DNA from: Parolsenella massiliensis | GTDB taxonomy: Bacteria; Actinomycetota; Coriobacteriia; Coriobacteriales; Atopobiaceae | Assembly (NCBI RefSeq): GCF_900143685.1 | Contig: NZ_LT671675.1 | Span: forward strand, 161,111 to 225,110 | DNA length: 64,000 bases | Direction: 5' to 3' | Shown: positions 1 to 64,000 of the stretch, piece by piece | Numbering within the stretch: position 1 is the stretch's first letter | Layout of the letters: each line of letters opens with the position of its first letter | Translations under genes and position numbers: made by a program | Notes under the pieces: generated by a model | What the model was told of the DNA's origin: nothing | The model's input: only the letters and a program-made list of their open reading frames with translations | The model's database searches: none

Positions 1-51
1 GGCTTCGGGGTGACGGTGGTCGCCGCGCTGGGCGTTCGTGGTGGTGCTCAT
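1..51 (-). CDS. N-terminus of an unidentified gene, cut by the window edge
   Basis: An ATG at 51 on the minus strand follows a GGGGGAG ribosome-binding site (53-60) and opens 17 codons without a stop (MSTTTNAQRGDHRHPEA). The gene lies downstream of, and in the same direction as, an amino-acid ABC binding protein and permease. The ATP-binding subunit is therefore the expected product, with a polar N-terminal tail before its first strand. This is inferred from gene order only; no domain is visible in the fragment. Confidence 0.5.
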   Translation of the reverse strand, partial: MSTTTNAQRGDHRHPEA

Positions 52-63
52 GGCTCCCCCTTT

Positions 64-98
64 CGCATCAAGGCAGAAGATGTTTCTGTCTTGATGCG
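64..98 (-). promoter_or_regulatory. 15-bp stem-loop directly upstream of the first gene's ribosome-binding site
   Basis: Arms 64-78 and 84-98 are complementary apart from one G-T pair, with a 5-base loop. The hairpin ends three bases before the GGGGGAG site. It has no T-tract, so it is not a typical terminator. It could stabilise the processed 3' cistron, limit translation, or be an operator. Confidence 0.5.
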
Positions 99-217
99 AG
101 TCTCACCCAAGCGAAGCCAGTAAAAACGCTGGTCAGAGCAACTGCAAAAGCTATGCGCAACGCTTTTGAGATGCTGAAGCTGAGCTTTTGGGAAGCTGAA
201 AAACAGCACGTGAGAAC

Positions 218-232
218 CGCCCGGAGCGGGCG
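218..232 (-). terminator. Short hairpin after the ABC permease gene
   Basis: CGCCCG-CTC-CGGGCG lies just past the permease stop codon, and a run of T follows about 15 bases later on the minus strand. The stem is only 6 bp and the T-run is displaced, so partial termination or mRNA protection is as likely as full termination. Confidence 0.35.
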
Positions 233-236
233 TGCG

Positions 237-905
237 CTAGCGGCGCGGCCGCTGCTGCGGCTCGCGGAGCCTGCGCTCGAGGCAGGCGGCGACGGCCGTG
301 AGGCACATGACGATGACGTAGTAGATGACGGCCACAATGATGAACGGCTCGAACGCGCGGTACGTGAGCGCCTGCACGCTCTGGGCCGCGCGCATCATGT
401 CCATGAGGCCGATCGTCGCCACGAGCGAGGAGCTCTTGAGCACGGTGATGACCTCGTTCACCAGGGCCGGCGCCACCGAACGAAGCGCCTGGGGGATGAT
501 GATGCGCGTCATCATCGTGACGTAGGGCAGACCCAGCGCGCGCGAGGCGTCGTACTGGCCACGGTCGATGCCCTCGATGCCGCCACGCAGTGTCTCGGAA
601 ACGGTGGCCGAGCCGTTGAGCCCCAGCGTGAGGACGCTCGCGGCAAACATCGAGATCTTGTAGCCCGTGAGCTGCGGCGTCGCAAAGTAGGCGATGAAGA
701 GCAGCACGATGAGCGGAATGCCTCGGAAAATCGAGGTGTAGAAGTCGAGCACGAGGCGCAGGGGCCTGCAGGGGAGCACCTTGAGCACGGCGATGAGCGC
801 CCCCAGGGCAAAGGCGAGCACGAGGGCGACCCCCGTCACCTCGAGGGTGACGGCAAGGCCGCCCCAGAACATGGACGCATATGGCTCAACGACCGAGAAG
901 TTCAT
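237..905 (-). CDS. Amino-acid ABC transporter permease (HisM/GlnP family)
   Basis: This 222-aa integral membrane subunit belongs to a polar amino-acid uptake ABC transporter. The sequence shows about five hydrophobic segments. Near residue 140-165 it has the EAA-like loop that contacts the ATPase (RALGLPYVTMMTRIIIPQALR). Length and pattern fit the BPD_transp_1 HisM/GlnP family. It lies 27 bases downstream of the binding-protein gene on the same strand, so the two are probably co-transcribed. The substrate cannot be read from the sequence; glutamine, cystine or another polar amino acid are all possible. Confidence 0.9.
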   Translation of the reverse strand: MNFSVVEPYASMFWGGLAVTLEVTGVALVLAFALGALIAVLKVLPCRPLRLVLDFYTSIFRGIPLIVLLFIAYFATPQLTGYKISMFAASVLTLGLNGSATVSETLRGGIEGIDRGQYDASRALGLPYVTMMTRIIIPQALRSVAPALVNEVITVLKSSSLVATIGLMDMMRAAQSVQALTYRAFEPFIIVAVIYYVIVMCLTAVAACLERRLREPQQRPRR

Positions 906-932
906 CGTGCGTTTCCCGCCGGCTTTTCCGTG

Positions 933-1847
933 CTAGTTGGCGGCGCTCACGACGCCGGTCGTGGGCTGGCCCGAGGCGCTCGTGTCATCGCCCCACTTGA
1001 AGTCCTCGCCCACGTACTGGCCAATGTAGCCATCGATCGTGCCATCGGCGAGCATCTCGGCGACGCAGGCGTCGAACGCGCCCACGAACGAGGCGCCCTT
1101 CGTGGCCATGATGCGGTAGACGCCCACATAGTCCTTCGTCTCGGCGCGATCGAGGAAGCCCAGGACGAGGCCCTCGTTGGCGTCGCGCATGGACTGGCCC
1201 TCGGCGCCGTCGCACAGGTAGGCGTCGATGCGGCCGGCGAGGACCTCCTGCAGGCACTGGCCACCGCCGTCGTAGGTGTGGATGTCGCCGTCGGGCAGCA
1301 CCGCGGAGATGAACTTGTTCTGGACGGTGCCGGTGGTGCAGGCGATGGACTTGCCCTTGAGATCGTCGATGGTCTTGACCTCGTCGCCCATCGTGAGGAC
1401 GCCCACGAGCGGCTGGTAGTAGCCACGCGTGAAGTCATAGGTCTGCTCGCGCTCGGGGTTGGAGGACATGGCCATGGTGAACGACGTGTCGCTGCTCTGG
1501 ACCGAGGCGAGCGTGGCGGCGAACTCCTGTGGCTCGAAGTCGTAGGTGAAGCCGAGGCGGCTGGCCATCTCGTCGGCAATGGCGATGTCAAGGCCAACGA
1601 CCTTCTGGCTGCCGTCGGACTGAACCTCGAGGTAGCGGTAGGGGGCAAAGGCGTCGTCGCCCACGAACGTGAGGTGGGTGCCGGAGAGGTCTGCGGCGGC
1701 GGTCGTCGTGGCGGCCTCGGTCGTGGCGGCCTGCTGGGACTGGCCGCAGCCGGCAAGCGCGAGCGGGGTGAAGGCCGCGCCGGCGGCCATGAGCTTGAGG
1801 AAGCCGCGGCGGTCGATGCCGTTGGGCGTGGTGTGGCTGGAGTTCAT
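933..1847 (-). CDS. Amino-acid ABC transporter substrate-binding lipoprotein
   Basis: The product is 304 aa and belongs to SBP family 3 (periplasmic-binding-protein type II fold). I chose the ATG at 1847 because GAGAGGAA precedes it; a longer reading frame upstream has no such site. The N-terminus carries twin arginines (RRGFLKL, residues 13-19), a hydrophobic stretch and a lipobox LAGC with the lipidated Cys at 34. This suggests a membrane-anchored lipoprotein, possibly Tat-exported. An Ala/Thr-rich linker follows, then the ligand-binding lobes from about residue 55 (DAFAPYRYLE, VVGLDIAIADEMASRLGF). It captures an amino acid and delivers it to the adjacent permease. Confidence 0.92.
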   Translation of the reverse strand: MNSSHTTPNGIDRRGFLKLMAAGAAFTPLALAGCGQSQQAATTEAATTTAAADLSGTHLTFVGDDAFAPYRYLEVQSDGSQKVVGLDIAIADEMASRLGFTYDFEPQEFAATLASVQSSDTSFTMAMSSNPEREQTYDFTRGYYQPLVGVLTMGDEVKTIDDLKGKSIACTTGTVQNKFISAVLPDGDIHTYDGGGQCLQEVLAGRIDAYLCDGAEGQSMRDANEGLVLGFLDRAETKDYVGVYRIMATKGASFVGAFDACVAEMLADGTIDGYIGQYVGEDFKWGDDTSASGQPTTGVVSAAN

Positions 1848-2049
1848 CTGATTCCTCTCGTTGGGTGCAGGCTTTCTATCATAGCCCAGCGCTGAAGGGG
1901 GATTACCCTGCATGGCTCGCCCGTGGCCGTATTGCCATGCCCAAGACGTATGGGAGGCCCGCGCGAAGAGGCATTGGCGCAGGCGGTGGCCGCGTGCTTC
2001 AATTTAGGTGACGTAGTGTCATTTAGTTGTCACGGAGAAGGGAACGAAC

Positions 2050-2118
2050 ATGGCAAAGACCCTGGTGGCATTCTTCAGTGCGAGTGGCAAGCCTGGGTCT
2101 GTAGGGGACTGGCATTGA
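2050..2118 (+). pseudogene. Flavodoxin N-terminal remnant
   Basis: ATG at 2050, behind a GGAGAAGGG site, reads MAKTLVAFFSASG and then KPGSVGDWH before a stop at 2116. The first 13 residues are the typical beginning of flavodoxin-like proteins, where S-A-S-G opens the FMN phosphate loop. The rest of the roughly 150-aa protein is missing and the HAD gene terminator follows. The surviving start signal and first strand indicate a gene lost by deletion. A GTGAC...GTCAC repeat (2008-2033) just upstream may be its old operator. Confidence 0.55.
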
Positions 2119-2152
2119 CGATGGACGGGCCTGCGTACGGTACGCCCAGAGC

Positions 2153-2189
2153 AAAAGGGCGGCGGCTCGCCATGTGCGGGCCGCCGCTC
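2153..2189 (-). terminator. Intrinsic terminator of the HAD phosphatase gene
   Basis: Read on the minus strand, GCGGCGGC and GCCGCCGC form a GC-rich stem just after the stop codon, followed by CCTTTTGC. Confidence 0.8.
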
Positions 2190-2193
2190 GTCC

Positions 2194-2823
2194 TTACTCT
2201 GCGAGGAGAAACTCCCCGAGCTGGGCCGGGTCGCGGAAGAACGGGACGCCCTCCACGCACGGCCCGTGCGTGCCCGAGAAGTCCACGAGGGCAAAGTCCA
2301 TGCCCGCGGCCGCCGCAGCCGCAGCGTCACCGGGGGCGTCGCCCACGTAAATACACTCGCCGGGCTCCCTGCCGGTGCGCTCGCAGTAGAGCAGCAGCGG
2401 GTCGGGGAGCGGCTTGCAGCGCAGGGGCGTGTCGTCAGCGATGACGATGGTGGGGAAGCGAGTGGCGAGGTTGTACTGGGAGAAGAACCGGTCCATCTCG
2501 GTGCGATCGCGCGAGGTGACGATACCGAGCCCGAGCCCCGCCCTCGTGAGGTCGTCAAGGAGCTCCTCGACGTCGTCGAACCAATAGGTGGAGGGGGCAA
2601 GCTGGGCGTAGTGCTCGACCCAACGCGGCATGAAGGTGCCATCGTCCGTAATGCCGAGTCTCTCGAGCCCGGTCTCGTTCGAGACGCCAAGGGCACCGTG
2701 GCACTGCTCGACTGAGCGCGTGAGGCCAAAGTCTTTCGCCGTGAGCTGCCAGGAGCGCAGCACGGCGTCCTCCGTGTCCACGAGCGTGCCGTCTAGGTCA
2801 AAGACGATGTGCGTGTGTTGCAT
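2194..2823 (-). CDS. HAD-superfamily phosphatase (Gph/PGMB-like)
   Basis: A 209-aa cytosolic hydrolase of the haloacid-dehalogenase family. Motif I is FDLDGTLVDTE, with nucleophile Asp9 and acid/base Asp11. Motif II Thr/Ser lies in IVTSRDR, the motif III Lys in RCKPLPDP, and the motif IV acidic pair in GDAPGDAAAA. An inserted helical cap between motifs I and II fits subfamily IA, like phosphoglycolate phosphatase or beta-phosphoglucomutase. I chose the start at 2823 for its GGGAGG site; the frame runs upstream without another good site. It is divergent from the AraC-type regulator, which may control it. The substrate is unknown. Confidence 0.85.
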   Translation of the reverse strand: MQHTHIVFDLDGTLVDTEDAVLRSWQLTAKDFGLTRSVEQCHGALGVSNETGLERLGITDDGTFMPRWVEHYAQLAPSTYWFDDVEELLDDLTRAGLGLGIVTSRDRTEMDRFFSQYNLATRFPTIVIADDTPLRCKPLPDPLLLYCERTGREPGECIYVGDAPGDAAAAAAAGMDFALVDFSGTHGPCVEGVPFFRDPAQLGEFLLAE

Positions 2824-2962
2824 GCTGCCTCCCGTTGGATTTCGGAGCTGTCTTCCCGGGCAAAGCCCACTCGCTCCCTCTGCGAAAATGTTGCAATCTT
2901 CCAAATTCCCTAACCAAGACGATAACGACATCAAAGGCAGAATTCTTGGAATAACGCGCCGA

Positions 2963-2978
2963 GTATTTGGAGAAATAC
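2963..2978. promoter_or_regulatory. Possible operator between the HAD and AraC genes
   Basis: GTATTT-GGAG-AAATAC is a perfect 6+6 inverted repeat in the AT-rich gap between two divergent genes. Its position, 40 bases before the regulator start, fits an autoregulatory site. This is inference. Confidence 0.3.
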
Positions 2979-3017
2979 GACATATCGTTAGAGGGACCGC
3001 AGGGGAGTGGAGACGGC

Positions 3018-3905
3018 ATGATTAGGTGCCCCAACATCATCGAGACGCTTGCAAACGGGCGCGAGCGCCATGCCCACGGGACGGGGCGCTTTCCCTGTGC
3101 CGCGTTTGGCGGCTCGCTCTCCGACTTCCTCGGCGGTGGCGTCGAGCTCCACTGGCACCCCGACTTCGAGTTCTTCGTGCTCGATGAGGGTAGTGCGTCG
3201 CTCGTGCTCACAGATGGCGAGTGCAAGGTGGCCGAAAGCGACCTCGTGCTCGTGAACTCCAACGCCATCCACTCGATGACGCCGCTCGATGGCTGCGCCG
3301 GGGCGTTTCGCTCCATCGTGTGCGACCCATCGGTGCTTGCCGGAGATGTCGGCGGCGTCATCGCCGAGCGCTACATTGGCCCACTTGCCCGCTCGGGCAG
3401 CACGGCGTGGCTCCTTCCCGCTGCTACGCACGAGGCGGAGCTCGCGGCCTTCGAGGCAGCCTACTCGGCGCTCGAGGAGGAGCGAGCGGGCTTTGAGCTC
3501 ACAGTTCGCTCTGGGCTCTCTGCCATCGTGTCCAGGGTCATCCTCGATGGGGGAGCGTCCGTCTCCCGCCGGTCCTCCAGCCAGCAGAGTACGCTGCGCC
3601 TCATGCTCGAGCTGATCTCCTCCGCCTATGGGCGTCGTCTCACGGTGGAGGACATAGCCGCTGCCGGCGGCGTGTCCGTGCGCGAGTGCCAGAGGATCTT
3701 CTCGTGTCTGCTTGGCCAGACGCCGGGGGAGGCCCTTCTCGCGCGGAGGGTGTCGGTGGCGCGTAGCCTGCTTGTCTACGGCGACGAGCCCATGGCAACT
3801 ATCGCCCAGGCCTGCGGTTTCTCGGACCAGGGCTACTTCTCAAAGCAGTTCAAGCGCGTCTGCGGCTGCTCGCCTCGCGAGTACCGCGCCCGCGCCCAAC
3901 GGTGA
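3018..3905 (+). CDS. AraC-family transcriptional regulator with cupin sensor domain
   Basis: A 295-aa DNA-binding regulator. The N-terminal half has a cupin-type sensing domain (HWHPDFEFFVLDEG, then a second strand set ending NSNAIHSMTP). The C-terminal 100 residues hold the two AraC helix-turn-helix units (LTVEDIAAAGGVSVRECQRIF and MATIAQACGFSDQGYFSKQFKR), ending with the conserved G-x-S-P-x-E-Y-R. I chose ATG 3018 because GGAG precedes it; a TTG at 2967 in frame would add 17 residues but lacks a clear site. It probably senses a small sugar or metabolite and may act on the divergent HAD gene. Confidence 0.88.
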   Translation: MIRCPNIIETLANGRERHAHGTGRFPCAAFGGSLSDFLGGGVELHWHPDFEFFVLDEGSASLVLTDGECKVAESDLVLVNSNAIHSMTPLDGCAGAFRSIVCDPSVLAGDVGGVIAERYIGPLARSGSTAWLLPAATHEAELAAFEAAYSALEEERAGFELTVRSGLSAIVSRVILDGGASVSRRSSSQQSTLRLMLELISSAYGRRLTVEDIAAAGGVSVRECQRIFSCLLGQTPGEALLARRVSVARSLLVYGDEPMATIAQACGFSDQGYFSKQFKRVCGCSPREYRARAQR

Positions 3906-4001
3906 CGAGCCTGAGGTGCTTGCGTAAGCTAACGGTAGGGTTGCGCAGGGTATCCCGTGCTCGGGTATCATCAACGCACCATCGAAGGCAGGGGAGGACA
4001 C

Positions 4002-4691
4002 ATGGAGAGCGAAGACGGCTGGAGCGTTCGAGGACTTGCCAGGCAGCTCTATGACCTTGTGCGTCAGAACAAGCGGCTCGTCGTCGCATCTGTGTGCGCA
4101 ATCGTGTTCCTGGCCCTTCTCGAGGACGTCATGACCGTCGAGTCCATGAAGCTCGACCGCGCCGCCTACTGGCTCATCGTCCAGCACCTTCGCACGCCCA
4201 TGCTCACGCCCATCATGGAGAGCTTCTCGGCGCTGGCAACTCCCGTGACGCTGCTTGCCCTGCTCGTTGCCGTGGCCGCGTTTGCCCCAGGGCGCAGGCC
4301 GGGCTGGTGCTGCGCGGTGAACCTTGGGTTGGTCGTCCTCATCAACCAGGTACTCAAGTTCATCATCCAGCGTCCCAGGCCAGACGGCTTCAGGCTTGCG
4401 GCGGCAACCGGCTTTAGCTTCCCGTCGGGGCACTCCATGGTTGCCATGGCGTTCTTTGGGCTGCTCGCCTGGTTTGTCTGGCGCTACGAGAAGGATCGCC
4501 GCCAGCGCGCCCTTCTGCTCATCGCGCTTGCCTTCATCATCTTCATGGTGGGCCTGAGCAGGGTCTATCTTGGCGTCCACTATGCAAGCGACGTCATTGG
4601 CGGCTTCTGCCTGTCCATCATCTGGCTGGCGCTCTACACGAGGCTTGCCGTGCCGCTCTTCCTGGGAAACGAGGACAGGCCCCTGGGTTAG
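4002..4691 (+). CDS. PAP2-family membrane phosphatase
   Basis: This 229-aa membrane protein has the three-part PAP2/acid phosphatase signature: KFIIQRPRP (119-127), PSGH (141-144) and SRVYLGVHYASD (186-197). The histidines and arginines form the catalytic site facing the outer side of the membrane. About five or six hydrophobic segments surround it. Family members dephosphorylate undecaprenyl pyrophosphate, phosphatidylglycerol phosphate or phosphatidic acid, and which one applies here cannot be told. GGGGAGGA lies 5 bases before the chosen ATG. The gene appears monocistronic and ends in a hairpin that overlaps its stop codon. Confidence 0.88.
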   Translation: MESEDGWSVRGLARQLYDLVRQNKRLVVASVCAIVFLALLEDVMTVESMKLDRAAYWLIVQHLRTPMLTPIMESFSALATPVTLLALLVAVAAFAPGRRPGWCCAVNLGLVVLINQVLKFIIQRPRPDGFRLAAATGFSFPSGHSMVAMAFFGLLAWFVWRYEKDRRQRALLLIALAFIIFMVGLSRVYLGVHYASDVIGGFCLSIIWLALYTRLAVPLFLGNEDRPLG

Positions 4692-4700
4692 GGGCCTGTC
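4674..4700 (+). terminator. Hairpin overlapping the end of the PAP2 gene
   Basis: Arms 4674-4684 and 4690-4700 are perfect 11-bp complements around a 5-base loop that runs into the stop codon. No T-tract follows, so termination strength is uncertain. Confidence 0.5.
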
Positions 4701-4733
4701 GGGTTCACGCTATGGTTGGGGCGGTGGGGCTGC

Positions 4734-5627
4734 CTACCTGGAGGCCCTCTCCGTCACCGCAGCGGCCGAGATGCGCCATGAGCGGCCCTTCTTGTGCGCC
4801 GGAAGCTCGCCGGACTCGATGAGCTTGTAGATCGTGGGCCTGCTCACGCCAAGGATGGCCGTGGCCTGGTCCACGCTGAGCGTGTCACCGGTGTTCTGCG
4901 TGGCCGCCGGCGCGGGCGCGTCGGGCTCGGGGGCGCTGGCAGCGGGCTCGGGGGCCACCGCCGTGTCCTCGCCGGCCTCGGGCGCGGGCGTCTCGCTGAC
5001 CTCGGCCTGCTCCTCGATGGCCTTCTCGGAGCGCTTCCTGCCCCTCTTGGGCTTCTCGGCGCCCTTGTCCTTCTCGGCCTGCTCCTTTGCCTTGGCGCGA
5101 GACCTGCGCCCGGGCTTCACGTCTGCGTTCTTCTCGGGCTCCGGCTGCTCGGCGGGCGCGTCCTGCTCGCTCTCGGGCTCGGGGCTGACGCTACCGGCCT
5201 CTACCTCGCTTCGCTGGTCCTTTGCCTTGCGGCTGCGGCGGCGCTTGGGCTTTTCAGCCTGCTCGCCCTTCTCGGGCTCGGCAGTCTCGCTGGCCTCGGG
5301 TTCCGGCTCCGGTTCGGGCTCCTCGACGGGGCGCTCCACGTGCGTGCTGGCCCAGGCGGTGACGACGCTGCCCACGCACTGCTCGTCCACGGCGCCACGG
5401 GCGTCCGCGGCATCCATGGACTCGTAGACGGCGGCAAGCGCGGCGTCGACGCCCTCGTCGATGGCGCCGCAGGAAAGCGCAAGCTCGTTGAGCTTCTCGC
5501 AGGTGCCCAGCGGGTCAGTGGCAAGCTGCTCGATCGCACTGTCCGGGATGACCTCGCCGGCGCCTTCGATTGCGGCGACGAAGATCGATACGAGGCGGCC
5601 AAGCGCCTCGGAGGTTTCTGTTCTCAT
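4734..5627 (-). CDS. Excisionase-type HTH protein with long charged linker
   Basis: The 297-aa product has three parts. Residues 1-100 form a folded, mostly helical acidic region. Residues 100-245 are low complexity, alternating Glu/Pro-rich acidic blocks with short Lys/Arg clusters (KPKRRRSRKAK, KPKRGRKRSEK). The last 50 residues are a MerR-like/excisionase HTH (LSVDQATAILGVSRPTIYK, then a wing GELPAHKKGRSWRI). I chose the start at 5627, which has GGAGG nine bases upstream. Such HTH_17 domains bind DNA; here no phage or integrase genes lie nearby, so a chromosomal regulator or nucleoid-associated role is more likely than excision. Function is otherwise unknown. Confidence 0.7.
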   Translation of the reverse strand: MRTETSEALGRLVSIFVAAIEGAGEVIPDSAIEQLATDPLGTCEKLNELALSCGAIDEGVDAALAAVYESMDAADARGAVDEQCVGSVVTAWASTHVERPVEEPEPEPEPEASETAEPEKGEQAEKPKRRRSRKAKDQRSEVEAGSVSPEPESEQDAPAEQPEPEKNADVKPGRRSRAKAKEQAEKDKGAEKPKRGRKRSEKAIEEQAEVSETPAPEAGEDTAVAPEPAASAPEPDAPAPAATQNTGDTLSVDQATAILGVSRPTIYKLIESGELPAHKKGRSWRISAAAVTERASR

Positions 5628-5751
5628 GGGCTTGCGCCCTCCTGTTCTCGTGATTGCTTCCGGGCTCACCCTGTTGTCTGGCATGCTCGCTCGAGCCCGT
5701 CCAAAAGCACAGGTAGAGAATAGCATGCCAGGGCTTGCGTCCCGTAGGTCC

Positions 5752-6090
5752 TTATGACTGCAGATAGCTGCTCAAGAGCGTGGTGATTCCCCGCATGAAC
5801 GCGCCGTCTTCTGGAAGGTGGGCAAGGACGGTTGGCCTACGTGCCTCGAGGTCATAGGCCCTGACCTGTTCGGTGACAACGTAGCCGTAGGCCTCGTCGA
5901 GGGTGTCTGGCAGCGCAACGTGCAACGGGAAGCCGTTTGATGCGGTTGTTATGAGGCAGACGAGGGCCATTGACGTCATGAGGTTGAAGTTGTCCGAGCT
6001 TACGACAAGCCCAGGCCTGCGTCCGCGCGGCTCATGCCCCGTCGATGGGCTGAAGTCGAACTCGACGACGTCTCCCTTTCTGAGTGGCAT
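5752..6090 (-). CDS. MazF/PemK-family endoribonuclease toxin
   Basis: A 112-aa protein of the CcdB/PemK fold. It opens with the typical RKGDVVEFDFSPSTGHEPRGRRPGLVVSSD, including the catalytic Arg of the GxEpxxxRP loop, and continues with the TTAS...HV(A)LP strand. MazF enzymes cleave mRNA at short sequence motifs. Its ATG lies two bases after the antitoxin stop, so the genes form one operon, antitoxin first. I chose the ATG at 6090 because upstream residues overlap the antitoxin and do not match the family. Confidence 0.88.
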   Translation of the reverse strand: MPLRKGDVVEFDFSPSTGHEPRGRRPGLVVSSDNFNLMTSMALVCLITTASNGFPLHVALPDTLDEAYGYVVTEQVRAYDLEARRPTVLAHLPEDGAFMRGITTLLSSYLQS

Positions 6091-6092
6091 GG

Positions 6093-6440
6093 CTACCAGA
6101 GCTCCCTGCCGGCTGCCCTGCCGGGGTCGATGAAATCGGGCTCCGGCCCGTCGTAGCCCTTCATAAGGCCCTCGAGGGTCCATGGGCGCTCGTGAGCGGT
6201 GATGGTGATGACGCCGGGCCTGGGGACGTCGATGTCCACGGCATCGCCAATCTCCATGCCCGCAATCGAGCGCAGCTCCTTGGGCAGGATGACCGCGGCA
6301 CTGTTGCCGAGCTTCTTGACGGTTGAGTTGTACATGAGCATCACCGCGAGCGTGTCGGGGGCCTGTTGTGATGACAATGTACCATCTTGTAATAACGCGT
6401 TATAACATTGTGTGCCGCCACCGGTGACCTCAGTGCTCAT
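6093..6440 (-). CDS. MazE-like antitoxin (AbrB/SpoVT swapped-hairpin family)
   Basis: Residues 36-75 (MYNSTVKKLGNSAAVILPKEL and onward) are a MazE-type AbrB DNA-binding domain; the acidic C-terminus should wrap the toxin. The start is ambiguous. ATG 6440 has a perfect AGGAGG at ideal spacing and gives 115 aa, with 33-35 residues before the AbrB domain. ATG 6341 or 6335 begins exactly at the domain but has poor upstream sites. The extra N-terminus uses codons rare here (TTA TTA, ACA, TCA) and contains an operator-like palindrome. It probably autoregulates the operon with its toxin. Confidence 0.75.
   Translation of the reverse strand: MSTEVTGGGTQCYNALLQDGTLSSQQAPDTLAVMLMYNSTVKKLGNSAAVILPKELRSIAGMEIGDAVDIDVPRPGVITITAHERPWTLEGLMKGYDGPEPDFIDPGRAAGRELW
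6374..6411. promoter_or_regulatory. Nested palindrome inside the mazE 5' region
   Basis: A perfect 12-bp palindrome ATAACGCGTTAT (6392-6403) sits between outer arms ACAATGT (6374-6380) and ACATTGT (6405-6411). The stretch is AT-rich in a GC-rich genome and resembles toxin-antitoxin autoregulatory operators. Confidence 0.5.
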
Positions 6441-6664
6441 CTCGTCCTCCTCTCTCGAAGTGGAGCCAAGGCTACCAGCCCTGAGAGAGACAGAACCTGA
6501 CGGGAATCCAACGCAAACCTAACAGCCGGGCTTGTTCGCGAAGCGCCCTCAAAACCCGTCGGCGAGAGGCTGCCATGGCTACCGCGAGTGTCGTTTATCA
6601 ACATAACCACGATGCAAAACTGCCCCGCAGGCCCACGCACACAGTCCACGCGCACAACCGCGCA

Positions 6665-6695
6665 CAAGAAAGGGCCCCGCACGAAGCGAGGCCCC
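6665..6695 (-). terminator. Intrinsic terminator of the TrpXYZ-like ABC operon
   Basis: On the minus strand GGGGCCTCGC-TTCG-TGCGGGGCCC is followed by TTTCTTG, about 25 bases after the ATPase stop. Confidence 0.85.
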
Positions 6696-6718
6696 AAATC
6701 AGCTCTATGTCGCGCCTG

Positions 6719-7522
6719 CTACCCAAGCAGCATACGGTCGTTCGCGAGCTCTCCGCCCGAGACCTCCTCGAACTTCTGCAGCAGGTCGGGCACGGTGAGG
6801 CGCTTCTTCTCCTCGCCCTGGACGTCATAGATGACGTTGCCCTCGTGCATCATGATGAGGCGGTTGCCCAGGCGAATGGCGTCGTTCATGTTGTGCGTGA
6901 TCATGAGCGTGGTGAGCTTGCGCTCGCTCACGATCTGCTCGGTGAGGTCGAGGACCTTCTTGGCCGTCTTGGGGTCAAGGGCCGCGGTGTGCTCGTCGAG
7001 CAGCAGCAGCTTGGGGTTCGTGAGCGTGGCCATGAGCAGCGTGAGCGCCTGGCGCTGGCCGCCAGACAGCAGGCCCACCTTGGCGGACATGCGAGACTCT
7101 AGGCCCAGGTCAAGCGTGGCGAGGAGCTTCGGGTACTCGGCCTTCTCCTCGGCCGAGATGCCCCAGGCAAGGGTGCGCCTCTTGCCGCGGCGCTTTGCCA
7201 GCGCGAGGTTCTCGGCAATCTGCATGTCGGCAGCGGTGCCGCGCATGGGGTCCTGGAACACGCGGCCCAGGAACTTGGCGCGCTGCGGCTCGGTCATCTG
7301 CGAGACGTCCGTGCCGTCGAGCTCGATGGTGCCCGAGTCCAGCGGGTAGACGCCGGCGATCATGTTGAGCAGCGTGGACTTGCCGGCTCCGTTGCCGCCG
7401 ATGACGGTGACGAAGTCGCCCTCGGCAAGCTCGAGGTTGACGCCCGTGAGCGCGCGCTTCTCGGTCACGGTGCCCTTGTTGAACGTCTTCTTGACGTGAG
7501 AGAGCTTGAGCATGGTTGCCAT
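6719..7522 (-). CDS. ABC transporter ATP-binding protein (TrpXYZ-like system)
   Basis: This 267-aa ATPase has Walker A GGNGAGKST (43-51), the signature LLSGGQRQALTLLMA, and Walker B LLLLDEHTAALD. In Walker B, His replaces the usual Pro after DE, which is common in the subfamily paired with ABC_sub_bind (PF04392) binding proteins. It energises the adjacent permease. The start codon overlaps the permease stop (TAATG), so translation is coupled. Streptococcal relatives have been linked to tryptophan or other aromatic amino-acid uptake; substrate assignment here is inference. Confidence 0.88.
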   Translation of the reverse strand: MATMLKLSHVKKTFNKGTVTEKRALTGVNLELAEGDFVTVIGGNGAGKSTLLNMIAGVYPLDSGTIELDGTDVSQMTEPQRAKFLGRVFQDPMRGTAADMQIAENLALAKRRGKRRTLAWGISAEEKAEYPKLLATLDLGLESRMSAKVGLLSGGQRQALTLLMATLTNPKLLLLDEHTAALDPKTAKKVLDLTEQIVSERKLTTLMITHNMNDAIRLGNRLIMMHEGNVIYDVQGEEKKRLTVPDLLQKFEEVSGGELANDRMLLG

Positions 7523-8436
7523 TACTCCTCATCTCCCTTCGTGTACGAGCGGCGTCTGCGCGAGCGTTCGCACACCACGGGGATGCACAGCGCCAGGGCC
7601 ACGATGATCGCGGACAGGAGCTTCATGTCGTTTGCGTCCATGCCCATCTGCAGCACGATGGCGCGGATGAGGAAGTAGATGATCGAGCCCACGACGGCCG
7701 AGACGAGCCTCGTGGCGAACTTGGAGAGACCGCCGGGCAGCAGGCGACCCAGCACCTCGCCGATGACGATGGCGGCAAGGCCGATGACGATGGCGCCGGT
7801 GCCCATGCCGATGTCGGCGTACTTCTGCTGCTGGCAGATGAGGCCGCCGGACAGGCCAACGAGTGCGTTGGAGAGCGTGAGGGCGATGACCTTCGTGGTG
7901 TTTGTGTTGACGCCCAGCGCGCGGATCATGGCCTCGTTGTTGCCGGTGGCGCGCAGCGCGCTGCCAATCTCGGTGCCAAAGAACCAGTACAGCGCGGCGA
8001 CGATCACCACGGCAACGACGAGGCCCACGATGATGGCGCACACGTTGGCGGGAAGGCCCGTGGCGTCGCCGATCTGGGTGAACACCGTGTCGTTCGTGAG
8101 CAACGGCGTGTTCGACTTGCCCATGATGCGCAGGTTCACCGACCACAGACTGATCTGCGTGAGGATGCCCGCGAGGATGGCGGGAATCTCGAACGCCGTG
8201 GTGAGGAAACCCGTGACCGCGCCGGTGAGCGCGCCCGCGAGCATGGACGCCACGATGGCGAGCGCCGGGTGCACGCCGGCAACCACGAGCACGGCGCACA
8301 CCGCGCCGCCGGTGGCGAAGCTGCCGTCGACCGTAAGGTCTGCGATGTCGAGCAGCTTGTAGGTGATGAACACGCCGAGCACCATGATGCCCCACAGGAT
8401 TCCCTGGGAGACGGCGCCGAGCATTGCTGTCAGCAT
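7522..8436 (-). CDS. ABC transporter permease (TrpY-like, BPD_transp_2 family)
   Basis: A 304-aa polytopic membrane protein with about eight to nine hydrophobic helices. It contains the family features LLDIADLTVDGSFATGGAV near the N-terminus and GTEIGSALRATGNNEAMIRALGVN, the coupling loop for the ATPase. The C-terminus is a short basic tail. ATG 8436 is preceded by GGAAGGAA, whereas a TTG six codons upstream is not. It forms the channel of the three-gene importer, between its ATPase (downstream, overlapping) and its binding lipoprotein (upstream). Confidence 0.88.
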   Translation of the reverse strand: MLTAMLGAVSQGILWGIMVLGVFITYKLLDIADLTVDGSFATGGAVCAVLVVAGVHPALAIVASMLAGALTGAVTGFLTTAFEIPAILAGILTQISLWSVNLRIMGKSNTPLLTNDTVFTQIGDATGLPANVCAIIVGLVVAVVIVAALYWFFGTEIGSALRATGNNEAMIRALGVNTNTTKVIALTLSNALVGLSGGLICQQQKYADIGMGTGAIVIGLAAIVIGEVLGRLLPGGLSKFATRLVSAVVGSIIYFLIRAIVLQMGMDANDMKLLSAIIVALALCIPVVCERSRRRRSYTKGDEE

Positions 8437-8454
8437 GACGTTCCTTCCATTCAA

Positions 8455-8490
8455 GCGCGCCCCGGCGGGTGCCTACCCACCGGGGCGCGC
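8455..8490 (-). promoter_or_regulatory. Strong hairpin between binding-protein and permease genes
   Basis: Arms 8455-8470 and 8475-8490 are 16 bp with one mismatch around a 4-base loop. It lies inside the operon just before the permease ribosome-binding site and lacks a T-tract. Such hairpins often protect the upstream binding-protein mRNA or reduce read-through, giving excess binding protein over permease. Confidence 0.65.
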
Positions 8491-8562
8491 AACGCACTAC
8501 TCGCTTCAGTTTAGCGTGAGCGGGCCAGCCATGGGCTCCGCAGGCGTGCGACCCACGGGCAA

Positions 8563-9540
8563 CTAGGCGTCGAGCACGGAGAGGTCGATGCCGAGGGCCT
8601 CGGCCATCTCCTCGTTCTTGATGACCTGGAGCTGGTCGCCCGACTCGGTCTGGATCGCCATGTTGGCGGGGGTGTCCTCGCCCTTGAGGATCTTGACGGC
8701 CATCTCGCCGGCCATCTTGCCAAGCTCCTTGTAGTCAATGGAGACCGTGCAGATGCCCATGCCCATGCACATGTTCTCTTCGCCGGTGATGAAGGGCAGC
8801 TTGCCCTCCTTGGCGATCTGGCCCACCTGGGCGGCCGCCGCGGCGATGGTGTTGTCGGTGGGGGAGTAGCCGGCGTCGACCTTGCCCACCATGGACTCCA
8901 CGACGCTCTGGACCTCGTTGGAGCTCGAGACCGTGAAGCGCTCGGTGGTGAGGCCGGCCTTGTCGCAGGCGGCCTCGGCCATCTCGATCTGGAGCTGCGA
9001 GTTGGACTCGGCGGTGCAGTAGAGCATGCCGATGTGCTTGGCGTTGGGCAGCACCTTCTGGAGCATGGCGATCTGGTCGTCCACGGGGTTCATGTCAGAC
9101 GTGCCGGTGAGATTTCCGCCGGGCTTGTCGTTGTCGGCCACGAGGCCCGAGGCGGCGTAGTCGGTGATGGCGGAGCCCACGATGGGGATGTCGCTCGTGG
9201 CCGCGGCAACCGCCTGCGCGGCGGGCGTGGCAATGGCGAAGATGAGGTCGTCGCCATCGCCAACGAGCTTGGAGGCGATGGTGGCGCAGGCGCTCTGGTC
9301 ATTGTTGGCGTTCTGCTGGTCAATGCTGTAGCTGAGGCCGGAGGCGTCGAGGGCCTCGACGAAGCCCTCGTTGGCGGCGTCGAGGGCGGCGTGCTGCGTG
9401 ATCTGCAGGACGCCGATCTTGTAGGTCTTGTCGCCGGAGGCGCTGCTGGAGCCAGAGCCAGAACCGCCGCACGCGGAGAGCGCGAGGGCGGCGATGCCGG
9501 CGGAGCCGGCCAGGAACGTGCGCCTGGAGATGGAGTTCAT
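8563..9540 (-). CDS. ABC transporter substrate-binding lipoprotein (ABC_sub_bind/TrpX-like)
   Basis: The product is 325 aa. It starts with a signal of the form SRRTFLAG, a hydrophobic stretch and lipobox LSAC, followed by a Gly/Ser linker. The mature part matches PF04392: YKIGVLQITQHAALD, then FAIATPAAQAV and IPIVGSAITD. The ATG at 9540 has AAGGGG upstream; longer frames do not. It should bind the substrate outside the membrane for the permease and ATPase encoded downstream. Family members bind tryptophan, tyrosine or similar ligands, but the ligand cannot be read here. Confidence 0.9.
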   Translation of the reverse strand: MNSISRRTFLAGSAGIAALALSACGGSGSGSSSASGDKTYKIGVLQITQHAALDAANEGFVEALDASGLSYSIDQQNANNDQSACATIASKLVGDGDDLIFAIATPAAQAVAAATSDIPIVGSAITDYAASGLVADNDKPGGNLTGTSDMNPVDDQIAMLQKVLPNAKHIGMLYCTAESNSQLQIEMAEAACDKAGLTTERFTVSSSNEVQSVVESMVGKVDAGYSPTDNTIAAAAAQVGQIAKEGKLPFITGEENMCMGMGICTVSIDYKELGKMAGEMAVKILKGEDTPANMAIQTESGDQLQVIKNEEMAEALGIDLSVLDA

Positions 9541-9608
9541 GGGTCCCCTTCCTTTGCGCGCGGATCGGCGGACGGTGGCACTACGATGCAAACCCGCGCA
9601 TCTCTATT

Positions 9609-9625
9609 GGTAGTTGAATACTACC
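9609..9625. promoter_or_regulatory. Inverted repeat upstream of the ABC operon
   Basis: GGTAGT-TGAAT-ACTACC is a perfect 6+6 repeat about 70 bases upstream of the binding-protein start. It could be an operator or a 5'-leader hairpin. No T-box specifier or antiterminator motif is visible around it. Confidence 0.3.
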
Positions 9626-9725
9626 TGCTGCTTTTGCGCGCCCTGCCAGCGCGTTGGCTTTGCGCAGCGGGGCGAAACCACTTTGTAACGTTTGGATGCG
9701 CCAGTGTTCAGAGGCCGGCCGTGCC

Positions 9726-10733
9726 CTATGCCTCAGGAAGCCTGTCGCAGTTCACGGGCCGGTAGAACAGCTCGCGAAGACGCTCGGGCTCGCGCGTCTG
9801 GCCCAGGGCCCACATCGTCTTGGCTACGAGCGCCTCGCAGGTCATGTCGGCGCCCTTGAGGATGCCAGGGTGCTCGGCATACGCGCGGCCAACCTCGTAG
9901 ACGCCCAGGTCAAGACCCTCCTCCGGGACCTGCGTGGTCACCACGAGCGTGCGGCCGGAGTCAACCCAGCCAAAGATGGCGTCGTGCAGCGTGTCGGGGA
10001 TGCCGCCAATGCCGAACGTCTCCAGGATGATCGCGTCGTAGTCGCGGCGAAGTAGCTCGAAGACGGAGGGGTTTACCTCGGGCGTGAGCTTGAGCACGAA
10101 CACGCGCTCGTCAAGGTCGTGGTACACGCGCGGCTCGCTTGCGGCGCGCGCGTCCCCAGAGCCGGCCGGCGCCGTGCGGATGATCCGGTCGTTGCGGATG
10201 AGCGCCAGCTCCGGGTAGTTGACGCTCGTAAACGCGTTGAAGCTCATGGTGCGCTGCTTGCGGGCGCGCGTGCCGGCCACGACCTTGCCGCCAAACACCA
10301 CGGCCACGTCGTGCGAGTCTGGGTCCGTTGCATACAGCACGCTCTGGTAGAGGTTGATGCGTGCGTCCGTGAACGGGCTGCCCATGGGCTGCTGCGAGCC
10401 GGTGAGCACGATGGGCCGCGGGCTGTCCTGGATGAGGTAGGAGAGTGCCGCGGCCGTGTAGGCCATCGTGTCGGTGCCATGCAGCACCACGAAGCCGTCG
10501 TAGTCCTCGTACTGGGCGAGAATGGCATCCCCAATGGCCTGCCAGTCCGCCGGACGCATGTTAGTGCTGTCGATGTTCATGGGCTGCACGATGTCGATGT
10601 CGGCAAGCTCGGCGGCCTGCGGCACGTAGCCGGCAAGCTGCTCGCCCGTGAGCTGCGGCGTCAGGCCGTTGCCGTCCTCGGCCGAGGCGATGGTGCCTCC
10701 CGTGGCAACGAGAAGGATGCGGGGCTTGGTCAT
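9726..10733 (-). CDS. ansA: L-asparaginase (type I, AnsA-like)
   Basis: This 335-aa enzyme hydrolyses L-asparagine to aspartate and ammonia. The first active-site motif is TGGTIAS (11-17) with the nucleophilic Thr14. The second is HGTDTMAYTA (85 onward) with catalytic Thr87-Asp88. There is no signal peptide, which supports the cytosolic type I form. Its ATG overlaps the stop of the HD-domain gene by four bases (ATGA), so the two are co-translated. Residues 190-200 contain a short Gly/Ala-rich insertion relative to the usual core. Confidence 0.92.
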   Translation of the reverse strand: MTKPRILLVATGGTIASAEDGNGLTPQLTGEQLAGYVPQAAELADIDIVQPMNIDSTNMRPADWQAIGDAILAQYEDYDGFVVLHGTDTMAYTAAALSYLIQDSPRPIVLTGSQQPMGSPFTDARINLYQSVLYATDPDSHDVAVVFGGKVVAGTRARKQRTMSFNAFTSVNYPELALIRNDRIIRTAPAGSGDARAASEPRVYHDLDERVFVLKLTPEVNPSVFELLRRDYDAIILETFGIGGIPDTLHDAIFGWVDSGRTLVVTTQVPEEGLDLGVYEVGRAYAEHPGILKGADMTCEALVAKTMWALGQTREPERLRELFYRPVNCDRLPEA

Positions 10734-11566
10734 GAGGCGTCTCCCTCCAGGTAGTCATGCATCTCGCGGGCCATACGCGTAAGCTCGCGGCGCGTGTCCT
10801 CGCGGCGGAACGGCTCGCCGATCCCAAACGGGTGCTCGAGCAGCTCAAGCACGTAGCCCTGCTCGCGCATGATCGCGCGGCTCTCGGCGAACGCAAGCTC
10901 AAACGCAAAGCAGCAGAAGCTTACGAGAAAGTCGGCCGGCTGTGAGCGCTCGTCTCTCAGCATGCACCGGCGCTCGTCAAAGGCGGCGATGGCCTCATCG
11001 GAAAGCGCACTGTCGAGCAGTTCGTCAACGGTGCAGCCAAGGAGGGTCTCCGGCGTGCCGCCCTGGGCTGTGCGCAGGATGTCCACCTTGTCGGCGTCCC
11101 TCGTGAGCTCGCAGAACTGGCGAGTACGGGCATCGAGCTCAGCGGGCAGCCTATAGTCGCTGTGCAGGGCAACCGCCGTGCGCAGCAGCTCGTCCTCGGC
11201 GTCGTCTGCCACAAAGTCGCGGATTCGGGGAACACCGGCCTCAGGTCCCGAGACGGGCACGCCCAGGCGCTCCCTTGGTCCAAACAGCGCGTCCACGCCA
11301 AGGTGCGCATGGCTGGCGGACTGCACATCGCGAAACGTGTTCCACCTGCGCACCTGCTCAAAGCGCCCCACGTCATGGAGAAGGCCGCAAAGCCAGGCAA
11401 GGTCAACGTCCTCCTGCGAAAATCCGGACGAGGCGGCCACACGCTCGGCAACCTCGGCCACGCGGTACGTGTGCGCAACCTTGAGCGCAATGCGGGGATT
11501 GTCTGGGTCGTAAGGCTCTACGTAGCTGGCGAATGCCTTCATGGCGAGGGCTCTATCTATATGCAT
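10730..11566 (-). CDS. HD-domain phosphohydrolase
   Basis: A 278-aa protein with the metal-binding HD signature: His of VAHTYRVAEVAE, then LCGLLHDVGRFEQ (the HD pair), a further His (ALHSDYRLP) and a terminal Asp (LTRDADKVDIL). These residues chelate divalent metals in phosphohydrolases acting on nucleotides or related phosphoesters. I chose ATG 11566 because TAGGAG precedes it; longer in-frame starts lack a site. It is the first gene of a two-gene unit with asparaginase. The substrate is unknown. Confidence 0.82.
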   Translation of the reverse strand: MHIDRALAMKAFASYVEPYDPDNPRIALKVAHTYRVAEVAERVAASSGFSQEDVDLAWLCGLLHDVGRFEQVRRWNTFRDVQSASHAHLGVDALFGPRERLGVPVSGPEAGVPRIRDFVADDAEDELLRTAVALHSDYRLPAELDARTRQFCELTRDADKVDILRTAQGGTPETLLGCTVDELLDSALSDEAIAAFDERRCMLRDERSQPADFLVSFCCFAFELAFAESRAIMREQGYVLELLEHPFGIGEPFRREDTRRELTRMAREMHDYLEGDAS

Positions 11567-11702
11567 CTCGCTCCTATACATAAGTAGATGAGGGCGGACG
11601 ATCTTCGAATACATATTAGTAACGAGAAGAGCGTGACGCTTGGCCATGTAGGTGCCCCGAATGACCCAGTTGTGTGCAAACCGTGGAGCCGCCCGCCCTG
11701 CC

Positions 11703-11731
11703 TTGCGGGGGCGGCGGGGGGAGCGTATATT
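11703..11731 (+). promoter_or_regulatory. rRNA operon promoter
   Basis: TTGCGG (11703-11708) and TATATT (11726-11731) are separated by exactly 17 bases, about 245 bases upstream of 16S. The rest of the 11567-11982 gap holds the leader, a boxA-like site and no gene. Confidence 0.7.
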
Positions 11732-11784
11732 ACTTCCTCGCGCCGCGCACCCAGCCGACCGGCCGGGCCCGCGACCAGGGCGAA

Positions 11785-11800
11785 CCTTGAGAACCGGATA
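11785..11800 (+). promoter_or_regulatory. boxA-like antitermination site in the 16S leader
   Basis: CCTTGAGAACCGGATA resembles the actinobacterial boxA region (CTTTGAGAAC) and recurs in altered form before 23S. NusB-S10 type antitermination of rRNA is the expected role. Confidence 0.45.
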
Positions 11801-11982
11801 CCGCGATCGAAGAGATCGGACCAGTTACAGACAGCACTATTTTCAGGATGGTTGGCGAGTGCGCGCAAGCGCCTCGTCGATTCCTTTCCCAAAGATAGAT
11901 GAGTCCGTGAAGCGATAGACAGCGAAACGGAGCGACGGGTCGGACCCGATAATCAAACTGGAGGCGCTCACGCGCCTGCACT

Positions 11983-13499
<1,517 letters not shown>

Positions 13500-13630
13500 C
13501 TAGGGAGAATGAGTCTTCCAAGAGAGACAACACCTTTTACGGGGCGGCCCGTCCACTCCATTTGCCTATCAAGCTGGTCCGCATCGCGAGGTCGCGGCGT
13601 CCGGTCCCGAGGGCTCGCCCCCCGACCGCA

Positions 13631-13647
13631 CCTTGAGAGCCGCATAG
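13631..13647 (+). promoter_or_regulatory. boxA-like site in the 16S-23S spacer
   Basis: CCTTGAGAGCCGCATAG matches the 16S leader site at most positions. The 219-base spacer shows no tRNA: no T-loop GGTTCGANTC and no acceptor stem. Confidence 0.45.
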
Positions 13648-13718
13648 CGTAGCAACGAGATTTTCTAGCATGATCGCATCTGTACGATGGATATGTGACG
13701 ACCCGCCATCTTGTCGAT

Positions 13719-16660
<2,942 letters not shown>

Positions 16661-16773
16661 CACTCGACTCTCCAGTGTGCGGGACGTCACCCGGAGTCGG
16701 ACGCGACCATGCCCCTCGCTGCGCGCTGTGCGGCCCCCAGGGCGCGGCCACAGGGCCGCCCCCTGACAGCCGA

Positions 16774-16914
16774 ATGCCCCTCGTTGGTCAGCGACCATGG
16801 CGGGGGAGGTACACCCGGTCCCATTCCGAACCCGGAAGTTAAGCCCCCCAGCGCCGATGGTACTGCGGAGTGAGTCCGTGGGAGAGCAGGACGTCGCTGA
16901 CCAACGAGGGGCAT
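16774..16914 (+). other. Extended processing stem around 5S rRNA
   Basis: Arms 16774-16795 and 16893-16914 are perfect 22-bp complements, extending helix I of 5S by ten base pairs into the flanks. This is a likely RNase processing substrate. Confidence 0.7.
16784..16904 (+). rRNA. rrf: 5S ribosomal RNA
   Basis: The conserved core CCCATTCCGAACCCGGAAG (16820s-16840s) lies inside the closing helix formed by GGTCAGCGAC and GTCGCTGACC. It follows 23S by about 120 bases. Confidence 0.93.
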
Positions 16915-16923
16915 TTGCTGTAG

Positions 16924-16961
16924 AAAGACCCTGACGGGCATTTTTGCCTGTCAGGGTCTTT
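16924..16961 (+). terminator. rRNA operon terminator
   Basis: A 17-bp stem (16924-16940 with 16945-16961, one G-T pair) with a TTTT loop and an A-rich 5' arm opposite a T-rich 3' arm follows 5S. It may work in both directions. Confidence 0.85.
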
Positions 16962-16996
16962 ACTTATACATCTGACGTGCGCGAGGCGGTACTTGC

Positions 16997-17791
16997 ATGG
17001 GTAGCTCTGTCCACCTACGTGATTGGTTTCCTCGGCTCTATATGACGGGCCAAGGTCCCTGCCTTGTGAAGACGATCAAATGGCAAGACGGCTCGGCCGT
17101 CCGCGTTATGCAGATTGGGGGCGTCTATCAAAGCGCCACGTTTCTTGACGAGCGACGTTTTGAGCCGGTATTTTCATATTACCGAGGCTTCGATTTGGCA
17201 TTTCAGTTCTGCGGTGAGCGTGCCAGGTTGCTCATGATTGGCGGCGGTGGCTTTGCGTGGCCAAAGCATGTGCTTGCTGGCGATTGGGATGCTTACTGCC
17301 TTGATGTTGTTGAGATAGACCCCGCGGTTATTAAAATCGCTCGAAAGCACTTTTATGTTGATGAGGCCTCTGACCTTCGGCCTGGGATCCTACGCTGCAT
17401 TGAGGGCGATGGCCGTTCGTATGTTGAACAGTACCGTGGTGCTCGCTATGACTGCATCGTTCTCGATGCGTTCACTGGGTGTGAGCCTGTCGAATCACTT
17501 GCAACAGTAGAGTTTGCGCGAGAGACCAAGTGTGTACTTGCGGCTGGCGGGGCTGTCCTTGCCAACGTCGTCTCTGCAGACGATGGGACCGACATATCAT
17601 TCTTGAGGGATATGGCAGCCTCGTTCTCCACGGCCTTCGAGACCGTATATGCGATGCCTTGTGAGGATGACCCGTTGGCGGTTGAGGACAACTACCTATT
17701 GGTAGCCACGGACACCGACGTCGTTCCAGACGGAGCGATGGTCTTTGATGATGAATTCCTTGGCACACCGCTTTATGACGCTGAGCTTTAG
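16997..17791 (+). CDS. Spermidine-synthase-like class I methyltransferase-fold protein
   Basis: A 264-aa protein with the Rossmann-like core of the spermine/spermidine synthase family: glycine loop LLMIGGGGFAWPKHVL, acidic strand end LDVVEIDPAVIKIARKHF, then GDGRSYVEQY and the YDCIVLDAFTG strand. It lacks a clear N-terminal beta-barrel tetramerisation domain and differs at polyamine-binding residues, so it may be a relative of unknown substrate rather than true SpeE. Codon use is less GC-rich than in neighbours. It converges on the helicase gene with a four-base overlap of the ends. The ribosome-binding site is weak (GAGGCGG). Confidence 0.65.
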   Translation: MGSSVHLRDWFPRLYMTGQGPCLVKTIKWQDGSAVRVMQIGGVYQSATFLDERRFEPVFSYYRGFDLAFQFCGERARLLMIGGGGFAWPKHVLAGDWDAYCLDVVEIDPAVIKIARKHFYVDEASDLRPGILRCIEGDGRSYVEQYRGARYDCIVLDAFTGCEPVESLATVEFARETKCVLAAGGAVLANVVSADDGTDISFLRDMAASFSTAFETVYAMPCEDDPLAVEDNYLLVATDTDVVPDGAMVFDDEFLGTPLYDAEL

Positions 17792-20217
17792 CTAGCAAAC
17801 CAGGGGATGTCTACCCCGGGGACGCCTCCACCAGCCGGGAGCTCATATGAGGTGGCATACTGCTCCCACTGTCGCACTCTTTCCTTCATACCGTCGACGT
17901 CCAACACACCCTCGGCAAAGCCCTTGCGGACAAGCTCGGGTGGTACGAATTCGTCGTACTTCTCGAAGACGGGGAGCTCGTCTGGGTAGAGGAGCTCCAT
18001 GTTGTCGGTAAGTATGCTCGTCTCGTTCACCACGGTTTGGAAGAACTCTCGCGGGCCCGCTGACATAATGAAGGTGAGGTAGTAGGGGCGCGACGAGTCT
18101 ATGCCCTTCATCCCAAGCTGCTTGGCGCACTTGATCTTGATGAGCCTCTCAAGTGCGAGGAACGCATAGCTTCCAAGCCAGGGGAACAGACCCCAGGTGT
18201 TTCCGCCTAGGTTGATGAGGGGGTGCACGTCGAGCATGGCGCCGGCCGCGGCTCTTCTCGCCAAGGTGAGTCTGCCCGTAGCATTCTTCATGAGGTAGGG
18301 ATAGCTGCAGCGCTCCTCGAGTGCCTTGAGCATGCGTTCGAGGACGTGGGTGTGGATGTCTCCTGGGCACTCGCCGAAGTAGGCGGGGACCTTTCCTCGC
18401 ACCTTGGTTGCGTACACCACGTGGCGCTTGTGGTCCACCTCCTCGACGAGCCAGGTGGCGCCCGCAATGGCAATCTTCTCTCCAGCGGGCGGTGGCGCCA
18501 CGATGGTGCCGAGCTCTGTGGAGTCACTCCTCACGGTGTACTCGATGTTCTCTTGGAACACGGCGTAGAACTTGTAGGAGCTCGAGACGCGCTCCCCGGC
18601 AAGCCCAACGATGAGGCCGCCGCGCTCCGTCTGCTCGATGTGGCCAATCTCCAATAGATGCCTGAGGAGCACGCGGAAGTCATCGGCGGAGATACGGTGA
18701 AACACCGTGAGGTTGAGTACGCGCGAGGCAAGCTCGGCAGGGGTGAGTTCGCCCTCGCTGGCGAGCGTGGCGATGGTCTGGTGGTAGAGCAGACTGTAGG
18801 GCAGGCGGTCGAGCCGCGGCGGCTCTACCCAGCGCTCCTCGCGGTAAAGCTGGACGAGTGCGATTCCTTGGAGCAGCTTCCAGGGAATGGTCTCGGGAAG
18901 CAGCGACCTGGGCTCGGGCGGCTCTTCTCGCATGACGAACCACATCTCGGGAGGCGTGCCACGCCTGCCCGTGCGACCCATGCGCTGGAGGAACGCACTT
19001 ACGGTGAATGGCGCGTCGATCTGGAAGGCGCGCTCGAGTTTTCCGATGTCGATGCCAAGCTCGAGCGTGGCCGTGGTGATGGTGGTGAGCGCCTGAGACT
19101 CGTCTCGCATGAGCTCCTCGGCAGACTCTCGCAGCGAGCTCGAGAGATTGCCGTGATGGATGAGGAAGCGGTCTTGCTCGTGGGCGGCCTCGCAGTAGCG
19201 GCGCAGCTCGGTGCAGACGGCCTCTGCGTCCTCGCGCGAGTTTGCGAAGACGAGGCACTTCTTGCCGCGCGTGTGCTCAAAGATATAGGCGAGGCCCGGG
19301 TCTGCCTCCTTGGGGGCGACGTCCGTTGCCTCGTCGAGGGTGGGGAGCGGCCGCGAGCTTGCCTCGTCTTCAATCTCGTCTGGCTGCACGGGGAGGCTGG
19401 CGAGGACCAGCTCCTGCGTCTGCGCGGGGGTTGCGGCAGCCTTGGCCTGTCGAATGAAGTCGATGCTTCTCAGGGCCTCCTCGGCCTGGCCGCCCATGGC
19501 GTCTGCGGCCTGGGGGCCGCTGAGATAGAAGTGCTCCATGGAGAGACGCCAGGTGCGCGGAGGCTCGGCAACCTTGGGGACCACCCATCCCCGGCCGGTT
19601 CCCGATGAGAGGAACGCGCCTACCGCCTGGGGGTCTCCGATGGTTGCAGACAGGCCGATCCTGCGCGGGTTTACGCCAGCCATGCGGCTGAGACGCTCGA
19701 TGAGGCAGATGGTCTGGCCACCGCGGTCTCCGCGCAGCAGCGAGTGCACCTCGTCGATGACGACGAAGCGCAGGTCGCAGAAGAGCTTCGAGATGGCGGA
19801 GTGCTTGTGCAGCAGCAAGGCCTCGAGAGACTCGGGTGTTATCTGGAGGATGCCGCTGGGGTTCTTGAGCATCTTGGCCTTGTGGGACGCCGAGACGTCC
19901 CCGTGCCAGTGCCACACGGGAATGTGGGCGTCTGCGCACAGGTCGTTCAGCCTCAGGAACTGGTCGTTGATGAGGGCCTTGAGCGGGCCGATGTAGATGG
20001 CGCCGATGCTTGCCGGCGGGTCCTCATCAAAGAGCGTGAGGATAGGGAAGAACGCGGCCTCGGTCTTTCCCGAGGCCGTGGAGGCCGTGAGCAGGACGTT
20101 TGCGTCCGTGTCGAATATGGCCTCTGCTGCGGCTACCTGAATGCCGCGGAGGTTCTCCCACTGGTGGTCATAGATGAAGTCCTGGACGAACGGCGCAAAG
20201 CGGTCGAACGTGCTCAC
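17788..20217 (-). CDS. DEAD/DEAH-box helicase of a Shango-type anti-phage system
   Basis: An 809-aa superfamily 2 helicase. Walker A TASTASGKT is at 44-52, motif II DEVH at 155-158, motif III GLSATIGD follows, then a long insertion with an acidic linker, and the C-terminal RecA lobe (KKCLVFANSREDAEAV, TTTATLELGIDIG, QRMGRTGRRG). About 300 further residues follow, as in BREX BrxHI/Lhr-like helicases. I chose GTG 20217, which has AGGAGG five bases upstream; a TTG five codons earlier lies in the site itself. It is the last gene of a three-gene operon. Together with a TerB protein and a DUF2791 ATPase it matches the published Shango defence architecture; no function has been shown here. Confidence 0.85.
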   Translation of the reverse strand: MSTFDRFAPFVQDFIYDHQWENLRGIQVAAAEAIFDTDANVLLTASTASGKTEAAFFPILTLFDEDPPASIGAIYIGPLKALINDQFLRLNDLCADAHIPVWHWHGDVSASHKAKMLKNPSGILQITPESLEALLLHKHSAISKLFCDLRFVVIDEVHSLLRGDRGGQTICLIERLSRMAGVNPRRIGLSATIGDPQAVGAFLSSGTGRGWVVPKVAEPPRTWRLSMEHFYLSGPQAADAMGGQAEEALRSIDFIRQAKAAATPAQTQELVLASLPVQPDEIEDEASSRPLPTLDEATDVAPKEADPGLAYIFEHTRGKKCLVFANSREDAEAVCTELRRYCEAAHEQDRFLIHHGNLSSSLRESAEELMRDESQALTTITTATLELGIDIGKLERAFQIDAPFTVSAFLQRMGRTGRRGTPPEMWFVMREEPPEPRSLLPETIPWKLLQGIALVQLYREERWVEPPRLDRLPYSLLYHQTIATLASEGELTPAELASRVLNLTVFHRISADDFRVLLRHLLEIGHIEQTERGGLIVGLAGERVSSSYKFYAVFQENIEYTVRSDSTELGTIVAPPPAGEKIAIAGATWLVEEVDHKRHVVYATKVRGKVPAYFGECPGDIHTHVLERMLKALEERCSYPYLMKNATGRLTLARRAAAGAMLDVHPLINLGGNTWGLFPWLGSYAFLALERLIKIKCAKQLGMKGIDSSRPYYLTFIMSAGPREFFQTVVNETSILTDNMELLYPDELPVFEKYDEFVPPELVRKGFAEGVLDVDGMKERVRQWEQYATSYELPAGGGVPGVDIPWFAS

Positions 20218-20253
20218 GTGTCCTCCTCTCAAGCAACGTGGTGCGTGCTGACG

Positions 20254-21570
20254 CTAGATCTTGAACTCGGCAAATGAGCGCTGGCCGGGGCCTCCTGCGT
20301 CTCCCGAGGTGCCCCCGCTCTCCGTGAGCGCGAACTGCTCGGAGTTGAGAAGGGCCTCCATGTCGGTCTCGGGGTTTTGGTACATGATGTCGAGCAGCTC
20401 GATGAAGTCGCGGATGACCTCGCGGGGCGTGAGGTGCGTGTCTGCCCCCACGCGGCCAAACTCGATCTGGAGGAACTTCACAAGCTGGTCCGTGCCAAGC
20501 ATGCGGTCGTAGCCAAAGTAGCCTGCGTGGATGTCTGCGAGCTTCTCGATGAGGACGAGAAGCTCCTCGTAGGTGAGCGGGTTGAGGTGGATAACCGGCG
20601 CGAGCATGTCCGAGAGGCCCTCGCGGGCAAAGCGCCCCTCCGCAAGGCGGCTGCGAAGCGCCTCGTAGGAGTAGACGCCGCGCCTGCGGTCCTCGATGGA
20701 CTGAGGCGTTCCTCCCATGATGATGCCCAGGTAGTGCGCCTTGCCCTGGAGCGTGTCGTTGTACATGGTGAGGATCTTCTCGTAGTTGTACTGGCGCGTG
20801 ACCGAGTTTGGGATCTTGTAGAGGTTCACGAGCTCGTCGATGAGCACGAGCATGCCCTCGTAGCCGGCTCCCTTGAGGAAGCGCGCAAAGAGCTTGAGGT
20901 AGTCGTACCAGTTGTCATCCGAGATGCAGACGTTGATGCCGAGGTCTGCGCGGGCCTCGGTCTTTGTGCGGTACTCGCCGCGAAGCCAGCGCAGGACGGC
21001 GCTGCGACGCTCGTCGTCCCCCTCGATTGTGGCGTCGTGGTAGGCGCGCATGACGCGAGCGAAGTCAAAGCCGTGGACCATCTCCTCGAGGGGTGCCATG
21101 GCGAGGGCGAGGGCCTCGGCGTCGTCCTCGTTGGCGCCCGAGCCGCGCATATTGGCAACCCAGCGGTCAAGCACAAGCTGCAGGGCGCCGCCCTCGGGGC
21201 GCGTCTTGGTGGAGAGGTTACGGATGAGCTCACGATAGGTGGCAAGGCCCTGGCCTGCGGTTCCTTGCAGTCTGCGCTCGGGGGAGAGGTCTGCGTCTGC
21301 CACGACGAAGCCTTTGCCCATGGCATGCGTGCGGATCGTTTGGAGTAGGAAGCTCTTGCCGGCGCCGTAGCGGCCGACGAGGAAGCGGAAGCTCGCGCCG
21401 CCGTCGGCGATGAGGTCGAGGTCGTGAAGCAGCGCGGCAATCTCGGTCTTGCGGCCCACGGTGACGTACGGAAGGCCGATCCTGGGCACGACACCGCCCT
21501 TGAGCGAATTGATGAGCGCCGCGGCGATTCGCTTGGGAACGCGCGGGTTCGCGGGGGTCTCTGAGGTCAT
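20254..21570 (-). CDS. BrxD-like ATPase (DUF2791) of the Shango-type system
   Basis: A 438-aa P-loop ATPase with Walker A GRYGAGKS (66-73) and Walker B LVLIDELVNLY (243-246 for IDE). It also has sensor-like IIMGGTPQSIED and HLNPLTYEELLVLIEKLADIHA. This pattern fits DUF2791, known as BrxD in type 2 BREX. No pglX, pglZ, brxC or other BREX core gene is nearby. Its ATG overlaps the TerB gene stop (ATGA), and 36 bases separate its stop from the helicase start. It probably partners the helicase in sensing or acting on foreign DNA. This role is inferred from family and context. Confidence 0.85.
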   Translation of the reverse strand: MTSETPANPRVPKRIAAALINSLKGGVVPRIGLPYVTVGRKTEIAALLHDLDLIADGGASFRFLVGRYGAGKSFLLQTIRTHAMGKGFVVADADLSPERRLQGTAGQGLATYRELIRNLSTKTRPEGGALQLVLDRWVANMRGSGANEDDAEALALAMAPLEEMVHGFDFARVMRAYHDATIEGDDERRSAVLRWLRGEYRTKTEARADLGINVCISDDNWYDYLKLFARFLKGAGYEGMLVLIDELVNLYKIPNSVTRQYNYEKILTMYNDTLQGKAHYLGIIMGGTPQSIEDRRRGVYSYEALRSRLAEGRFAREGLSDMLAPVIHLNPLTYEELLVLIEKLADIHAGYFGYDRMLGTDQLVKFLQIEFGRVGADTHLTPREVIRDFIELLDIMYQNPETDMEALLNSEQFALTESGGTSGDAGGPGQRSFAEFKI

Positions 21571-23192
21571 GGGAGAAGGGCTCCTCTCACGTCTTGCTGG
21601 TAGTCCTCGATGATGCCGGGGCCATCTGGTCCAAATTCGATGGCCGTGTCCCCAAGCAGGTCGAACAGCTTCTCGTTGGTGGCATCAACGAGCATGTCGA
21701 GCGAGGTGACCGTGACGGGCGGCTGGTCTCCTTGGAGGAGCGCCGTGGCGAGTGCGAACTCCTCGTCCGTGAGGCCGTAGGGGTGCGCCTCGCTCGCGGC
21801 GGCCGACGGTGCGGGGGCGGCGTTCGGCTGCTCGTCCGCGTCGCTCTCGGGCTGGTGGGGCGCGTCCGCAGGGGACTCCGGCGCGTCATGCTCGGCGTGA
21901 AGCAGCTCTGACGGCTCAACGGGCTCCGGTGCGGTGCCGGGCAGCTCGTCGCGCTCCTCGTCCACGAGCAGCGCCTCGCGCGTGACGCTGGCGGCGCTGC
22001 GGATTCCCTCGAGCTGGCTGAGGTCGATGCGCACCATGCGCGCCTCGCGTTGGCGCTCCCACTCGATGCGGGCGCCGGCCTGCTCGTCGATGATCTTGGC
22101 GAGGTACTTGGGAACGTCTTTCTCGACAAGCGGGTGCTCGTAGCCAAGCGCGTCCCTAAGCCTCTGGTCCACCGCGCGCAGGATGGCACCAAGCTTGCTG
22201 CTGCGCTCGTGCGTCTCCAGATAGGACTCGCGGTACCACAACCCGTTGCGGCAGACGTAGCGGTTGACGCAGTCTAGCTCGTAGACCGCGTCTTGGTGGG
22301 GCGTGGACGCATAGAAGACGGCCGAGCCAAACATCTGGTAGGGCCTGGCGATGGGCGAGCCAAAGAGCGTGTCGAGAAGCCCGCTCTTGCGGTGCTTGTC
22401 GTAGTAGACGGCCAGCTTGGCGAGCGTGGCCAGGGCAACGTGGCGAAGCGTGCCTGGCCTGTCCCCATAGAGGCGGCTCGAGCCCAGGCGATAGCTCGAG
22501 AGCGTGTCGAGTGCCTGGAGGGCCTCGTCCTCGCCCGGGACGTCTGCGCCAGCCGCGGGCTCTGGCCAGCCGGACAGGAAGTCTCCCAGCGTGACGATGG
22601 CCTGGTCAAAGTCCAGGTCAACGTAGGGTGCAATAAAGCTGGTTGGGAGGTTGTGCCAGGCGGCGTAGTCCCTGAGCCAGCGGCGCGCGTGGCGGTCGAT
22701 CTTTGGCTCAAAGATGCGGTACTCCTGCCACAGCGACTCGATCTTGCGAAAGCCGTCCTCGGGGTTGCTCGCGCCGATGCCGCAGATGAGCTCGTAGAAC
22801 AGAACGAACACGAACGAGAGGCTCGTGGGCAGGACCTTGCCTGCGCGCACGTGGGCACGCCACGAGAAGTAGCGGCGCAGGTCACGGTTGCCCATGGACT
22901 CGTAGGTGGGGAAGTAGTGGCTGAACGTGGAGAAGCTCTCGACGCTGTCCTCGTAGTCTTCCATGAAGCGGGCCTGCTCGTAGAAGAGCTGCTGGTCTGA
23001 GCGAATGCGGCTTGTCTGGGTGCGGGCCATGGCACGCATCTTCTCGATCTTGTCTGGGAGGTAGCTCTCCATCTGGGAGCCGCGGCGCAGGATGGGCTCG
23101 TCCACGAACGTGCGCCCCTCGAACAGCTTGCTCTCCTGGGCACGGGGGCTGGCAAGAATCGTGTCGATAATGCGCTGGACGTCCGTTGCCAT
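21567..23192 (-). CDS. TerB-N/TerB-C domain protein of the Shango-type system
   Basis: A 541-aa protein, first in the operon. The N-terminal half (about 50-260) is helical and rich in aromatic/Arg motifs (NRDLRRYFSWRAHVRAG, LSFVFVLFYELICGIG) typical of TerB-N. The middle (about 260-420) continues with conserved Tyr/Trp positions. An acidic Pro/Glu-rich linker (430-485) precedes a C-terminal TerB-C-like segment (YGLTDEEFALATALLQGD). GGGAGGAGG precedes ATG 23192. TerB-type domains occur in stress and phage-defence modules. A LexA-like box lies 46 bases upstream of the start. Confidence 0.8.
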   Translation of the reverse strand: MATDVQRIIDTILASPRAQESKLFEGRTFVDEPILRRGSQMESYLPDKIEKMRAMARTQTSRIRSDQQLFYEQARFMEDYEDSVESFSTFSHYFPTYESMGNRDLRRYFSWRAHVRAGKVLPTSLSFVFVLFYELICGIGASNPEDGFRKIESLWQEYRIFEPKIDRHARRWLRDYAAWHNLPTSFIAPYVDLDFDQAIVTLGDFLSGWPEPAAGADVPGEDEALQALDTLSSYRLGSSRLYGDRPGTLRHVALATLAKLAVYYDKHRKSGLLDTLFGSPIARPYQMFGSAVFYASTPHQDAVYELDCVNRYVCRNGLWYRESYLETHERSSKLGAILRAVDQRLRDALGYEHPLVEKDVPKYLAKIIDEQAGARIEWERQREARMVRIDLSQLEGIRSAASVTREALLVDEERDELPGTAPEPVEPSELLHAEHDAPESPADAPHQPESDADEQPNAAPAPSAAASEAHPYGLTDEEFALATALLQGDQPPVTVTSLDMLVDATNEKLFDLLGDTAIEFGPDGPGIIEDYQQDVRGALLP

Positions 23193-23237
23193 GATGCCTC
23201 CTCCCGCTAGCCTAGGGATAGCATCATACCACGTGAG

Positions 23238-23251
23238 CGAACACCTGTTTG
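23238..23251. promoter_or_regulatory. LexA-type SOS box upstream of the Shango-like operon
   Basis: CGAACACCTGTTTG fits the Gram-positive pattern CGAAC-N4-GTTYG and differs at one base from the box before the Y-family polymerase (48710-48723). On the minus strand a TGG-TATGAT extended -10 follows it, so LexA binding would block the promoter. Confidence 0.6.
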
Positions 23252-23262
23252 TTGCGGACCGG

Positions 23263-23991
23263 CTACACCAGGGCGAGTATGACGGCGATGACGACGGCCG
23301 GCAGCATGTTCGCGGGCTTGAACGTCCTGGGCCAGATGAGGTTGACGCCTACGCAGAAGATGAGCGTGGAGCCCACGAGCGAGAGGTTTGCGAGCGCGGC
23401 CTCGGTCATGATGGGGTGGAGCAGCGTGGCGAGGGCCGTGACGCTTCCCTGAAGCACGGCCACGGGCAGGGCCGAGAAGAGGCAGCCGCGGCCCATCGAC
23501 GCCGCCATGGCGCAGACGATGACCGCATCGAGCGCTCCCTTGAGGGCAAGTGTTGACCAGTCGCCCGCAAGGCCGTCCTGAATGGAGCCCACGATGGCCA
23601 TGGCGCCTATGCAGACGGTGAGCGACGCCAAGACGAACCCGTCGATGAAGCTGGCATCCCCCGAGCTACCGGTCTTATCGCGCAGCCAACGGCCCAGGGA
23701 CTCGAAGCGGGCGTCGAGGTCGAGAACCTCGCCCACGACCGAGCCGGCCGCGAGCGATATGAGCAGCATCATGGTGCCCTGTGTGGAGAGGGAGACGGAG
23801 CCGTTTGCCACAACGGTGGTCACGAGCATGTGCTGGAGCGTTCCCGCGGCTCCCACGAAGATGACGCAGACGCCGCACGAGCGAAGCAGCGCCTCCTGGA
23901 GGCGTTGCGTCACGAGCGAGCTGGCGAGCAGCCCAATGGAGCCGCCCGCGACGATGCAGGCGACGTTGATAAGCGTTCCAAGACCGACCAT
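23263..23991 (-). CDS. DUF554 family membrane protein
   Basis: A 242-aa integral membrane protein with about seven hydrophobic helices. It has the DUF554 (YdfK-like) opening GLGTLINVACIVAGGSIGLLAS and repeated small-residue helices (GEVLDLDARFESLGRWL, IVGSIQDGL). The family is widespread in Firmicutes and Actinobacteria, and its transport role is unproven. It is upstream of the Shango-like operon on the same strand but separated by a promoter region, and divergent from the first cupin gene. Confidence 0.85.
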   Translation of the reverse strand: MVGLGTLINVACIVAGGSIGLLASSLVTQRLQEALLRSCGVCVIFVGAAGTLQHMLVTTVVANGSVSLSTQGTMMLLISLAAGSVVGEVLDLDARFESLGRWLRDKTGSSGDASFIDGFVLASLTVCIGAMAIVGSIQDGLAGDWSTLALKGALDAVIVCAMAASMGRGCLFSALPVAVLQGSVTALATLLHPIMTEAALANLSLVGSTLIFCVGVNLIWPRTFKPANMLPAVVIAVILALV

Positions 23992-24035
23992 GGTGCTCCT
24001 CGCATGTACGCGTCACGTGGCACCATAGGATAGCG

Positions 24036-24045
24036 CCCAATTGGG
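24036..24045. promoter_or_regulatory. Perfect palindrome between divergent DUF554 and cupin genes
   Basis: CCCAATTGGG lies in the 96-base gap between the two start codons, where a shared operator would sit. No regulator gene is adjacent. Confidence 0.3.
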
Positions 24046-24087
24046 TATGGTTGAGAGATCGAGAGGCCGAGGAGCCTTGGGGGCCAC

Positions 24088-24432
24088 ATGGGACTTCGCA
24101 ACATTCCAACCGAGACGCCGGCCCAGCTGGCGTCGCTTGTGACGGCGCGTCCGGGCATGGTTGCCAGCCGCTCGCTCACCCGTGACACGGACTCGAGCAT
24201 GACGCTGCTGGCGTTCTCTGCCGGCGAGAGCGTGAGCGAGGAGGTCTATCCCCAAGACGTCATGTACTACCTCGTTGACGGGCGGGCCACGGTGACGCTG
24301 CCGCAGCGCTGCGTGGACATGCAGGCTGGGGACGTCCTCTGCGTTCCCGCGGGCGTGCCGAGCGCGGTTGCGGGGACAGACTCGGCCGTGGGCTTCAAGC
24401 TCCTGCAGGTTGCCGTCCCAACCAATACGTAG
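24088..24432 (+). CDS. Cupin-domain protein (first of a pair)
   Basis: A 114-aa single-domain cupin with the two beta-barrel motifs: SVSEEVYPQDVMYYLVDGRATV (motif 1, lacking the usual HxH pair) and MQAGDVLCVPAGVPSAVAG (motif 2, lacking the metal His). Loss of several metal ligands suggests a binding rather than enzymatic role. It is followed after 38 bases by a second cupin of the same length, probably an old duplication. GGGGGCC precedes the ATG. Confidence 0.8.
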   Translation: MGLRNIPTETPAQLASLVTARPGMVASRSLTRDTDSSMTLLAFSAGESVSEEVYPQDVMYYLVDGRATVTLPQRCVDMQAGDVLCVPAGVPSAVAGTDSAVGFKLLQVAVPTNT

Positions 24433-24470
24433 AGGCATGGGCGCCGAGTGCGCCGGACAAGGGAGGCCAC

Positions 24471-24812
24471 ATGGCCGCAGAGCTCATCAAGAACGTTGAC
24501 AAGGAGCAGGTCTTCTCGCTCTCCAAGCTTGTGGAGGTCGAGGAGGGGCAGGTCGTGAGCCTCACGCTCTCGCAGATGCCGGGCTGCAAGGTGACGGTGT
24601 TCGCCATCGACGCCAACGAGGGCATGGCGAGCCACGCCGCTGGCGGAGACGCGCTTGTCACCGTGCTCGAGGGTACGGGCGAGATCACGATCAACGGCGT
24701 GCCGCACACGCTGGAGGCCGGGGAGTCTGTCGTGATTCCCGCGGGCGCTCCCCACGCCGTCCGTGGCGTCACGGCGTTCAAGATGCTGCTCGTGGTCGTT
24801 CTGCCCGCGTAG
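24471..24812 (+). CDS. Cupin-domain protein (second of a pair)
   Basis: A 113-aa cupin. Motif 1 is MASHAAGGDALVTVLEGTGEITI, with one His and the Glu kept; motif 2 is LEAGESVVIPAGAPHAVRG, with the metal His. It is nearer to canonical metal-binding cupins than its upstream neighbour. AAGGGAGG precedes the ATG. Members of this small-cupin type bind metals or small ligands; the function is unknown. Transcription should stop at the hairpin that follows. Confidence 0.85.
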   Translation: MAAELIKNVDKEQVFSLSKLVEVEEGQVVSLTLSQMPGCKVTVFAIDANEGMASHAAGGDALVTVLEGTGEITINGVPHTLEAGESVVIPAGAPHAVRGVTAFKMLLVVVLPA

Positions 24813-24832
24813 CGAACGTTTGCATGAGTGTT

Positions 24833-24877
24833 GTGGGGCGCGAAGGCGGCTTTTGCCCTCGCGCCCCACTTTCTATT
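24833..24877 (+). terminator. Intrinsic terminator of the cupin pair
   Basis: Perfect 11-bp arms GTGGGGCGCGA and TCGCGCCCCAC (24833-24843, 24859-24869) are followed by TTTCTATTT. Confidence 0.9.
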
Positions 24878-24958
24878 TGAGCAGCTCGCTGGGGGCAACG
24901 TCCTTGGCGCGGACCAAGCTTGGGTAAGGATGTACCAAGGGCGAAAGAGGGAGATGCG

Positions 24959-25660
24959 ATGGCCTACATCGATGTCATAGACGAGTGCAAGCGCTACCAG
25001 ACGGGTGACACCACGATCATGGCAAACGACCACGTGACGTTTGGCGTGGAGAAGGGCGAGCTCGCCATTGTTCTGGGCTCGTCGGGCGCCGGCAAGTCCA
25101 CGGTGCTCAACATCCTTGGCGGCATGGACACGGTGAGCGAGGGCCACGTCGCCATCGACGGCAACGACATCGCCACCTATGACAAGCACGGCCTCACGCG
25201 CTATCGCAGGGACGACGTGGGCTTCGTGTTCCAGTTCTACAACCTCGTGCAAAACCTCACGGCAAAGGAGAACGTGGAGCTGGCGAGCGAGATCGTGGCG
25301 GATGCCATGGACTCGGTCGAGGTGCTCAACATGGTGGGCCTCTCCAAGCGCGTGAACAACTTCCCCGCCCAGCTCTCTGGTGGCGAGCAGCAGCGCGTGG
25401 CCATCGCCCGCGCCGTTGCCAAGAACCCCAAGATCTTGCTGTGCGACGAGCCCACGGGTGCCCTCGACTACAACACAGGCAAGCAGATCCTGCAGATCCT
25501 ACAGGACATGAGCCGCAAGCGCGGCGCCACGGTCATTATCGTGACGCACAACTCGGCCATCGCACCCATCGCCGACCGCGTGATCCACATGCACGACGGC
25601 CGCGTGACGAGCGTCGAGCGCAATCCCGCCCCGCAGGCCATCGCGGACATCGAGTGGTAG
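24959..25660 (+). CDS. MacB/LolD-type ABC transporter ATP-binding protein
   Basis: A 233-aa ATPase with Walker [11 protein letters not shown]-loop [21 protein letters not shown], signature [14 protein letters not shown] and Walker [13 protein letters not shown]. The FYNL...ENV pattern is typical of the LolD/MacB/FtsE branch that pairs with FtsX-fold permeases. ATG 24959 has GAGGGAG upstream; the frame extends further 5' without a site. The permease gene starts nine bases after its stop. A perfect palindrome CCAAGCTTGG (24914-24923) in the upstream region may be an operator. Confidence 0.92.
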
Positions 25661-25668
25661 GACGGGAC

Positions 25669-28600
25669 ATGGCACGCACCAAGAAGAGAATGCTGTGGCG
25701 CGACATCCTCGCCACGTTCAAGAAGTCGAGGGGACGCTTCCTGTCCATCGCCTGCCTCATCGCCCTGGGGTCGTTTGCCCTCGTGGGTCTCAAGGTGGCG
25801 GGCCCTGACATGAGGGAGACGTCTGCGAGCTACTTTGCCTCCTATGACATGGCCGACCTTGCCGTCATTGGCGACATGGGCATCGACGCGGATGATGCCG
25901 CAGACATCGAGCAAGCAAGCGGGATTCGCGAGGTGGAGTATGGCTACCTCAAGGACGTCACGATCGCGGGCACGAACGACGCCATGCGCGTGGAGTCCAC
26001 GCCCGACCACGTGAGCCAGTTCGAGGTCGTGGACGGGCGCATGCCCGCGGCAGAAGACGAGATCGCCGTCGACTCGTTCATGGCCGAGCGCTATCCCGTT
26101 GGCTCCACGATCGAGTTCTCCGAGAAGGAGGATGCGAGCGGCTCCAAGACGCTCAAGCGTGAGACGTTCACGGTTGTGGGCCACGTGAGCTCGATGGACA
26201 TCATCGCAAACGTCAACAAGGGCAAGACGACCGTGGGCACGGGCGACCTGTCCGGCTATGCCGTCGTGAGCCCGGACGTCTTTGGCGTGGACTACCATAT
26301 GATCGCCCGCCTCACGTTTGGCGACACGGAGGGCTTGGACCCCTACGGCGCCGAGTACCTCTCGAAGGTTGCCTCGCACAAGGAGGAGCTGGGCGGCCTC
26401 CTGTCCAATGCGTCCGAGCGTCGCCTGTCCGTGGTGCGCGGCGAGTATGACGAGCAGATCGATGATGGGCAGAAGAAGGTCGACGACGCGCGCCAGCAGC
26501 TCGCGGACGCCAAGGCCACGCTCGATGACGCCGCGGCCCAGCTTGCCGATGGCCGCGCCAAGCTCGCAGACTCGTGGAGCCAGCTCGAGAGCGCCGCGAG
26601 CAAGCTCGAGAGCGCCCGCCAACAGCTCGCGGACGCCAAGCGCCAGCTCGCGAGCGCCCAGGCGCTGCTTGCCTCGACGCGCTCACAGCTTGACTCGGGC
26701 TGGGGCGAGTACAACGACGGCGTGGCGCAGCTGACAGATGCTCGCAAGCAGATGGAGGCGCAGGTCTCTGAGGCGCAAGGCCAGATCGATGCCAGCCGCT
26801 CGCAGCTCAACGACGGCAAGGCCGCCTACGAGCAGGGCATCGCGCAGCTCCAGGCCATGCTCGACAACCCCAATCTGCCCGCGGACATGCGTACCCGGCT
26901 ACAAACGCAGCTCTCCCAGACTCAGGATGCCTACGAGCAGTTCATGAAGGTCGACGCGGGCTCCGTGGAGGGCGAGCAGGACGGCGGCTACACGGTGCTT
27001 GCCGCCAAGCTCGACGCGGCCCAGCAGCAGCTTGACGAGCAGAAGGCCGCCGGCGAGAGCCAGCTGTCCGCGAAGCAGTTCGAGCTCGATTCCGCCAAGG
27101 AAAAGCTCCAGGCCAGCGAGGCCGAGTATGCGAGCGGCCTTGCCCAGTACCAGGGCAAGAAGGCGAGCTATGACGCGGGCGTGGCCGAGTACGAGGATGG
27201 CCGCTCGTCCTACGAGAGCGGCCTGGCCGCCTACAACAGCGCGGCGGGCACGCTTGCCCAGAAGCAGTCCGAGTACGAGGACGGCCTGGCCGAGTACAAC
27301 GACGCCCTGCCCGACGCGGAGCAGCAGATAGCCGATGGCGAGGCCGACCTCGCAGACGCCCGCGCCGAGCGCGACAAGCTCGAGAAGCCCGCCTACAGCG
27401 TGGACACGCGCCGCGAGACGCCGGGCGCCGAGGGCTACAAGACCTACGACAGCGTCTCCGAGATCGTCGACTCGCTGGCCGACATCTTCCCGTACTTCCT
27501 CTACCTGGTGGCGGCGCTCGTGGCGTCCACGACGATGACGCGCATGGTGGACGAGGAGCGCATCAACTCCGGCACTCTCAAGGCCCTGGGATACCGCGAC
27601 CGCGACGTCATGAAGAAGTTCGTGGTCTACGGTGCCGCGGCTGGCGGCCTGGGCTCGATCGTGGGCATCGTGCTTGGACATACGCTGCTGCCCTACATTG
27701 TCTACAGCGCCTACGCCGCGAAGTTCTCGCTTCCGCCCATCGTGCTCCAGTGGCACCTGGGCATCAGCGCGGCGGCCCTTGCGCTGGGCCTGGCCGTGTC
27801 CGTGATTCCGGCGGTTCTCGTGGCAAAGCGCTCGCTGGCCGAGAAGCCCGCGCAGCTCCTGCTGCCCAAGGCGCCGGCGAATGGCTCCAAGATCCTTCTC
27901 GAGCACCTGACGCCCATCTGGAGCCGCCTCAGCTTCACGCAGAAGGTGACGTGCAGAAACCTGCTGCGCTACAAGAAACGCATGCTCATGACCGTTGTGG
28001 GCGTGGCCGGCGCCGTCTGCCTCATGTTCTGCGGCTTTGCCGTGCGCAACTCCATCGACGGCCTGTCCGAGACGCAGTTTGGCGACATCATCGGCTACGA
28101 CCTCATCGTGGCCGAGAACAACAACGTTGACACCAACGAGCAGGCCCAGATCGACGAGGAGCTCTCGTTCGCAGCCGTGACGGACTATTCGTCCATCCGC
28201 TACGAGAGCGTCACGAAGATCGCCGGCGACAAGGGTGACGAGCAGAGCATCAACCTGCTCGTTCCCACCGACGAAGAGACCTTCACGAAGTACCTCGACA
28301 TCCGCGACAGGGCGACTGGCCAGGCCATTCCGCTCTCCGACGACGGCGCCGTCATCTCGGAGCGCTTGGCCACGCTTCTGGGCGTGCAGGTGGGCGACGA
28401 TCTCACGTTCAAGGACTCCGACGGCGTGGAGCGTACGACGCGCGTGAGCGGCATCTGCGAGATGTACATGGAGCACTTCATGTTCATGAGCCCCGCCGCC
28501 TACGAGAAGTGCTTTGGCAAGGACATGGACGCGAACGCCTACGTGGTGACGCTTGCCGATGACAGCACGACGGCCACCCGTGCGGAGGCGGCCAAGTTCA

Positions 28601-29076
28601 TGGGTCTCGACGGGGTTCTCGGGTGCGTGCAGAGCGCCACGCTCATCGACCAGATCAACGTCGTCGTGAAGTCGCTCAACAAGATCATGCTCGTGCTCAT
28701 CGTCGTGGCAATCCTTCTGGCCGTGGTCATCGTGTACAACCTCGTGACCATCAACGTGGCCGAGCGCATCCGTGAGCTCTCGACGATCAAGGTGCTGGGC
28801 TTCTTTGACAACGAGGTCTCGATGTATATCTACCGCGAGACGATCATCAACTCGCTCATCGCGCTTCCGGTGGGCTGGCTGTTTGGTTGGATGCTGCAGC
28901 AGTACATCATCGCGGCCGTGCCGCCCGAGAACGTGATGTTCGATCCCGCGACGGGTGCGCTGCCCTACATCGTGTCGACGGTGGTGGTCGTTGGCGTGGT
29001 GGCGGTCATGTACGTTGTGGTGAACCATCGCCTCAAGAACGTCGACATGCTCGAGGCGCTTAAGAGCGTGGACTAG
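25669..29076 (+). CDS. MacB/FtsX-type ABC permease with long extracytoplasmic coiled coil
   Basis: A 1135-aa membrane protein. A first transmembrane helix (about 22-42) is followed by a MacB-like periplasmic core domain. Residues about 265-575 are an Ala/Gln/Leu/Asp-rich region of heptad-like repeats (QQLADAK, AQLADGRAKL), a predicted long coiled coil. Two FtsX domains follow (about 595-720 and 1000-1120), each with three to four helices, separated by another soluble domain. Such fusions occur in Gram-positive exporters for lipids, peptides or antimicrobials. It works with the ATPase encoded just upstream. The substrate is unknown. Confidence 0.9.
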   Translation: MARTKKRMLWRDILATFKKSRGRFLSIACLIALGSFALVGLKVAGPDMRETSASYFASYDMADLAVIGDMGIDADDAADIEQASGIREVEYGYLKDVTIAGTNDAMRVESTPDHVSQFEVVDGRMPAAEDEIAVDSFMAERYPVGSTIEFSEKEDASGSKTLKRETFTVVGHVSSMDIIANVNKGKTTVGTGDLSGYAVVSPDVFGVDYHMIARLTFGDTEGLDPYGAEYLSKVASHKEELGGLLSNASERRLSVVRGEYDEQIDDGQKKVDDARQQLADAKATLDDAAAQLADGRAKLADSWSQLESAASKLESARQQLADAKRQLASAQALLASTRSQLDSGWGEYNDGVAQLTDARKQMEAQVSEAQGQIDASRSQLNDGKAAYEQGIAQLQAMLDNPNLPADMRTRLQTQLSQTQDAYEQFMKVDAGSVEGEQDGGYTVLAAKLDAAQQQLDEQKAAGESQLSAKQFELDSAKEKLQASEAEYASGLAQYQGKKASYDAGVAEYEDGRSSYESGLAAYNSAAGTLAQKQSEYEDGLAEYNDALPDAEQQIADGEADLADARAERDKLEKPAYSVDTRRETPGAEGYKTYDSVSEIVDSLADIFPYFLYLVAALVASTTMTRMVDEERINSGTLKALGYRDRDVMKKFVVYGAAAGGLGSIVGIVLGHTLLPYIVYSAYAAKFSLPPIVLQWHLGISAAALALGLAVSVIPAVLVAKRSLAEKPAQLLLPKAPANGSKILLEHLTPIWSRLSFTQKVTCRNLLRYKKRMLMTVVGVAGAVCLMFCGFAVRNSIDGLSETQFGDIIGYDLIVAENNNVDTNEQAQIDEELSFAAVTDYSSIRYESVTKIAGDKGDEQSINLLVPTDEETFTKYLDIRDRATGQAIPLSDDGAVISERLATLLGVQVGDDLTFKDSDGVERTTRVSGICEMYMEHFMFMSPAAYEKCFGKDMDANAYVVTLADDSTTATRAEAAKFMGLDGVLGCVQSATLIDQINVVVKSLNKIMLVLIVVAILLAVVIVYNLVTINVAERIRELSTIKVLGFFDNEVSMYIYRETIINSLIALPVGWLFGWMLQQYIIAAVPPENVMFDPATGALPYIVSTVVVVGVVAVMYVVVNHRLKNVDMLEALKSVD

Positions 29077-29106
29077 GCGAGAGCGACTACGCTTGCTTTA
29101 CGAGAA

Positions 29107-29140
29107 GGGCCATCGGCGACGGGTGCCGGTGGCCCCTTTT
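29107..29140 (+). terminator. Intrinsic terminator of the MacB-type operon
   Basis: GGGCCATCGGC and GCCGGTGGCCC pair, followed by CTTTT, 30 bases after the permease stop. Confidence 0.8.
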
Positions 29141-29163
29141 GCTGTCGCTGGCCTGTCCCTTGT

Positions 29164-29239
29164 TTTCAGAACTTTCGCACTGCGTGCATTCCGCGGTCGA
29201 TTTTGGCGGTGAAGTGCACGTAGTGCGAAGTTTCTGAAA
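29164..29239. repeat. 76-bp imperfect palindrome covering the end of a small secreted-protein gene
   Basis: Arms 29164-29188 and 29215-29239 (25 nt each) match with few mismatches, and complementarity partly continues into the 26-base centre. The left arm contains the stop codon of the adjacent gene, so the element supplies that protein's last 20 or so residues. It looks like an inserted palindromic element. Confidence 0.65.
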
Positions 29240-29468
29240 ATAGCGGACCATTATTGACGTTGCCCGAGATGGCGTAAGTCTTTCCTGCCTCGAGCGTGAC
29301 CGTCGTGCTGGAATAGGACGTGGACTCTGTCTGCTGCGGCCTGATGGCACCGGCGGGCGCGGCGATGGCCGGCGTGGGCGCGGCGAGCGTTGTCACGGTG
29401 GCGCCGCCCAGCGTCATGGCGCCCGCAAGCGTGCAGGCGAGCACATGCCCCAATAGCGTTTTCTTCAT
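29166..29468 (-). CDS. Small secreted protein with signal peptide, C-terminus from a palindrome
   Basis: A 100-aa protein. It starts with a basic n-region and hydrophobic core (MKKTLLGHVLACTLAGAMTLGGATV), then an Ala-rich cleavage region (PAIAAPAG). About 50 residues rich in Thr/Ser follow (TVTLEAGKTYAISGNV). The last 22 residues are encoded by a palindromic element, so the original protein was probably longer and has been truncated or re-ended. AGGGGTG lies about 11 bases upstream of the ATG. No family is recognised. Confidence 0.55.
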   Translation of the reverse strand: MKKTLLGHVLACTLAGAMTLGGATVTTLAAPTPAIAAPAGAIRPQQTESTSYSSTTVTLEAGKTYAISGNVNNGPLFSETSHYVHFTAKIDRGMHAVRKF

Positions 29469-29742
29469 GTCAAAACACCCCTATGTCCTGGAGGTTGGCT
29501 GCGAAGGAGAGCGCGTTTGAGCTGCGTTTTCAGCCAATTGTCAGAGATGATGGGCCGTGGCTTGGCCCCTTGGCGCGAACGGGTCCCTCTCGGGCGCGAA
29601 ATGAAGGCGTCTCGGCGAGCGGCGGTCCCTGGCCGCGGGCACGCAAAGCCGCGGATTATGTGAAGGCGCTTACGAGGATGAGCCCGGGTGCGCTAGGGTG
29701 GTTCTCGTACACGGAATGTAGTCGCAGCCGGCGAAAACGCAG

Positions 29743-29784
29743 ACGGGCGAGATGAAGTTCATGCCTTCATCTCGCCCGTTTTTT
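29743..29784 (+). terminator. Strong terminator in the leader of the DUF2798 gene (candidate attenuator)
   Basis: A perfect 15-bp stem (29743-29757 with 29765-29779) is followed by six T. No plus-strand gene precedes it. TTACGA (29669-29674 region) and TAGGGT, 18 bases apart, could start a leader at about 29705. The DUF2798 gene starts 39 bases after the T-run. In the wider 29469-29742 stretch I see no gene. Confidence 0.7.
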
Positions 29785-29822
29785 GTTGCTGCGGCCGACA
29801 AAAGGAAAGGACCCGCCCACCA

Positions 29823-30332
29823 ATGCCCACCAACAAGCGAGAGAGCCTCATCTTCACGTTCATCATGTGCTTCTGCATGGTGCTGTGGATGTCCATCTAC
29901 AACGTTGCCCGCATGTACTGCCACCTTGGCATGGAAGTGCTTGTCGACGCGTGGGTGGGATTCCCACCGGCGTACGTGTTCGCCATGCTGTGCGACTGGT
30001 TCGTTGCGAGCCCGCTTGCGAAGGGCTTTGCGTTCAAGCACCTGGTGACGCCGGGCAAGAGCTCGCCTCGCGCCATGACGCTGGCCGTCTCGAGCTGCAT
30101 GGTGGTGCCCATGGTGATCATCATGTCGCTGTACGGTGCGTTCGAGGGCGCGCTGCATGCGGGGACGCTTGCCGTTGTTCCCATGGCCTGGCTCACGAAT
30201 ATCCCTTGGAACTTCGTCATGGCGCTTCCCTGGAACCTGCTCATCGCCGGTCCCGTTGCCCGCTTTGCGTTCCGCCGCGCGTTCCCCATGGGAACGGTGC
30301 TTGACGAGCCCATGACCGTCGAGGTTGCCTAG
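29823..30332 (+). CDS. DUF2798 family membrane protein
   Basis: A 169-aa protein with four hydrophobic segments in two repeated pairs (FTFIMCFCMVLWMSIYNV and MTLAVSSCMVVPMVIIMSLYG). The DUF2798 pattern is seen in the paired FVxAxPLAKxFAF and LLIAGPVARFAFR motifs. The function of the family is not established. It stands alone, between a leader terminator and a terminator of its own. A GGAAAGGA site precedes the ATG. Confidence 0.85.
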   Translation: MPTNKRESLIFTFIMCFCMVLWMSIYNVARMYCHLGMEVLVDAWVGFPPAYVFAMLCDWFVASPLAKGFAFKHLVTPGKSSPRAMTLAVSSCMVVPMVIIMSLYGAFEGALHAGTLAVVPMAWLTNIPWNFVMALPWNLLIAGPVARFAFRRAFPMGTVLDEPMTVEVA

Positions 30333-30364
30333 CAGGCTGCCCCGACACTTCCGCACGCCCCAAC

Positions 30365-30402
30365 GCCGCCCAGAAGTCCTTGACACCTCTGGGCGGCTTT
30401 TT
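30365..30402 (+). terminator. Intrinsic terminator of the DUF2798 gene
   Basis: GCCGCCCAGA and TCTGGGCGGC form a 10-bp stem followed by TTTTT. Confidence 0.9.
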
Positions 30403-30721
30403 GTGCAAACATTTCTTCGCGATCATGTCGAACGCGTTCGAGAACGCCGTAAGGGCCGCCTCCGAGGCGGGCGAGGGGAGCGGTGTCGTTGAGGTGTCGC
30501 TGCGCGAGTCTGGCGGGAGGCTGCTGCTCTCGGTTGGCAACACGTTTGGTGAGGCCCCCGAGCTCGTGGATGGCGTTCCCGTGCCAACCCGGCGCGTCGA
30601 TGACGCGGGTGCCGAGCATGGCCTGGGCGTGCAGAGCATGAGGAGGGCCGCCGAGCGCCTGGGCGGCAACCTCCTGTGCTCCGTCGAGGGCAGCTACTTC
30701 TGGCTGCGTGCTGTGCTGTAA
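30380..30721 (+). pseudogene. Sensor histidine kinase remnant (GHKL ATPase domain only)
   Basis: The frame encodes the 3' end of an AgrC/NatK-like kinase: the N-box (IMSNAFENAVRAA), a strand pair (VVEVSLRESGGRLLLSVGNTF) and the G2 box (EHGLGVQSMRRAAERLGGNL), then the usual C-terminus SYFWLRAVL. The sensor, His-phosphorylation helix and any start signal are missing; the frame begins inside the DUF2798 terminator. This is best read as a truncated relic joined here by deletion. A partner response-regulator gene is not present. Confidence 0.7.
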
Positions 30722-30822
30722 CAGGGCATGCTCGCATGGCCGCGTCGGACGCGCCCGGCCGGACCTATACTCGAGGAAGGCGGGCCAGCGAGGCCCGGGC
30801 GTCCTTAACTTGGAGGCAGAGC

Positions 30823-31794
30823 ATGGAGATTGACGGCACTGAGATCAGGAAGGTGGCGTCGGTCGGGGCCGGCGTCATCGGGTACAGCTACGCGCTCAAG
30901 TTTGCGATGGCAGGCCTGGACGTCTGGGCCCAGAACCGCACGGAGGAGTCGAGCGAGCTTGCGCGGCAGCGCGTGGCGACCTCGCTGGAGTCCCTCGTGA
31001 AGAATGGCGTCTACACCGAGGAGGAGTCCGCGGCCATCGCGGGGCGCATTCACTACACCACCTCGATTGCCGAGGCGGTGGAGGGCGCCCAGTTCATCCA
31101 GGAGTCCTCGGCCGAGCACTACGAGGTCAAGTGGGGGCTCGTGGACGCCATCGAGGCCGCCGCGGAGCCCGACGCCATCATCGCGAGCTCGACGTCGGGG
31201 CTTCTCGTGACCGAGATCGCCAAGAACGCAAAGCATCCCGAGCGCTTCTGCGGCGGCCACCCCTACAACCCGCCTCACCTCATCCCGCTCGTGGAGATTA
31301 CCAAGGGCGAGAAGACCAGTGAGCAGACCGTCGAGCGCGCCAAGGCGTTCTACTCCGCGATTGGCATGGAGCCCGTGGTGCTTCAGAAGGAGGCGCTTGG
31401 CTTCATCTGCAACCGCCTGCAGATGGCGCTGTATCGCGAGGTGGCGAACCTCGTGCTCTCTGGCGTGTGCAGCGTCGAGGATGCCGACAAGGCCGTGACG
31501 TTTGGCCCGGGCATCCGCTGGGGCATCATGGGCCCGTCGCTCGTGTTCGAGCTCGGCGGCGGCAAGGGTGGCGTGTCCGGTCTCATGAACCACCTCAACG
31601 ACTCGATCAGCCTGTGGCTCGCCGACATGGCCGACTGGAAGAGCTTCCCGCCTGAGTTCGCAAAGGTGGCCCAGGATGGCGTCAACGCCGAGCTCGCGAA
31701 CCGAACGCCCGAGACGGGCAACACGCCCGAGAGCCTGGCCGAGTACCGCGACCACATGCTCATCGAGCTGCTGAAGCTTCACAAGAAGCTGTAA
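30823..31794 (+). CDS. 3-hydroxyacyl-CoA dehydrogenase family NAD-dependent oxidoreductase
   Basis: A 323-aa enzyme with an N-terminal Rossmann domain (VASVGAGVIGYSYALKFAMAGLDV), followed by the catalytic region (ASSTSGLLVTEI, then GHPYNPPHLIPLVEI with the catalytic His) and the helical C-terminal domain (NRLQMALYREVANLVLSG). The NPPH(L)IPLVEI form resembles L-carnitine/L-gulonate dehydrogenase relatives (lambda-crystallin group) as well as hydroxybutyryl-CoA dehydrogenase, so the substrate is open. ATG 30823 has GGAGG upstream; the frame extends 5' without signal. It appears monocistronic. Confidence 0.82.
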   Translation: MEIDGTEIRKVASVGAGVIGYSYALKFAMAGLDVWAQNRTEESSELARQRVATSLESLVKNGVYTEEESAAIAGRIHYTTSIAEAVEGAQFIQESSAEHYEVKWGLVDAIEAAAEPDAIIASSTSGLLVTEIAKNAKHPERFCGGHPYNPPHLIPLVEITKGEKTSEQTVERAKAFYSAIGMEPVVLQKEALGFICNRLQMALYREVANLVLSGVCSVEDADKAVTFGPGIRWGIMGPSLVFELGGGKGGVSGLMNHLNDSISLWLADMADWKSFPPEFAKVAQDGVNAELANRTPETGNTPESLAEYRDHMLIELLKLHKKL

Positions 31795-31795
31795 G

Positions 31796-31891
31796 ACCAA
31801 AGGGGACGGGTTCCCGTGGCGCGGAGGATGAACCTGAGTGCCACTGGGACCTGTCCCCAATGGCATGCCAACGGAACCCGTCCCCTTTGGC
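31796..31891. repeat. Palindromic element (GGGGACGGGTTCC type) between convergent genes
   Basis: Arms 31796-31820 and 31867-31891 are 25 nt with three mismatches, enclosing a GGGACCTGTCCCC core. It lies between the convergent dehydrogenase and M42 peptidase genes and may serve as a terminator for both. Confidence 0.7.
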
Positions 31892-31895
31892 ATGG

Positions 31896-32915
31896 CTACT
31901 GGGCCACGTAGGCGCGGAGCAGCTCGTAAGTGTTGCGGACGCCGTCCATGTGGGAGCGCTCGTAGTTGTGCGAGGCGTAGACGCCCGGGCCGATGAGCCC
32001 GTGGCGGATGTCGAAGCCGGCCGTGAGCGTGGCCTCGACGTCGGAGCCGTAGTGCGGGTAGACGTCGATGGCGTAGTCTAGCTCGTGGGACTTGGCGAGC
32101 CCGGCCAGCTCGCTCACGAGGTCGTAGTTGTACGGGCCGCCGGAATCCTTGGCGCAGATGGAGACCATGCGCTCCGTGCAGCCGAGGTCCGCGCCCACGC
32201 AGCCCATGTCGACGCTGATCATGTCCTGGGTGTCTGCCGGGACCACGCTGCCGCCGTGTCCTACCTCCTCATACACCGTGAACAGCAGGGAAACCTTGCG
32301 CGCGAGCGTAACCTCGCCCGCCACGACGGCTCGTGCAAGGCCGAGGAGGATCGAGGCAGAGAGCTTGTCGTCCAAGAAGCGGCTCTTGATGTAGCCGCTT
32401 GCGGTAATCGTGGTGCGCGGATCCATGGCGATGATGTCGCCGGCCTGCACGCCCAGCGCCAGCGTCTCGTCCTTGGTGGAGACGTTCTCGTCGAGCAGGA
32501 CCTCCATGTTCTTCTCGACCTGCTCGACCTTCTCGTCGGCGACGTGGGCGGAGGGCTCGGTGTTGAGGACAACGCCCGTGTAGGTGCGGCCGTCACGGGT
32601 GTGGACGGTGCAGTTCTCGCCGTCGGCCGTGCGCCACTGGTGGCCGCCGAGCGTCGTGGGGCGAAGCCGGCCGTTGTCCTTGATGGAGCGCACCATGGCG
32701 CCGAGGGTGTCGACGTGGCTCGCGAGCACGAGCGGGCGGCCCGTGCCGCCAAGCTCAACGAGCATGTTGCCCTTGTTGGAGATTGTTGGCGCCAGGCCAA
32801 GGTCCGTGAGCGTGGTCACGAGGTAGTCCGTGGCGTGCTTGGTGTAGCCCGTGGGGCTGGGGATGGCCGTGAGCTCCGTGAGGCGCTCTGCGATGTAGCT
32901 GAGGTTGGAATCCAT
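31896..32915 (-). CDS. M42-family metallo-aminopeptidase
   Basis: A 339-aa cytosolic peptidase. Metal and catalytic motifs are visible: LASHVDTLGAMV (first metal His/Asp), SRFLDDKLSASILL (bridging Asp), YEEVGHGG (catalytic Glu pair), VDMGCVG (metal Asp) and GVYASHNYERSHMDG (C-terminal His). M42 enzymes form dodecamers and trim peptides from the N-terminus, often after acidic residues. I chose ATG 32915, which has CGGAG eight bases upstream, over the longer frame. Confidence 0.88.
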   Translation of the reverse strand: MDSNLSYIAERLTELTAIPSPTGYTKHATDYLVTTLTDLGLAPTISNKGNMLVELGGTGRPLVLASHVDTLGAMVRSIKDNGRLRPTTLGGHQWRTADGENCTVHTRDGRTYTGVVLNTEPSAHVADEKVEQVEKNMEVLLDENVSTKDETLALGVQAGDIIAMDPRTTITASGYIKSRFLDDKLSASILLGLARAVVAGEVTLARKVSLLFTVYEEVGHGGSVVPADTQDMISVDMGCVGADLGCTERMVSICAKDSGGPYNYDLVSELAGLAKSHELDYAIDVYPHYGSDVEATLTAGFDIRHGLIGPGVYASHNYERSHMDGVRNTYELLRAYVAQ

Positions 32916-32961
32916 GTTGTTGCTCCGGTTCGTGATGGCTGTGCGAGTCCCATTATCGAGC

Positions 32962-32997
32962 AAAAAGCGCCCCGAGCTTGCGTGGGCTCGGGGCGCT
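32962..32997 (-). terminator. Intrinsic terminator of purL
   Basis: A perfect 12-bp stem (32966-32977 with 32986-32997) is followed by TTTTTG on the minus strand, 33 bases past the purL stop. Confidence 0.9.
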
Positions 32998-33000
32998 CGA

Positions 33001-33029
33001 CCTGCAAAAGGGACTGTCCCTTTTGCAGG
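33001..33029. repeat. Perfect palindrome abutting the purL stop codon
   Basis: Arms CCTGCAAAAGGGA and TCCCTTTTGCAGG (33001-33013, 33017-33029) flank a 3-base loop and end exactly at the stop codon. With the separate terminator next to it, this looks like an inserted palindromic unit. Confidence 0.7.
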
Positions 33030-36000
33030 TTAGGCGAAGTAGGAGACGCCGCTCTCGAAGACGGGCATGAACTTGTTGCCCGGGACGTTGGCGTACAGGC
33101 CGTCGCCGCGGCGCTCGACGTGACCCATCTTGCCGAACACGCGGCCATCGGGGCTCGTGATGCCCTCGACGCAGGCGATCGAGCCGTTGGGGTTGACGCC
33201 GAGGTCCATGCTCGGACGGCCGTTCTCGTCCACGTACTGCGTGGCAACCTGGCCGTTGGCGACGAGCTGGGCGAGAACCTCGTCGCTGGCGACGAAGCGG
33301 CCCTCGCCGTGGGAGATGGCCACGGTGTAGTCGCTGCCCTGCTCGCAGGCGGACAGCCACGGGGAGAGGTCGCTGCTCACGCGCGTGCGCACGAGGCGGC
33401 TCTGGTGGCGGCCAATCGTGTTGAACGTGAGCGTGGGGGCCTCGGGCGTGGCGTCGACGATGTCACCATAGGGGACCAGGCCCAGCTTGATGAGCGCCTG
33501 GAAGCCGTTGCAGATGCCCAGCATGAGGCCGTCGCGGCTCTGGAGCAGGTCTCGCACGGCGTCGGTGACCTCGGGGGCGCGGAAGAAGGCCGTGATGAAC
33601 TTGGCCGAGCCGTCGGGCTCGTCGCCGCCGGAGAAGCCACCGGGAATCATGACGATCTGGCTCTTGCGGATGCGTTCGGCAAGCTCGTGGGTGCTCTGGG
33701 CGACCGCCTCGGGCGTGAGGTTGTTAATGACGTAGACGTCTGCCTCGGCGCCGGCGGCGCGGAAGGCGCGCGCGGAGTCGTACTCGCAGTTGTTGCCGGG
33801 GAACACCGGGATGGTCACGCGCGGGCGCGCGATCTTGGGGCCGGCGTAGACGTGGACGTCCTTGGCGTGGAAGTCGATGGCCTCAACGGCGGGAGCCTCG
33901 GAGCCTGCGGGCGTGCGATAGGGGAACACGCTCTCGATGGCGCCCTCCCAGGCCTGCTGGAGCTCGGCGAGGTCGATGCGCTCGCCCTCGGCGACGAGCT
34001 CGTAGGCCTCGGTCGTGGTGCCGAGAAGCGAGACGCTCACGGCGTCGCTTGCCTGGGGGAGTTCCGCGCCGTCCGCGAGCTCCACGATGAAGCTGCCGTA
34101 CGCGGGCGTGAACAGGCTGTCCGCGGGCACGTTGGCGTCAAGCGCCACGCCGAGCTGGTTGCCCACGCACATCTTGAACAGCGCCTCGGCGTCTCCGCCA
34201 TAGCCGGGCGTGGCGATGGCGAGCGCCTGACCAGACGCGGTGAGCTTCTCGACCACGTCGAACGCCTCGAGAAGGCCGTCGACGCTCGGGCGGTAGTCGT
34301 CGCCGTACTCCGCGGCCTCGATGCAGGCGACGCGGTGGCCGGCGCCCTTGAACTCGGGGGAGACGGCGTGTGCCGCCTTGCCCACGGCGACGGCGAAGCT
34401 GATGAGCGTGGGCGGCACGTTGAGCTCGCCCTGCTCGTCCTCGAAGCTGCCGCTCATGGAGTCCTTGCCACCGATGGCGCCGGCACCCAGGTCGATCTGG
34501 GCCATGAGGGCGCCGAGAACGGCGGCCGCGGGCTTGCCCCAGCGCTCGGGTTGCGTGCGCAGGCGCTCGAAGTACTCCTGGAACGAGAGGTAGGCGCTTC
34601 TGTGCTCGAAGCCGGCCGCCACGAGCTTGGAGATGCTCTCCACCACGGACAGGTAGGCTCCGGCGAATTGGTTCTTCTCCATGAGATAGGGGTTGAAGCC
34701 CCAGGCCATGGCGCTCGCCGTGGTGGTCTCGCCGTCCACGGGGAACTTGGCGACCATGGCCGAGGTGGGCGTGAGCTGCGTCTTTCCGCCAAACGGCATG
34801 AGCACCGTGGCCGCGCCGATCGTGGAGTCGAAGCGCTCGGAAAGGCCCTTGTTCGAGGCGACGTTGAGGTCGGTCACGAGCGAGTGCATGCGCTCGGCGA
34901 GCGTGTCGCCGGCCCACTCGGGCTCCCAACGCTCGGCCTTCTTCACGTGGACGTCCATGTGCTTGGGCGCGCCGTTGCTGGCGAGGAACTCGCGGGAGAG
35001 GTCAACGATCGTGCCGCCCCTCCAGCCGATGCGCACGCGGGGCTCCTCGGTGACGGTGGCGATGACCGTGGCCTCGAGGTTCTCCTCGCTGGCTAGCCCA
35101 AGGAATTCCTCGACGTCCTCGGGGGCGAGGGCCACGGCCATGCGCTCCTGGCTCTCGGAGATGGCGAGCTCGGTGCCGTCGAGGCCCTCGTACTTCTTGG
35201 TGACGCGGTCCAGGTCGATGGACAGGCCGTCTGCCAGCTCGCCCACGGCCACGGAGACGCCGCCGGCGCCAAAGTCGTTGCAGCGCTTGATGAGGCGGCA
35301 GGCGTCGCCGCGGCGGAACAGGCGCTGGAGCTTGCGCTCGATGGGGGCGTTGCCCTTCTGGACCTCGGCGCCGCACTCCTCGAGGCTCTCGACGTTCTGG
35401 GTCTTGGAGCTGCCCGTGGCGCCGCCGATGCCGTCACGGCCGGTGCGGCCGCCGAGCAGCACAATCTTGTCGCCGGGTGCGGGGCACTCGCGGCGCACGT
35501 GGTCTGCGGGCGTGGCGCCCACGACGGCGCCTACCTCCATGCGCTTGGCCATGTAGCCGGGGTGATACAGCTCGCTCACCTGGCCAGTGGCAAGGCCGAT
35601 CTGGTTGCCGTAGCTCGAGTAGCCGGCCGCGGCCGTGGTCACGAGCTTGCGCTGGGGGAGCTTGCCGGCACGCGTGCTGGCCACGGGCGCCGTGGGGTCG
35701 GCCGCACCGGTGACGCGCATGGCCTGGTAGACGTAGCTGCGGCCGGACAGCGGGTCGCGGATGGCGCCGCCGATGCAGGTGGCCGCGCCGCCGAAGGGCT
35801 CGATCTCGGTGGGGTGGTTGTGCGTCTCGTTCTTGAAGAGGAACAGCCAGTCCTCATCCTTGCCGTCGACGTCCACCTTCACCTTGACGGTGCAGGCGTT
35901 GATCTCCTCGGACTCGTCGAGGTTGGTGAGGATGCCCTCGTGCTTGAGCCACTTGGCGCCGATCGTGCCCATGTCCATGAGGCACACCGGCTTGGCGTCG

Positions 36001-36815
36001 CGGCCAAGCTCGTGGCGAATCTCGAGGTACTTGTCGAACGCGGCCTGAACGACCTCGTCATCGATCTGGACGTTGTCGAGCTGCGTGCCAAACGTGGTGT
36101 GGCGGCAGTGGTCGGACCAGTACGTGTCAATGACACGAATCTCGGTGATGGTGGGGTTGCGGTGCTCGCCGGCGAAGTAGCGCTGGCAGAACGTGATGTC
36201 GGCGAGGTCCATGGCTAGGCCACGGTCTGTGATGAAGGCGGCGAGGCCCTCCTCGTCCAGGTCGAGGAAGCCGTCGAGCACCTCGACGGGCTTGGGCGTG
36301 GCGACGCTCAGCTTGAGCGTGTCCTTGAGCGCGAGAGACGCCTCGCGGGCCTCGACGGGGTTGATGACGTAGTGCTTGATGGCCTCGACGTCCGTCTCGG
36401 AGAGCGTGCCTGCGAGCACGTAGACCTTGGCGGAGCGAACGTCGGGGCGGTCGCCGGCGCTGATGAGCTGGACGCACTCGCTTGCGGAGTCTGCGCGCTG
36501 GTCGAACTGGCCGGGCAGGTACTCCACGGCAAAGACGGAGGTGTTGCTCGGCGTGCTGGCGACGTTGCCGTTCGCGTCGAGCTCAAGGCCCTCGACGGGT
36601 AGCTCGCGCGTGGCGACGTCGACCTGCGGCTCGCTGAAGACGACGGGCACGCAGCGCTCGAAGAGGTCCTCGCCTATCCCCTCGACGTCGTAGCGGTTGA
36701 TGATGCGCAGCCCCGTGAGGCCGCTGACGCCAAGGATGGTGCGCAGCTCATGCGCGAGCTGCTGCGCCTCCACGTCGAAGCCCGGCTTCTTCTCAACGTA
36801 GATGCGGAAGACCAT
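33030..36815 (-). CDS. purL: Phosphoribosylformylglycinamidine synthase, single-chain
   Basis: This 1261-aa enzyme converts FGAR, glutamine and ATP to FGAM in purine synthesis. It has an N-terminal PurS-like domain (FRIYVEKKPGFDVEAQQLAHELRTIL). Two AIRS-type synthetase halves follow, with YWSDHCRHTTF, DWLFLFKNETHNHPTEIEPFGGAATCIGG and GGRTGRDGIGGATGSS. A class I glutaminase domain completes it (PVFPGNNCEYDSARAFRAAGA, PGGFSGGDEP, nucleophile in LMLGICNGFQAL, HGEGRF). The length is that of the fused form, so separate purS and purQ are not expected. ATG 36815 has AGGACGA upstream. Confidence 0.96.
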   Translation of the reverse strand: MVFRIYVEKKPGFDVEAQQLAHELRTILGVSGLTGLRIINRYDVEGIGEDLFERCVPVVFSEPQVDVATRELPVEGLELDANGNVASTPSNTSVFAVEYLPGQFDQRADSASECVQLISAGDRPDVRSAKVYVLAGTLSETDVEAIKHYVINPVEAREASLALKDTLKLSVATPKPVEVLDGFLDLDEEGLAAFITDRGLAMDLADITFCQRYFAGEHRNPTITEIRVIDTYWSDHCRHTTFGTQLDNVQIDDEVVQAAFDKYLEIRHELGRDAKPVCLMDMGTIGAKWLKHEGILTNLDESEEINACTVKVKVDVDGKDEDWLFLFKNETHNHPTEIEPFGGAATCIGGAIRDPLSGRSYVYQAMRVTGAADPTAPVASTRAGKLPQRKLVTTAAAGYSSYGNQIGLATGQVSELYHPGYMAKRMEVGAVVGATPADHVRRECPAPGDKIVLLGGRTGRDGIGGATGSSKTQNVESLEECGAEVQKGNAPIERKLQRLFRRGDACRLIKRCNDFGAGGVSVAVGELADGLSIDLDRVTKKYEGLDGTELAISESQERMAVALAPEDVEEFLGLASEENLEATVIATVTEEPRVRIGWRGGTIVDLSREFLASNGAPKHMDVHVKKAERWEPEWAGDTLAERMHSLVTDLNVASNKGLSERFDSTIGAATVLMPFGGKTQLTPTSAMVAKFPVDGETTTASAMAWGFNPYLMEKNQFAGAYLSVVESISKLVAAGFEHRSAYLSFQEYFERLRTQPERWGKPAAAVLGALMAQIDLGAGAIGGKDSMSGSFEDEQGELNVPPTLISFAVAVGKAAHAVSPEFKGAGHRVACIEAAEYGDDYRPSVDGLLEAFDVVEKLTASGQALAIATPGYGGDAEALFKMCVGNQLGVALDANVPADSLFTPAYGSFIVELADGAELPQASDAVSVSLLGTTTEAYELVAEGERIDLAELQQAWEGAIESVFPYRTPAGSEAPAVEAIDFHAKDVHVYAGPKIARPRVTIPVFPGNNCEYDSARAFRAAGAEADVYVINNLTPEAVAQSTHELAERIRKSQIVMIPGGFSGGDEPDGSAKFITAFFRAPEVTDAVRDLLQSRDGLMLGICNGFQALIKLGLVPYGDIVDATPEAPTLTFNTIGRHQSRLVRTRVSSDLSPWLSACEQGSDYTVAISHGEGRFVASDEVLAQLVANGQVATQYVDENGRPSMDLGVNPNGSIACVEGITSPDGRVFGKMGHVERRGDGLYANVPGNKFMPVFESGVSYFA

Positions 36816-37022
36816 TCGTCCTGCCCTTCTCGGTGTTGGACGTGCCCACCCTGCTGCGGGCAGCGCCCGTATCCGTATATGTGGCGTGCCGCGTGTGGCG
36901 GCGCGGTCGTGCGGTTGCGACACAGCTGGGCGGCCGCAACCAAGCCTTTATTATGACGCGAGAAGGGCGAAAAAGTGCCGCGAGAATGGACGGGAACGTT
37001 CACAATCACTAAGGAGAAGAGA

Positions 37023-37070
37023 GTGCGTGCGAGGCGCGGCCGGGCTTGCGGCCGCGCGTGGAAAGGCTGA
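37023..37070 (+). CDS. Possible 15-codon leader peptide before the transglutaminase gene
   Basis: AAGGAG lies at ideal spacing before GTG 37023, which opens MRARRGRACGRAWKG and stops at 37068, eight bases before the transglutaminase ATG and in another frame. Five or six of the 15 codons are Arg. The coding bases contain a perfect 8-bp hairpin (37034-37041 with 37050-37057). The strong start signal with a short product suggests translational coupling or attenuation. The downstream gene's own site is weak by comparison. Confidence 0.4.
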   Translation: MRARRGRACGRAWKG

Positions 37071-37077
37071 TGAGGGC

Positions 37078-38466
37078 ATGGCGAGCTATGAGGCAACGAA
37101 CGATGACTTCCTCCATCTCGACGACGGGCTGCCGGCCGACATCGCGCGGCTCAAGGACGCCGGCGAGCTTGGCCGTGCCGTGCGCCTCATCGAGGCCGAG
37201 CTTGACGCCGGGACCCGCCCCGAGCTCGCCGCGTGCCTGCGCGCCGAGCGTGCCCGCCTGCTGCGGACGCCGCTCGACTTTAGCGTGACGCGTGAGCAGG
37301 CCATCGCCGAGGTCCGCGAGGAGTGGCCGGAGTTTGGCGAGGCGGACCTCGATAGGCTCATCGACCATGGGCGCGTGGACTGGCGCCTCGTCGAGGGCGA
37401 GCAGCGATTCCTGCCGAGCTTCCTCGACGCGCTGCGCAAGTACCCCGAGGAGATGCCGGGCATGGACTGCCCCAGGCCCGACCGCACGGTCCAGCTCGCG
37501 ACCATCGCCGAGATGCGCGAGGCGGGCGCGGCCGAGCGCCACGTCCATATCCGTGCGAGCATTGACGCGGGCGACGCTGTGCACGTGGGGCCCGAGACAC
37601 CCGTGCGCTGCTGGCTTCCGCTGCCCGCCGCGTGCCCGCAGATCTGTGACGTCCGTCTGCTTGATGCCACGGCTGGTGTCCAGGTTGCGCCGGCGGATGC
37701 GCCGCAGCGCACGGCCTATTGGGAGGCGGCCGGTCAGCGTGAATTCTTCGTGGACTACGAGTACACGATTCGCGCGCCCTACGTGGACCTTTGGGCCGAG
37801 AAGCCAGCGCCCGCAGCCGCGGACGCCCGCTTTGCGCCGGCTCCTGCGCCCACGGTTGCCGACGTCTCCGAGAGGCGGCCGCACGTCACGTTCACGCCGT
37901 ACCTCCGCGAGCTCGCGGACCGGCTGTTCGCCGACATTGCCGCGGACGACCAGCTTGGCCGCGCGCGTGCGGCCTACGACTACGTGACGAAGAACGTGGA
38001 CTATCGCTTCCAGCCTGCCTACCTGCTGCTTGACCCCATCGCAGACTCCTGCGCCAAGTCACTGCGCGGCGACTGCGGTGTCTTTGCCCTCACGTTCATC
38101 ACGCTGTGCCGCCTGGGCGGCGTGCCGGCGCGCTGGCAGAGCGGCCTGTATGCGGCGCCTGCCGAGGTGGGCCCGCACGATTGGGCGATGTTTTACGTGG
38201 ACGGCCTGGGCTGGATGTGGGCCGACTGCTCGTTTGGCTCTGCCGCCCGCCGCGATGGGGACGAGCAGCGCCGCAGGTTCTACTTTGGCAACCTGGGTCC
38301 CTGGCGCATGGTGGCCAACTCCGAGTTCATGGCGCCGCTCACGCCGGCGTGCGACATCCTGCGAAACGACCCCTTCGACAACCAGGTGGGCGAGCTTGTC
38401 GTGGACGGCCGCGGCCTCACCTCTCACGACTTCACCTGGAAGACCGAGCTCGTCTCGATGCGGTGA
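37078..38466 (+). CDS. Transglutaminase-like cysteine protease-fold protein
   Basis: A 462-aa protein with a helical N-terminal region, a beta-rich middle (about 165-245) and a transglutaminase core. The probable triad is Cys333 (RGDCGVFALTFITLCR), His367 (GPHDWAMFYVDG) and Asp383 (MWADCSFG). The sequence has no signal peptide, which suggests a cytosolic enzyme. Bacterial relatives act as peptidases or amidases rather than protein crosslinkers. I chose ATG 37078 with GGAAAGG 12 bases upstream. It is divergent from purL. Confidence 0.82.
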   Translation: MASYEATNDDFLHLDDGLPADIARLKDAGELGRAVRLIEAELDAGTRPELAACLRAERARLLRTPLDFSVTREQAIAEVREEWPEFGEADLDRLIDHGRVDWRLVEGEQRFLPSFLDALRKYPEEMPGMDCPRPDRTVQLATIAEMREAGAAERHVHIRASIDAGDAVHVGPETPVRCWLPLPAACPQICDVRLLDATAGVQVAPADAPQRTAYWEAAGQREFFVDYEYTIRAPYVDLWAEKPAPAAADARFAPAPAPTVADVSERRPHVTFTPYLRELADRLFADIAADDQLGRARAAYDYVTKNVDYRFQPAYLLLDPIADSCAKSLRGDCGVFALTFITLCRLGGVPARWQSGLYAAPAEVGPHDWAMFYVDGLGWMWADCSFGSAARRDGDEQRRRFYFGNLGPWRMVANSEFMAPLTPACDILRNDPFDNQVGELVVDGRGLTSHDFTWKTELVSMR

Positions 38467-38494
38467 CACTTGGGGACGGGGTCGAACTGTCACC
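38462..38494. repeat. GGTGACA...TGTCACC element at the transglutaminase stop codon
   Basis: Seven-base arms enclose TTGGGGACGGGGTCGAAC. The central GGGGACGGG matches the core of the 31796-31891 palindrome. The stop codon lies inside the left arm. Confidence 0.5.
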
Positions 38495-38556
38495 GTGGGC
38501 GTGACAAAGGTGCCGGTGTCAATTGCCGCCGTCGCCACCTGCTAGACTCGTGAGCC

Positions 38557-39831
38557 ATGACGCCAACCAGCCAAGACATACCCGAGCTACTTGCTCCCGC
38601 CGGAGACCGTGAGGCATTCCTCGCGGCCGTGGCGGCGGGTGCCGACGCCATCTACTGCGGCGTCACGGGCCAGCTGAACGCCCGCAGGCGTGCGGGAGGC
38701 ATTGCTCCCGCCGAGCTCGCGGGCCTGTGCGAGCTTGCCCATGGCCATGGCGTCCGCGTCTACGTGACGATGAACGTGGTTGTGAAGCAGGCCGAGCTCG
38801 TGGACGCGCTCGCGGCGGCAAGGTTCGTGCTTGGCGCCGGGGCGGATGCCCTCATCATCCAGGACCTGGGCTTTATTGCTGCGGTGCGCAGAGCGTGCCC
38901 AGATGCGGAGATCCACGTCTCCACCCAAGCGAACGTCCACGACGCCCGTGGCGTGCGTCTGTGCGAGAAGCTCGGCGCCGCGCGCGTGACGCTCTCGCGC
39001 GAGCTGCCGCTCCAAGAGATCGCGAGCATTGCCGCCGAGACAAGCGCCGAACTCGAGGTGTTCTCGCACGGAGCAATTTGCCCCAGCTACTCGGGGGTGT
39101 GTATGCTCTCGAGCTTTCTGCGCCAGGGGCGCTCGCCCAACCGCGGCCTTTGCGCCCAGCCGTGCCGCCTGCCGTTCGACCTCGTGGGCGAGAACGGCGT
39201 GCGACTACAGCCCGCCTCGCGCGAGCGTGCCCTGTGCACGCATGACAACTGCGTCATCGACGACCTCGCCGTGCTGGCGGCTGCGGGCGTGGCGTCGCTC
39301 AAGCTTGAGGGCCGCATGAAGCCGGCCGCCTACGTGTGGGCTGTGACCTCGGCGTATCGCGCGGCGCTCGATGCGCTCGCGAGAGGCGAACAGGGCGTGC
39401 CGCCTGCAGTGCGTCGCACGCTCAAGCGCAGCTTCAACCGAGGGCTCACGGATGCCTACCTGCAGGGAACGTCTGGCAACGAGCTCATGAGCTACGAGCG
39501 GAGCGGAAACCGCGGCGAGTTTGTGGGTGAGCTCGTGTCCTTCGAGCCCGAGCCTGGCTTTGTTCCGCGTGACGGCCAGCAGATCCGTGGCACCGTGACG
39601 CTTGCGCTTGCGGTCTCCGTTGGTGAGGGCGACTCGCTTGAGCTGCGGCCCGTTGATGACCCGGAGCGGTTCATGGTCGTTCTGGCGCCCGGGCCGTGCG
39701 AGGCGGGAGGCACGCTGCGCTGTCGCGTTCCTCGTCCCATGCCGGCCGGCTGCGAGGTGCGTCTTACGAGGAGCGTTGCGTTGCTTGATGCGGCCGCAAG
39801 GGCGGTGAGCGAGCTTGAGCAGGAGCTGTGA
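38557..39831 (+). CDS. U32-family protein (TrhP/RlhA-like RNA hydroxylase or peptidase)
   Basis: A 424-aa protein with a TIM-barrel-like N-terminal domain (ELLAPAGDREAFLAAVAAGADAIYCG) and the U32 signature LEVFSHGAICPSYSGVCMLSS. Conserved cysteines follow in NRGLCAQPCRLPF, which in studied relatives bind an iron-sulfur cluster. The C-terminal region is a beta-barrel (SGNRGEFVGELVSFE). U32 members were first called collagenases, but TrhP and RlhA hydroxylate tRNA uridine-34 and 23S rRNA using prephenate-derived chemistry. Such an RNA-modifying role is more likely. It overlaps the next gene. Confidence 0.82.
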   Translation: MTPTSQDIPELLAPAGDREAFLAAVAAGADAIYCGVTGQLNARRRAGGIAPAELAGLCELAHGHGVRVYVTMNVVVKQAELVDALAAARFVLGAGADALIIQDLGFIAAVRRACPDAEIHVSTQANVHDARGVRLCEKLGAARVTLSRELPLQEIASIAAETSAELEVFSHGAICPSYSGVCMLSSFLRQGRSPNRGLCAQPCRLPFDLVGENGVRLQPASRERALCTHDNCVIDDLAVLAAAGVASLKLEGRMKPAAYVWAVTSAYRAALDALARGEQGVPPAVRRTLKRSFNRGLTDAYLQGTSGNELMSYERSGNRGEFVGELVSFEPEPGFVPRDGQQIRGTVTLALAVSVGEGDSLELRPVDDPERFMVVLAPGPCEAGGTLRCRVPRPMPAGCEVRLTRSVALLDAAARAVSELEQEL

Positions 39832-40615
39832 GCTGTGTGCACTCGTTGCAAGCATCGAGGACGCGGCACCGATGCGCGCCGCTGGTGCCGCACGCGTCTA
39901 CCTCGACGTTATTGATCTTGAGCCGTCGGAGCAAACTCTTGATGTCGTTGCCCGCGAGGGCCTCGTTCCCGTCCTGGACGAGGTCTGTCGCGAGCCAGAC
40001 CACGCCCGTCTCGACCCATGGGTGCGCTCGGGCCTTCCCGTCGTCGTGGGAAACGTCTCGGAGCTCTCCTTGGCCTGCGAGCGTGGGGCGCTAGCAGAGA
40101 CCTGCGGCTGCATTCCCGTGCACAACACCTCTACGCTGCAGGTTATTGGCGAGTTGGGCGCGCGCTTCGCCTGGCTGTCGCCTGAGCTCTCGCTGACCGA
40201 GGCGTGCGAGCTTGCCGCCGTGGGCGTGCTGCCCGTGGGCATGTGCGTCTACGGGCGGCCTCGCCTCATGACGTGCGAGCACTGCGCCCTGCAGGTTGCC
40301 TATGACTGCGACCGCGACCACGCGCGCTGCCCGCACCGGCACGGGCGCCACTGGCTCGTGAACATCGACGACCGCCATCTGCCCGTGCGCACGGACGAGC
40401 GCGGCCGTTCTCGCGTATACCTCGACGAACCCGTTGACCTCGTGGGCCATTCCCGCGAGCTTGCCGAGGTGGGCGTGAGCCGCCTTCTTGTGGACGCCAC
40501 GACGACGAGCGTCCCCGAGGCGTGCGATGCCCTGTGCCGTCTGCACCGCGCCCTGGCCGGCGAGCCCGTGAGCTCGTCAAACCCCACGGGTTTGAGCGAG
40601 ACGGGCGTTCAGTAG
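39815..40615 (+). CDS. Second U32-family protein, C-terminal-half type
   Basis: A 266-aa protein overlapping the preceding U32 gene by 17 bases. It begins with a U32-like first strand (ELCALVASIEDAAPMRAAGAARVYLDV) and ends with a part like the second half of long U32 proteins. That part is PVGMCVYGRPRLMTCEHCALQVAYDCDRDHARCPHR, with at least four cysteines able to hold a cluster. TTG 39815 is the only start that keeps the first strand; ATG 39872 would remove it. The pair probably forms a split version of the two-domain U32 protein. Confidence 0.65.
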   Translation: MSRSCELCALVASIEDAAPMRAAGAARVYLDVIDLEPSEQTLDVVAREGLVPVLDEVCREPDHARLDPWVRSGLPVVVGNVSELSLACERGALAETCGCIPVHNTSTLQVIGELGARFAWLSPELSLTEACELAAVGVLPVGMCVYGRPRLMTCEHCALQVAYDCDRDHARCPHRHGRHWLVNIDDRHLPVRTDERGRSRVYLDEPVDLVGHSRELAEVGVSRLLVDATTTSVPEACDALCRLHRALAGEPVSSSNPTGLSETGVQ

Positions 40616-40653
40616 CTAACGCGCTGTCCCTACGCGGACCGTCTCGTGTTGGG

Positions 40654-40723
40654 GCGTTTGCTCTTCTTAATCGCGATGATCCGCGAAACGAACATGCTCA
40701 TCGCGATTAACCAGAGCAAACGC
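40654..40723. repeat. 26-bp-arm palindromic element before the DJ-1 gene
   Basis: Arms 40654-40679 and 40698-40723 match at 24 of 26 positions around an 18-base loop. The 40616-40872 gap holds this element and otherwise only the DJ-1 gene's 5' region. No T-tract follows, so it is more like a mobile palindromic unit than a terminator. Confidence 0.7.
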
Positions 40724-40872
40724 GTTCGTGTGGCATATTAGACGGCTCGGGCGCCGCGTCGCCGATTGGAGGCTGCCGTCTGTCGCTGCGACGCTCTGCC
40801 AGCCGGCCTGCTTGGCTATGGTCTCTCCTGTTGGACGAATCGATGCGGGCGAGCCCGCGAGAGGGAGGAACG

Positions 40873-41421
40873 ATGGCAGACCTTACCGGCAAGAGCGCGC
40901 TCATCATCGTCGAGGGCTACGGCACCGAGGAGCCCGAGCTTCTCGAGCCTGCGGCATATCTGCGCGAGCATGGCGCGAACGTCACCATCGCTGCTGCTCA
41001 GAACCCCATCGACTGTGTGACGGGCGACCGCTATGACTCTCAGCAGATCGTGCCCGACAAGACGCTGGCCGAGGTTGGCGCCGAGGGCTATGACGTGCTT
41101 GTCGTGCCGGGTGGCACCGTCAACATGGATCGTCTGCGCATCAACCCCGAGGCGCACCGCATCATGCGCGAGTTCATGGACGCCAAGAAGGCCGTTGCCT
41201 GCATCTGCCATGGGCCGTGGCTGCTCGTGAATGCCGGCGTTGCCAAGGGTAAGACGGTGACGAGCTGCGAGTTCAACCGCATCGACATGGAGAATGGCGG
41301 CTTTGTCTGGGTGGACGAGGAGGCGCACGTCGACGACTCCGATGGCCAGACACTCATCACGAGCCGCTGCCCGGACGACATCCCCGCCTTCTGTGCCGCC
41401 ATCGAGGCCGCCCTGGCGTAG
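40873..41421 (+). CDS. DJ-1/PfpI family protein
   Basis: A 182-aa protein with the class I glutamine-amidotransferase-like fold. The strand YDVLVVPGGTVNMD precedes the nucleophile elbow VACICHGPWLLVNAG, with reactive Cys112 and His113 as in PfpI/YhbO peptidase or deglycase relatives. A C-terminal region TLITSRCPDDIPAFCAAI closes the domain. GAGGGAGG precedes the ATG. It is a single gene between a palindromic element and a terminator. It probably acts in stress protection, and the exact chemistry is disputed for the family. Confidence 0.88.
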   Translation: MADLTGKSALIIVEGYGTEEPELLEPAAYLREHGANVTIAAAQNPIDCVTGDRYDSQQIVPDKTLAEVGAEGYDVLVVPGGTVNMDRLRINPEAHRIMREFMDAKKAVACICHGPWLLVNAGVAKGKTVTSCEFNRIDMENGGFVWVDEEAHVDDSDGQTLITSRCPDDIPAFCAAIEAALA

Positions 41422-41447
41422 GCGTGGCAGACATAGCCTGTAGCAAA

Positions 41448-41477
41448 GAGGCCGCCGTCCCATCAGACGGCGGCCTC
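41448..41477 (+). terminator. Terminator of the DJ-1/PfpI gene
   Basis: Perfect 12-bp arms GAGGCCGCCGTC and GACGGCGGCCTC around a 6-base loop, then TCCTTGTT. Confidence 0.8.
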
Positions 41478-41532
41478 TCCTTGTTGGACTCTCGTGCGAT
41501 TCGACCTTTTTGGACGCGAGAAGGGCCCAAAA

Positions 41533-42838
41533 GGGGGTGCGGACCAAAAGTTGGACCATTAGCTGGTCCGGACAGGAGGTCCGCATGCATGGCAGGGAGA
41601 AGGTCGAGCTGTTCCTCCTCGCGAGGGAGGAGGGCATGTCCATCCGCGGGGCGGCCGACTTCGCGGGGGTGTCCCGCGGCGCGGCCCAGAACTGGGCCCT
41701 CGGCGAGCTGCCCCGCAGCTACACGGGCGTCCCCGCCCCGCGTAGAATCCGGGGGGAGGACACCAGCCGGAGGGAGCGCCCCATGGCCGACGACAGGTCG
41801 ATCTACGAGCCGCCGAGGAGCGGGCCGCTGGCGGTCCTGACCCCCGACCAGATAGAGAACTTGCTGCTCAGGGCGGTGTTGGCCGACCTAAAAGCGGCCG
41901 GGTGGGACCCGGCTTCGATCTCGAACAGGAGCAAGTGCGAGCTCGGCGAGAGATTGAGGCGGGCGACCGCCCTGCCCCTCCGCTCGATCACCGGTTTCTT
42001 GAGGATATCGAAGAGCTCCTATGAGTACTGGAGGAGGCGCCTCTCCGAGGGCCTGCCGGACCGCGACGCCGACATACGGCGCCGGGTCGTCGGGCTGTTC
42101 GCGGAGGGCCGCGGCGCCTGGGGCTACCGCGTCGTCCACGCGCGCCTGCGCCGGGCCGGCGTGGCCGCCAGCGAGAGGCGCGTTCGGCGCGTGATGCGCG
42201 AGGAGGGCCTCAGGCCCGCCTACGCCCGCCGGCGCCGAAGGGGCTGGAGCTCCTACGCCGGCGAGGTCTCCAAGGCCCCGCCCAACCTCGTGGCCAGGCG
42301 CTTCCGCGCCGCGAGGCCCGACGAGCTGTGGCTGACCGACGTCACGGAGTTCAGGCTGCCCTCGGGCGAGAAGGCCTACCTGAGCGTCGTGCTCGACTGC
42401 TTCGACGGCATGCCCGCCGGCTGGTCGGTCGGGCGCCACCCCGACAAGGCGCTCGCGAACTCCAGCCTGCTCAAGGCCCTCGCCCGCAGGCGCGACGGGG
42501 CCCGCACCGTCATACACTCGGACCGCGGCGGGCACTACCGCTGGCCGGAGTGGGTCTCGATCTGCGACGCCGCCGGGCTCGTCAGGAGCATGTCGGCCAA
42601 GGGGTGCAGCCCGGACAACGCCGCCTGCGAGGGCTTCTTCGGCCGCCTCAAGAACGAGTTCTTCCACTGGCGGGACTGGAGGGGCGTCCCGGCCGGCGAG
42701 TTCATGGCCAGGCTCGAGGCCTACCTCGTCTACTACTGCGAAGGGCGCATCAAGGAGTCGCTGGGCTGGCTCAGCCCGGCGGAGTACCGCAGGAGGCTTG
42801 GATACGCCTAGGCGGTCCAAGAAATCGTCCGCACCCCC
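41533..42838 (+). mobile_element. IS3-family insertion sequence, apparently complete
   Basis: Terminal inverted repeats 41533-41557 and 42814-42838 share GGGGGTGCGGAC at the outer end and TTGGACC at the inner end. AAAA occurs directly outside both ends (41529-41532, 42839-42842), which could be a target duplication. One uninterrupted transposase gene lies within. It sits between the DJ-1 terminator and the end of homoserine dehydrogenase, disrupting neither. Confidence 0.8.
41585..42811 (+). CDS. IS3-family transposase, single open frame
   Basis: A 408-aa DDE transposase. Residues 1-45 hold an HTH (SIRGAADFAGVSRGAAQNWA). A linker and helical region follow, then the IS150-type HTH_21 segment (WGYRVVHARLRRAGVAASERRVRRVM), and the integrase core with D (LWLTDVTEF), D (VIHSDRGGHYR) and E (CEGFFGRLKNEFF). 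Most IS3 elements need a -1 frameshift between orfA and orfB; here both parts are in one frame. CAGGAGG precedes ATG 41585. Confidence 0.9.
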   Translation: MHGREKVELFLLAREEGMSIRGAADFAGVSRGAAQNWALGELPRSYTGVPAPRRIRGEDTSRRERPMADDRSIYEPPRSGPLAVLTPDQIENLLLRAVLADLKAAGWDPASISNRSKCELGERLRRATALPLRSITGFLRISKSSYEYWRRRLSEGLPDRDADIRRRVVGLFAEGRGAWGYRVVHARLRRAGVAASERRVRRVMREEGLRPAYARRRRRGWSSYAGEVSKAPPNLVARRFRAARPDELWLTDVTEFRLPSGEKAYLSVVLDCFDGMPAGWSVGRHPDKALANSSLLKALARRRDGARTVIHSDRGGHYRWPEWVSICDAAGLVRSMSAKGCSPDNAACEGFFGRLKNEFFHWRDWRGVPAGEFMARLEAYLVYYCEGRIKESLGWLSPAEYRRRLGYA

Positions 42839-42875
42839 AAAACGTCCTAAACGTTCGAGCGGTTGAAGCGAGGCG

Positions 42876-44204
42876 TTAGTTGTCCATCACGCCGTCGGTC
42901 CAGGCGGCGGTGTCCTCGATGCGCAGGACGTTCGCGACGCTGCGCACGCAGGAGGCCTCGGCGAGCTCGGCTGCCGCTGCCTGCATGTTCTTCTCGAGCG
43001 CCTTGTGCGTGAGGAAGACGACGGAGCAGGCGTCGCCCGCGGCCGAGCCATCCTCGAGCTGGTTGATGAGGCTGATCGAGATGTCGTGCTTGGCAAAGAC
43101 GTTCACGGTCTCGGCCAGGGCACCCACGCGGTCTGCCACGGTGAGGCGGACGTAGTACTTCGTCTCGAGCTCGTCCATGGGGCGCAGCGGCAGCGTGTGC
43201 GAGAACGGCTCTGCCTCGGGAAGCGGCGTGGCGCCCTTGGAGATGGGGTCGGCGAGCGTCATGATGTCGCCCACGACGGCGCTTGCCGTGGGGAAGGAAC
43301 CGGCACCGGCACCGTAGAACATCGTCTCTCCCACGGCGTCGCCCACGACGTACACGGCGTTCATGGCGCCGGAGACCTTGGCGAGCTGGTGGTCGAGCGG
43401 AATCATCGTGGGGTGCACGCGCACGTCCACGCCGTCTGCCGTGTTGTGGGCGATGCCGAGCAGCTTGATGGTGTAGCCCAGCTCGTGGGCCACGGCGATG
43501 TCCTCGGCGGCGATGGTGCGAATGCCCTGCTGGTAGACGTCGTCGGTGGTCACGCGCGTGCCAAAGCCGATGGACGCGAGAATGGCCGTCTTGCTGGCGG
43601 CGTCAAAGCCGTCGACGTCCGCGGAGGGGTCGGCCTCGGCGTAGCCCTTGGCCTGGGCGTCGGCAAGGACGTCGGCGTAGTCGGCGCCCTCGGACTCCAT
43701 GCGGCTGAGGATGTAGTTGGTGGTGCCGTTGAGGATGCCGGCGATCGTGAGGATCTTGTTGCCCACGAGGTCGTGCTCGAGCGTGCTCACGATGGGGATG
43801 CCACCGCCGCAGCTCGCCTCGCACTTGAGCTGCACGCCGTTCTCGCGCGCCTTGGCCGCAAGCGCCTCGACGTGGCGTCCGAGCAGGGCCTTGTTGGCCG
43901 TGACGACGTGCTTGCCGGCGGCAAAGGCGGCCTCGTAGATCTCGGTGGCGGGGTGCTCGCCGCCGATGAGCTCCACGACGACGTCAACGGCGGGGTCGGA
44001 GACGACGTCGTGCCAGTCGGTGGTGAAGGCGTCGTTGGGGATGCCGCAGGCGCTCGCGGCCTCTGGGTCGAGGGCGCAGGCGCGGGCGATGCCCAGGTCG
44101 ATGCCGTAGTTGGCGACGTAGTCGTCGTGGTGGGAGAGGATTAGGCGGGCAACTCCGCCGCCCACGGTGCCAAGTCCGATGATGCCAACGTTCACGGTGC
44201 GCAT
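42876..44204 (-). CDS. hom: Homoserine dehydrogenase with C-terminal ACT domain
   Basis: This 442-aa enzyme reduces aspartate semialdehyde to homoserine for threonine and methionine synthesis. The Rossmann loop is GLGTVGGG (10-17). The conserved active region has TANKALLGRH, CEASCGGGIPI and GILNGTTNYIL, followed by GYAEADPSADVDGFDAASKTAILA with the catalytic Lys/Asp. Residues about 350-440 form an ACT domain (YYVRLTVADRVGALAETVNVF), so feedback control by threonine is likely. AAGGAG precedes the ATG. No other pathway gene is adjacent. Confidence 0.95.
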   Translation of the reverse strand: MRTVNVGIIGLGTVGGGVARLILSHHDDYVANYGIDLGIARACALDPEAASACGIPNDAFTTDWHDVVSDPAVDVVVELIGGEHPATEIYEAAFAAGKHVVTANKALLGRHVEALAAKARENGVQLKCEASCGGGIPIVSTLEHDLVGNKILTIAGILNGTTNYILSRMESEGADYADVLADAQAKGYAEADPSADVDGFDAASKTAILASIGFGTRVTTDDVYQQGIRTIAAEDIAVAHELGYTIKLLGIAHNTADGVDVRVHPTMIPLDHQLAKVSGAMNAVYVVGDAVGETMFYGAGAGSFPTASAVVGDIMTLADPISKGATPLPEAEPFSHTLPLRPMDELETKYYVRLTVADRVGALAETVNVFAKHDISISLINQLEDGSAAGDACSVVFLTHKALEKNMQAAAAELAEASCVRSVANVLRIEDTAAWTDGVMDN

Positions 44205-44317
44205 TGGGTCTCCTTTGCGTTTCGTGCGGCGGGCAGGCGCCCGCTGTGTGTTCCTAAGTTATCTGAGCACAGCCGATTGTAGCCGAGCAGGGCCGTGCCG
44301 GGGTTTCCGTCGTGTGT

Positions 44318-44389
44318 CTAGCCGCGCTCCACGAGCCCCTGGCGCTTGCGTCTTGCGGCGAGCGCCTTCTGGACCGATTCCTTTGACAT
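44318..44389 (-). CDS. Possible 23-aa small protein
   Basis: GGAGATGA precedes an ATG at 44389 that opens MSKESVQKALAARRKRQGLV and ends in ERG before a stop. The product would be a basic amphipathic helix. It lies in the 278-base gap between hom and recQ, on the same strand as both. No family is recognised and it is too short to judge by composition. Confidence 0.3.
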   Translation of the reverse strand: MSKESVQKALAARRKRQGLVERG

Positions 44390-44482
44390 GCGGTCATCTC
44401 CTACCATCACTATAGGGATTGACGCGGAGTCCGGTGATTGGCGCGATGCTCGCCCCTTGGCTCCTGGACTCCTGCGGCGAGG

Positions 44483-46363
44483 CTACCCGTTGTCTGCGAT
44501 GACCTCGAGGAACGCCTCGCCATAGCGCTCGGCCTTCTTTGTCCCCACGCCCGACACCTCGAGCAGCTCGTCTGGCGTTGTGGGACGCTTGCGGCACATG
44601 TCCTCGAGCGTGGCGTTGTTGAAGATGAGGTAGGGAGGGACCTGCTGCTCGCGGGCAAGCCGTGTGCGCAGGGAGCGCAGGGCCTCGAAGAGCTCTGCCT
44701 GCTCAGGCGTGAGGTCCGGCAACTCTGCCGCGGACGTGCCACGCGTGCGCCCCTCGGGCCTTGGCTTGCGGGGCCTTCCCTTGGCGACGCGCATGACGAA
44801 CGGCTTGTCGCCCTTCATGAACACGGCGCCGCGCCCGGCGAGGGCGAGCGTGGGGTAGTCTCCCTGCGTGCGCGTGAGGAACTCGCGGTAGACGAGCTCG
44901 TCGATGATGGCGCAGATGCGTGGGACGGGGACGTCGGCCATGATCCCGTAGGTGGAAAGGCTGTCCCAGCCGCGCTCGAGGACCTTGGCGGCCTTGGAAC
45001 CGCGCAGGATGTCGACGATGGAGCCGGCGCCCACGCTCGTGGCGGGATTGCCGCAGGCGATTGCGTGTTGGCGCACGCGAGCCACGCAGCTCAGGATCTT
45101 GAGCGCGTTCGTGCGCTCGTCGACCTCCTCGTAGTCTGCGAGGCAGTTGCCGCAGTTTCCGCAGTAGGCGGGGGCCTCCTCGCCAAAGTGGCGCAGGATG
45201 AACGAACGGAGGCAGTCCGTGGTCGTTGCGTAGAAGACCATCTGGCGCAGGCGCTGCTCGTCTGCCTCGTGCATGGCCTTGAGCTGCTCGGGCGTGAGAT
45301 CGGTGCGCTCCGTGCGGCTCAGGAGAAACTCTGCGGTGTGGACGTCTCCGGCGGTGTAGAGCAGCAGACATTCCGCCTTCGTGCCGTCTCGCCCGGCGCG
45401 GCCCGCCTCCTGGTAGTAGTTCTCGAGCGACAGAGGCAGGTTGTAGTGGACGACGTAGCTCACGTTGCTCTTGTCGATGCCCATGCCAAACGCGTTCGTG
45501 GCCACCATGACGGAGCTGCGGTCATAGATGAAGTCTGCCTGGTTGCGGTCGCGCTCCTCGGGCGAGAGGCCGGCGTGGTAGCGCGTGGCGGCAGCTCCCT
45601 GCTCGCGGAGCATGTCGCAGACGTCCTCGACGGCGCGGCGGCTCATGCAGTAGACGATGCCGGAGCTCTGCTCGTGCGCGCGAACGAACTCGAGGAGCGC
45701 CTTGTCCTTTGCGCGCTTGCCGCTCGGCCGCTCCACGGCAAACGAGAGGTTGGGGCGGTCGAAGCTCGCCACGACGCGAAGCGGGTCTCGCAGGCCAAGC
45801 GTGCCCTCGATGTCCTCGCGAACCTGGCGCGTGGCCGTGGCGGTGAGCGCCATGACGGGCGGGCGCGTGGGCAGCGCGTCGATGAAGCCGCAGATGCGCT
45901 GGTAGCTGGGGCGGAAGTCGTTTCCCCACTGCGAGATGCAGTGCGCCTCGTCCACGGCGAGCAGGCTGAGGCCGTGGCTTTGCACCACGTCGAGAAACGC
46001 CGGGTCTGCCAGGCGTTCGGGGGCCACGTAGACCAGGTTCAGAAGCCCGCGTGACATCTCGGTGAGGATCTGGCTGCGCTCGTGGGCGTCGAGTGAGCTG
46101 TTGAGGCATGCCGCCGCAACGCCAAGCTCACGTAGGGCCATGACCTGGTCTGACATGAGCGAGATGAGCGGCGAGACCACGATGGTGAGGCCGCCGAGCG
46201 CAAGCGCCGGCACCTGGTAGCAGATGGACTTGCCGGCAGACGTCGGCATGACGGCCATGACGTCTCGCCCGGAGATGGCTGCCTCGACGATCTGCTCCTG
46301 GTGGGGGCGAAACGTCGGGTAGCCAAACGTCTGGTGCAGGATGTCGAGGGGGCGCGCGCTCAC
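44483..46363 (-). CDS. recQ: ATP-dependent DNA helicase RecQ
   Basis: A 626-aa helicase with motif 0/Walker A (FRPHQEQIV, MPTSAGKS), DEAH box (LLAVDEAHCISQWGNDFRP), helicase C lobe ending in QEAGRAGRDG and a zinc-binding segment with C-x16-C-x2-C-x2-C spacing near AYCGNCGNCLADY. RQC winged helix and a C-terminal HRDC domain follow (LFEALRSLRTRLAREQQVPPYLIFNNATL). GTG 46363 has AAGGAGG and overlaps the NUDIX stop (GTGA). It repairs stalled forks and initiates recombination; it lies in a repair cluster. Confidence 0.95.
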   Translation of the reverse strand: MSARPLDILHQTFGYPTFRPHQEQIVEAAISGRDVMAVMPTSAGKSICYQVPALALGGLTIVVSPLISLMSDQVMALRELGVAAACLNSSLDAHERSQILTEMSRGLLNLVYVAPERLADPAFLDVVQSHGLSLLAVDEAHCISQWGNDFRPSYQRICGFIDALPTRPPVMALTATATRQVREDIEGTLGLRDPLRVVASFDRPNLSFAVERPSGKRAKDKALLEFVRAHEQSSGIVYCMSRRAVEDVCDMLREQGAAATRYHAGLSPEERDRNQADFIYDRSSVMVATNAFGMGIDKSNVSYVVHYNLPLSLENYYQEAGRAGRDGTKAECLLLYTAGDVHTAEFLLSRTERTDLTPEQLKAMHEADEQRLRQMVFYATTTDCLRSFILRHFGEEAPAYCGNCGNCLADYEEVDERTNALKILSCVARVRQHAIACGNPATSVGAGSIVDILRGSKAAKVLERGWDSLSTYGIMADVPVPRICAIIDELVYREFLTRTQGDYPTLALAGRGAVFMKGDKPFVMRVAKGRPRKPRPEGRTRGTSAAELPDLTPEQAELFEALRSLRTRLAREQQVPPYLIFNNATLEDMCRKRPTTPDELLEVSGVGTKKAERYGEAFLEVIADNG

Positions 46364-46953
46364 AGGCGGCCTCCTTCCGCGGATATGGGCGTGGGCGGGT
46401 CGATGAGCCCGCGCGTGACGGCGCGTGCATAGGCGGCCAGTCCCGCGCCGTGCCTGAACTCTCCGGAGGCGATGAGGGCCGCAAGCTCGCCAAGGGGCAC
46501 CTCGCGTCTGCGGATGCTCTCGCTGGGGTCTGGGTGCGCGCTCCCGGCATGGGCGTCGCAGCGGGCGAGGAACAGGTGGATGGTCTCTGCCGTGGCGCCG
46601 GGCGAGGGGTGGAAGGGGCCAAGGTCGACGAGCTCGCGTGCCGTGTATCCGGTCTCCTCGGCAAGCTCGCGGACGGCGGTGCGGGAGGGCTGCTCGCCCG
46701 GGTCGATGGCGCCTGCCGGAAGCTCTACCTGCATGCTGCCCGTTGCCGGGCGAAACTGCCTGATGAGCACCGTGCGGGCGTGAGCGCCCTCGCCGATGAC
46801 GGGCAGGACGCACACGCCGGGGCGTATGCGCAGAAACGAGTAGGGAAACTCCCCTCCGTTGACGTGAAGGCTTCCCACGGAGACCTGGAAGCGGTCTGCG
46901 TCCAGGCATTGCCGCTCCACGTAGCTGGCCTCGTTCGTCTCGCTCTCCATCAT
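46360..46953 (-). CDS. NUDIX hydrolase (ADP-ribose pyrophosphatase-like)
   Basis: A 197-aa hydrolase with a complete Nudix box from Gly81 (GAIDPGEQPSRTAVRELAEETGY), whose RELAEE carries the Mg-binding glutamates. The preceding RQFRPATGSMQVELPAG is typical of ADP-ribose pyrophosphatases (NudF type). Two ATGs are adjacent; either 46953 or 46950 follows AAGGGAG. It is translationally coupled to recQ and may clear ADP-ribose or oxidised nucleotides. Confidence 0.88.
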   Translation of the reverse strand: MMESETNEASYVERQCLDADRFQVSVGSLHVNGGEFPYSFLRIRPGVCVLPVIGEGAHARTVLIRQFRPATGSMQVELPAGAIDPGEQPSRTAVRELAEETGYTARELVDLGPFHPSPGATAETIHLFLARCDAHAGSAHPDPSESIRRREVPLGELAALIASGEFRHGAGLAAYARAVTRGLIDPPTPISAEGGRL

Positions 46954-47001
46954 GCTCCCTTCCGCGTCGTTGCCCCGATTGTACGCGCCGCGCCCATATT
47001 C

Positions 47002-47376
47002 CTAGCGCTGCCAGTCGAGCTCCCATATGTCCTCGAACAGGATGCGAGGACCAGGAGCTGCGCCCCTCCCCGCAAGCTCGAGCGTCCGAAACGTTGCGTC
47101 CACCTGGCGAACCGTGCCCGTGGTGGTCACGTAGGCGCTGTGGGCGTAGTGGACCACGGAGACGACGTCTCCCTTGCGCAGACGGGCGAGCATGCGCGAT
47201 ATGCGCTCCGCCCGTTCCTCGGTCATGGCATGCCGGGGCTCGGCCGTGCACTCCTGCTCGCGGACGAGGTCGTAGTAGCCGTTGAGTGCCGCGAACGGCA
47301 TGAACTGCGAGACGTCCGACGCACGCGTGGGCCGAGCCGCTGGCGAGGACGTGCTTCCGAGTCGATTGCTATGCAT
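47002..47376 (-). CDS. YolD-like protein
   Basis: A 124-aa protein. The YolD-like segment is MPFAALNGYYDLVREQE, then RISRMLARLRKGDVVSVVHY, a beta-rich middle, and RILFEDIWELDW at the end. YolD-like proteins are usually encoded next to Y-family polymerases, as here: its ATG lies inside the last codons of the polymerase gene (8-base overlap). It probably assists or restrains that polymerase. The first 20 residues are variable. Confidence 0.8.
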   Translation of the reverse strand: MHSNRLGSTSSPAARPTRASDVSQFMPFAALNGYYDLVREQECTAEPRHAMTEERAERISRMLARLRKGDVVSVVHYAHSAYVTTTGTVRQVDATFRTLELAGRGAAPGPRILFEDIWELDWQR

Positions 47377-48691
47377 TGTGGCCTCCCACCTGCGCGTTTC
47401 TGTCGCGGCCCGTGGCCTCCTCGCGGAAGCTCCTGCCGCGTACGATCGCGTTTTTCCCAAAGCGTTGCTTTACGGCGAGCGTCGCCTGCGTGAGGCGCCG
47501 CTCGCTCTCCTCGGCCCCCACGTCCGTGAAGAGCGTGAGCTCGGCGTCTGCCTCGTTGACGAGCGCCCCAAAGCCAAGGCCAAGGCGCTTCACCATGCGG
47601 TCCTTGTCGACGGCCTCGTCAAACAGCCGCTCGACCTCGCGCATGAGCGCCTCGCGAGACGACGTGTGAGCCACGAGCTTGTGCGAGGCGGCCGCGTGGG
47701 GTCCGCGATGCGCCGCGGCCAGCTCCCAGTCCAGGTCCGTCGTGTGGTAGCCGGCCCACACGGAGACGTGCCCGCACGCCAGGCGCTTGCTCACAAGCTC
47801 GAGCACACCCTCGTCCACCATCTCGCGTATGACGGTGAGCGCCTCGGTCGCCGTGTAGGGCCGCGTGAGCACCTGGCCCACGCTGATGGAGTGCTGCTGC
47901 GGCTCGTAGGACTGGATCTGGGCGATGGTGCAGTTCTCGATGCCGCGCGCGTGCTCCATGAGGTGCGTGGCGTTCACGCCGAACTCGCGCCGAAGCGTTG
48001 CCTCGTCCATGGCGACGATTCCCGCGAGGTCCCGCACGCCGTAGCGCCACTCGAGCCTTCTGGCGATGTTGGGGCCTATCTGCCAGATGTCCGTGATGGG
48101 GCGATGGTGCCAGATCCTGGCGCGGAAGCGCTCCCCGTCCAGGACGCCAATGTGGCTCTCCTCGTGCTTTGCCTGGATGTCGAGGGCAACCTTGGCGAGG
48201 AACAGGTTCGTGCCCACCCCGGCCGTGGCGCAGATTCCCGTCTCCGCGCGCGCTGCGTCCATGAGCATGCGCGCGAGCCCCACGCCGTCCGTGTCATAGA
48301 GCGAAAGGTAGGGGGTGGCGTCGATGAAGCACTCGTCAATCGAGTAGACGTGGATGTCTTCCCTTGCAATGAAGCGCAGATAGATGCTGTAGATCTGCGC
48401 GGAGACCTCCATGTAGCGCTTCATGTGGGGGCGTATGGCGCGGTAGTGGATGCCCTTGGGGATCTGGAACAGGCGCGGCCTGCCCGAGAGGCCCTTTGCC
48501 TTGATGGCGGGGGAGAGGGCCAGGCAGATGGTGCCGGGCCCGCGGCTTGTGTCTGCCACCACGAGGTCCGTCTCGAACGGGTCAAGCCCGTGGTCTATGC
48601 ACTCGACGGAGGCGTAGAAGCTCTTGAGGTCAATGCATAGGTAGATGCGCCCCGTGTCTGTGGGGTCGTTTGGCTGTGCCGCTCCCTGCAT
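47369..48691 (-). CDS. Y-family DNA polymerase (UV-damage repair type)
   Basis: A 440-aa translesion polymerase. The palm motif starts IYLCIDLKSFYASVEC with metal Asp21; the second acidic site is VYSIDECFIDATPYL. A helix-hairpin-helix thumb follows (ITDIWQIGPNIARRLEWRYGVRDLAGI) and then the little-finger domain. The sequence is of the YqjW/UvrX group of Gram-positive bacteria rather than DinB. ATG 48691 has GCGAGGA upstream. A LexA-type box lies 19 bases before the start, implying SOS induction. Confidence 0.92.
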   Translation of the reverse strand: MQGAAQPNDPTDTGRIYLCIDLKSFYASVECIDHGLDPFETDLVVADTSRGPGTICLALSPAIKAKGLSGRPRLFQIPKGIHYRAIRPHMKRYMEVSAQIYSIYLRFIAREDIHVYSIDECFIDATPYLSLYDTDGVGLARMLMDAARAETGICATAGVGTNLFLAKVALDIQAKHEESHIGVLDGERFRARIWHHRPITDIWQIGPNIARRLEWRYGVRDLAGIVAMDEATLRREFGVNATHLMEHARGIENCTIAQIQSYEPQQHSISVGQVLTRPYTATEALTVIREMVDEGVLELVSKRLACGHVSVWAGYHTTDLDWELAAAHRGPHAAASHKLVAHTSSREALMREVERLFDEAVDKDRMVKRLGLGFGALVNEADAELTLFTDVGAEESERRLTQATLAVKQRFGKNAIVRGRSFREEATGRDRNAQVGGHNA

Positions 48692-48709
48692 GGTCCTCGC
48701 CTCTGTCTG

Positions 48710-48723
48710 CAAACACGTGTTCG
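48710..48723. promoter_or_regulatory. LexA-type SOS box upstream of the Y-family polymerase
   Basis: Read on the minus strand the site is CGAACACGTGTTTG, matching CGAAC-N4-GTTYG. It is one base different from the box at 23238-23251. Confidence 0.7.
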
Positions 48724-48830
48724 TACATGACGCATCACATCATGCAACGGATTCCGGACAATATGCAAGGCCCCTTGCGCGTCCACAAAGGCGGCACGAG
48801 GTGTTCGAGGAAGGCGAGGACGCCCGGTGC

Positions 48831-49169
48831 CTAAGCGGTGATTTTTGCGATGAGGTTGCCAAGGCCGCGCGCGCCATAGATCACGGCGGCGACCCATACG
48901 GTTTTGCCATCGACGAAATAGAGAATGGCATATTTGCCCCAGCGAGCCTGGCGAATCTCCGAGCCGTTGGCCGTGGTTCCGACGGTGTGGTTCCTCGCCG
49001 GCATGGTGGCGAGCGACTCTATGACATCAAGAATCCTACTGACCGTGCGTCGTGCGGCTCCAGGCTCCGCCAGTCGTTCGGAGATGTATTCGCGTATCAG
49101 GCGCAGGTCCTCGAGCGCACCATCGCCGATGAGGACCTCAAAGCGCTCGGGCTCATCTTCTGCGCTCAT
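48831..49169 (-). CDS. RelE/ParE-family toxin
   Basis: A 112-aa protein of the ParE/RelE superfamily: an opening strand (FEVLIGDGALEDLRLIREYISERL), a two-helix hairpin, the motif SLATMPARNHTVG and the closing strands IRQARWGKYAILYFVDGKTVWVAAVIYGARG. RelE members cleave ribosomal mRNA; ParE members poison gyrase. This one cannot be assigned. Its ATG overlaps the antitoxin stop (ATGA). Confidence 0.85.
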   Translation of the reverse strand: MSAEDEPERFEVLIGDGALEDLRLIREYISERLAEPGAARRTVSRILDVIESLATMPARNHTVGTTANGSEIRQARWGKYAILYFVDGKTVWVAAVIYGARGLGNLIAKITA

Positions 49170-49459
49170 GCGAGGAGTGCGGCTCGTGCGGAGCCAACGG
49201 ATGTGCCGGAGTTTTTGGCACTCTTGAGGTGGCCCTCGAGGAACGAGGCGAGCTCTGCGTTGCTCATCCGGTCTGCGTTGATGGCGTCTGGGGCCTCTGG
49301 CAGCTTTGCCGCAAAGGGGATGCCTCCCGTGAGGATGATCTGACGCAGGTACATGGTGATGGCGGTGGACATGGGGATGCCGAGCTGCTCGAGCACCCTC
49401 TCCGCTCCCTGTTTGTCCGCTGGGCTAACGCGTAGATTGAGCGTTGCGGTCTTTTCCAT
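49166..49459 (-). CDS. RelB/DinJ-family antitoxin
   Basis: A 97-aa protein with the ribbon-helix-helix start ATLNLRVSPADKQGAERVLEQLGIPMSTAITMYLRQI, as in RelB/DinJ. The C-terminal half (from about 50) is the toxin-wrapping part. ATG 49459 follows AGGGGAG. It is the first gene of the pair and should repress its own promoter, which has a palindrome overlapping the -35 box. Confidence 0.88.
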   Translation of the reverse strand: MEKTATLNLRVSPADKQGAERVLEQLGIPMSTAITMYLRQIILTGGIPFAAKLPEAPDAINADRMSNAELASFLEGHLKSAKNSGTSVGSARAALLA

Positions 49460-49483
49460 GCCAACTCCCCTCATGTTGGGCAA

Positions 49484-49518
49484 ATTGTAACGCAAACGTA
49501 TATGCGATGTAACGTTAC
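49484..49518 (-). promoter_or_regulatory. Promoter and operator of the RelBE-type pair
   Basis: On the minus strand TTACAT (49507-49512) and TACAAT (49484-49489) are 17 bases apart. The palindrome GTAACGTTAC (49509-49518) overlaps the -35 box, and a second TGTAACG lies between the two boxes. The operator also contains the stop codon of queD. Confidence 0.65.
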
Positions 49519-50000
49519 CTGCCTACGTGGCCGTCTCGCGCGTAGAAGGCGCGGTTGTTGGGAGTCTCGTCCACCTCCACCTGCGAGACGGGCAGGCCCT
49601 TCTCGGCCAGGCGGTCAAAGAACCAGTGCGCGAGGTTCTCGGCTGTCGTGCGGAATGGCAGGACGGTGAGCGAGAAGCCCTCGCCCTCGAGTGCGGCCAT
49701 CGTGGTGGGCTTGAGGGAGCCCTCCTCGACGAGAAACGTGTGGTCAAGCTGGTCGGCCACCTCGGCGACGGTGCGCTTGAACACGCCAAAGTCCACGACC
49801 ATGTCGCGCATGGTGCCGTCTGCCGTGCGCGACCCGTCCTCGCGCAGCTCGCCCGCGCCGCCCTGCGCGCCCTGGAGCTGTTCGACCTCGATCGTGGCGA
49901 CGACGCGCCAGCGGTGGCCGTGGAGGTTCTCGCACTTGCCGTAGTAGTCCGTGAGGAAGTGGGCGCCGTCAAAGTGTGCCTCGGCCTGAAGTCCGTACAT
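49515..50000 (-). CDS. queD: 6-carboxy-5,6,7,8-tetrahydropterin synthase (QueD)
   Basis: A 161-aa enzyme of the PTPS family. Zinc ligands His14, His27 and His29 lie in DGAHFLTDYYGKCENLHGHRW, with catalytic Cys23. The later motifs are DMVVDFGVFKR, LDHTFL and TAENLAHWFFDRL, followed by VEVDETPNNRAFY. It is longer than the usual 120 aa because of a Gly/Glu-rich insert at about 42-60. It makes the queuosine precursor, but other que genes are not in the window. AGGGAG precedes the ATG; the XRE regulator gene is 24 bases upstream. Confidence 0.88.
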   Translation of the reverse strand: MYGLQAEAHFDGAHFLTDYYGKCENLHGHRWRVVATIEVEQLQGAQGGAGELREDGSRTADGTMRDMVVDFGVFKRTVAEVADQLDHTFLVEEGSLKPTTMAALEGEGFSLTVLPFRTTAENLAHWFFDRLAEKGLPVSQVEVDETPNNRAFYARDGHVGR

Positions 50001-50024
50001 GGGTCTCCCTGGGGTTTCGCGTCG

Positions 50025-50357
50025 CTAGGGGCGCGTGGGCGAGAGCTCCTCCTCGTGCTTGGCAGGGGATGGCTCCGCCGCGTTTCTCTCGGAGCTATCG
50101 TACTCGACAACGAGCAGCTCCCTCACGTCCACATCGAAGACGTAGGCGATTGAGATGAGCGAGGAGAGCGTTGGGTTGGCAGGCTTGCCCTTCTTGGAGA
50201 TGCCGCGCTCGTACCTCTGATAGGTGTTCGAGGCCATGCCGGCCCGCTCGGCAACCTCCTCCTGCGTGAGCCCGCTGTCCTGGCGAAGGTCGCGCAGGCG
50301 CAGCGACAGGGCTCGCGCAAAGGCGCATTGGGTGGCATATGGCTCGTAAGTCGTCAT
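50025..50357 (-). CDS. XRE-family HTH regulator
   Basis: A 110-aa protein with an XRE helix-turn-helix (RLRDLRQDSGLTQEEVAERAGMASNTYQRYERG), followed by a helix set ISIAYVFDVDVRELLVVEY and a charged tail. ATG 50357 is assumed (GGGGGC upstream is modest); a TTG 19 codons earlier lies in the palindrome 50392-50426. It may control itself and queD through that palindrome. Confidence 0.8.
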   Translation of the reverse strand: MTTYEPYATQCAFARALSLRLRDLRQDSGLTQEEVAERAGMASNTYQRYERGISKKGKPANPTLSSLISIAYVFDVDVRELLVVEYDSSERNAAEPSPAKHEEELSPTRP

Positions 50358-50391
50358 GCCCCCAATATGTGCGGCCGCACCTGGCCGTTCC

Positions 50392-50426
50392 ACCACATAA
50401 AAGTGGTATTGCAACTTTTATGTGGT
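50392..50426. promoter_or_regulatory. Perfect 13-bp inverted repeat upstream of the XRE regulator
   Basis: ACCACATAAAAGT and ACTTTTATGTGGT (50392-50404, 50414-50426) are separated by nine bases and lie about 35 bases before the regulator start. The AT-rich arms suggest an operator covering its promoter. Confidence 0.6.
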
Positions 50427-50592
50427 GCGTACTACGTATGACGAGGTAATGAGGGGCGTATCAGCGAACGTGAACGCTACTCGTAGCTTTCGCGGAAGGC
50501 GAGCTCGCCGGCGAGTGCGGGCGTGGACTTATTGTCAGGATAAGCCCCTAGAATCTTCTCAGAGAGACGGCCGGCGGCAAACGGGAGGCGCC

Positions 50593-51762
50593 ATGAGGCT
50601 TCTGCACATCTCGGACCTGCACATAGGCAAGCGCGTGTGCGAGTTCTCCATGCTCGATGACCAGCGACACGTGCTGTCGCAGGTGATCGATTTGGTGGGG
50701 AAGCGCGGGGTAGATGTCGTGCTCGTTGCCGGGGACCTGTATGACAAGTCGTCTCCCAGCGCAGAGGCCGTGGCGCTTGTGGACTGGTTCGTCCAACGGC
50801 TGGCGGCAACGGGCGCGCAGACCGTGATCATTCCGGGCAACCATGACTCCGCGGAGCGCGTGGCGTATGCGTCTGGGCTGCTTGCGAGCCAGGGGATTCA
50901 CGTGGCGCCCGTGTACGCGGGGCGCATCGAGCCGGTGCGCCTCGCAGACGGGCTCGGCGAGGTTGACGTGTGGCCCATTCCCTACCTGCACATCTCGACC
51001 GTTCGCCACTTTTTCCCAGATGAGAAGATCGCAAACTACACGGACGCCCTGCGCGTGGCAATCGGTGCCTGTGGGCTGCGGCGCGTTGACGATGAGGGCC
51101 GTGCAGTCCGCAACGTCGCCGTGGCGCACCAGTTCGTGACGGCCGGTGGCGTGTCGCCGGAGCGCTGCGACTCCGAGCTGTCCGTGGGCGGCATGGACAA
51201 CGTGGACGTGAGCGTCTTTGACGCATTCGACTACGTGGCCCTGGGTCACATCCACGGTCCCCAGCGCGTGGGACGTGACACCGTGCGCTATGCGGGGTCC
51301 ATCCTCAAGTACTCGCTGTCCGAGTGGCGTGGGCAGAAGTCTGCCACGCTCGTGGAGCTGGGGGAGGCGGGCGCCGAGCCGGCGATCGAGCAGGTGGCGC
51401 TCGAGCCGCTCCATGACCTGCGCCGCGTCCGTGGGCCGCTTGAGCGGCTCATCTCGCCAGAGGTTGCCGACGCGCCGGAGACGAGCCGCGAGGACTACCT
51501 CTATGCGGTGCTCACGGACGAGAACCCCGAGGTGGACGCCATGGCGCGCCTGCGCAACGTCTATCCCAACGTCATGAGCCTCGAGTATGACAACGCGCGC
51601 ACGCGTGCCGCGGGCATCTCCGAGGATGCGGCGCCCGCCGAGGACTCGGCGAGCCCACTCGAGCTGTTCTGCGACTTCTACGAGCAACAGAACGGGAGCG
51701 AGCTCACGGAGGCGCAGCTCGCGGTTGTCAAAGAAGAGCTTGAACGAATCGAGGTGCTCTAG
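50593..51762 (+). CDS. sbcD: Exonuclease subunit SbcD
   Basis: A 389-aa metallophosphoesterase of the Mre11 type. Metal-binding motifs are ISDLHIGK (Asp8, His10), VAGDLYDKS, IPGNHDSAE, VAHQFV and ALGHIHGPQ. With SbcC it forms a nuclease that cuts hairpins and protein-blocked ends. GGGAGG precedes the ATG. The gene is followed directly by sbcC without a gap. Confidence 0.95.
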   Translation: MRLLHISDLHIGKRVCEFSMLDDQRHVLSQVIDLVGKRGVDVVLVAGDLYDKSSPSAEAVALVDWFVQRLAATGAQTVIIPGNHDSAERVAYASGLLASQGIHVAPVYAGRIEPVRLADGLGEVDVWPIPYLHISTVRHFFPDEKIANYTDALRVAIGACGLRRVDDEGRAVRNVAVAHQFVTAGGVSPERCDSELSVGGMDNVDVSVFDAFDYVALGHIHGPQRVGRDTVRYAGSILKYSLSEWRGQKSATLVELGEAGAEPAIEQVALEPLHDLRRVRGPLERLISPEVADAPETSREDYLYAVLTDENPEVDAMARLRNVYPNVMSLEYDNARTRAAGISEDAAPAEDSASPLELFCDFYEQQNGSELTEAQLAVVKEELERIEVL

Positions 51763-54700
51763 ATGAGGCCAGTGAAGCTAACCGTCAGTGCCTTCGGCCC
51801 CTATGCCGCGGAGGTCTCCGTCGACTTCGAGAAGCTCGGCGAGGAGGGCCTCTACCTCATCTGCGGAGACACGGGAGCCGGCAAGACCACCATCTTCGAC
51901 GCCATCTCGTTTGCGCTGTTCGGCTATGCGAGCGGCGCGGACCGTTCGGCACGCAGCCTGCGCAGCGACTTTGCCAGACCCGATGTCGAGACGTTCGTGG
52001 AGCTTGCGTTCGAGCACCGGGGCGAGCGCTACGTCGTGCGGCGCAACCCCGAGTACGAGCGTCCCAAGAAGCGTGGCAATGGCACAACGACGCAGCTCGC
52101 GGACGCCACGCTCGCCCACGAGGGCGAGCCGCCCGTCACGGGCACGCGCGGTGTCGACAAGGCCATAGAGGAGCTTCTCGGCATCGACCGCAACCAGTTC
52201 TCCCAGATCGTCATGATTGCCCAGGGAGACTTCCGCCGTCTGCTCCAGGCGGACACGAAGGAGCGCGCCACCATCATGCGCAAGCTGTTTGGCACGGCCC
52301 CCTACCTGGGCTTCCAGAACGCGCTTGCCACGAGGAGCCGCGAGCTCGAGGAGAGGAGCAAGGCGGTGCGCGAGCGCCTGCTTGCCCTTGTCCCCTCGAT
52401 TGCGGTGACCGGCGAGCAGCGCGAGGCGCGCCTCGCCGCGCTTGTGGACTCCGAGGCACCGGATGCGGACGAGGCCCTTTCGCTCCTTTCGGAGCAGCGC
52501 AAGGACGATGACGCCGAGCTTGGGCGTCTCGAGGAGGCGCGGGCCAAGGCCGCGGCCGAGGTGGAGCGCCTCTCCGCGCTCTCCGACCGTGTCCGTCAGC
52601 TTGCCGAACAGAGGCAGACGCTTGGCGAGGCCGAGCGCGAGCTGGCGGGCGCGAACGATGCCGTTGCCAGGGCAAAGGAGGCGTTTTCTGCCCAGGAGGC
52701 GCGTGCGGACGAGCGCCAGTGCCTTGCGGGTGAGGCTGCCGTGATAGCCCGCGAGCTCGAGCAACTCTCTGGGCTCGATGCCGCGTCGCAGGCCGAGGAG
52801 AATGCCAAGCGCGCCCTCGATACGGCAAGGGATCGCAAGGCCAAGGCCGGCTCCAAGCTCGGTGAGGCAAACGAGGCGCTTTCGGATGCCCAGGGGAAGG
52901 CCTCCCAGCTCGCGGACGCACCTGCGGCCCTCGCTCGGGCGGAGGCTGTCGAGCAGCAGGCCTCGCGCCTGCTTGCGGACGCAACGTCTGCGCTCGAGGC
53001 GCTTCGCGGCCTGCGAGGCAAGGAGAGGGAGCTCGCCGAGCTTCGTGCCCAGGCCAAGAAGGCGCAGGACGATCTTGGCGAGGCCACGAATGCGGCAGGG
53101 AAGCTCGAGGCCCAGGCTGCCGACCTTCGCGAGCGGGAGGTCTCCCTGCGCGGTGCCGACGCCGAGCTCGAGCGTGCCAAGTCTGCCCGCTCCGAGCTGG
53201 AGCGCCTAGTGGGGCAGACCCGCGAGTCCTATAGAGAGGCGAGGGACAGGAAGGCCACGGCAGACAAGGACGCCGCTGAGCTTGCCCGTACCCAGGGCAT
53301 CTACCTCGAGAAGAGCGAGGCGCTCGAGGCGGCCCGCTCCGAGCATGCGTCCAAGCAGCGGGCGTTTCTCGGTGGCCAGGCGGGGATTCTCGCGCAAGGG
53401 CTCGTGGAGGGCGTCCCCTGTCCGGTATGCGGCTCCACGCATCATCCCCATGCCGCCGTCTGCGAGGGCGTTGTCCCAACGCAAGACGAGGTCGATGCTG
53501 TCGCCGCGGCGTTCCAGGCGGCGTCGGACGAGGCTGGCAAGGCCTCTGCGGCGGTCGCGGCCGCTCGCGAGAGGGCAGAGCGTTCGGCATCCGAGCTTTC
53601 CGCTGCCGAGGAGCGCGTCGGTACGGCCGAGGAGCTCATCGCCAAGGGCAAGGACCTCGCCGGTCAGCTTGAGGACGCTGCCGCCTCGGTCGATGCTGCC
53701 AAGAAGCGCGTGGGGGAGCACGACGCGCTCGACGCGGAGCTTGCCGCGCTTGAGAAGAGGGGCACCTCCGCCGCGAAGGCGATCGACGAGGCTTGCGAGG
53801 TGGCCGATAGCCTGCAGAGGCAGGTCGTTGCGCTTGAGGCGTCGTGTGCCGAGCTTGCCTCGTCCCTTGGCCAGCTGGATGACGGGGCGGCAGAGAATGA
53901 CGTGAGGAACCGGCGTCGCGAGCTCGATGACGCGCATGAGGCAACCGAGGGGGCCCGCGCCCGCGCGGACGAGCTTTCTCGCGCAACGAGCCGCGTCGAG
54001 GGGCTGAGGCAGCAGCTCCCCGCATTCGAGCACGAGTGCGATGAGGCCGCGTCTGCCGTCTCCCGCGCAGAGGCCGAGCTTGCGGACGCGACTGCCACGC
54101 TCAGGACGATCAAGGGCTCGCTCACATATGAGAGCGCAACTGCCGCAAAGGGGCAGATGGATGCCATTGAGCGTCAGATTTCTGCCATTGACGAGGCCCG
54201 CGAGCACGCGAACGGGGCGCTCCGCGAAGCGCAGGCTACTGCCAAGCAGCTCGAGGGGCGCGTCACCGCGACGAGGGAACGCATCGCCCAGCTGAGCGAG
54301 GACGGCGAGATCGATGCCGGCCGCGTCGCCGAAGACCTCGCGGCCGCGCGTGACGCTCGCGCGTCGGTCGACGAGGAGCGTACGGTCGTCTCGTCGCGCG
54401 TGAGCTCCAACGGGCGGCTGGCCGAGCAGCTGCGCTCCCTTGGCGAGAGCGGCCAGGACGTTGCGGCTCGGTATGCCGAGATGGATGCGCTGTCGCGCAC
54501 GGCGTCCGGTCGCCTCTCGGGCAAGCAGCGTCTGAGCTTCGAGACCTATCTGCAGGCTCGCTGGTTCGATCGCGTGCTTGCGGCGGCCAACAGGCGGCTC
54601 GTCTCGATGACGGAGGGCCGCTACGAGCTCGTGCGCCACAAGGGCATGCGCAGCGGCGGCGGTGCTGCGCAGACGGGACTCGACCTCGATGTTCTCGACT

Positions 54701-55026
54701 CGTTTACTGGCAAGCCCCGCGACGCGTCGTCGCTTTCGGGCGGCGAGTCGTTCAAGGCGTCGCTCGCGCTGGCGCTGGGCCTGTCAGACGTGGTGCAGGC
54801 GCATGCCGGCGGCATCGAGCTTGACACGATGTTCGTGGACGAGGGCTTTGGCTCGCTCGACCAGGAGTCGCTGGCGCTCACGGTGCGCGTGCTCACGGGT
54901 GCCGAGAACAGCAACAAGCTCGTGGGCATCATCAGCCACGTTGACGAGCTGCGCGCAAGCATCGACCACAAGATTGTCGTCGAGCGCGGTCGTTCCGGCT
55001 CCACTCTGCGCATCGAGGAGGGGTAG
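51763..55026 (+). CDS. sbcC: Exonuclease subunit SbcC (Rad50-type ATPase)
   Basis: A 1087-aa SMC-like ATPase. Walker A GDTGAGKTT is at 35-43. Two long Ala/Glu/Arg-rich coiled-coil arms flank the zinc hook PCPVCGSTHH with Cys553 and Cys556. The C-terminal lobe has the signature SLSGGESFKASLALALGLSDV and Walker B MFVDEGFGSLD. It starts on the base after the sbcD stop. The complex processes palindromic DNA, notable in a region rich in palindromes. Confidence 0.96.
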   Translation: MRPVKLTVSAFGPYAAEVSVDFEKLGEEGLYLICGDTGAGKTTIFDAISFALFGYASGADRSARSLRSDFARPDVETFVELAFEHRGERYVVRRNPEYERPKKRGNGTTTQLADATLAHEGEPPVTGTRGVDKAIEELLGIDRNQFSQIVMIAQGDFRRLLQADTKERATIMRKLFGTAPYLGFQNALATRSRELEERSKAVRERLLALVPSIAVTGEQREARLAALVDSEAPDADEALSLLSEQRKDDDAELGRLEEARAKAAAEVERLSALSDRVRQLAEQRQTLGEAERELAGANDAVARAKEAFSAQEARADERQCLAGEAAVIARELEQLSGLDAASQAEENAKRALDTARDRKAKAGSKLGEANEALSDAQGKASQLADAPAALARAEAVEQQASRLLADATSALEALRGLRGKERELAELRAQAKKAQDDLGEATNAAGKLEAQAADLREREVSLRGADAELERAKSARSELERLVGQTRESYREARDRKATADKDAAELARTQGIYLEKSEALEAARSEHASKQRAFLGGQAGILAQGLVEGVPCPVCGSTHHPHAAVCEGVVPTQDEVDAVAAAFQAASDEAGKASAAVAAARERAERSASELSAAEERVGTAEELIAKGKDLAGQLEDAAASVDAAKKRVGEHDALDAELAALEKRGTSAAKAIDEACEVADSLQRQVVALEASCAELASSLGQLDDGAAENDVRNRRRELDDAHEATEGARARADELSRATSRVEGLRQQLPAFEHECDEAASAVSRAEAELADATATLRTIKGSLTYESATAAKGQMDAIERQISAIDEAREHANGALREAQATAKQLEGRVTATRERIAQLSEDGEIDAGRVAEDLAAARDARASVDEERTVVSSRVSSNGRLAEQLRSLGESGQDVAARYAEMDALSRTASGRLSGKQRLSFETYLQARWFDRVLAAANRRLVSMTEGRYELVRHKGMRSGGGAAQTGLDLDVLDSFTGKPRDASSLSGGESFKASLALALGLSDVVQAHAGGIELDTMFVDEGFGSLDQESLALTVRVLTGAENSNKLVGIISHVDELRASIDHKIVVERGRSGSTLRIEEG

Positions 55027-55082
55027 GGGCATCGAAGGGCCCCGCTCCGTCCTCTGCGCCGAGCTCGGCTGTTGATTGTGCC

Positions 55083-55128
55083 AAACGCACCTTATTTTCG
55101 GCTTAATGCCTGATAATTAGGTGCGTTT
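55083..55128 (+). terminator. Imperfect hairpin after sbcC
   Basis: AAACGCACCT and AGGTGCGTTT are perfect 10-bp outer arms of a long hairpin whose inner part contains GGC-TTAAT-GCC. It may end sbcDC transcription. Only AAC follows, so the T-rich end of the arm itself would have to serve. Confidence 0.4.
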
Positions 55129-55164
55129 AACGTAGTGAGGGTGTTCTCTTGCTACAATGACACC

Positions 55165-55257
55165 ACCACAACCGCGCGCCCAAGAGGGCGAGAGCGCTTT
55201 TGATCGCGTTCCAGCCGGGTCGGGACAATTCGATTGTCCTGGCTCGGCTTCTTTTTT
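55165..55257 (+). ncRNA. Copy A of the ACCACAACCGC element: candidate small RNA with its own terminator
   Basis: An extended -10, TGC-TACAAT (55153-55158), lies six bases before ACCACAACCGC (55165-55175). A small hairpin CGCCC-AAGA-GGGCG follows. A 17-bp stem (55213-55229 with 55233-55249) then a run of T form a strong intrinsic terminator. The result would be an RNA of about 93 nt. No open frame lies inside. The same start is seen in three other copies in the window. Confidence 0.6.
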
Positions 55258-55317
55258 CGATTGTTTAAAGACGAGGGTTTCCTGGCGTATATCGCAGTTT
55301 CCCGTGCATGCTAGTAT

Positions 55318-55461
55318 CGAGTAACCACAACCGCCCCTGAATCCAGGGCGCTCAAGCGCATAGACGAACCAGCGACTGGGAGGGCATCCGCCTTTTCTCG
55401 GACTGGTTCGCTGTTGCGACGAGTGCTGAGCGGTTGTGGTGACTGTGGCGGATGTCCTCCC
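55318..55461 (+). ncRNA. Copy B of the ACCACAACCGC element, with possible pseudoknot
   Basis: TGC-TAGTAT (55312-55317) lies six bases before ACCACAACCGC (55324-55334), which is followed by hairpin CCCTG-AATC-CAGGG. Its first 11 bases can pair with GCGGTTGTGGT (55430-55440). Inside, CGAACCAG (55365-55372) pairs with CTGGTTCG (55403-55410). The loop segment 55378-55392 is complementary, with one mismatch, to 55447-55461 beyond the outer stem. No terminator is obvious. Confidence 0.5.
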
Positions 55462-55514
55462 ATTCATCAAGATTAAATCTACTTCGTGAGACCGAACTCA
55501 TCTTTTAACAATCA

Positions 55515-55735
55515 AGTTTTTGGCCGTCTATCTCGCGTTTATTGCTATTTAGATACCTTTCAGGGATATGTGCTCCGATCCCGATTCGCTTGCTGCTATG
55601 GTGTGAATCACCACAACCGCGCCTGCTTGCAGGAGCACTCAACCCAATAGCCGCGAGCCTGTTGCCGGGGGATCTCTCTATCTCTCCAGCCTCATATCGC
55701 CCTATCTCGCTTTCGCGTGTGCGCGTTGGCTGTGG
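55515..55735 (+). promoter_or_regulatory. Leader with copy C, upstream of the multi-HTH/ParB/SNF2 operon
   Basis: The first 52 bases differ at only two positions from 62087-62138. Copy C has TGC-TATGGT (55597-55602), ACCACAACCGC (55610-55620) and hairpin CCTGCTTGCAGG. The rest up to TGTGG at 55735 is almost the same in both leaders. If the -10 is used, the operon mRNA has a 5' leader of about 150 nt. Confidence 0.65.
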
Positions 55736-55759
55736 ATGTATTTAGGGATAGGGGAAGCC

Positions 55760-58700
55760 ATGGCCAATGACCAAAGCTGGGAGTCAGCCTTCCTGGAGTT
55801 AAGCCTTCGCAACAAGATATATGAGGTGCTCGAGAAGGACGGCAGACCGTGCTCTGTCTGGCGGCTATATGGCATGCTGTTCGGTGACGTTCGGGCCGCA
55901 ATTCGGAACTCACTGGATGAGCTCCGTAAATCTGGCCTTGTGGCCGTCACGGATTCTGGCGGCTACATTGCGCTGCCGCGAGATGCGCGTCTCTCGACAG
56001 CGGCTCCAGAGGTCGAAGCGGCTCCAGAAGCCGCTGCCCGTGCGGCGCAACCTCTTGCCGTCAGGGTCCCGGAGGTTGGTTCCCGTGCAATGCGGCCCAC
56101 TGAGCGTGCCGAGCGAGAGACGCTATCCGGCTCGAATGGCGTCATAGATGCCCATGATAACGACGAGAGCTCCTCAGTTGCCCAGATTGCAACTAACTAT
56201 CAGACCGAGGCTCGCCTTAGTGACATTTCGCTTTCGATGACCGTGAACACGGATTCGGGGGAGCCGCTTACATCCGTTCCGGAGGCTTCTCCTTCATTTT
56301 CGGATGAGGAGGCAGAGCATCGACACGATAGCGTTTCGGCTGGGGAAGCTACCATACCCGTCGAGGCCGAGCCGAGCGGACCAAGCTGGAAACAAGTTAC
56401 TGACGCAATGTCGGCCGTTGAGCCGGAACTTGTTTCTGAACTCGGGCATTTTACGTTTAGAAAGGATGACGGAACGGCCGTCTTCCTCGAGCTCCCCTCG
56501 GAAGAGTGCACGTCGCTTTCAAGGATTCAGAGTAGTTATTGCGGAATCCTTTTGCTGCAGTCTATAGAACAAGTGTTTGGGCCAAGGCGCGTGGAAGTGC
56601 GTTCCGGACGTTACAGGCGCGCATTTAAGACACCTGGCTGGTCTCTTACGGCGCTTACTCAAACCATTGCGGACTCGATGAGGAGCGAGGAACGAGATGC
56701 GGAGATACCGACGCCCGGAACTGCACCCGCTCAAGAGCTAACGCACGAAATCGTTTCCGTTCAAGAGGAGACGCCAGGAACTGCTCCTGTTCAAGGGGCG
56801 ACGTCCGGAGTCACTTCCGCCCAAGACGAAGTGTCCCACTCCGCTTCCGGCAGGGCCTCCGACCTCCGTCCAAATAACGCTGGGGCCAAGACCGCCTCAA
56901 ACCCGCCAACGGTTGAAGAGTGGATCAGCACGCTCGATGACGACCGCGCCGAGATCCTGACGTGCCTGTTTAGTGGTGGCCGCGTTGCTACCCTGGCAAA
57001 GGCGAGGGATATCTCCCTAACCGAGGCGAGAAAGCTGAAAAAGGATGCCCTGGCGGGTAGACCGGTTCTTTTCGAAGATCGCTATCGCTATCTCTTCAGA
57101 ACGTATCGCATGTCAAGCGTGACACTCAAGCAGCTGACCGGGCTTGGTCGTCTGTCGTACGGATACCTGATGTTCCTTTACTCTCCTGGGTACAGGCCCC
57201 TTAGGCCTGACGCGCTTCAGGATATCTGTGTCCCACAAGAAATACGCGACAAACTGTCCGAGAAGAACGAAGAGACCAGGCACACCCCGCTTGGGATGGT
57301 GCGCGTCGACGGCGAGTACATCTCAAGGAACCGCACCAGTCTTCTGATCAAGTACGGAAAGCAATATGCCGCCAAACCGATGGGGGCTTCTTCATTCCGG
57401 CTTGGCTACAACGAGTTCCTCTCCCGGCTCTCGCTTGGCATGGGACCCGACATGAGCCTTCCCTCATCGTTGGCGGGCTTTACTTACTGCCTCGAAAGAA
57501 CGGGCTCGTACCTTGTGATCTCGAAGGATCATGTTAGGTACAGGCCGTACTCGGAATATGACTACAGGGCCTTGCGCGAGCTGCTTGGTACATATGTGTC
57601 TCGGAACATCGAATGCTCAACCGAGCTGCTATTTCGTGAGCACCCTGACCTGATGAAAGACCTCGACATCCTCGATGCCCAAGAGCTCCATGTCGTGATC
57701 AAACGCCTTCTGGACGAAGAGGACATAGAAGGAGTCCATCTCGAAAAACGCCCCGTTATCCGATTTGGAGAGGGGGACAGAAAGAGGCAGGCCATCGAGC
57801 TGATAAAGGAGATGGGCCCCTCGAGCGTGGATGAAGTTGCGGCGGAATACGAGAGCCGCTTTGGGAATTCCCCATCCTTCTTTAAGACTGCGGTCAAAAG
57901 GGAGATCTCAGCCTATTGCAAAAACGGACGCTTCGAATATCGAGAGACGGACATGAGCGCCGAGCAACGGGAGTATCTCCTGTCGCTGCTCGATAAGGAC
58001 TATCAGGCGCTCGATTTGGTCAAGGCGCAGTTCTCTGTTCGCTTTCCCGATATGAATGAGCTTGACGTAAACGACGAGGTGCTATCCGAGCTGGGCTACC
58101 ACGTTGACTGCGGCCTTGTGGTGAGAGATGGGGTAGAGCTCGGACCGGTATTTAGCAGACTCGTAAGGCAGAAGGAATCGTTTTCTATTCGCGACCCAGA
58201 CTTTGGCCCTGCGGTGCTGTCGCATCCTGAGTTTAGGAAGGTATTGAACAGGGGCCTCAACTCCTTGGAAATCGTAGAGATATCGAAGGATGAGTTTGTA
58301 CTTGTCAAGAAGCTAAAGAGAATCTTTGGAGTCACGAGGGCCGACCTGCTGGATTATGCAAATGAGGCCGGGAAAACGGCGCAACACGAGGCCCCTTTTA
58401 CCATCCACAGCCTGAGAAAAGAGGGATTCGTCCACAGGATTGACTCCCTGAGAGAAGATGCGGGTCTCGGAGACTGCATGTACGAGTCTCTGATCGCCCT
58501 ACTTCCCCAGTCGTATGGAATCAAGAGAACCGCCATGGGCGGAACCATGGTGTTCTGCAAGCTGAACCACAAGTTCTCGGCGGTCGACTTCTTGGAGCTT
58601 ATCGTGAAGTCGGAGGAAAGGATTGAGCTCGACGAGCTCATCGACCTTTTGCTGGATGAGTACGGAGTCTCAGTTCCAGAATCAACCCTTCGCCTTGCGA

Positions 58701-58828
58701 TTGACAGAGCCGTTGGCGAGGGGCGCCTCTTCTTCAATCAGAGCTTCCAGATGCTGCTGCCGAGCAAGGAAGCAAACCTCGAATTCCTGAGGGGCCTCAT
58801 TGACCAGCCGAAACAGGACCAGCAATGA
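55760..58828 (+). CDS. Large multi-HTH protein with sigma-region-4-like segment, function unknown
   Basis: A 1022-aa protein. Residues 1-75 look like a winged helix (LRNKIYEVLEKDGRPCSVWRLYGMLFG, GLVAVTDSGGYIALP). Residues 80-205 and 315-380 are disordered Ser/Glu/Thr linkers with degenerate PGTAPVQ repeats. Residues 210-300 resemble a DnaX tau-type domain (ELVSELGHFTFR, QVFGPRRVEVRSGRY). Residues 385-440 (DRAEILTCLFSG, then ISLTEARKLKKDAL) resemble sigma-70 region 4. The remainder contains repeated small helical domains. AGGGGAA precedes ATG 55760. It leads a three-gene operon overlapping a ParB-like gene. Codon use is less GC-rich than the core genes, which suggests transfer. I do not recognise the family. 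Confidence 0.7.
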   Translation: MANDQSWESAFLELSLRNKIYEVLEKDGRPCSVWRLYGMLFGDVRAAIRNSLDELRKSGLVAVTDSGGYIALPRDARLSTAAPEVEAAPEAAARAAQPLAVRVPEVGSRAMRPTERAERETLSGSNGVIDAHDNDESSSVAQIATNYQTEARLSDISLSMTVNTDSGEPLTSVPEASPSFSDEEAEHRHDSVSAGEATIPVEAEPSGPSWKQVTDAMSAVEPELVSELGHFTFRKDDGTAVFLELPSEECTSLSRIQSSYCGILLLQSIEQVFGPRRVEVRSGRYRRAFKTPGWSLTALTQTIADSMRSEERDAEIPTPGTAPAQELTHEIVSVQEETPGTAPVQGATSGVTSAQDEVSHSASGRASDLRPNNAGAKTASNPPTVEEWISTLDDDRAEILTCLFSGGRVATLAKARDISLTEARKLKKDALAGRPVLFEDRYRYLFRTYRMSSVTLKQLTGLGRLSYGYLMFLYSPGYRPLRPDALQDICVPQEIRDKLSEKNEETRHTPLGMVRVDGEYISRNRTSLLIKYGKQYAAKPMGASSFRLGYNEFLSRLSLGMGPDMSLPSSLAGFTYCLERTGSYLVISKDHVRYRPYSEYDYRALRELLGTYVSRNIECSTELLFREHPDLMKDLDILDAQELHVVIKRLLDEEDIEGVHLEKRPVIRFGEGDRKRQAIELIKEMGPSSVDEVAAEYESRFGNSPSFFKTAVKREISAYCKNGRFEYRETDMSAEQREYLLSLLDKDYQALDLVKAQFSVRFPDMNELDVNDEVLSELGYHVDCGLVVRDGVELGPVFSRLVRQKESFSIRDPDFGPAVLSHPEFRKVLNRGLNSLEIVEISKDEFVLVKKLKRIFGVTRADLLDYANEAGKTAQHEAPFTIHSLRKEGFVHRIDSLREDAGLGDCMYESLIALLPQSYGIKRTAMGGTMVFCKLNHKFSAVDFLELIVKSEERIELDELIDLLLDEYGVSVPESTLRLAIDRAVGEGRLFFNQSFQMLLPSKEANLEFLRGLIDQPKQDQQ

Positions 58829-60105
58829 GACATCAGAACAGTAGCCAAGAAGCGATGAAAGGATATGCAAAGATGAACCTGCTGACCATGGCCCAGGACC
58901 CCGCCTGTATTGACGTGGAGCCAACCGAGAGGCTTGAGAAGATGGTTCTTGAGGGGGAGCCCAAGAACTATCGCGTTTGTCGAATTAAGCTTGACCTGCT
59001 TAGGTACAACGAGCAGAACGACCGCATTGCCACTTTCATCAGCCGCTATAAGGCAGAGCATGGCGATGACTCGTTCGAGGGCCTTACCCAAGAGGAATAC
59101 AACTCTATCGTCCAGGACTTCATCGTTGAGAGTAATCCCGAGGCCATTAAGAAGACGAGGGGAAACATTGAGCTTCGAACGCAAGAGCGTCCCGGAGTCG
59201 TGCTGTCAAACGGTCTCGTGATTGATGGCAACCGTCGCTTTACCTGCTTGAGGCAGCTTGCGCAGAAGAACCCCAGCTTCGGGATGTTTGATGCCGTCAT
59301 CCTTCCCTATGAGGTGGGAAACGACCCTAAGCGTGTCAAGATTCTTGAGCTTTCCATCCAACATGCAACCGAGGAAAAAGTCGAGTATGACCTTATCGAC
59401 AAGCTCGTTGGCGTCTACCGCGACATTCTCGATCCCGAGACCAAACTTCTGACCGTTGAGGAATACGCGAAGTACGCCGACGCATCGCTCAAGGACGTTA
59501 GTTCGTGGATGCAGCTTGCCCAGTTCATGGTTGATTTCCTAGACTACGTTGGCCAACCCAAGCAGTTCCACATCGCGAGGGAGCTTTCTCTCGGAAGTCT
59601 GTTTCAAGAGATGCCGGCTATCCTCAAGAAGTGCTCCAGCAGCGAACAAGAGGAGCAGGTGAAGAACATCCTTTTTGCCAACCTCGTCATGTCTGCGGAA
59701 GGCGACCGAGTTCGAATCATCCGCCCGGTTAAGCAAGTCCTGACAAGCGAGAAGGCCGAAGAGTTCGTCGAGTGCGAGTCGGACCTCGCCGCCGAGGTTT
59801 GCGAGCGCCTCTCGATGGGCGACACGTCGTTTGACGAGCGCATCGCTGATGTGAGGGCGGATGCCGACCTTGCAGGGGAATTTAGAAGGACGCTTGACTC
59901 CGCAGTGTCAGCGGCTCGACGTGAGAAGGCCGTCTCTTCTCCGGCGGACGCAATCGAGAAGGCCATGCGCGACCTTATGCAGGTCGAGGAAGGCATCTTT
60001 GGCGAACTCGACTCGAATGAGCTGGCGACCGTTAAGCGAGGAGTTAGCGGACTCAAGAAGCGTCTTTCCGCAATTGAGGATGCCCTGCTTGCGGCGGAGC
60101 GGTAG
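58825..60105 (+). CDS. ParB/sulfiredoxin-like domain protein
   Basis: A 426-aa protein. Residues 50-150 fit the ParB N-terminal/Srx fold: VCRIKLDLLRYNEQNDR, a helical insert, then VVLSNGLVIDGNRRFTCLRQL with the G-N-R-R phosphate-binding motif at 135-138. In ParB this motif binds CTP; in other members it is a nuclease or kinase site. A central helical part follows (YAKYADASLKDVSSWMQLAQFMVDFL), as in ParB DNA-binding domains, then a charged C-terminus. The ATG overlaps the previous stop (ATGA); in-frame ATGs at 58855 and 58873 are alternatives. It should act with the multi-HTH protein and the helicase. Confidence 0.7.
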   Translation: MRHQNSSQEAMKGYAKMNLLTMAQDPACIDVEPTERLEKMVLEGEPKNYRVCRIKLDLLRYNEQNDRIATFISRYKAEHGDDSFEGLTQEEYNSIVQDFIVESNPEAIKKTRGNIELRTQERPGVVLSNGLVIDGNRRFTCLRQLAQKNPSFGMFDAVILPYEVGNDPKRVKILELSIQHATEEKVEYDLIDKLVGVYRDILDPETKLLTVEEYAKYADASLKDVSSWMQLAQFMVDFLDYVGQPKQFHIARELSLGSLFQEMPAILKKCSSSEQEEQVKNILFANLVMSAEGDRVRIIRPVKQVLTSEKAEEFVECESDLAAEVCERLSMGDTSFDERIADVRADADLAGEFRRTLDSAVSAARREKAVSSPADAIEKAMRDLMQVEEGIFGELDSNELATVKRGVSGLKKRLSAIEDALLAAER

Positions 60106-60108
60106 CTT

Positions 60109-62022
60109 ATGAAGTTCCGTCTTGGATGTAGCGAGGGAAGGCTTGCGCTGACCCTGGCCGATGAGCCCATCGAGAACTTTCTTGCCTCCTCTCTCTGGAA
60201 GGTCAGGCTTTCCTTTGCGAAGAGCAAGAGGCCTGAGCTCCATGGGCAGACGCTGCTGTTTCCTGCCGATCTGAGCATCGCCGACTGGCATAGAATCGCG
60301 GCTTCGCTTGAGGGCGCCTCGCGCTTTGGCGTGACAGTCGAGCATGACTCTAGCTTCGAGAAGGACGTCGCTTCGAATGGTGGGGACCTCGAGGAGCGGG
60401 CCCGTGTGGGCCTGTCCATCAAGGCGCATGATCCGGTTCTACTCGAGCGCTTTGAGGGTTTCTCGGAGACGGTCAACTCTCTGATGATCAGGCCTCTTCG
60501 CGAACGCCAAATGTGGGACGCCTTCTTCATGAGCGCAATGGGAAGCTCTGCGAACTTCTCGGTGCCGGGCTCGGGCAAGACCTCCGCAGTTCTTGGAGCG
60601 TTTGCATTCCTGCGTCAGAGAGGCGAGGTTGAACGAATCGTGGTCATTTCGCCCAAGAACGCATTTGGCTCGTGGCGAGATGAGTGGGCAGCCTGCTTTG
60701 GTAGGGCTGAGCCATGCCGTTCGTTGTGCTTTCACGACCGGAAATGGACGGGCGTTGATAGGGCTGGTCGACAGCGCGAGCTCCGCCTGGGCTATCGTGG
60801 CTACAACTTGATTCTGCTGAACTATGAGAGCGCAAACTATGGGGAGTCTCTTTATAAGGTCGTCAGGGACAAGTCTCTTCTCGTGTTCGATGAGGTCCAC
60901 AAGGTCAAGAGGGTCCATGGCAAGCGAGCGGAGGACGCACTTGCTGTGGCGCGGTGCGCCAAGTATGTGGTGGCGCTCACGGGTACGCCCATTCCCAACA
61001 GCTACCTCGATGTTTACAACCTTCTCCACATCCTCTATCCGGATGACTATGACTGGTACTTTGGCTTTAGGGAGCAGACGCTCAAGAAGGCCGACAAGGC
61101 GCTAGTCGAGAAGGTCAATGCCTCCATCCAGCCGTTCTTCTGCCGAACGAGTAAGAAGATGCTTGGGGTTCCGGAGCCCGAGCCGGACGATCTGGTGGCG
61201 GTGCCGGCGAGCGGCGAGGAGACAGAGGCCCTCCGCGAGCTCAAGGGATCGCTGGCACGTGACCCACTTGCGATGATCGTGCGCGTGCTCCAGCTTGAGA
61301 GCGACCAACGGATGCTCGAGGAGGACATCTCTTGGGATGACATCGAGGGACTCGTGGACGCGGCGGACGAGCAGAGCCTCGCCCAGCATCTCTCTGCTCC
61401 CATGACGCTTGTCAGCTCTGTCGGGGCGGGTGGCTCACCCGTGCTCTCGACAAAGACCAGGGCGTGCATCGACCTCGTCAGTCGGCTCTGTGGGGAGGGC
61501 AAGAAGGTAATCGTCTGGTGCATCTTCAAACGGAGCATGGCGAACATCTCGAGCCTGCTCAACGCTCGAGGTCACTCGACTCGCGTCGTGAGCGGGGCAA
61601 CCGGGATGGACGAGAGGCAGGAGATTCTCGACGACTTCAAGCTGGGTGGTCTTGAGGTGCTTGTCACCAACCCCCATACGCTTGCGGAGAGCGTCTCGCT
61701 CCATATGGTCTGCCATGATGCCGTTTACTTTGAGTGCAGCTATAACCTGGTACACCTGCTCCAGTCCAAGGATAGGATCAACAGGCTTGGCCTTCCGGAT
61801 GGGCAGTACACCCAGTATCACTTCCTGCAGTCAACGTTTTCTGTTCCCTCGGGAGCATGGTCGCTCGACCAGAACATCTACTCGCGTCTCTGCGAGAAGG
61901 AGCAGACGATGCTGGATGCGATCGACCGGGGCGTGCTCGAGCCTGGTTCGACCGACGAGAGGGACCTTGACCTGATTCTCGATGGACTGTTTGGAGATGA
62001 TGATGGACGGGTCTTGAGCTGA
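60109..62022 (+). CDS. SNF2-type superfamily 2 helicase/translocase
   Basis: A 637-aa protein. An N-terminal 120-residue region is specific to this family. Walker A is VPGSGKTS (152-159), motif Ia VVISPKNAFGSWRDEW, DEVH at 261-264, motif III VALTGTPIPNSYLD (from 288), motif IV KKVIVWCIFKRSMANI, motif V GLEVLVTNPHTLAESVSLH and motif VI LLQSKDRINRLGLPDG. The spacing is that of SNF2 translocases without a chromatin-like domain. It follows the ParB-like gene by three bases. A nuclease domain is not visible, so it may remodel or move along DNA for the other two products. Confidence 0.85.
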   Translation: MKFRLGCSEGRLALTLADEPIENFLASSLWKVRLSFAKSKRPELHGQTLLFPADLSIADWHRIAASLEGASRFGVTVEHDSSFEKDVASNGGDLEERARVGLSIKAHDPVLLERFEGFSETVNSLMIRPLRERQMWDAFFMSAMGSSANFSVPGSGKTSAVLGAFAFLRQRGEVERIVVISPKNAFGSWRDEWAACFGRAEPCRSLCFHDRKWTGVDRAGRQRELRLGYRGYNLILLNYESANYGESLYKVVRDKSLLVFDEVHKVKRVHGKRAEDALAVARCAKYVVALTGTPIPNSYLDVYNLLHILYPDDYDWYFGFREQTLKKADKALVEKVNASIQPFFCRTSKKMLGVPEPEPDDLVAVPASGEETEALRELKGSLARDPLAMIVRVLQLESDQRMLEEDISWDDIEGLVDAADEQSLAQHLSAPMTLVSSVGAGGSPVLSTKTRACIDLVSRLCGEGKKVIVWCIFKRSMANISSLLNARGHSTRVVSGATGMDERQEILDDFKLGGLEVLVTNPHTLAESVSLHMVCHDAVYFECSYNLVHLLQSKDRINRLGLPDGQYTQYHFLQSTFSVPSGAWSLDQNIYSRLCEKEQTMLDAIDRGVLEPGSTDERDLDLILDGLFGDDDGRVLS

Positions 62023-62053
62023 GGCGATTCGGACGGAACTTGCCCGAGCGGCG

Positions 62054-62079
62054 GACGAATGCTTGCGTCTCGTCTTTTT
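62054..62079 (+). terminator. Weak terminator after the SNF2 gene
   Basis: GACGA (62054-62058) and TCGTC (62070-62074) flank a loop and are followed by TTTTT. The stem is only 5 bp. Confidence 0.4.
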
Positions 62080-62086
62080 ACATTGC

Positions 62087-62305
62087 AGTTTTTGGCCGTT
62101 TACCTCGCGTTTATTGCTATTTAGATACCTTTCAGGGACGCATCCCCCGGTCTCAACCGGTTCGCTGCTATGTTGTGACTCACCACAACCGCGCCTGCTT
62201 GCAGGAGCACTCAATTCAATAGCCGCGAGCCTGTTGCCGGGGTCTCTCTATCTCTTCAGCCTCATATCGCCCTATCCCGCTTTCGCGTGCATGCGTTGGC
62301 TGTGG
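62087..62305 (+). promoter_or_regulatory. Leader with copy D, upstream of the McrB-like gene
   Basis: This is a near copy of 55515-55735. It contains TGC-TATGTT (62169-62174), ACCACAACCGC (62182-62192) and the same CCTGCTTGCAGG hairpin. The variable part (62139-62165) is the only section that differs strongly between the two leaders. It suggests that both operons share one control mechanism. Confidence 0.65.
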
Positions 62306-62347
62306 CTATGAACTAACGAGCCAAACAAGAGCTGAGGAGACGGGACT

Positions 62348-62616
62348 ATGCAAGTCGAGGGCTATGACGTTGCGATTCGCGTGCATATTACGGATGGGCT
62401 TGGGGTGGATACATCCAGGGCAAGATGTTGATCGGTCGACGGAATCTTATGCAGATTACCTCGCTCGATCAAGGGCCTCTCTGACTCGCTGGGCTCACGA
62501 TCTCCCAAATCTCGAACTCGAGCGATTCCAAAACCTCTTTCAGAACTTACGACGCAATCAGTGGGATACCAGTACCCGATGATGCTTGTCAAAAGACTCG
62601 ACCTGTTTGGTGGATA
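62348..62616 (+). pseudogene. Short open frames before the McrB-like gene, possibly a broken small gene
   Basis: GAGGAG precedes ATG 62348, which opens MQVEGYDVAIRVHITDGLGV and ends after 27 codons at 62429. The same frame then runs to a stop at 62614, two bases before the next gene. A second frame (62364-62582) encodes 72 residues ending DLPNLELERFQNLFQNLRRN. A good start signal with an early stop suggests a frameshifted or nonsense-mutated gene, but a real 27-aa leader peptide is also possible. Confidence 0.35.
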
Positions 62617-62617
62617 G

Positions 62618-64000
62618 ATGATCAGAATTAACGAATGGCTCGTTTACGCGGCACTGAGCCTTTTGAATGATAGAAATCCGGAACAAGGTGAATTCAGCCT
62701 CAAAACCGTCTACTTTTCGGAATCAGAACTTCTGCTTGAGGCGAACCGCCTCAACCCGGAAAGGAGAAGGGACCTGGTCTCGAAGGACTTCAAGGGGCTC
62801 GTCTTCAATGAGGCCGAGTCGCAGGGAGGCGATAGGTTCTTTGTACGTGGCCCGTCGAACATGTCGCTGAACTATCTCAGATTGGCCTCTAGGTCTGAGG
62901 CCGACTCTGCATATCTTGGAGTCTTTTCATCGTTTGATCTGGCTGAGCAGGGAGACCGCTCTTTCTTTCTGAACGGATGCCCTCTCGACGCGAATGGCCT
63001 GAGTGCTCTGCTTACGAGCTACTCGGACTTTGTCGAGAAGCAAAAGAGGGCGGGCATTCCTCGTCAGCCGCACTGCAACCTGTCTCCCCAGTGGTCGATC
63101 TATCTTGCTGCCGCCTCGTTTGCCCTTAACGAATTTCTTAGGACGGGGTCAGTGGACGAGGCGTCGTACTGGTTTATCCAGAAGCCAATCGTGGCCGAGG
63201 CAAAACAGCTGTATGGAAGAGAGAACACTTCGTTTCAGGTGTTTATCTCGTCAGCCTTTGCTGACGGGTCGTCAGCGGCTTATAGGTCATATTTCCTGCG
63301 CGGCAGCGAGTTCCAGATGAGAAGACTGTCTTGCCGAGCGGACGAAACCAAGGACGAGAAACGCCCGACTGATCCTCTTGACGACACTCAGATGATCCTG
63401 ACGTTTGACGGCCTGGTTCCGATACGGGAAGTGCTTGAGTTTGTTGACAATGAATACTCAAGCATCATGGAGAATGGCTCTCTCGGGAGCAGAACGGCAT
63501 TTCATTTCACGAGCCCTGGGGCAGACGAAGGGTCGGAAATGTCCGACGAGGAGTCGCTCGGGGCATCTTTGCGCACAACGCCCACTCCCGAAGAGTCTGC
63601 GCAGGCGGGGAATTATGACGACGCGAGCTTTCTCGGTGAAGTCTACATGACCGCTCCCGAGCTGGCTGCGATGCGACGCCTTCTCTTTCGAAAGAAATGT
63701 CTGGTGTTGCAGGGACCTCCTGGTGTTGGTAAGACCTTCTCTGCGACGAGGCTTGCGTACAACATCTTGGGGTCTCGAGACCCCTCGAGAGTGACCATGA
63801 TACAGATGCATCAGAACTACTCGTACGAGGAGTTCATTGAAGGATACTGCCCTACCGAAAACGGATTTGCGCTCAAGGACGGTGTATTGCTTCGTACCTG
63901 TGATGCCGCGAGAGAGGAACCGGATAGGCCGTTCTTTCTGATAATTGACGAAATGAACCGCGGCAATATGAGCAGAGTTTTCGGAGAATCATTTCTCCTG
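62618..64000 (+). CDS. McrB-like AAA+ GTPase, 3' end outside the window
   Basis: 461 codons are open to the window end. The N-terminal 330 residues have no recognised domain and may bind DNA (start MIRINEWLVYAALSLLNDRN). A short acidic linker leads to the AAA+ motor: YMTAPELAAMRRLLFRKKCLVLQGPPGVGKTF (Walker A 366-373), MIQMHQNYSYEEFIEGYCP and LIIDEMNRGNMSRVFGE (Walker B and the McrB-type N-R-G-N from 442). McrB with McrC cuts modified DNA; a mcrC gene would be expected downstream, outside the window. The gene directly follows the fragment above and shares its leader type with the operon upstream. Confidence 0.8.
   Translation, partial: MIRINEWLVYAALSLLNDRNPEQGEFSLKTVYFSESELLLEANRLNPERRRDLVSKDFKGLVFNEAESQGGDRFFVRGPSNMSLNYLRLASRSEADSAYLGVFSSFDLAEQGDRSFFLNGCPLDANGLSALLTSYSDFVEKQKRAGIPRQPHCNLSPQWSIYLAAASFALNEFLRTGSVDEASYWFIQKPIVAEAKQLYGRENTSFQVFISSAFADGSSAAYRSYFLRGSEFQMRRLSCRADETKDEKRPTDPLDDTQMILTFDGLVPIREVLEFVDNEYSSIMENGSLGSRTAFHFTSPGADEGSEMSDEESLGASLRTTPTPEESAQAGNYDDASFLGEVYMTAPELAAMRRLLFRKKCLVLQGPPGVGKTFSATRLAYNILGSRDPSRVTMIQMHQNYSYEEFIEGYCPTENGFALKDGVLLRTCDAAREEPDRPFFLIIDEMNRGNMSRVFGESFLL

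What the first reader, a model, noticed from the sequence alone, without database searches (positions are those of the whole stretch)
55312..55461. Copy B can fold into a pseudoknot with an 11-bp closing stem and a 15-nt loop-tail helix
The 5' ACCACAACCGC pairs exactly with GCGGTTGTGGT 96 bases later. An inner stem (55365-55372 with 55403-55410) holds a loop whose segment 55378-55392 pairs with 55447-55461 lying beyond the closing stem. The reverse-strand part also reads as an inverted partial copy of the element (ACCACAACCGC then AGCACTC). This could be a switch between two folds, a guide-like RNA, or an RNA antitoxin.
Basis: seen in the sequence. Interest (0 to 1): 0.7.

Follow-up and report, generated by a model that had tools for sequence, protein, structure and literature searches.

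The report
Folded RNA in a defence-gene island
A bacterium carries four copies of a short RNA start sequence in front of, and between, two phage-defence-type operons, and one copy can fold into an unusually stable hairpin that also holds a mirror-image copy able to pair with the other two operons' RNAs, so it may be a small RNA that controls them; this is untested and so far seen in one genome only.

Summary
The 117-nt core folds at z = -7. Copy B belongs to a four-member family (A, B, C, D), found in this genome only (none in 396 other genomes of the order). Each copy lies 7-8 nt after an extended -10 box TGCTAnnnT, so each is probably the 5' end of a transcript. C and D are leaders of two different operons (sigma-like/ParB-like/SNF2 helicase; McrBC); A ends in a strong terminator. 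Shared parts are block 1 ACCACAACCGC, a hairpin (with compensating changes in A) and block 2 GCRCTY. The closing stem and loop-tail helix are peculiar to B: A lacks both, C and D have only a weak stem (p about 0.1). B's 3' arm is an exact 20-nt complement of both blocks of C and D, better than of B itself. Best guess: B is a structured RNA that controls the two operons by pairing with their leaders (0.38). Guide and retron readings are disfavoured: no Cas1 or reverse transcriptase in the genome.

The parts
55312..55317 (+). -10-like box TAGTAT of copy B, extended (TGC before it)
   Evidence: TGCTAnnnT occurs 7 times on the + strand of the window, 4 of them just before the four elements
55324..55334 (+). 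Copy B, block 1 ACCACAACCGC (5' arm of closing stem)
55335..55348 (+). Copy B small hairpin CCCTG-AATC-CAGGG
55348..55353 (+). Copy B block 2 GCGCTC, can pair with GAGTGC 55421-55426 in the predicted fold
55365..55372 (+). Inner stem 5' arm CGAACCAG, pairs with 55403-55410
55378..55392 (+). Loop segment GGGAGGGCATCCGCC, complementary to 55447-55461
55403..55410 (+). Inner stem 3' arm CTGGTTCG
55421..55442 (-). Inverted, hairpin-less element copy; as RNA of the + strand GAGTGCT-GA-GCGGTTGTGGTGA, exact complement (7 + 13 nt) of both blocks of C and D and 3' arm of B's closing stem
55447..55461 (+). Tail segment of the loop-tail helix
55153..55158 (+). -10-like box TACAAT of copy A (extended)
55165..55199 (+). 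Copy A element: ACCACAACCGC, hairpin CGCCC-AAGA-GGGCG (55177-55190), AGCGCTT
55213..55257 (+). Intrinsic terminator closing copy A (17-pair stem, T tract), making A a likely stand-alone RNA of about 90 nt
55597..55602 (+). -10-like box TATGGT of copy C (extended)
55610..55735 (+). Copy C: element (55610-55640) and leader of the sigma-like/ParB-like/SNF2 operon; 87% identical to D although the genes differ
55736..58828 (+). Operon gene 1, 1030 aa; relatives carry sigma-70 region 4 and RNA polymerase alpha-CTD-like domains
58825..60105 (+). Operon gene 2, 426 aa, ParB-like by my reading of the sequence, no family hit
60109..62022 (+). Operon gene 3, SNF2-type helicase, 637 aa
62169..62174 (+). 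-10-like box TATGTT of copy D (extended)
62182..62307 (+). Copy D: element (62182-62212) and leader upstream of the McrBC genes that begin at about 62618 and run beyond the window

Best explanation
Copy B most likely specifies a structured non-coding RNA, one of four transcripts in the island that start with the same 5' element. Its 3' arm (55421-55442) is antisense to the 5' ends of the two defence-type operon mRNAs (C and D). It probably tunes their expression by RNA-RNA pairing around the leader hairpin, with the closed, pseudoknot-capable form as its stable or inactive state. Shown: the sequences, the possible helices, the complementarity, the -10-like boxes and the absence elsewhere. Inferred: that it is transcribed, that the arm is ever released from its own 5' end, and that pairing changes expression of C and D.
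For: Four elements lie at a fixed 7-8 nt from an extended -10 box, though outside the element A and B share little with C and D. Hairpin geometry is kept in A with different bases, which favours RNA over DNA. B has z = -7. The arm pairs with C and D at -34.4 kcal/mol over 13 + 7 perfect pairs, more than with B's own element (-30.4) or A (-31.6). The matched blocks of C and D are mostly unpaired when the whole leader up to the start codon is folded, except the last bases of block 1. The island is absent from the sister species, where sbcC is followed directly by the aminotransferase gene.
Against: B's arm is covered by B's own 5' element in the predicted fold, an intramolecular helix that is hard to open; full-length B with C or D gains only 8-12 kcal/mol, no more than C with C or D with D. 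No terminator was found after B, so it may be a leader read through into C. No expression data and no homologue of B exist in the collections searched. The pairing site is over 100 nt from the start codon, so an effect on translation would be indirect. A shorter C or D leader (ending before the start codon) can close block 1 by a weak stem.
Confidence: 0.38

Rival explanations
1. The 5' element (two single-stranded blocks round a hairpin) is a cis tag bound by a protein or a ligand in all four transcripts. A and B are stand-alone decoys or solo leaders whose genes were lost; B's inverted half only stabilises it.
For: Element conserved in all four at the inferred transcript start, with compensating hairpin change in A; A has no antisense arm and ends at a terminator.
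Against: Does not explain why the inverted copy in B matches C and D at all 20 positions, better than B itself; no candidate binding protein identified.
Confidence: 0.27
2. B is an inverted duplication of the leader start (a hairpin by accident of recombination) with no function of its own; C and D are a recent promoter-leader duplication and A and B older relics.
For: B's two halves align as diverged inverted copies; C and D are 87% identical over 239 bp with unrelated genes; the island is missing from the sister species.
Against: A decayed duplicate would not be expected to keep 11 + 7 exact inverted positions, a -10 box, and a crossing 15-nt helix (0 of 4000 shuffles).
Confidence: 0.22
3. 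The element is DNA: an operator of a repressor or activator overlapping the start of transcription, with B carrying a second, inverted site.
For: Fixed distance to the -10 box in all copies; the inverted copy differs in block spacing by 11 bp from C and D, about one helical turn.
Against: Block spacing is 12-13 in B, C and D but 17 in A; a hairpin keeps its geometry with changed bases in A, not expected of an operator.
Confidence: 0.13

Closest known systems
SymR, antisense RNA of symE in E. coli (PMC1891008)
   Same: An RNA fully complementary to the 5' end of the mRNA of a neighbouring toxic gene, controlling its translation and stability.
   Different: SymR is encoded opposite its one target; here the arm sits in a separate, self-complementary RNA on the same strand and matches two leaders; no expression data here.
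CreA/CreT, CRISPR-regulated toxin-antitoxin (PMC8501985)
   Same: Small RNA with repeat-like parts beside defence genes.
   Different: CreA guides a CRISPR effector; no Cas1 was found in this genome.
Retron ncRNA (from my own knowledge)
   Same: 5' and 3' ends closed by an inverted repeat of about 11 nt round inner hairpins, in a defence island.
   Different: No reverse transcriptase anywhere in the genome.
Type III antitoxin RNAs such as ToxI (from my own knowledge)
   Same: Pseudoknot-capable RNA ahead of a gene in a defence setting.
   Different: No tandem repeats of the RNA, no ToxN-like gene, and 11 + 15 bp helices with a long rod instead of a small pseudoknot.

Membership tests
Antisense regulatory RNA (SymR-like) | Extended complementarity to the 5' region of a target mRNA | tested here: met
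   13 + 7 exact pairs with C and D leaders, -34.4 kcal/mol
Antisense regulatory RNA (SymR-like) | Transcribed, and target expression changes with it | not testable with these tools
   No RNA data; only -10-like boxes
Retron ncRNA | Reverse transcriptase encoded in cis | tested here: not met
   No RVT_1 match in the whole genome; control genomes ring
CRISPR/CreA guide RNA | CRISPR-Cas machinery in the genome | tested here: not met
   No Cas1 match in the genome; an effector without Cas1 was not searched for
Any Rfam family | Score at or above the gathering threshold | tested here: not met
   Only rRNAs in the window; only chance-level hits at E up to 5 in the two leader regions
Type III toxin-antitoxin RNA | Tandem RNA repeats followed by a ToxN/AbiQ/CptN/TenpN-type gene | tested here: not met
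   No such gene next to it; repeats are dispersed and not in tandem
   A has neither; C and D have at most a weak closing stem, p about 0.08-0.12, and no loop-tail helix; no outside homologue of B

The most novel reading that the evidence does not exclude
A single small RNA, made of one leader element and its own antisense copy, coordinates two unrelated defence systems of one island (McrBC and the sigma-like/ParB-like/SNF2 operon) through identical 5' leader elements, switching between a self-closed pseudoknotted form and a leader-bound form.
Probability: 0.17. Interest if true: 0.75.

Novelty: new variant of a known kind. Interest (0 to 1): 0.42.

Why it matters
If true, it would show that different defence operons in one island can be put under a shared RNA control by carrying the same short leader, a simple way to keep costly defence genes in check together. 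It also gives a clear mutational test, since 20 defined bases in B should answer to 20 defined bases in two leaders.

Tried and rejected
Rfam at gathering and loose thresholds: nothing. Pattern scan in the family's genomes gave matches without the hairpin, at a rate like that of the control pattern; the viral scan with the loose pattern was noise and with the tight pattern empty. Covariance model over 140 family and 397 order genomes: only the four own copies score well; family hits at E 0.016-0.05 are at chance level for 140 genomes. blastn in phages and plasmids: none. Upstream regions of relatives of the helicase operon and of McrBC loci in other genomes: no shared leader with an extended -10, while the same script recovers all six pairs of A, B, C and D. 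The repeat pair beside the Selenomonas operon is a palindrome lying away from the operon's start. Coding in the leaders: open frames across C and D are broken by a 2-nt indel and the changes alter residues; the reverse ORF over A and B has no family. Protein-coding, CRISPR and retron readings were rejected.

Full report
What was checked. The closing stem is 11 Watson-Crick pairs (55324-55334 with 55430-55440), the inner stem 8 pairs, the loop-tail helix 15 pairs with one G-U (16 if extended). Among 4000 dinucleotide shuffles of 55312-55465, three had a Watson-Crick stem of 11 or more, eleven a stem of 15 or more with G-U, and none had both crossing. The 117 nt from the first to the last base of the closing stem fold at -64.8 kcal/mol against -40.4 +/- 3.5, z = -7.0.

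What B is part of. The window is part of a 2.0-Mb genome (G000:C1:161111-225110). B lies between sbcC (ends 55026) and a three-gene operon. Block 1 occurs four times in forward orientation in the genome together with block 2: A 55165, B 55324, C 55610, D 62182. All four stand 7-8 nt after an extended -10 box TGCTAnnnT; that pattern occurs only 7 times on this strand of the window, and 4 of them are these. No -35 match was found, so the promoters are inferred from the extended -10 and the fixed spacing. The element is block 1 ACCACAACCGC, a 4-5-bp hairpin with a 4-nt loop, and block 2 GCRCTY. The hairpin is CGCCC-AAGA-GGGCG in A, CCCTG-AATC-CAGGG in B and CCTG-CTTG-CAGG in C and D: three of the pairs differ on both sides between A and the others. 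This is one comparison and not a covariation analysis, and A's whole-RNA minimum-energy fold uses other pairs, but it points to RNA.

Surroundings. C and D are 87% identical over 239 bp, from an upstream block through the leader, and the similarity ends just before the genes, which differ: C precedes a sigma-like protein, a ParB-like protein and an SNF2 helicase; D precedes McrB and McrC. A ends in a 17-pair terminator with a T tract. In the sister species sbcC is followed after about 100 bases by the aminotransferase gene that lies beyond the island here, so about 11 kb, with all four elements, is an insertion here or a loss in the sister. The three-gene operon is widespread (other genomes of the family, Selenomonas, plasmids of Enterococcus and lactobacilli), but none of the relatives inspected carries the leader element. 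The element thus belongs to this island and not to the operon.

Peculiarity of B. Its first 50 nt align with C and D (beyond block 2 the similarity is marginal, p = 0.04). Its second half is an inverted copy of the same stretch without the hairpin. The arm, GAGTGCT-GA-GCGGTTGTGGTGA, is the exact complement of 13 + 7 bases of C and D; against B itself it has 11 pairs plus a second block with G-U pairs. Duplex energies are -34.4 (C, D), -31.6 (A) and -30.4 (B). In the predicted folds of C and D most of block 1 and block 2 is unpaired. Against a simple antisense action, B's own 5' end covers the arm, and full-length co-folding of B with C gains 11.8 kcal/mol, the same as C with C. The loop-tail helix is strong (-35.9 kcal/mol) and would repay the roughly 18 kcal/mol needed to free both segments (before any pseudoknot penalty); a length count suggests it can just be reached in the same molecule, which is an estimate and not a model.

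Is the fold conserved? No homologue of B was found: covariance model over 140 family and 397 order genomes, blastn in family genomes, phages and plasmids, pattern scans of viral contigs. Among the paralogues, A has no partner for block 1 (p = 0.25) and C and D have a weak one at the end of the leader (p = 0.12 and 0.08; leader folds z about -0.5).

Verdict. Best explanation, at 0.38: B is a structured RNA that can pair with the leaders of the two defence-type operons and control them. Rivals are a shared protein- or ligand-binding 5' tag with A and B as decoys or solo leaders (0.27), a functionless inverted duplication (0.22), and a DNA operator (0.13). Guide RNA and retron RNA are disfavoured by the absence of Cas1 and reverse transcriptase. 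Literature searches found no report of such a shared leader, but the library is partial. [quoted passage not shown]

Noticed in passing
window 55736-62022: Three-gene operon (protein with sigma-70 region 4/RNA polymerase alpha-CTD-like parts in relatives, ParB-like protein, SNF2 helicase) without a named family; relatives in the same order in Selenomonas, in other genomes of the family and on plasmids (66 plasmid records match gene 2, mostly Enterococcus). Looks like an unnamed defence-type system.
   Followed up: partly
L051 7200-9794: In Selenomonas bovis the helicase of this operon is 864 aa, with an extra N-terminal part of over 200 aa that reads like a phospholipase-D-type nuclease (by eye, not tested).
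   Followed up: no
window 55074-55128: Palindrome TGCCAAACGCACCT...AGGTGCGTTTAAC; a similar intergenic palindrome occurs at G000:C1:1491391 and twice in the sister species, a dispersed repeat unrelated to the finding.
   Followed up: partly
window 62350-62620: Between leader D and mcrB lies a short, apparently decayed reading frame beginning MQVEGYDVAIRVHITDGLGVDTSRA.
   Followed up: no
window 55519-55568 and 62091-62140: A 50-bp block upstream of C and D is nearly identical, then about 30 bp up to the -10 box have diverged without a length change: a possible second control site.
   Followed up: no
G000:C1:1103464-1104015 (L201): A second fragment of a related helicase (55% identity to the C-terminal part) elsewhere in the same genome.
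   Followed up: no
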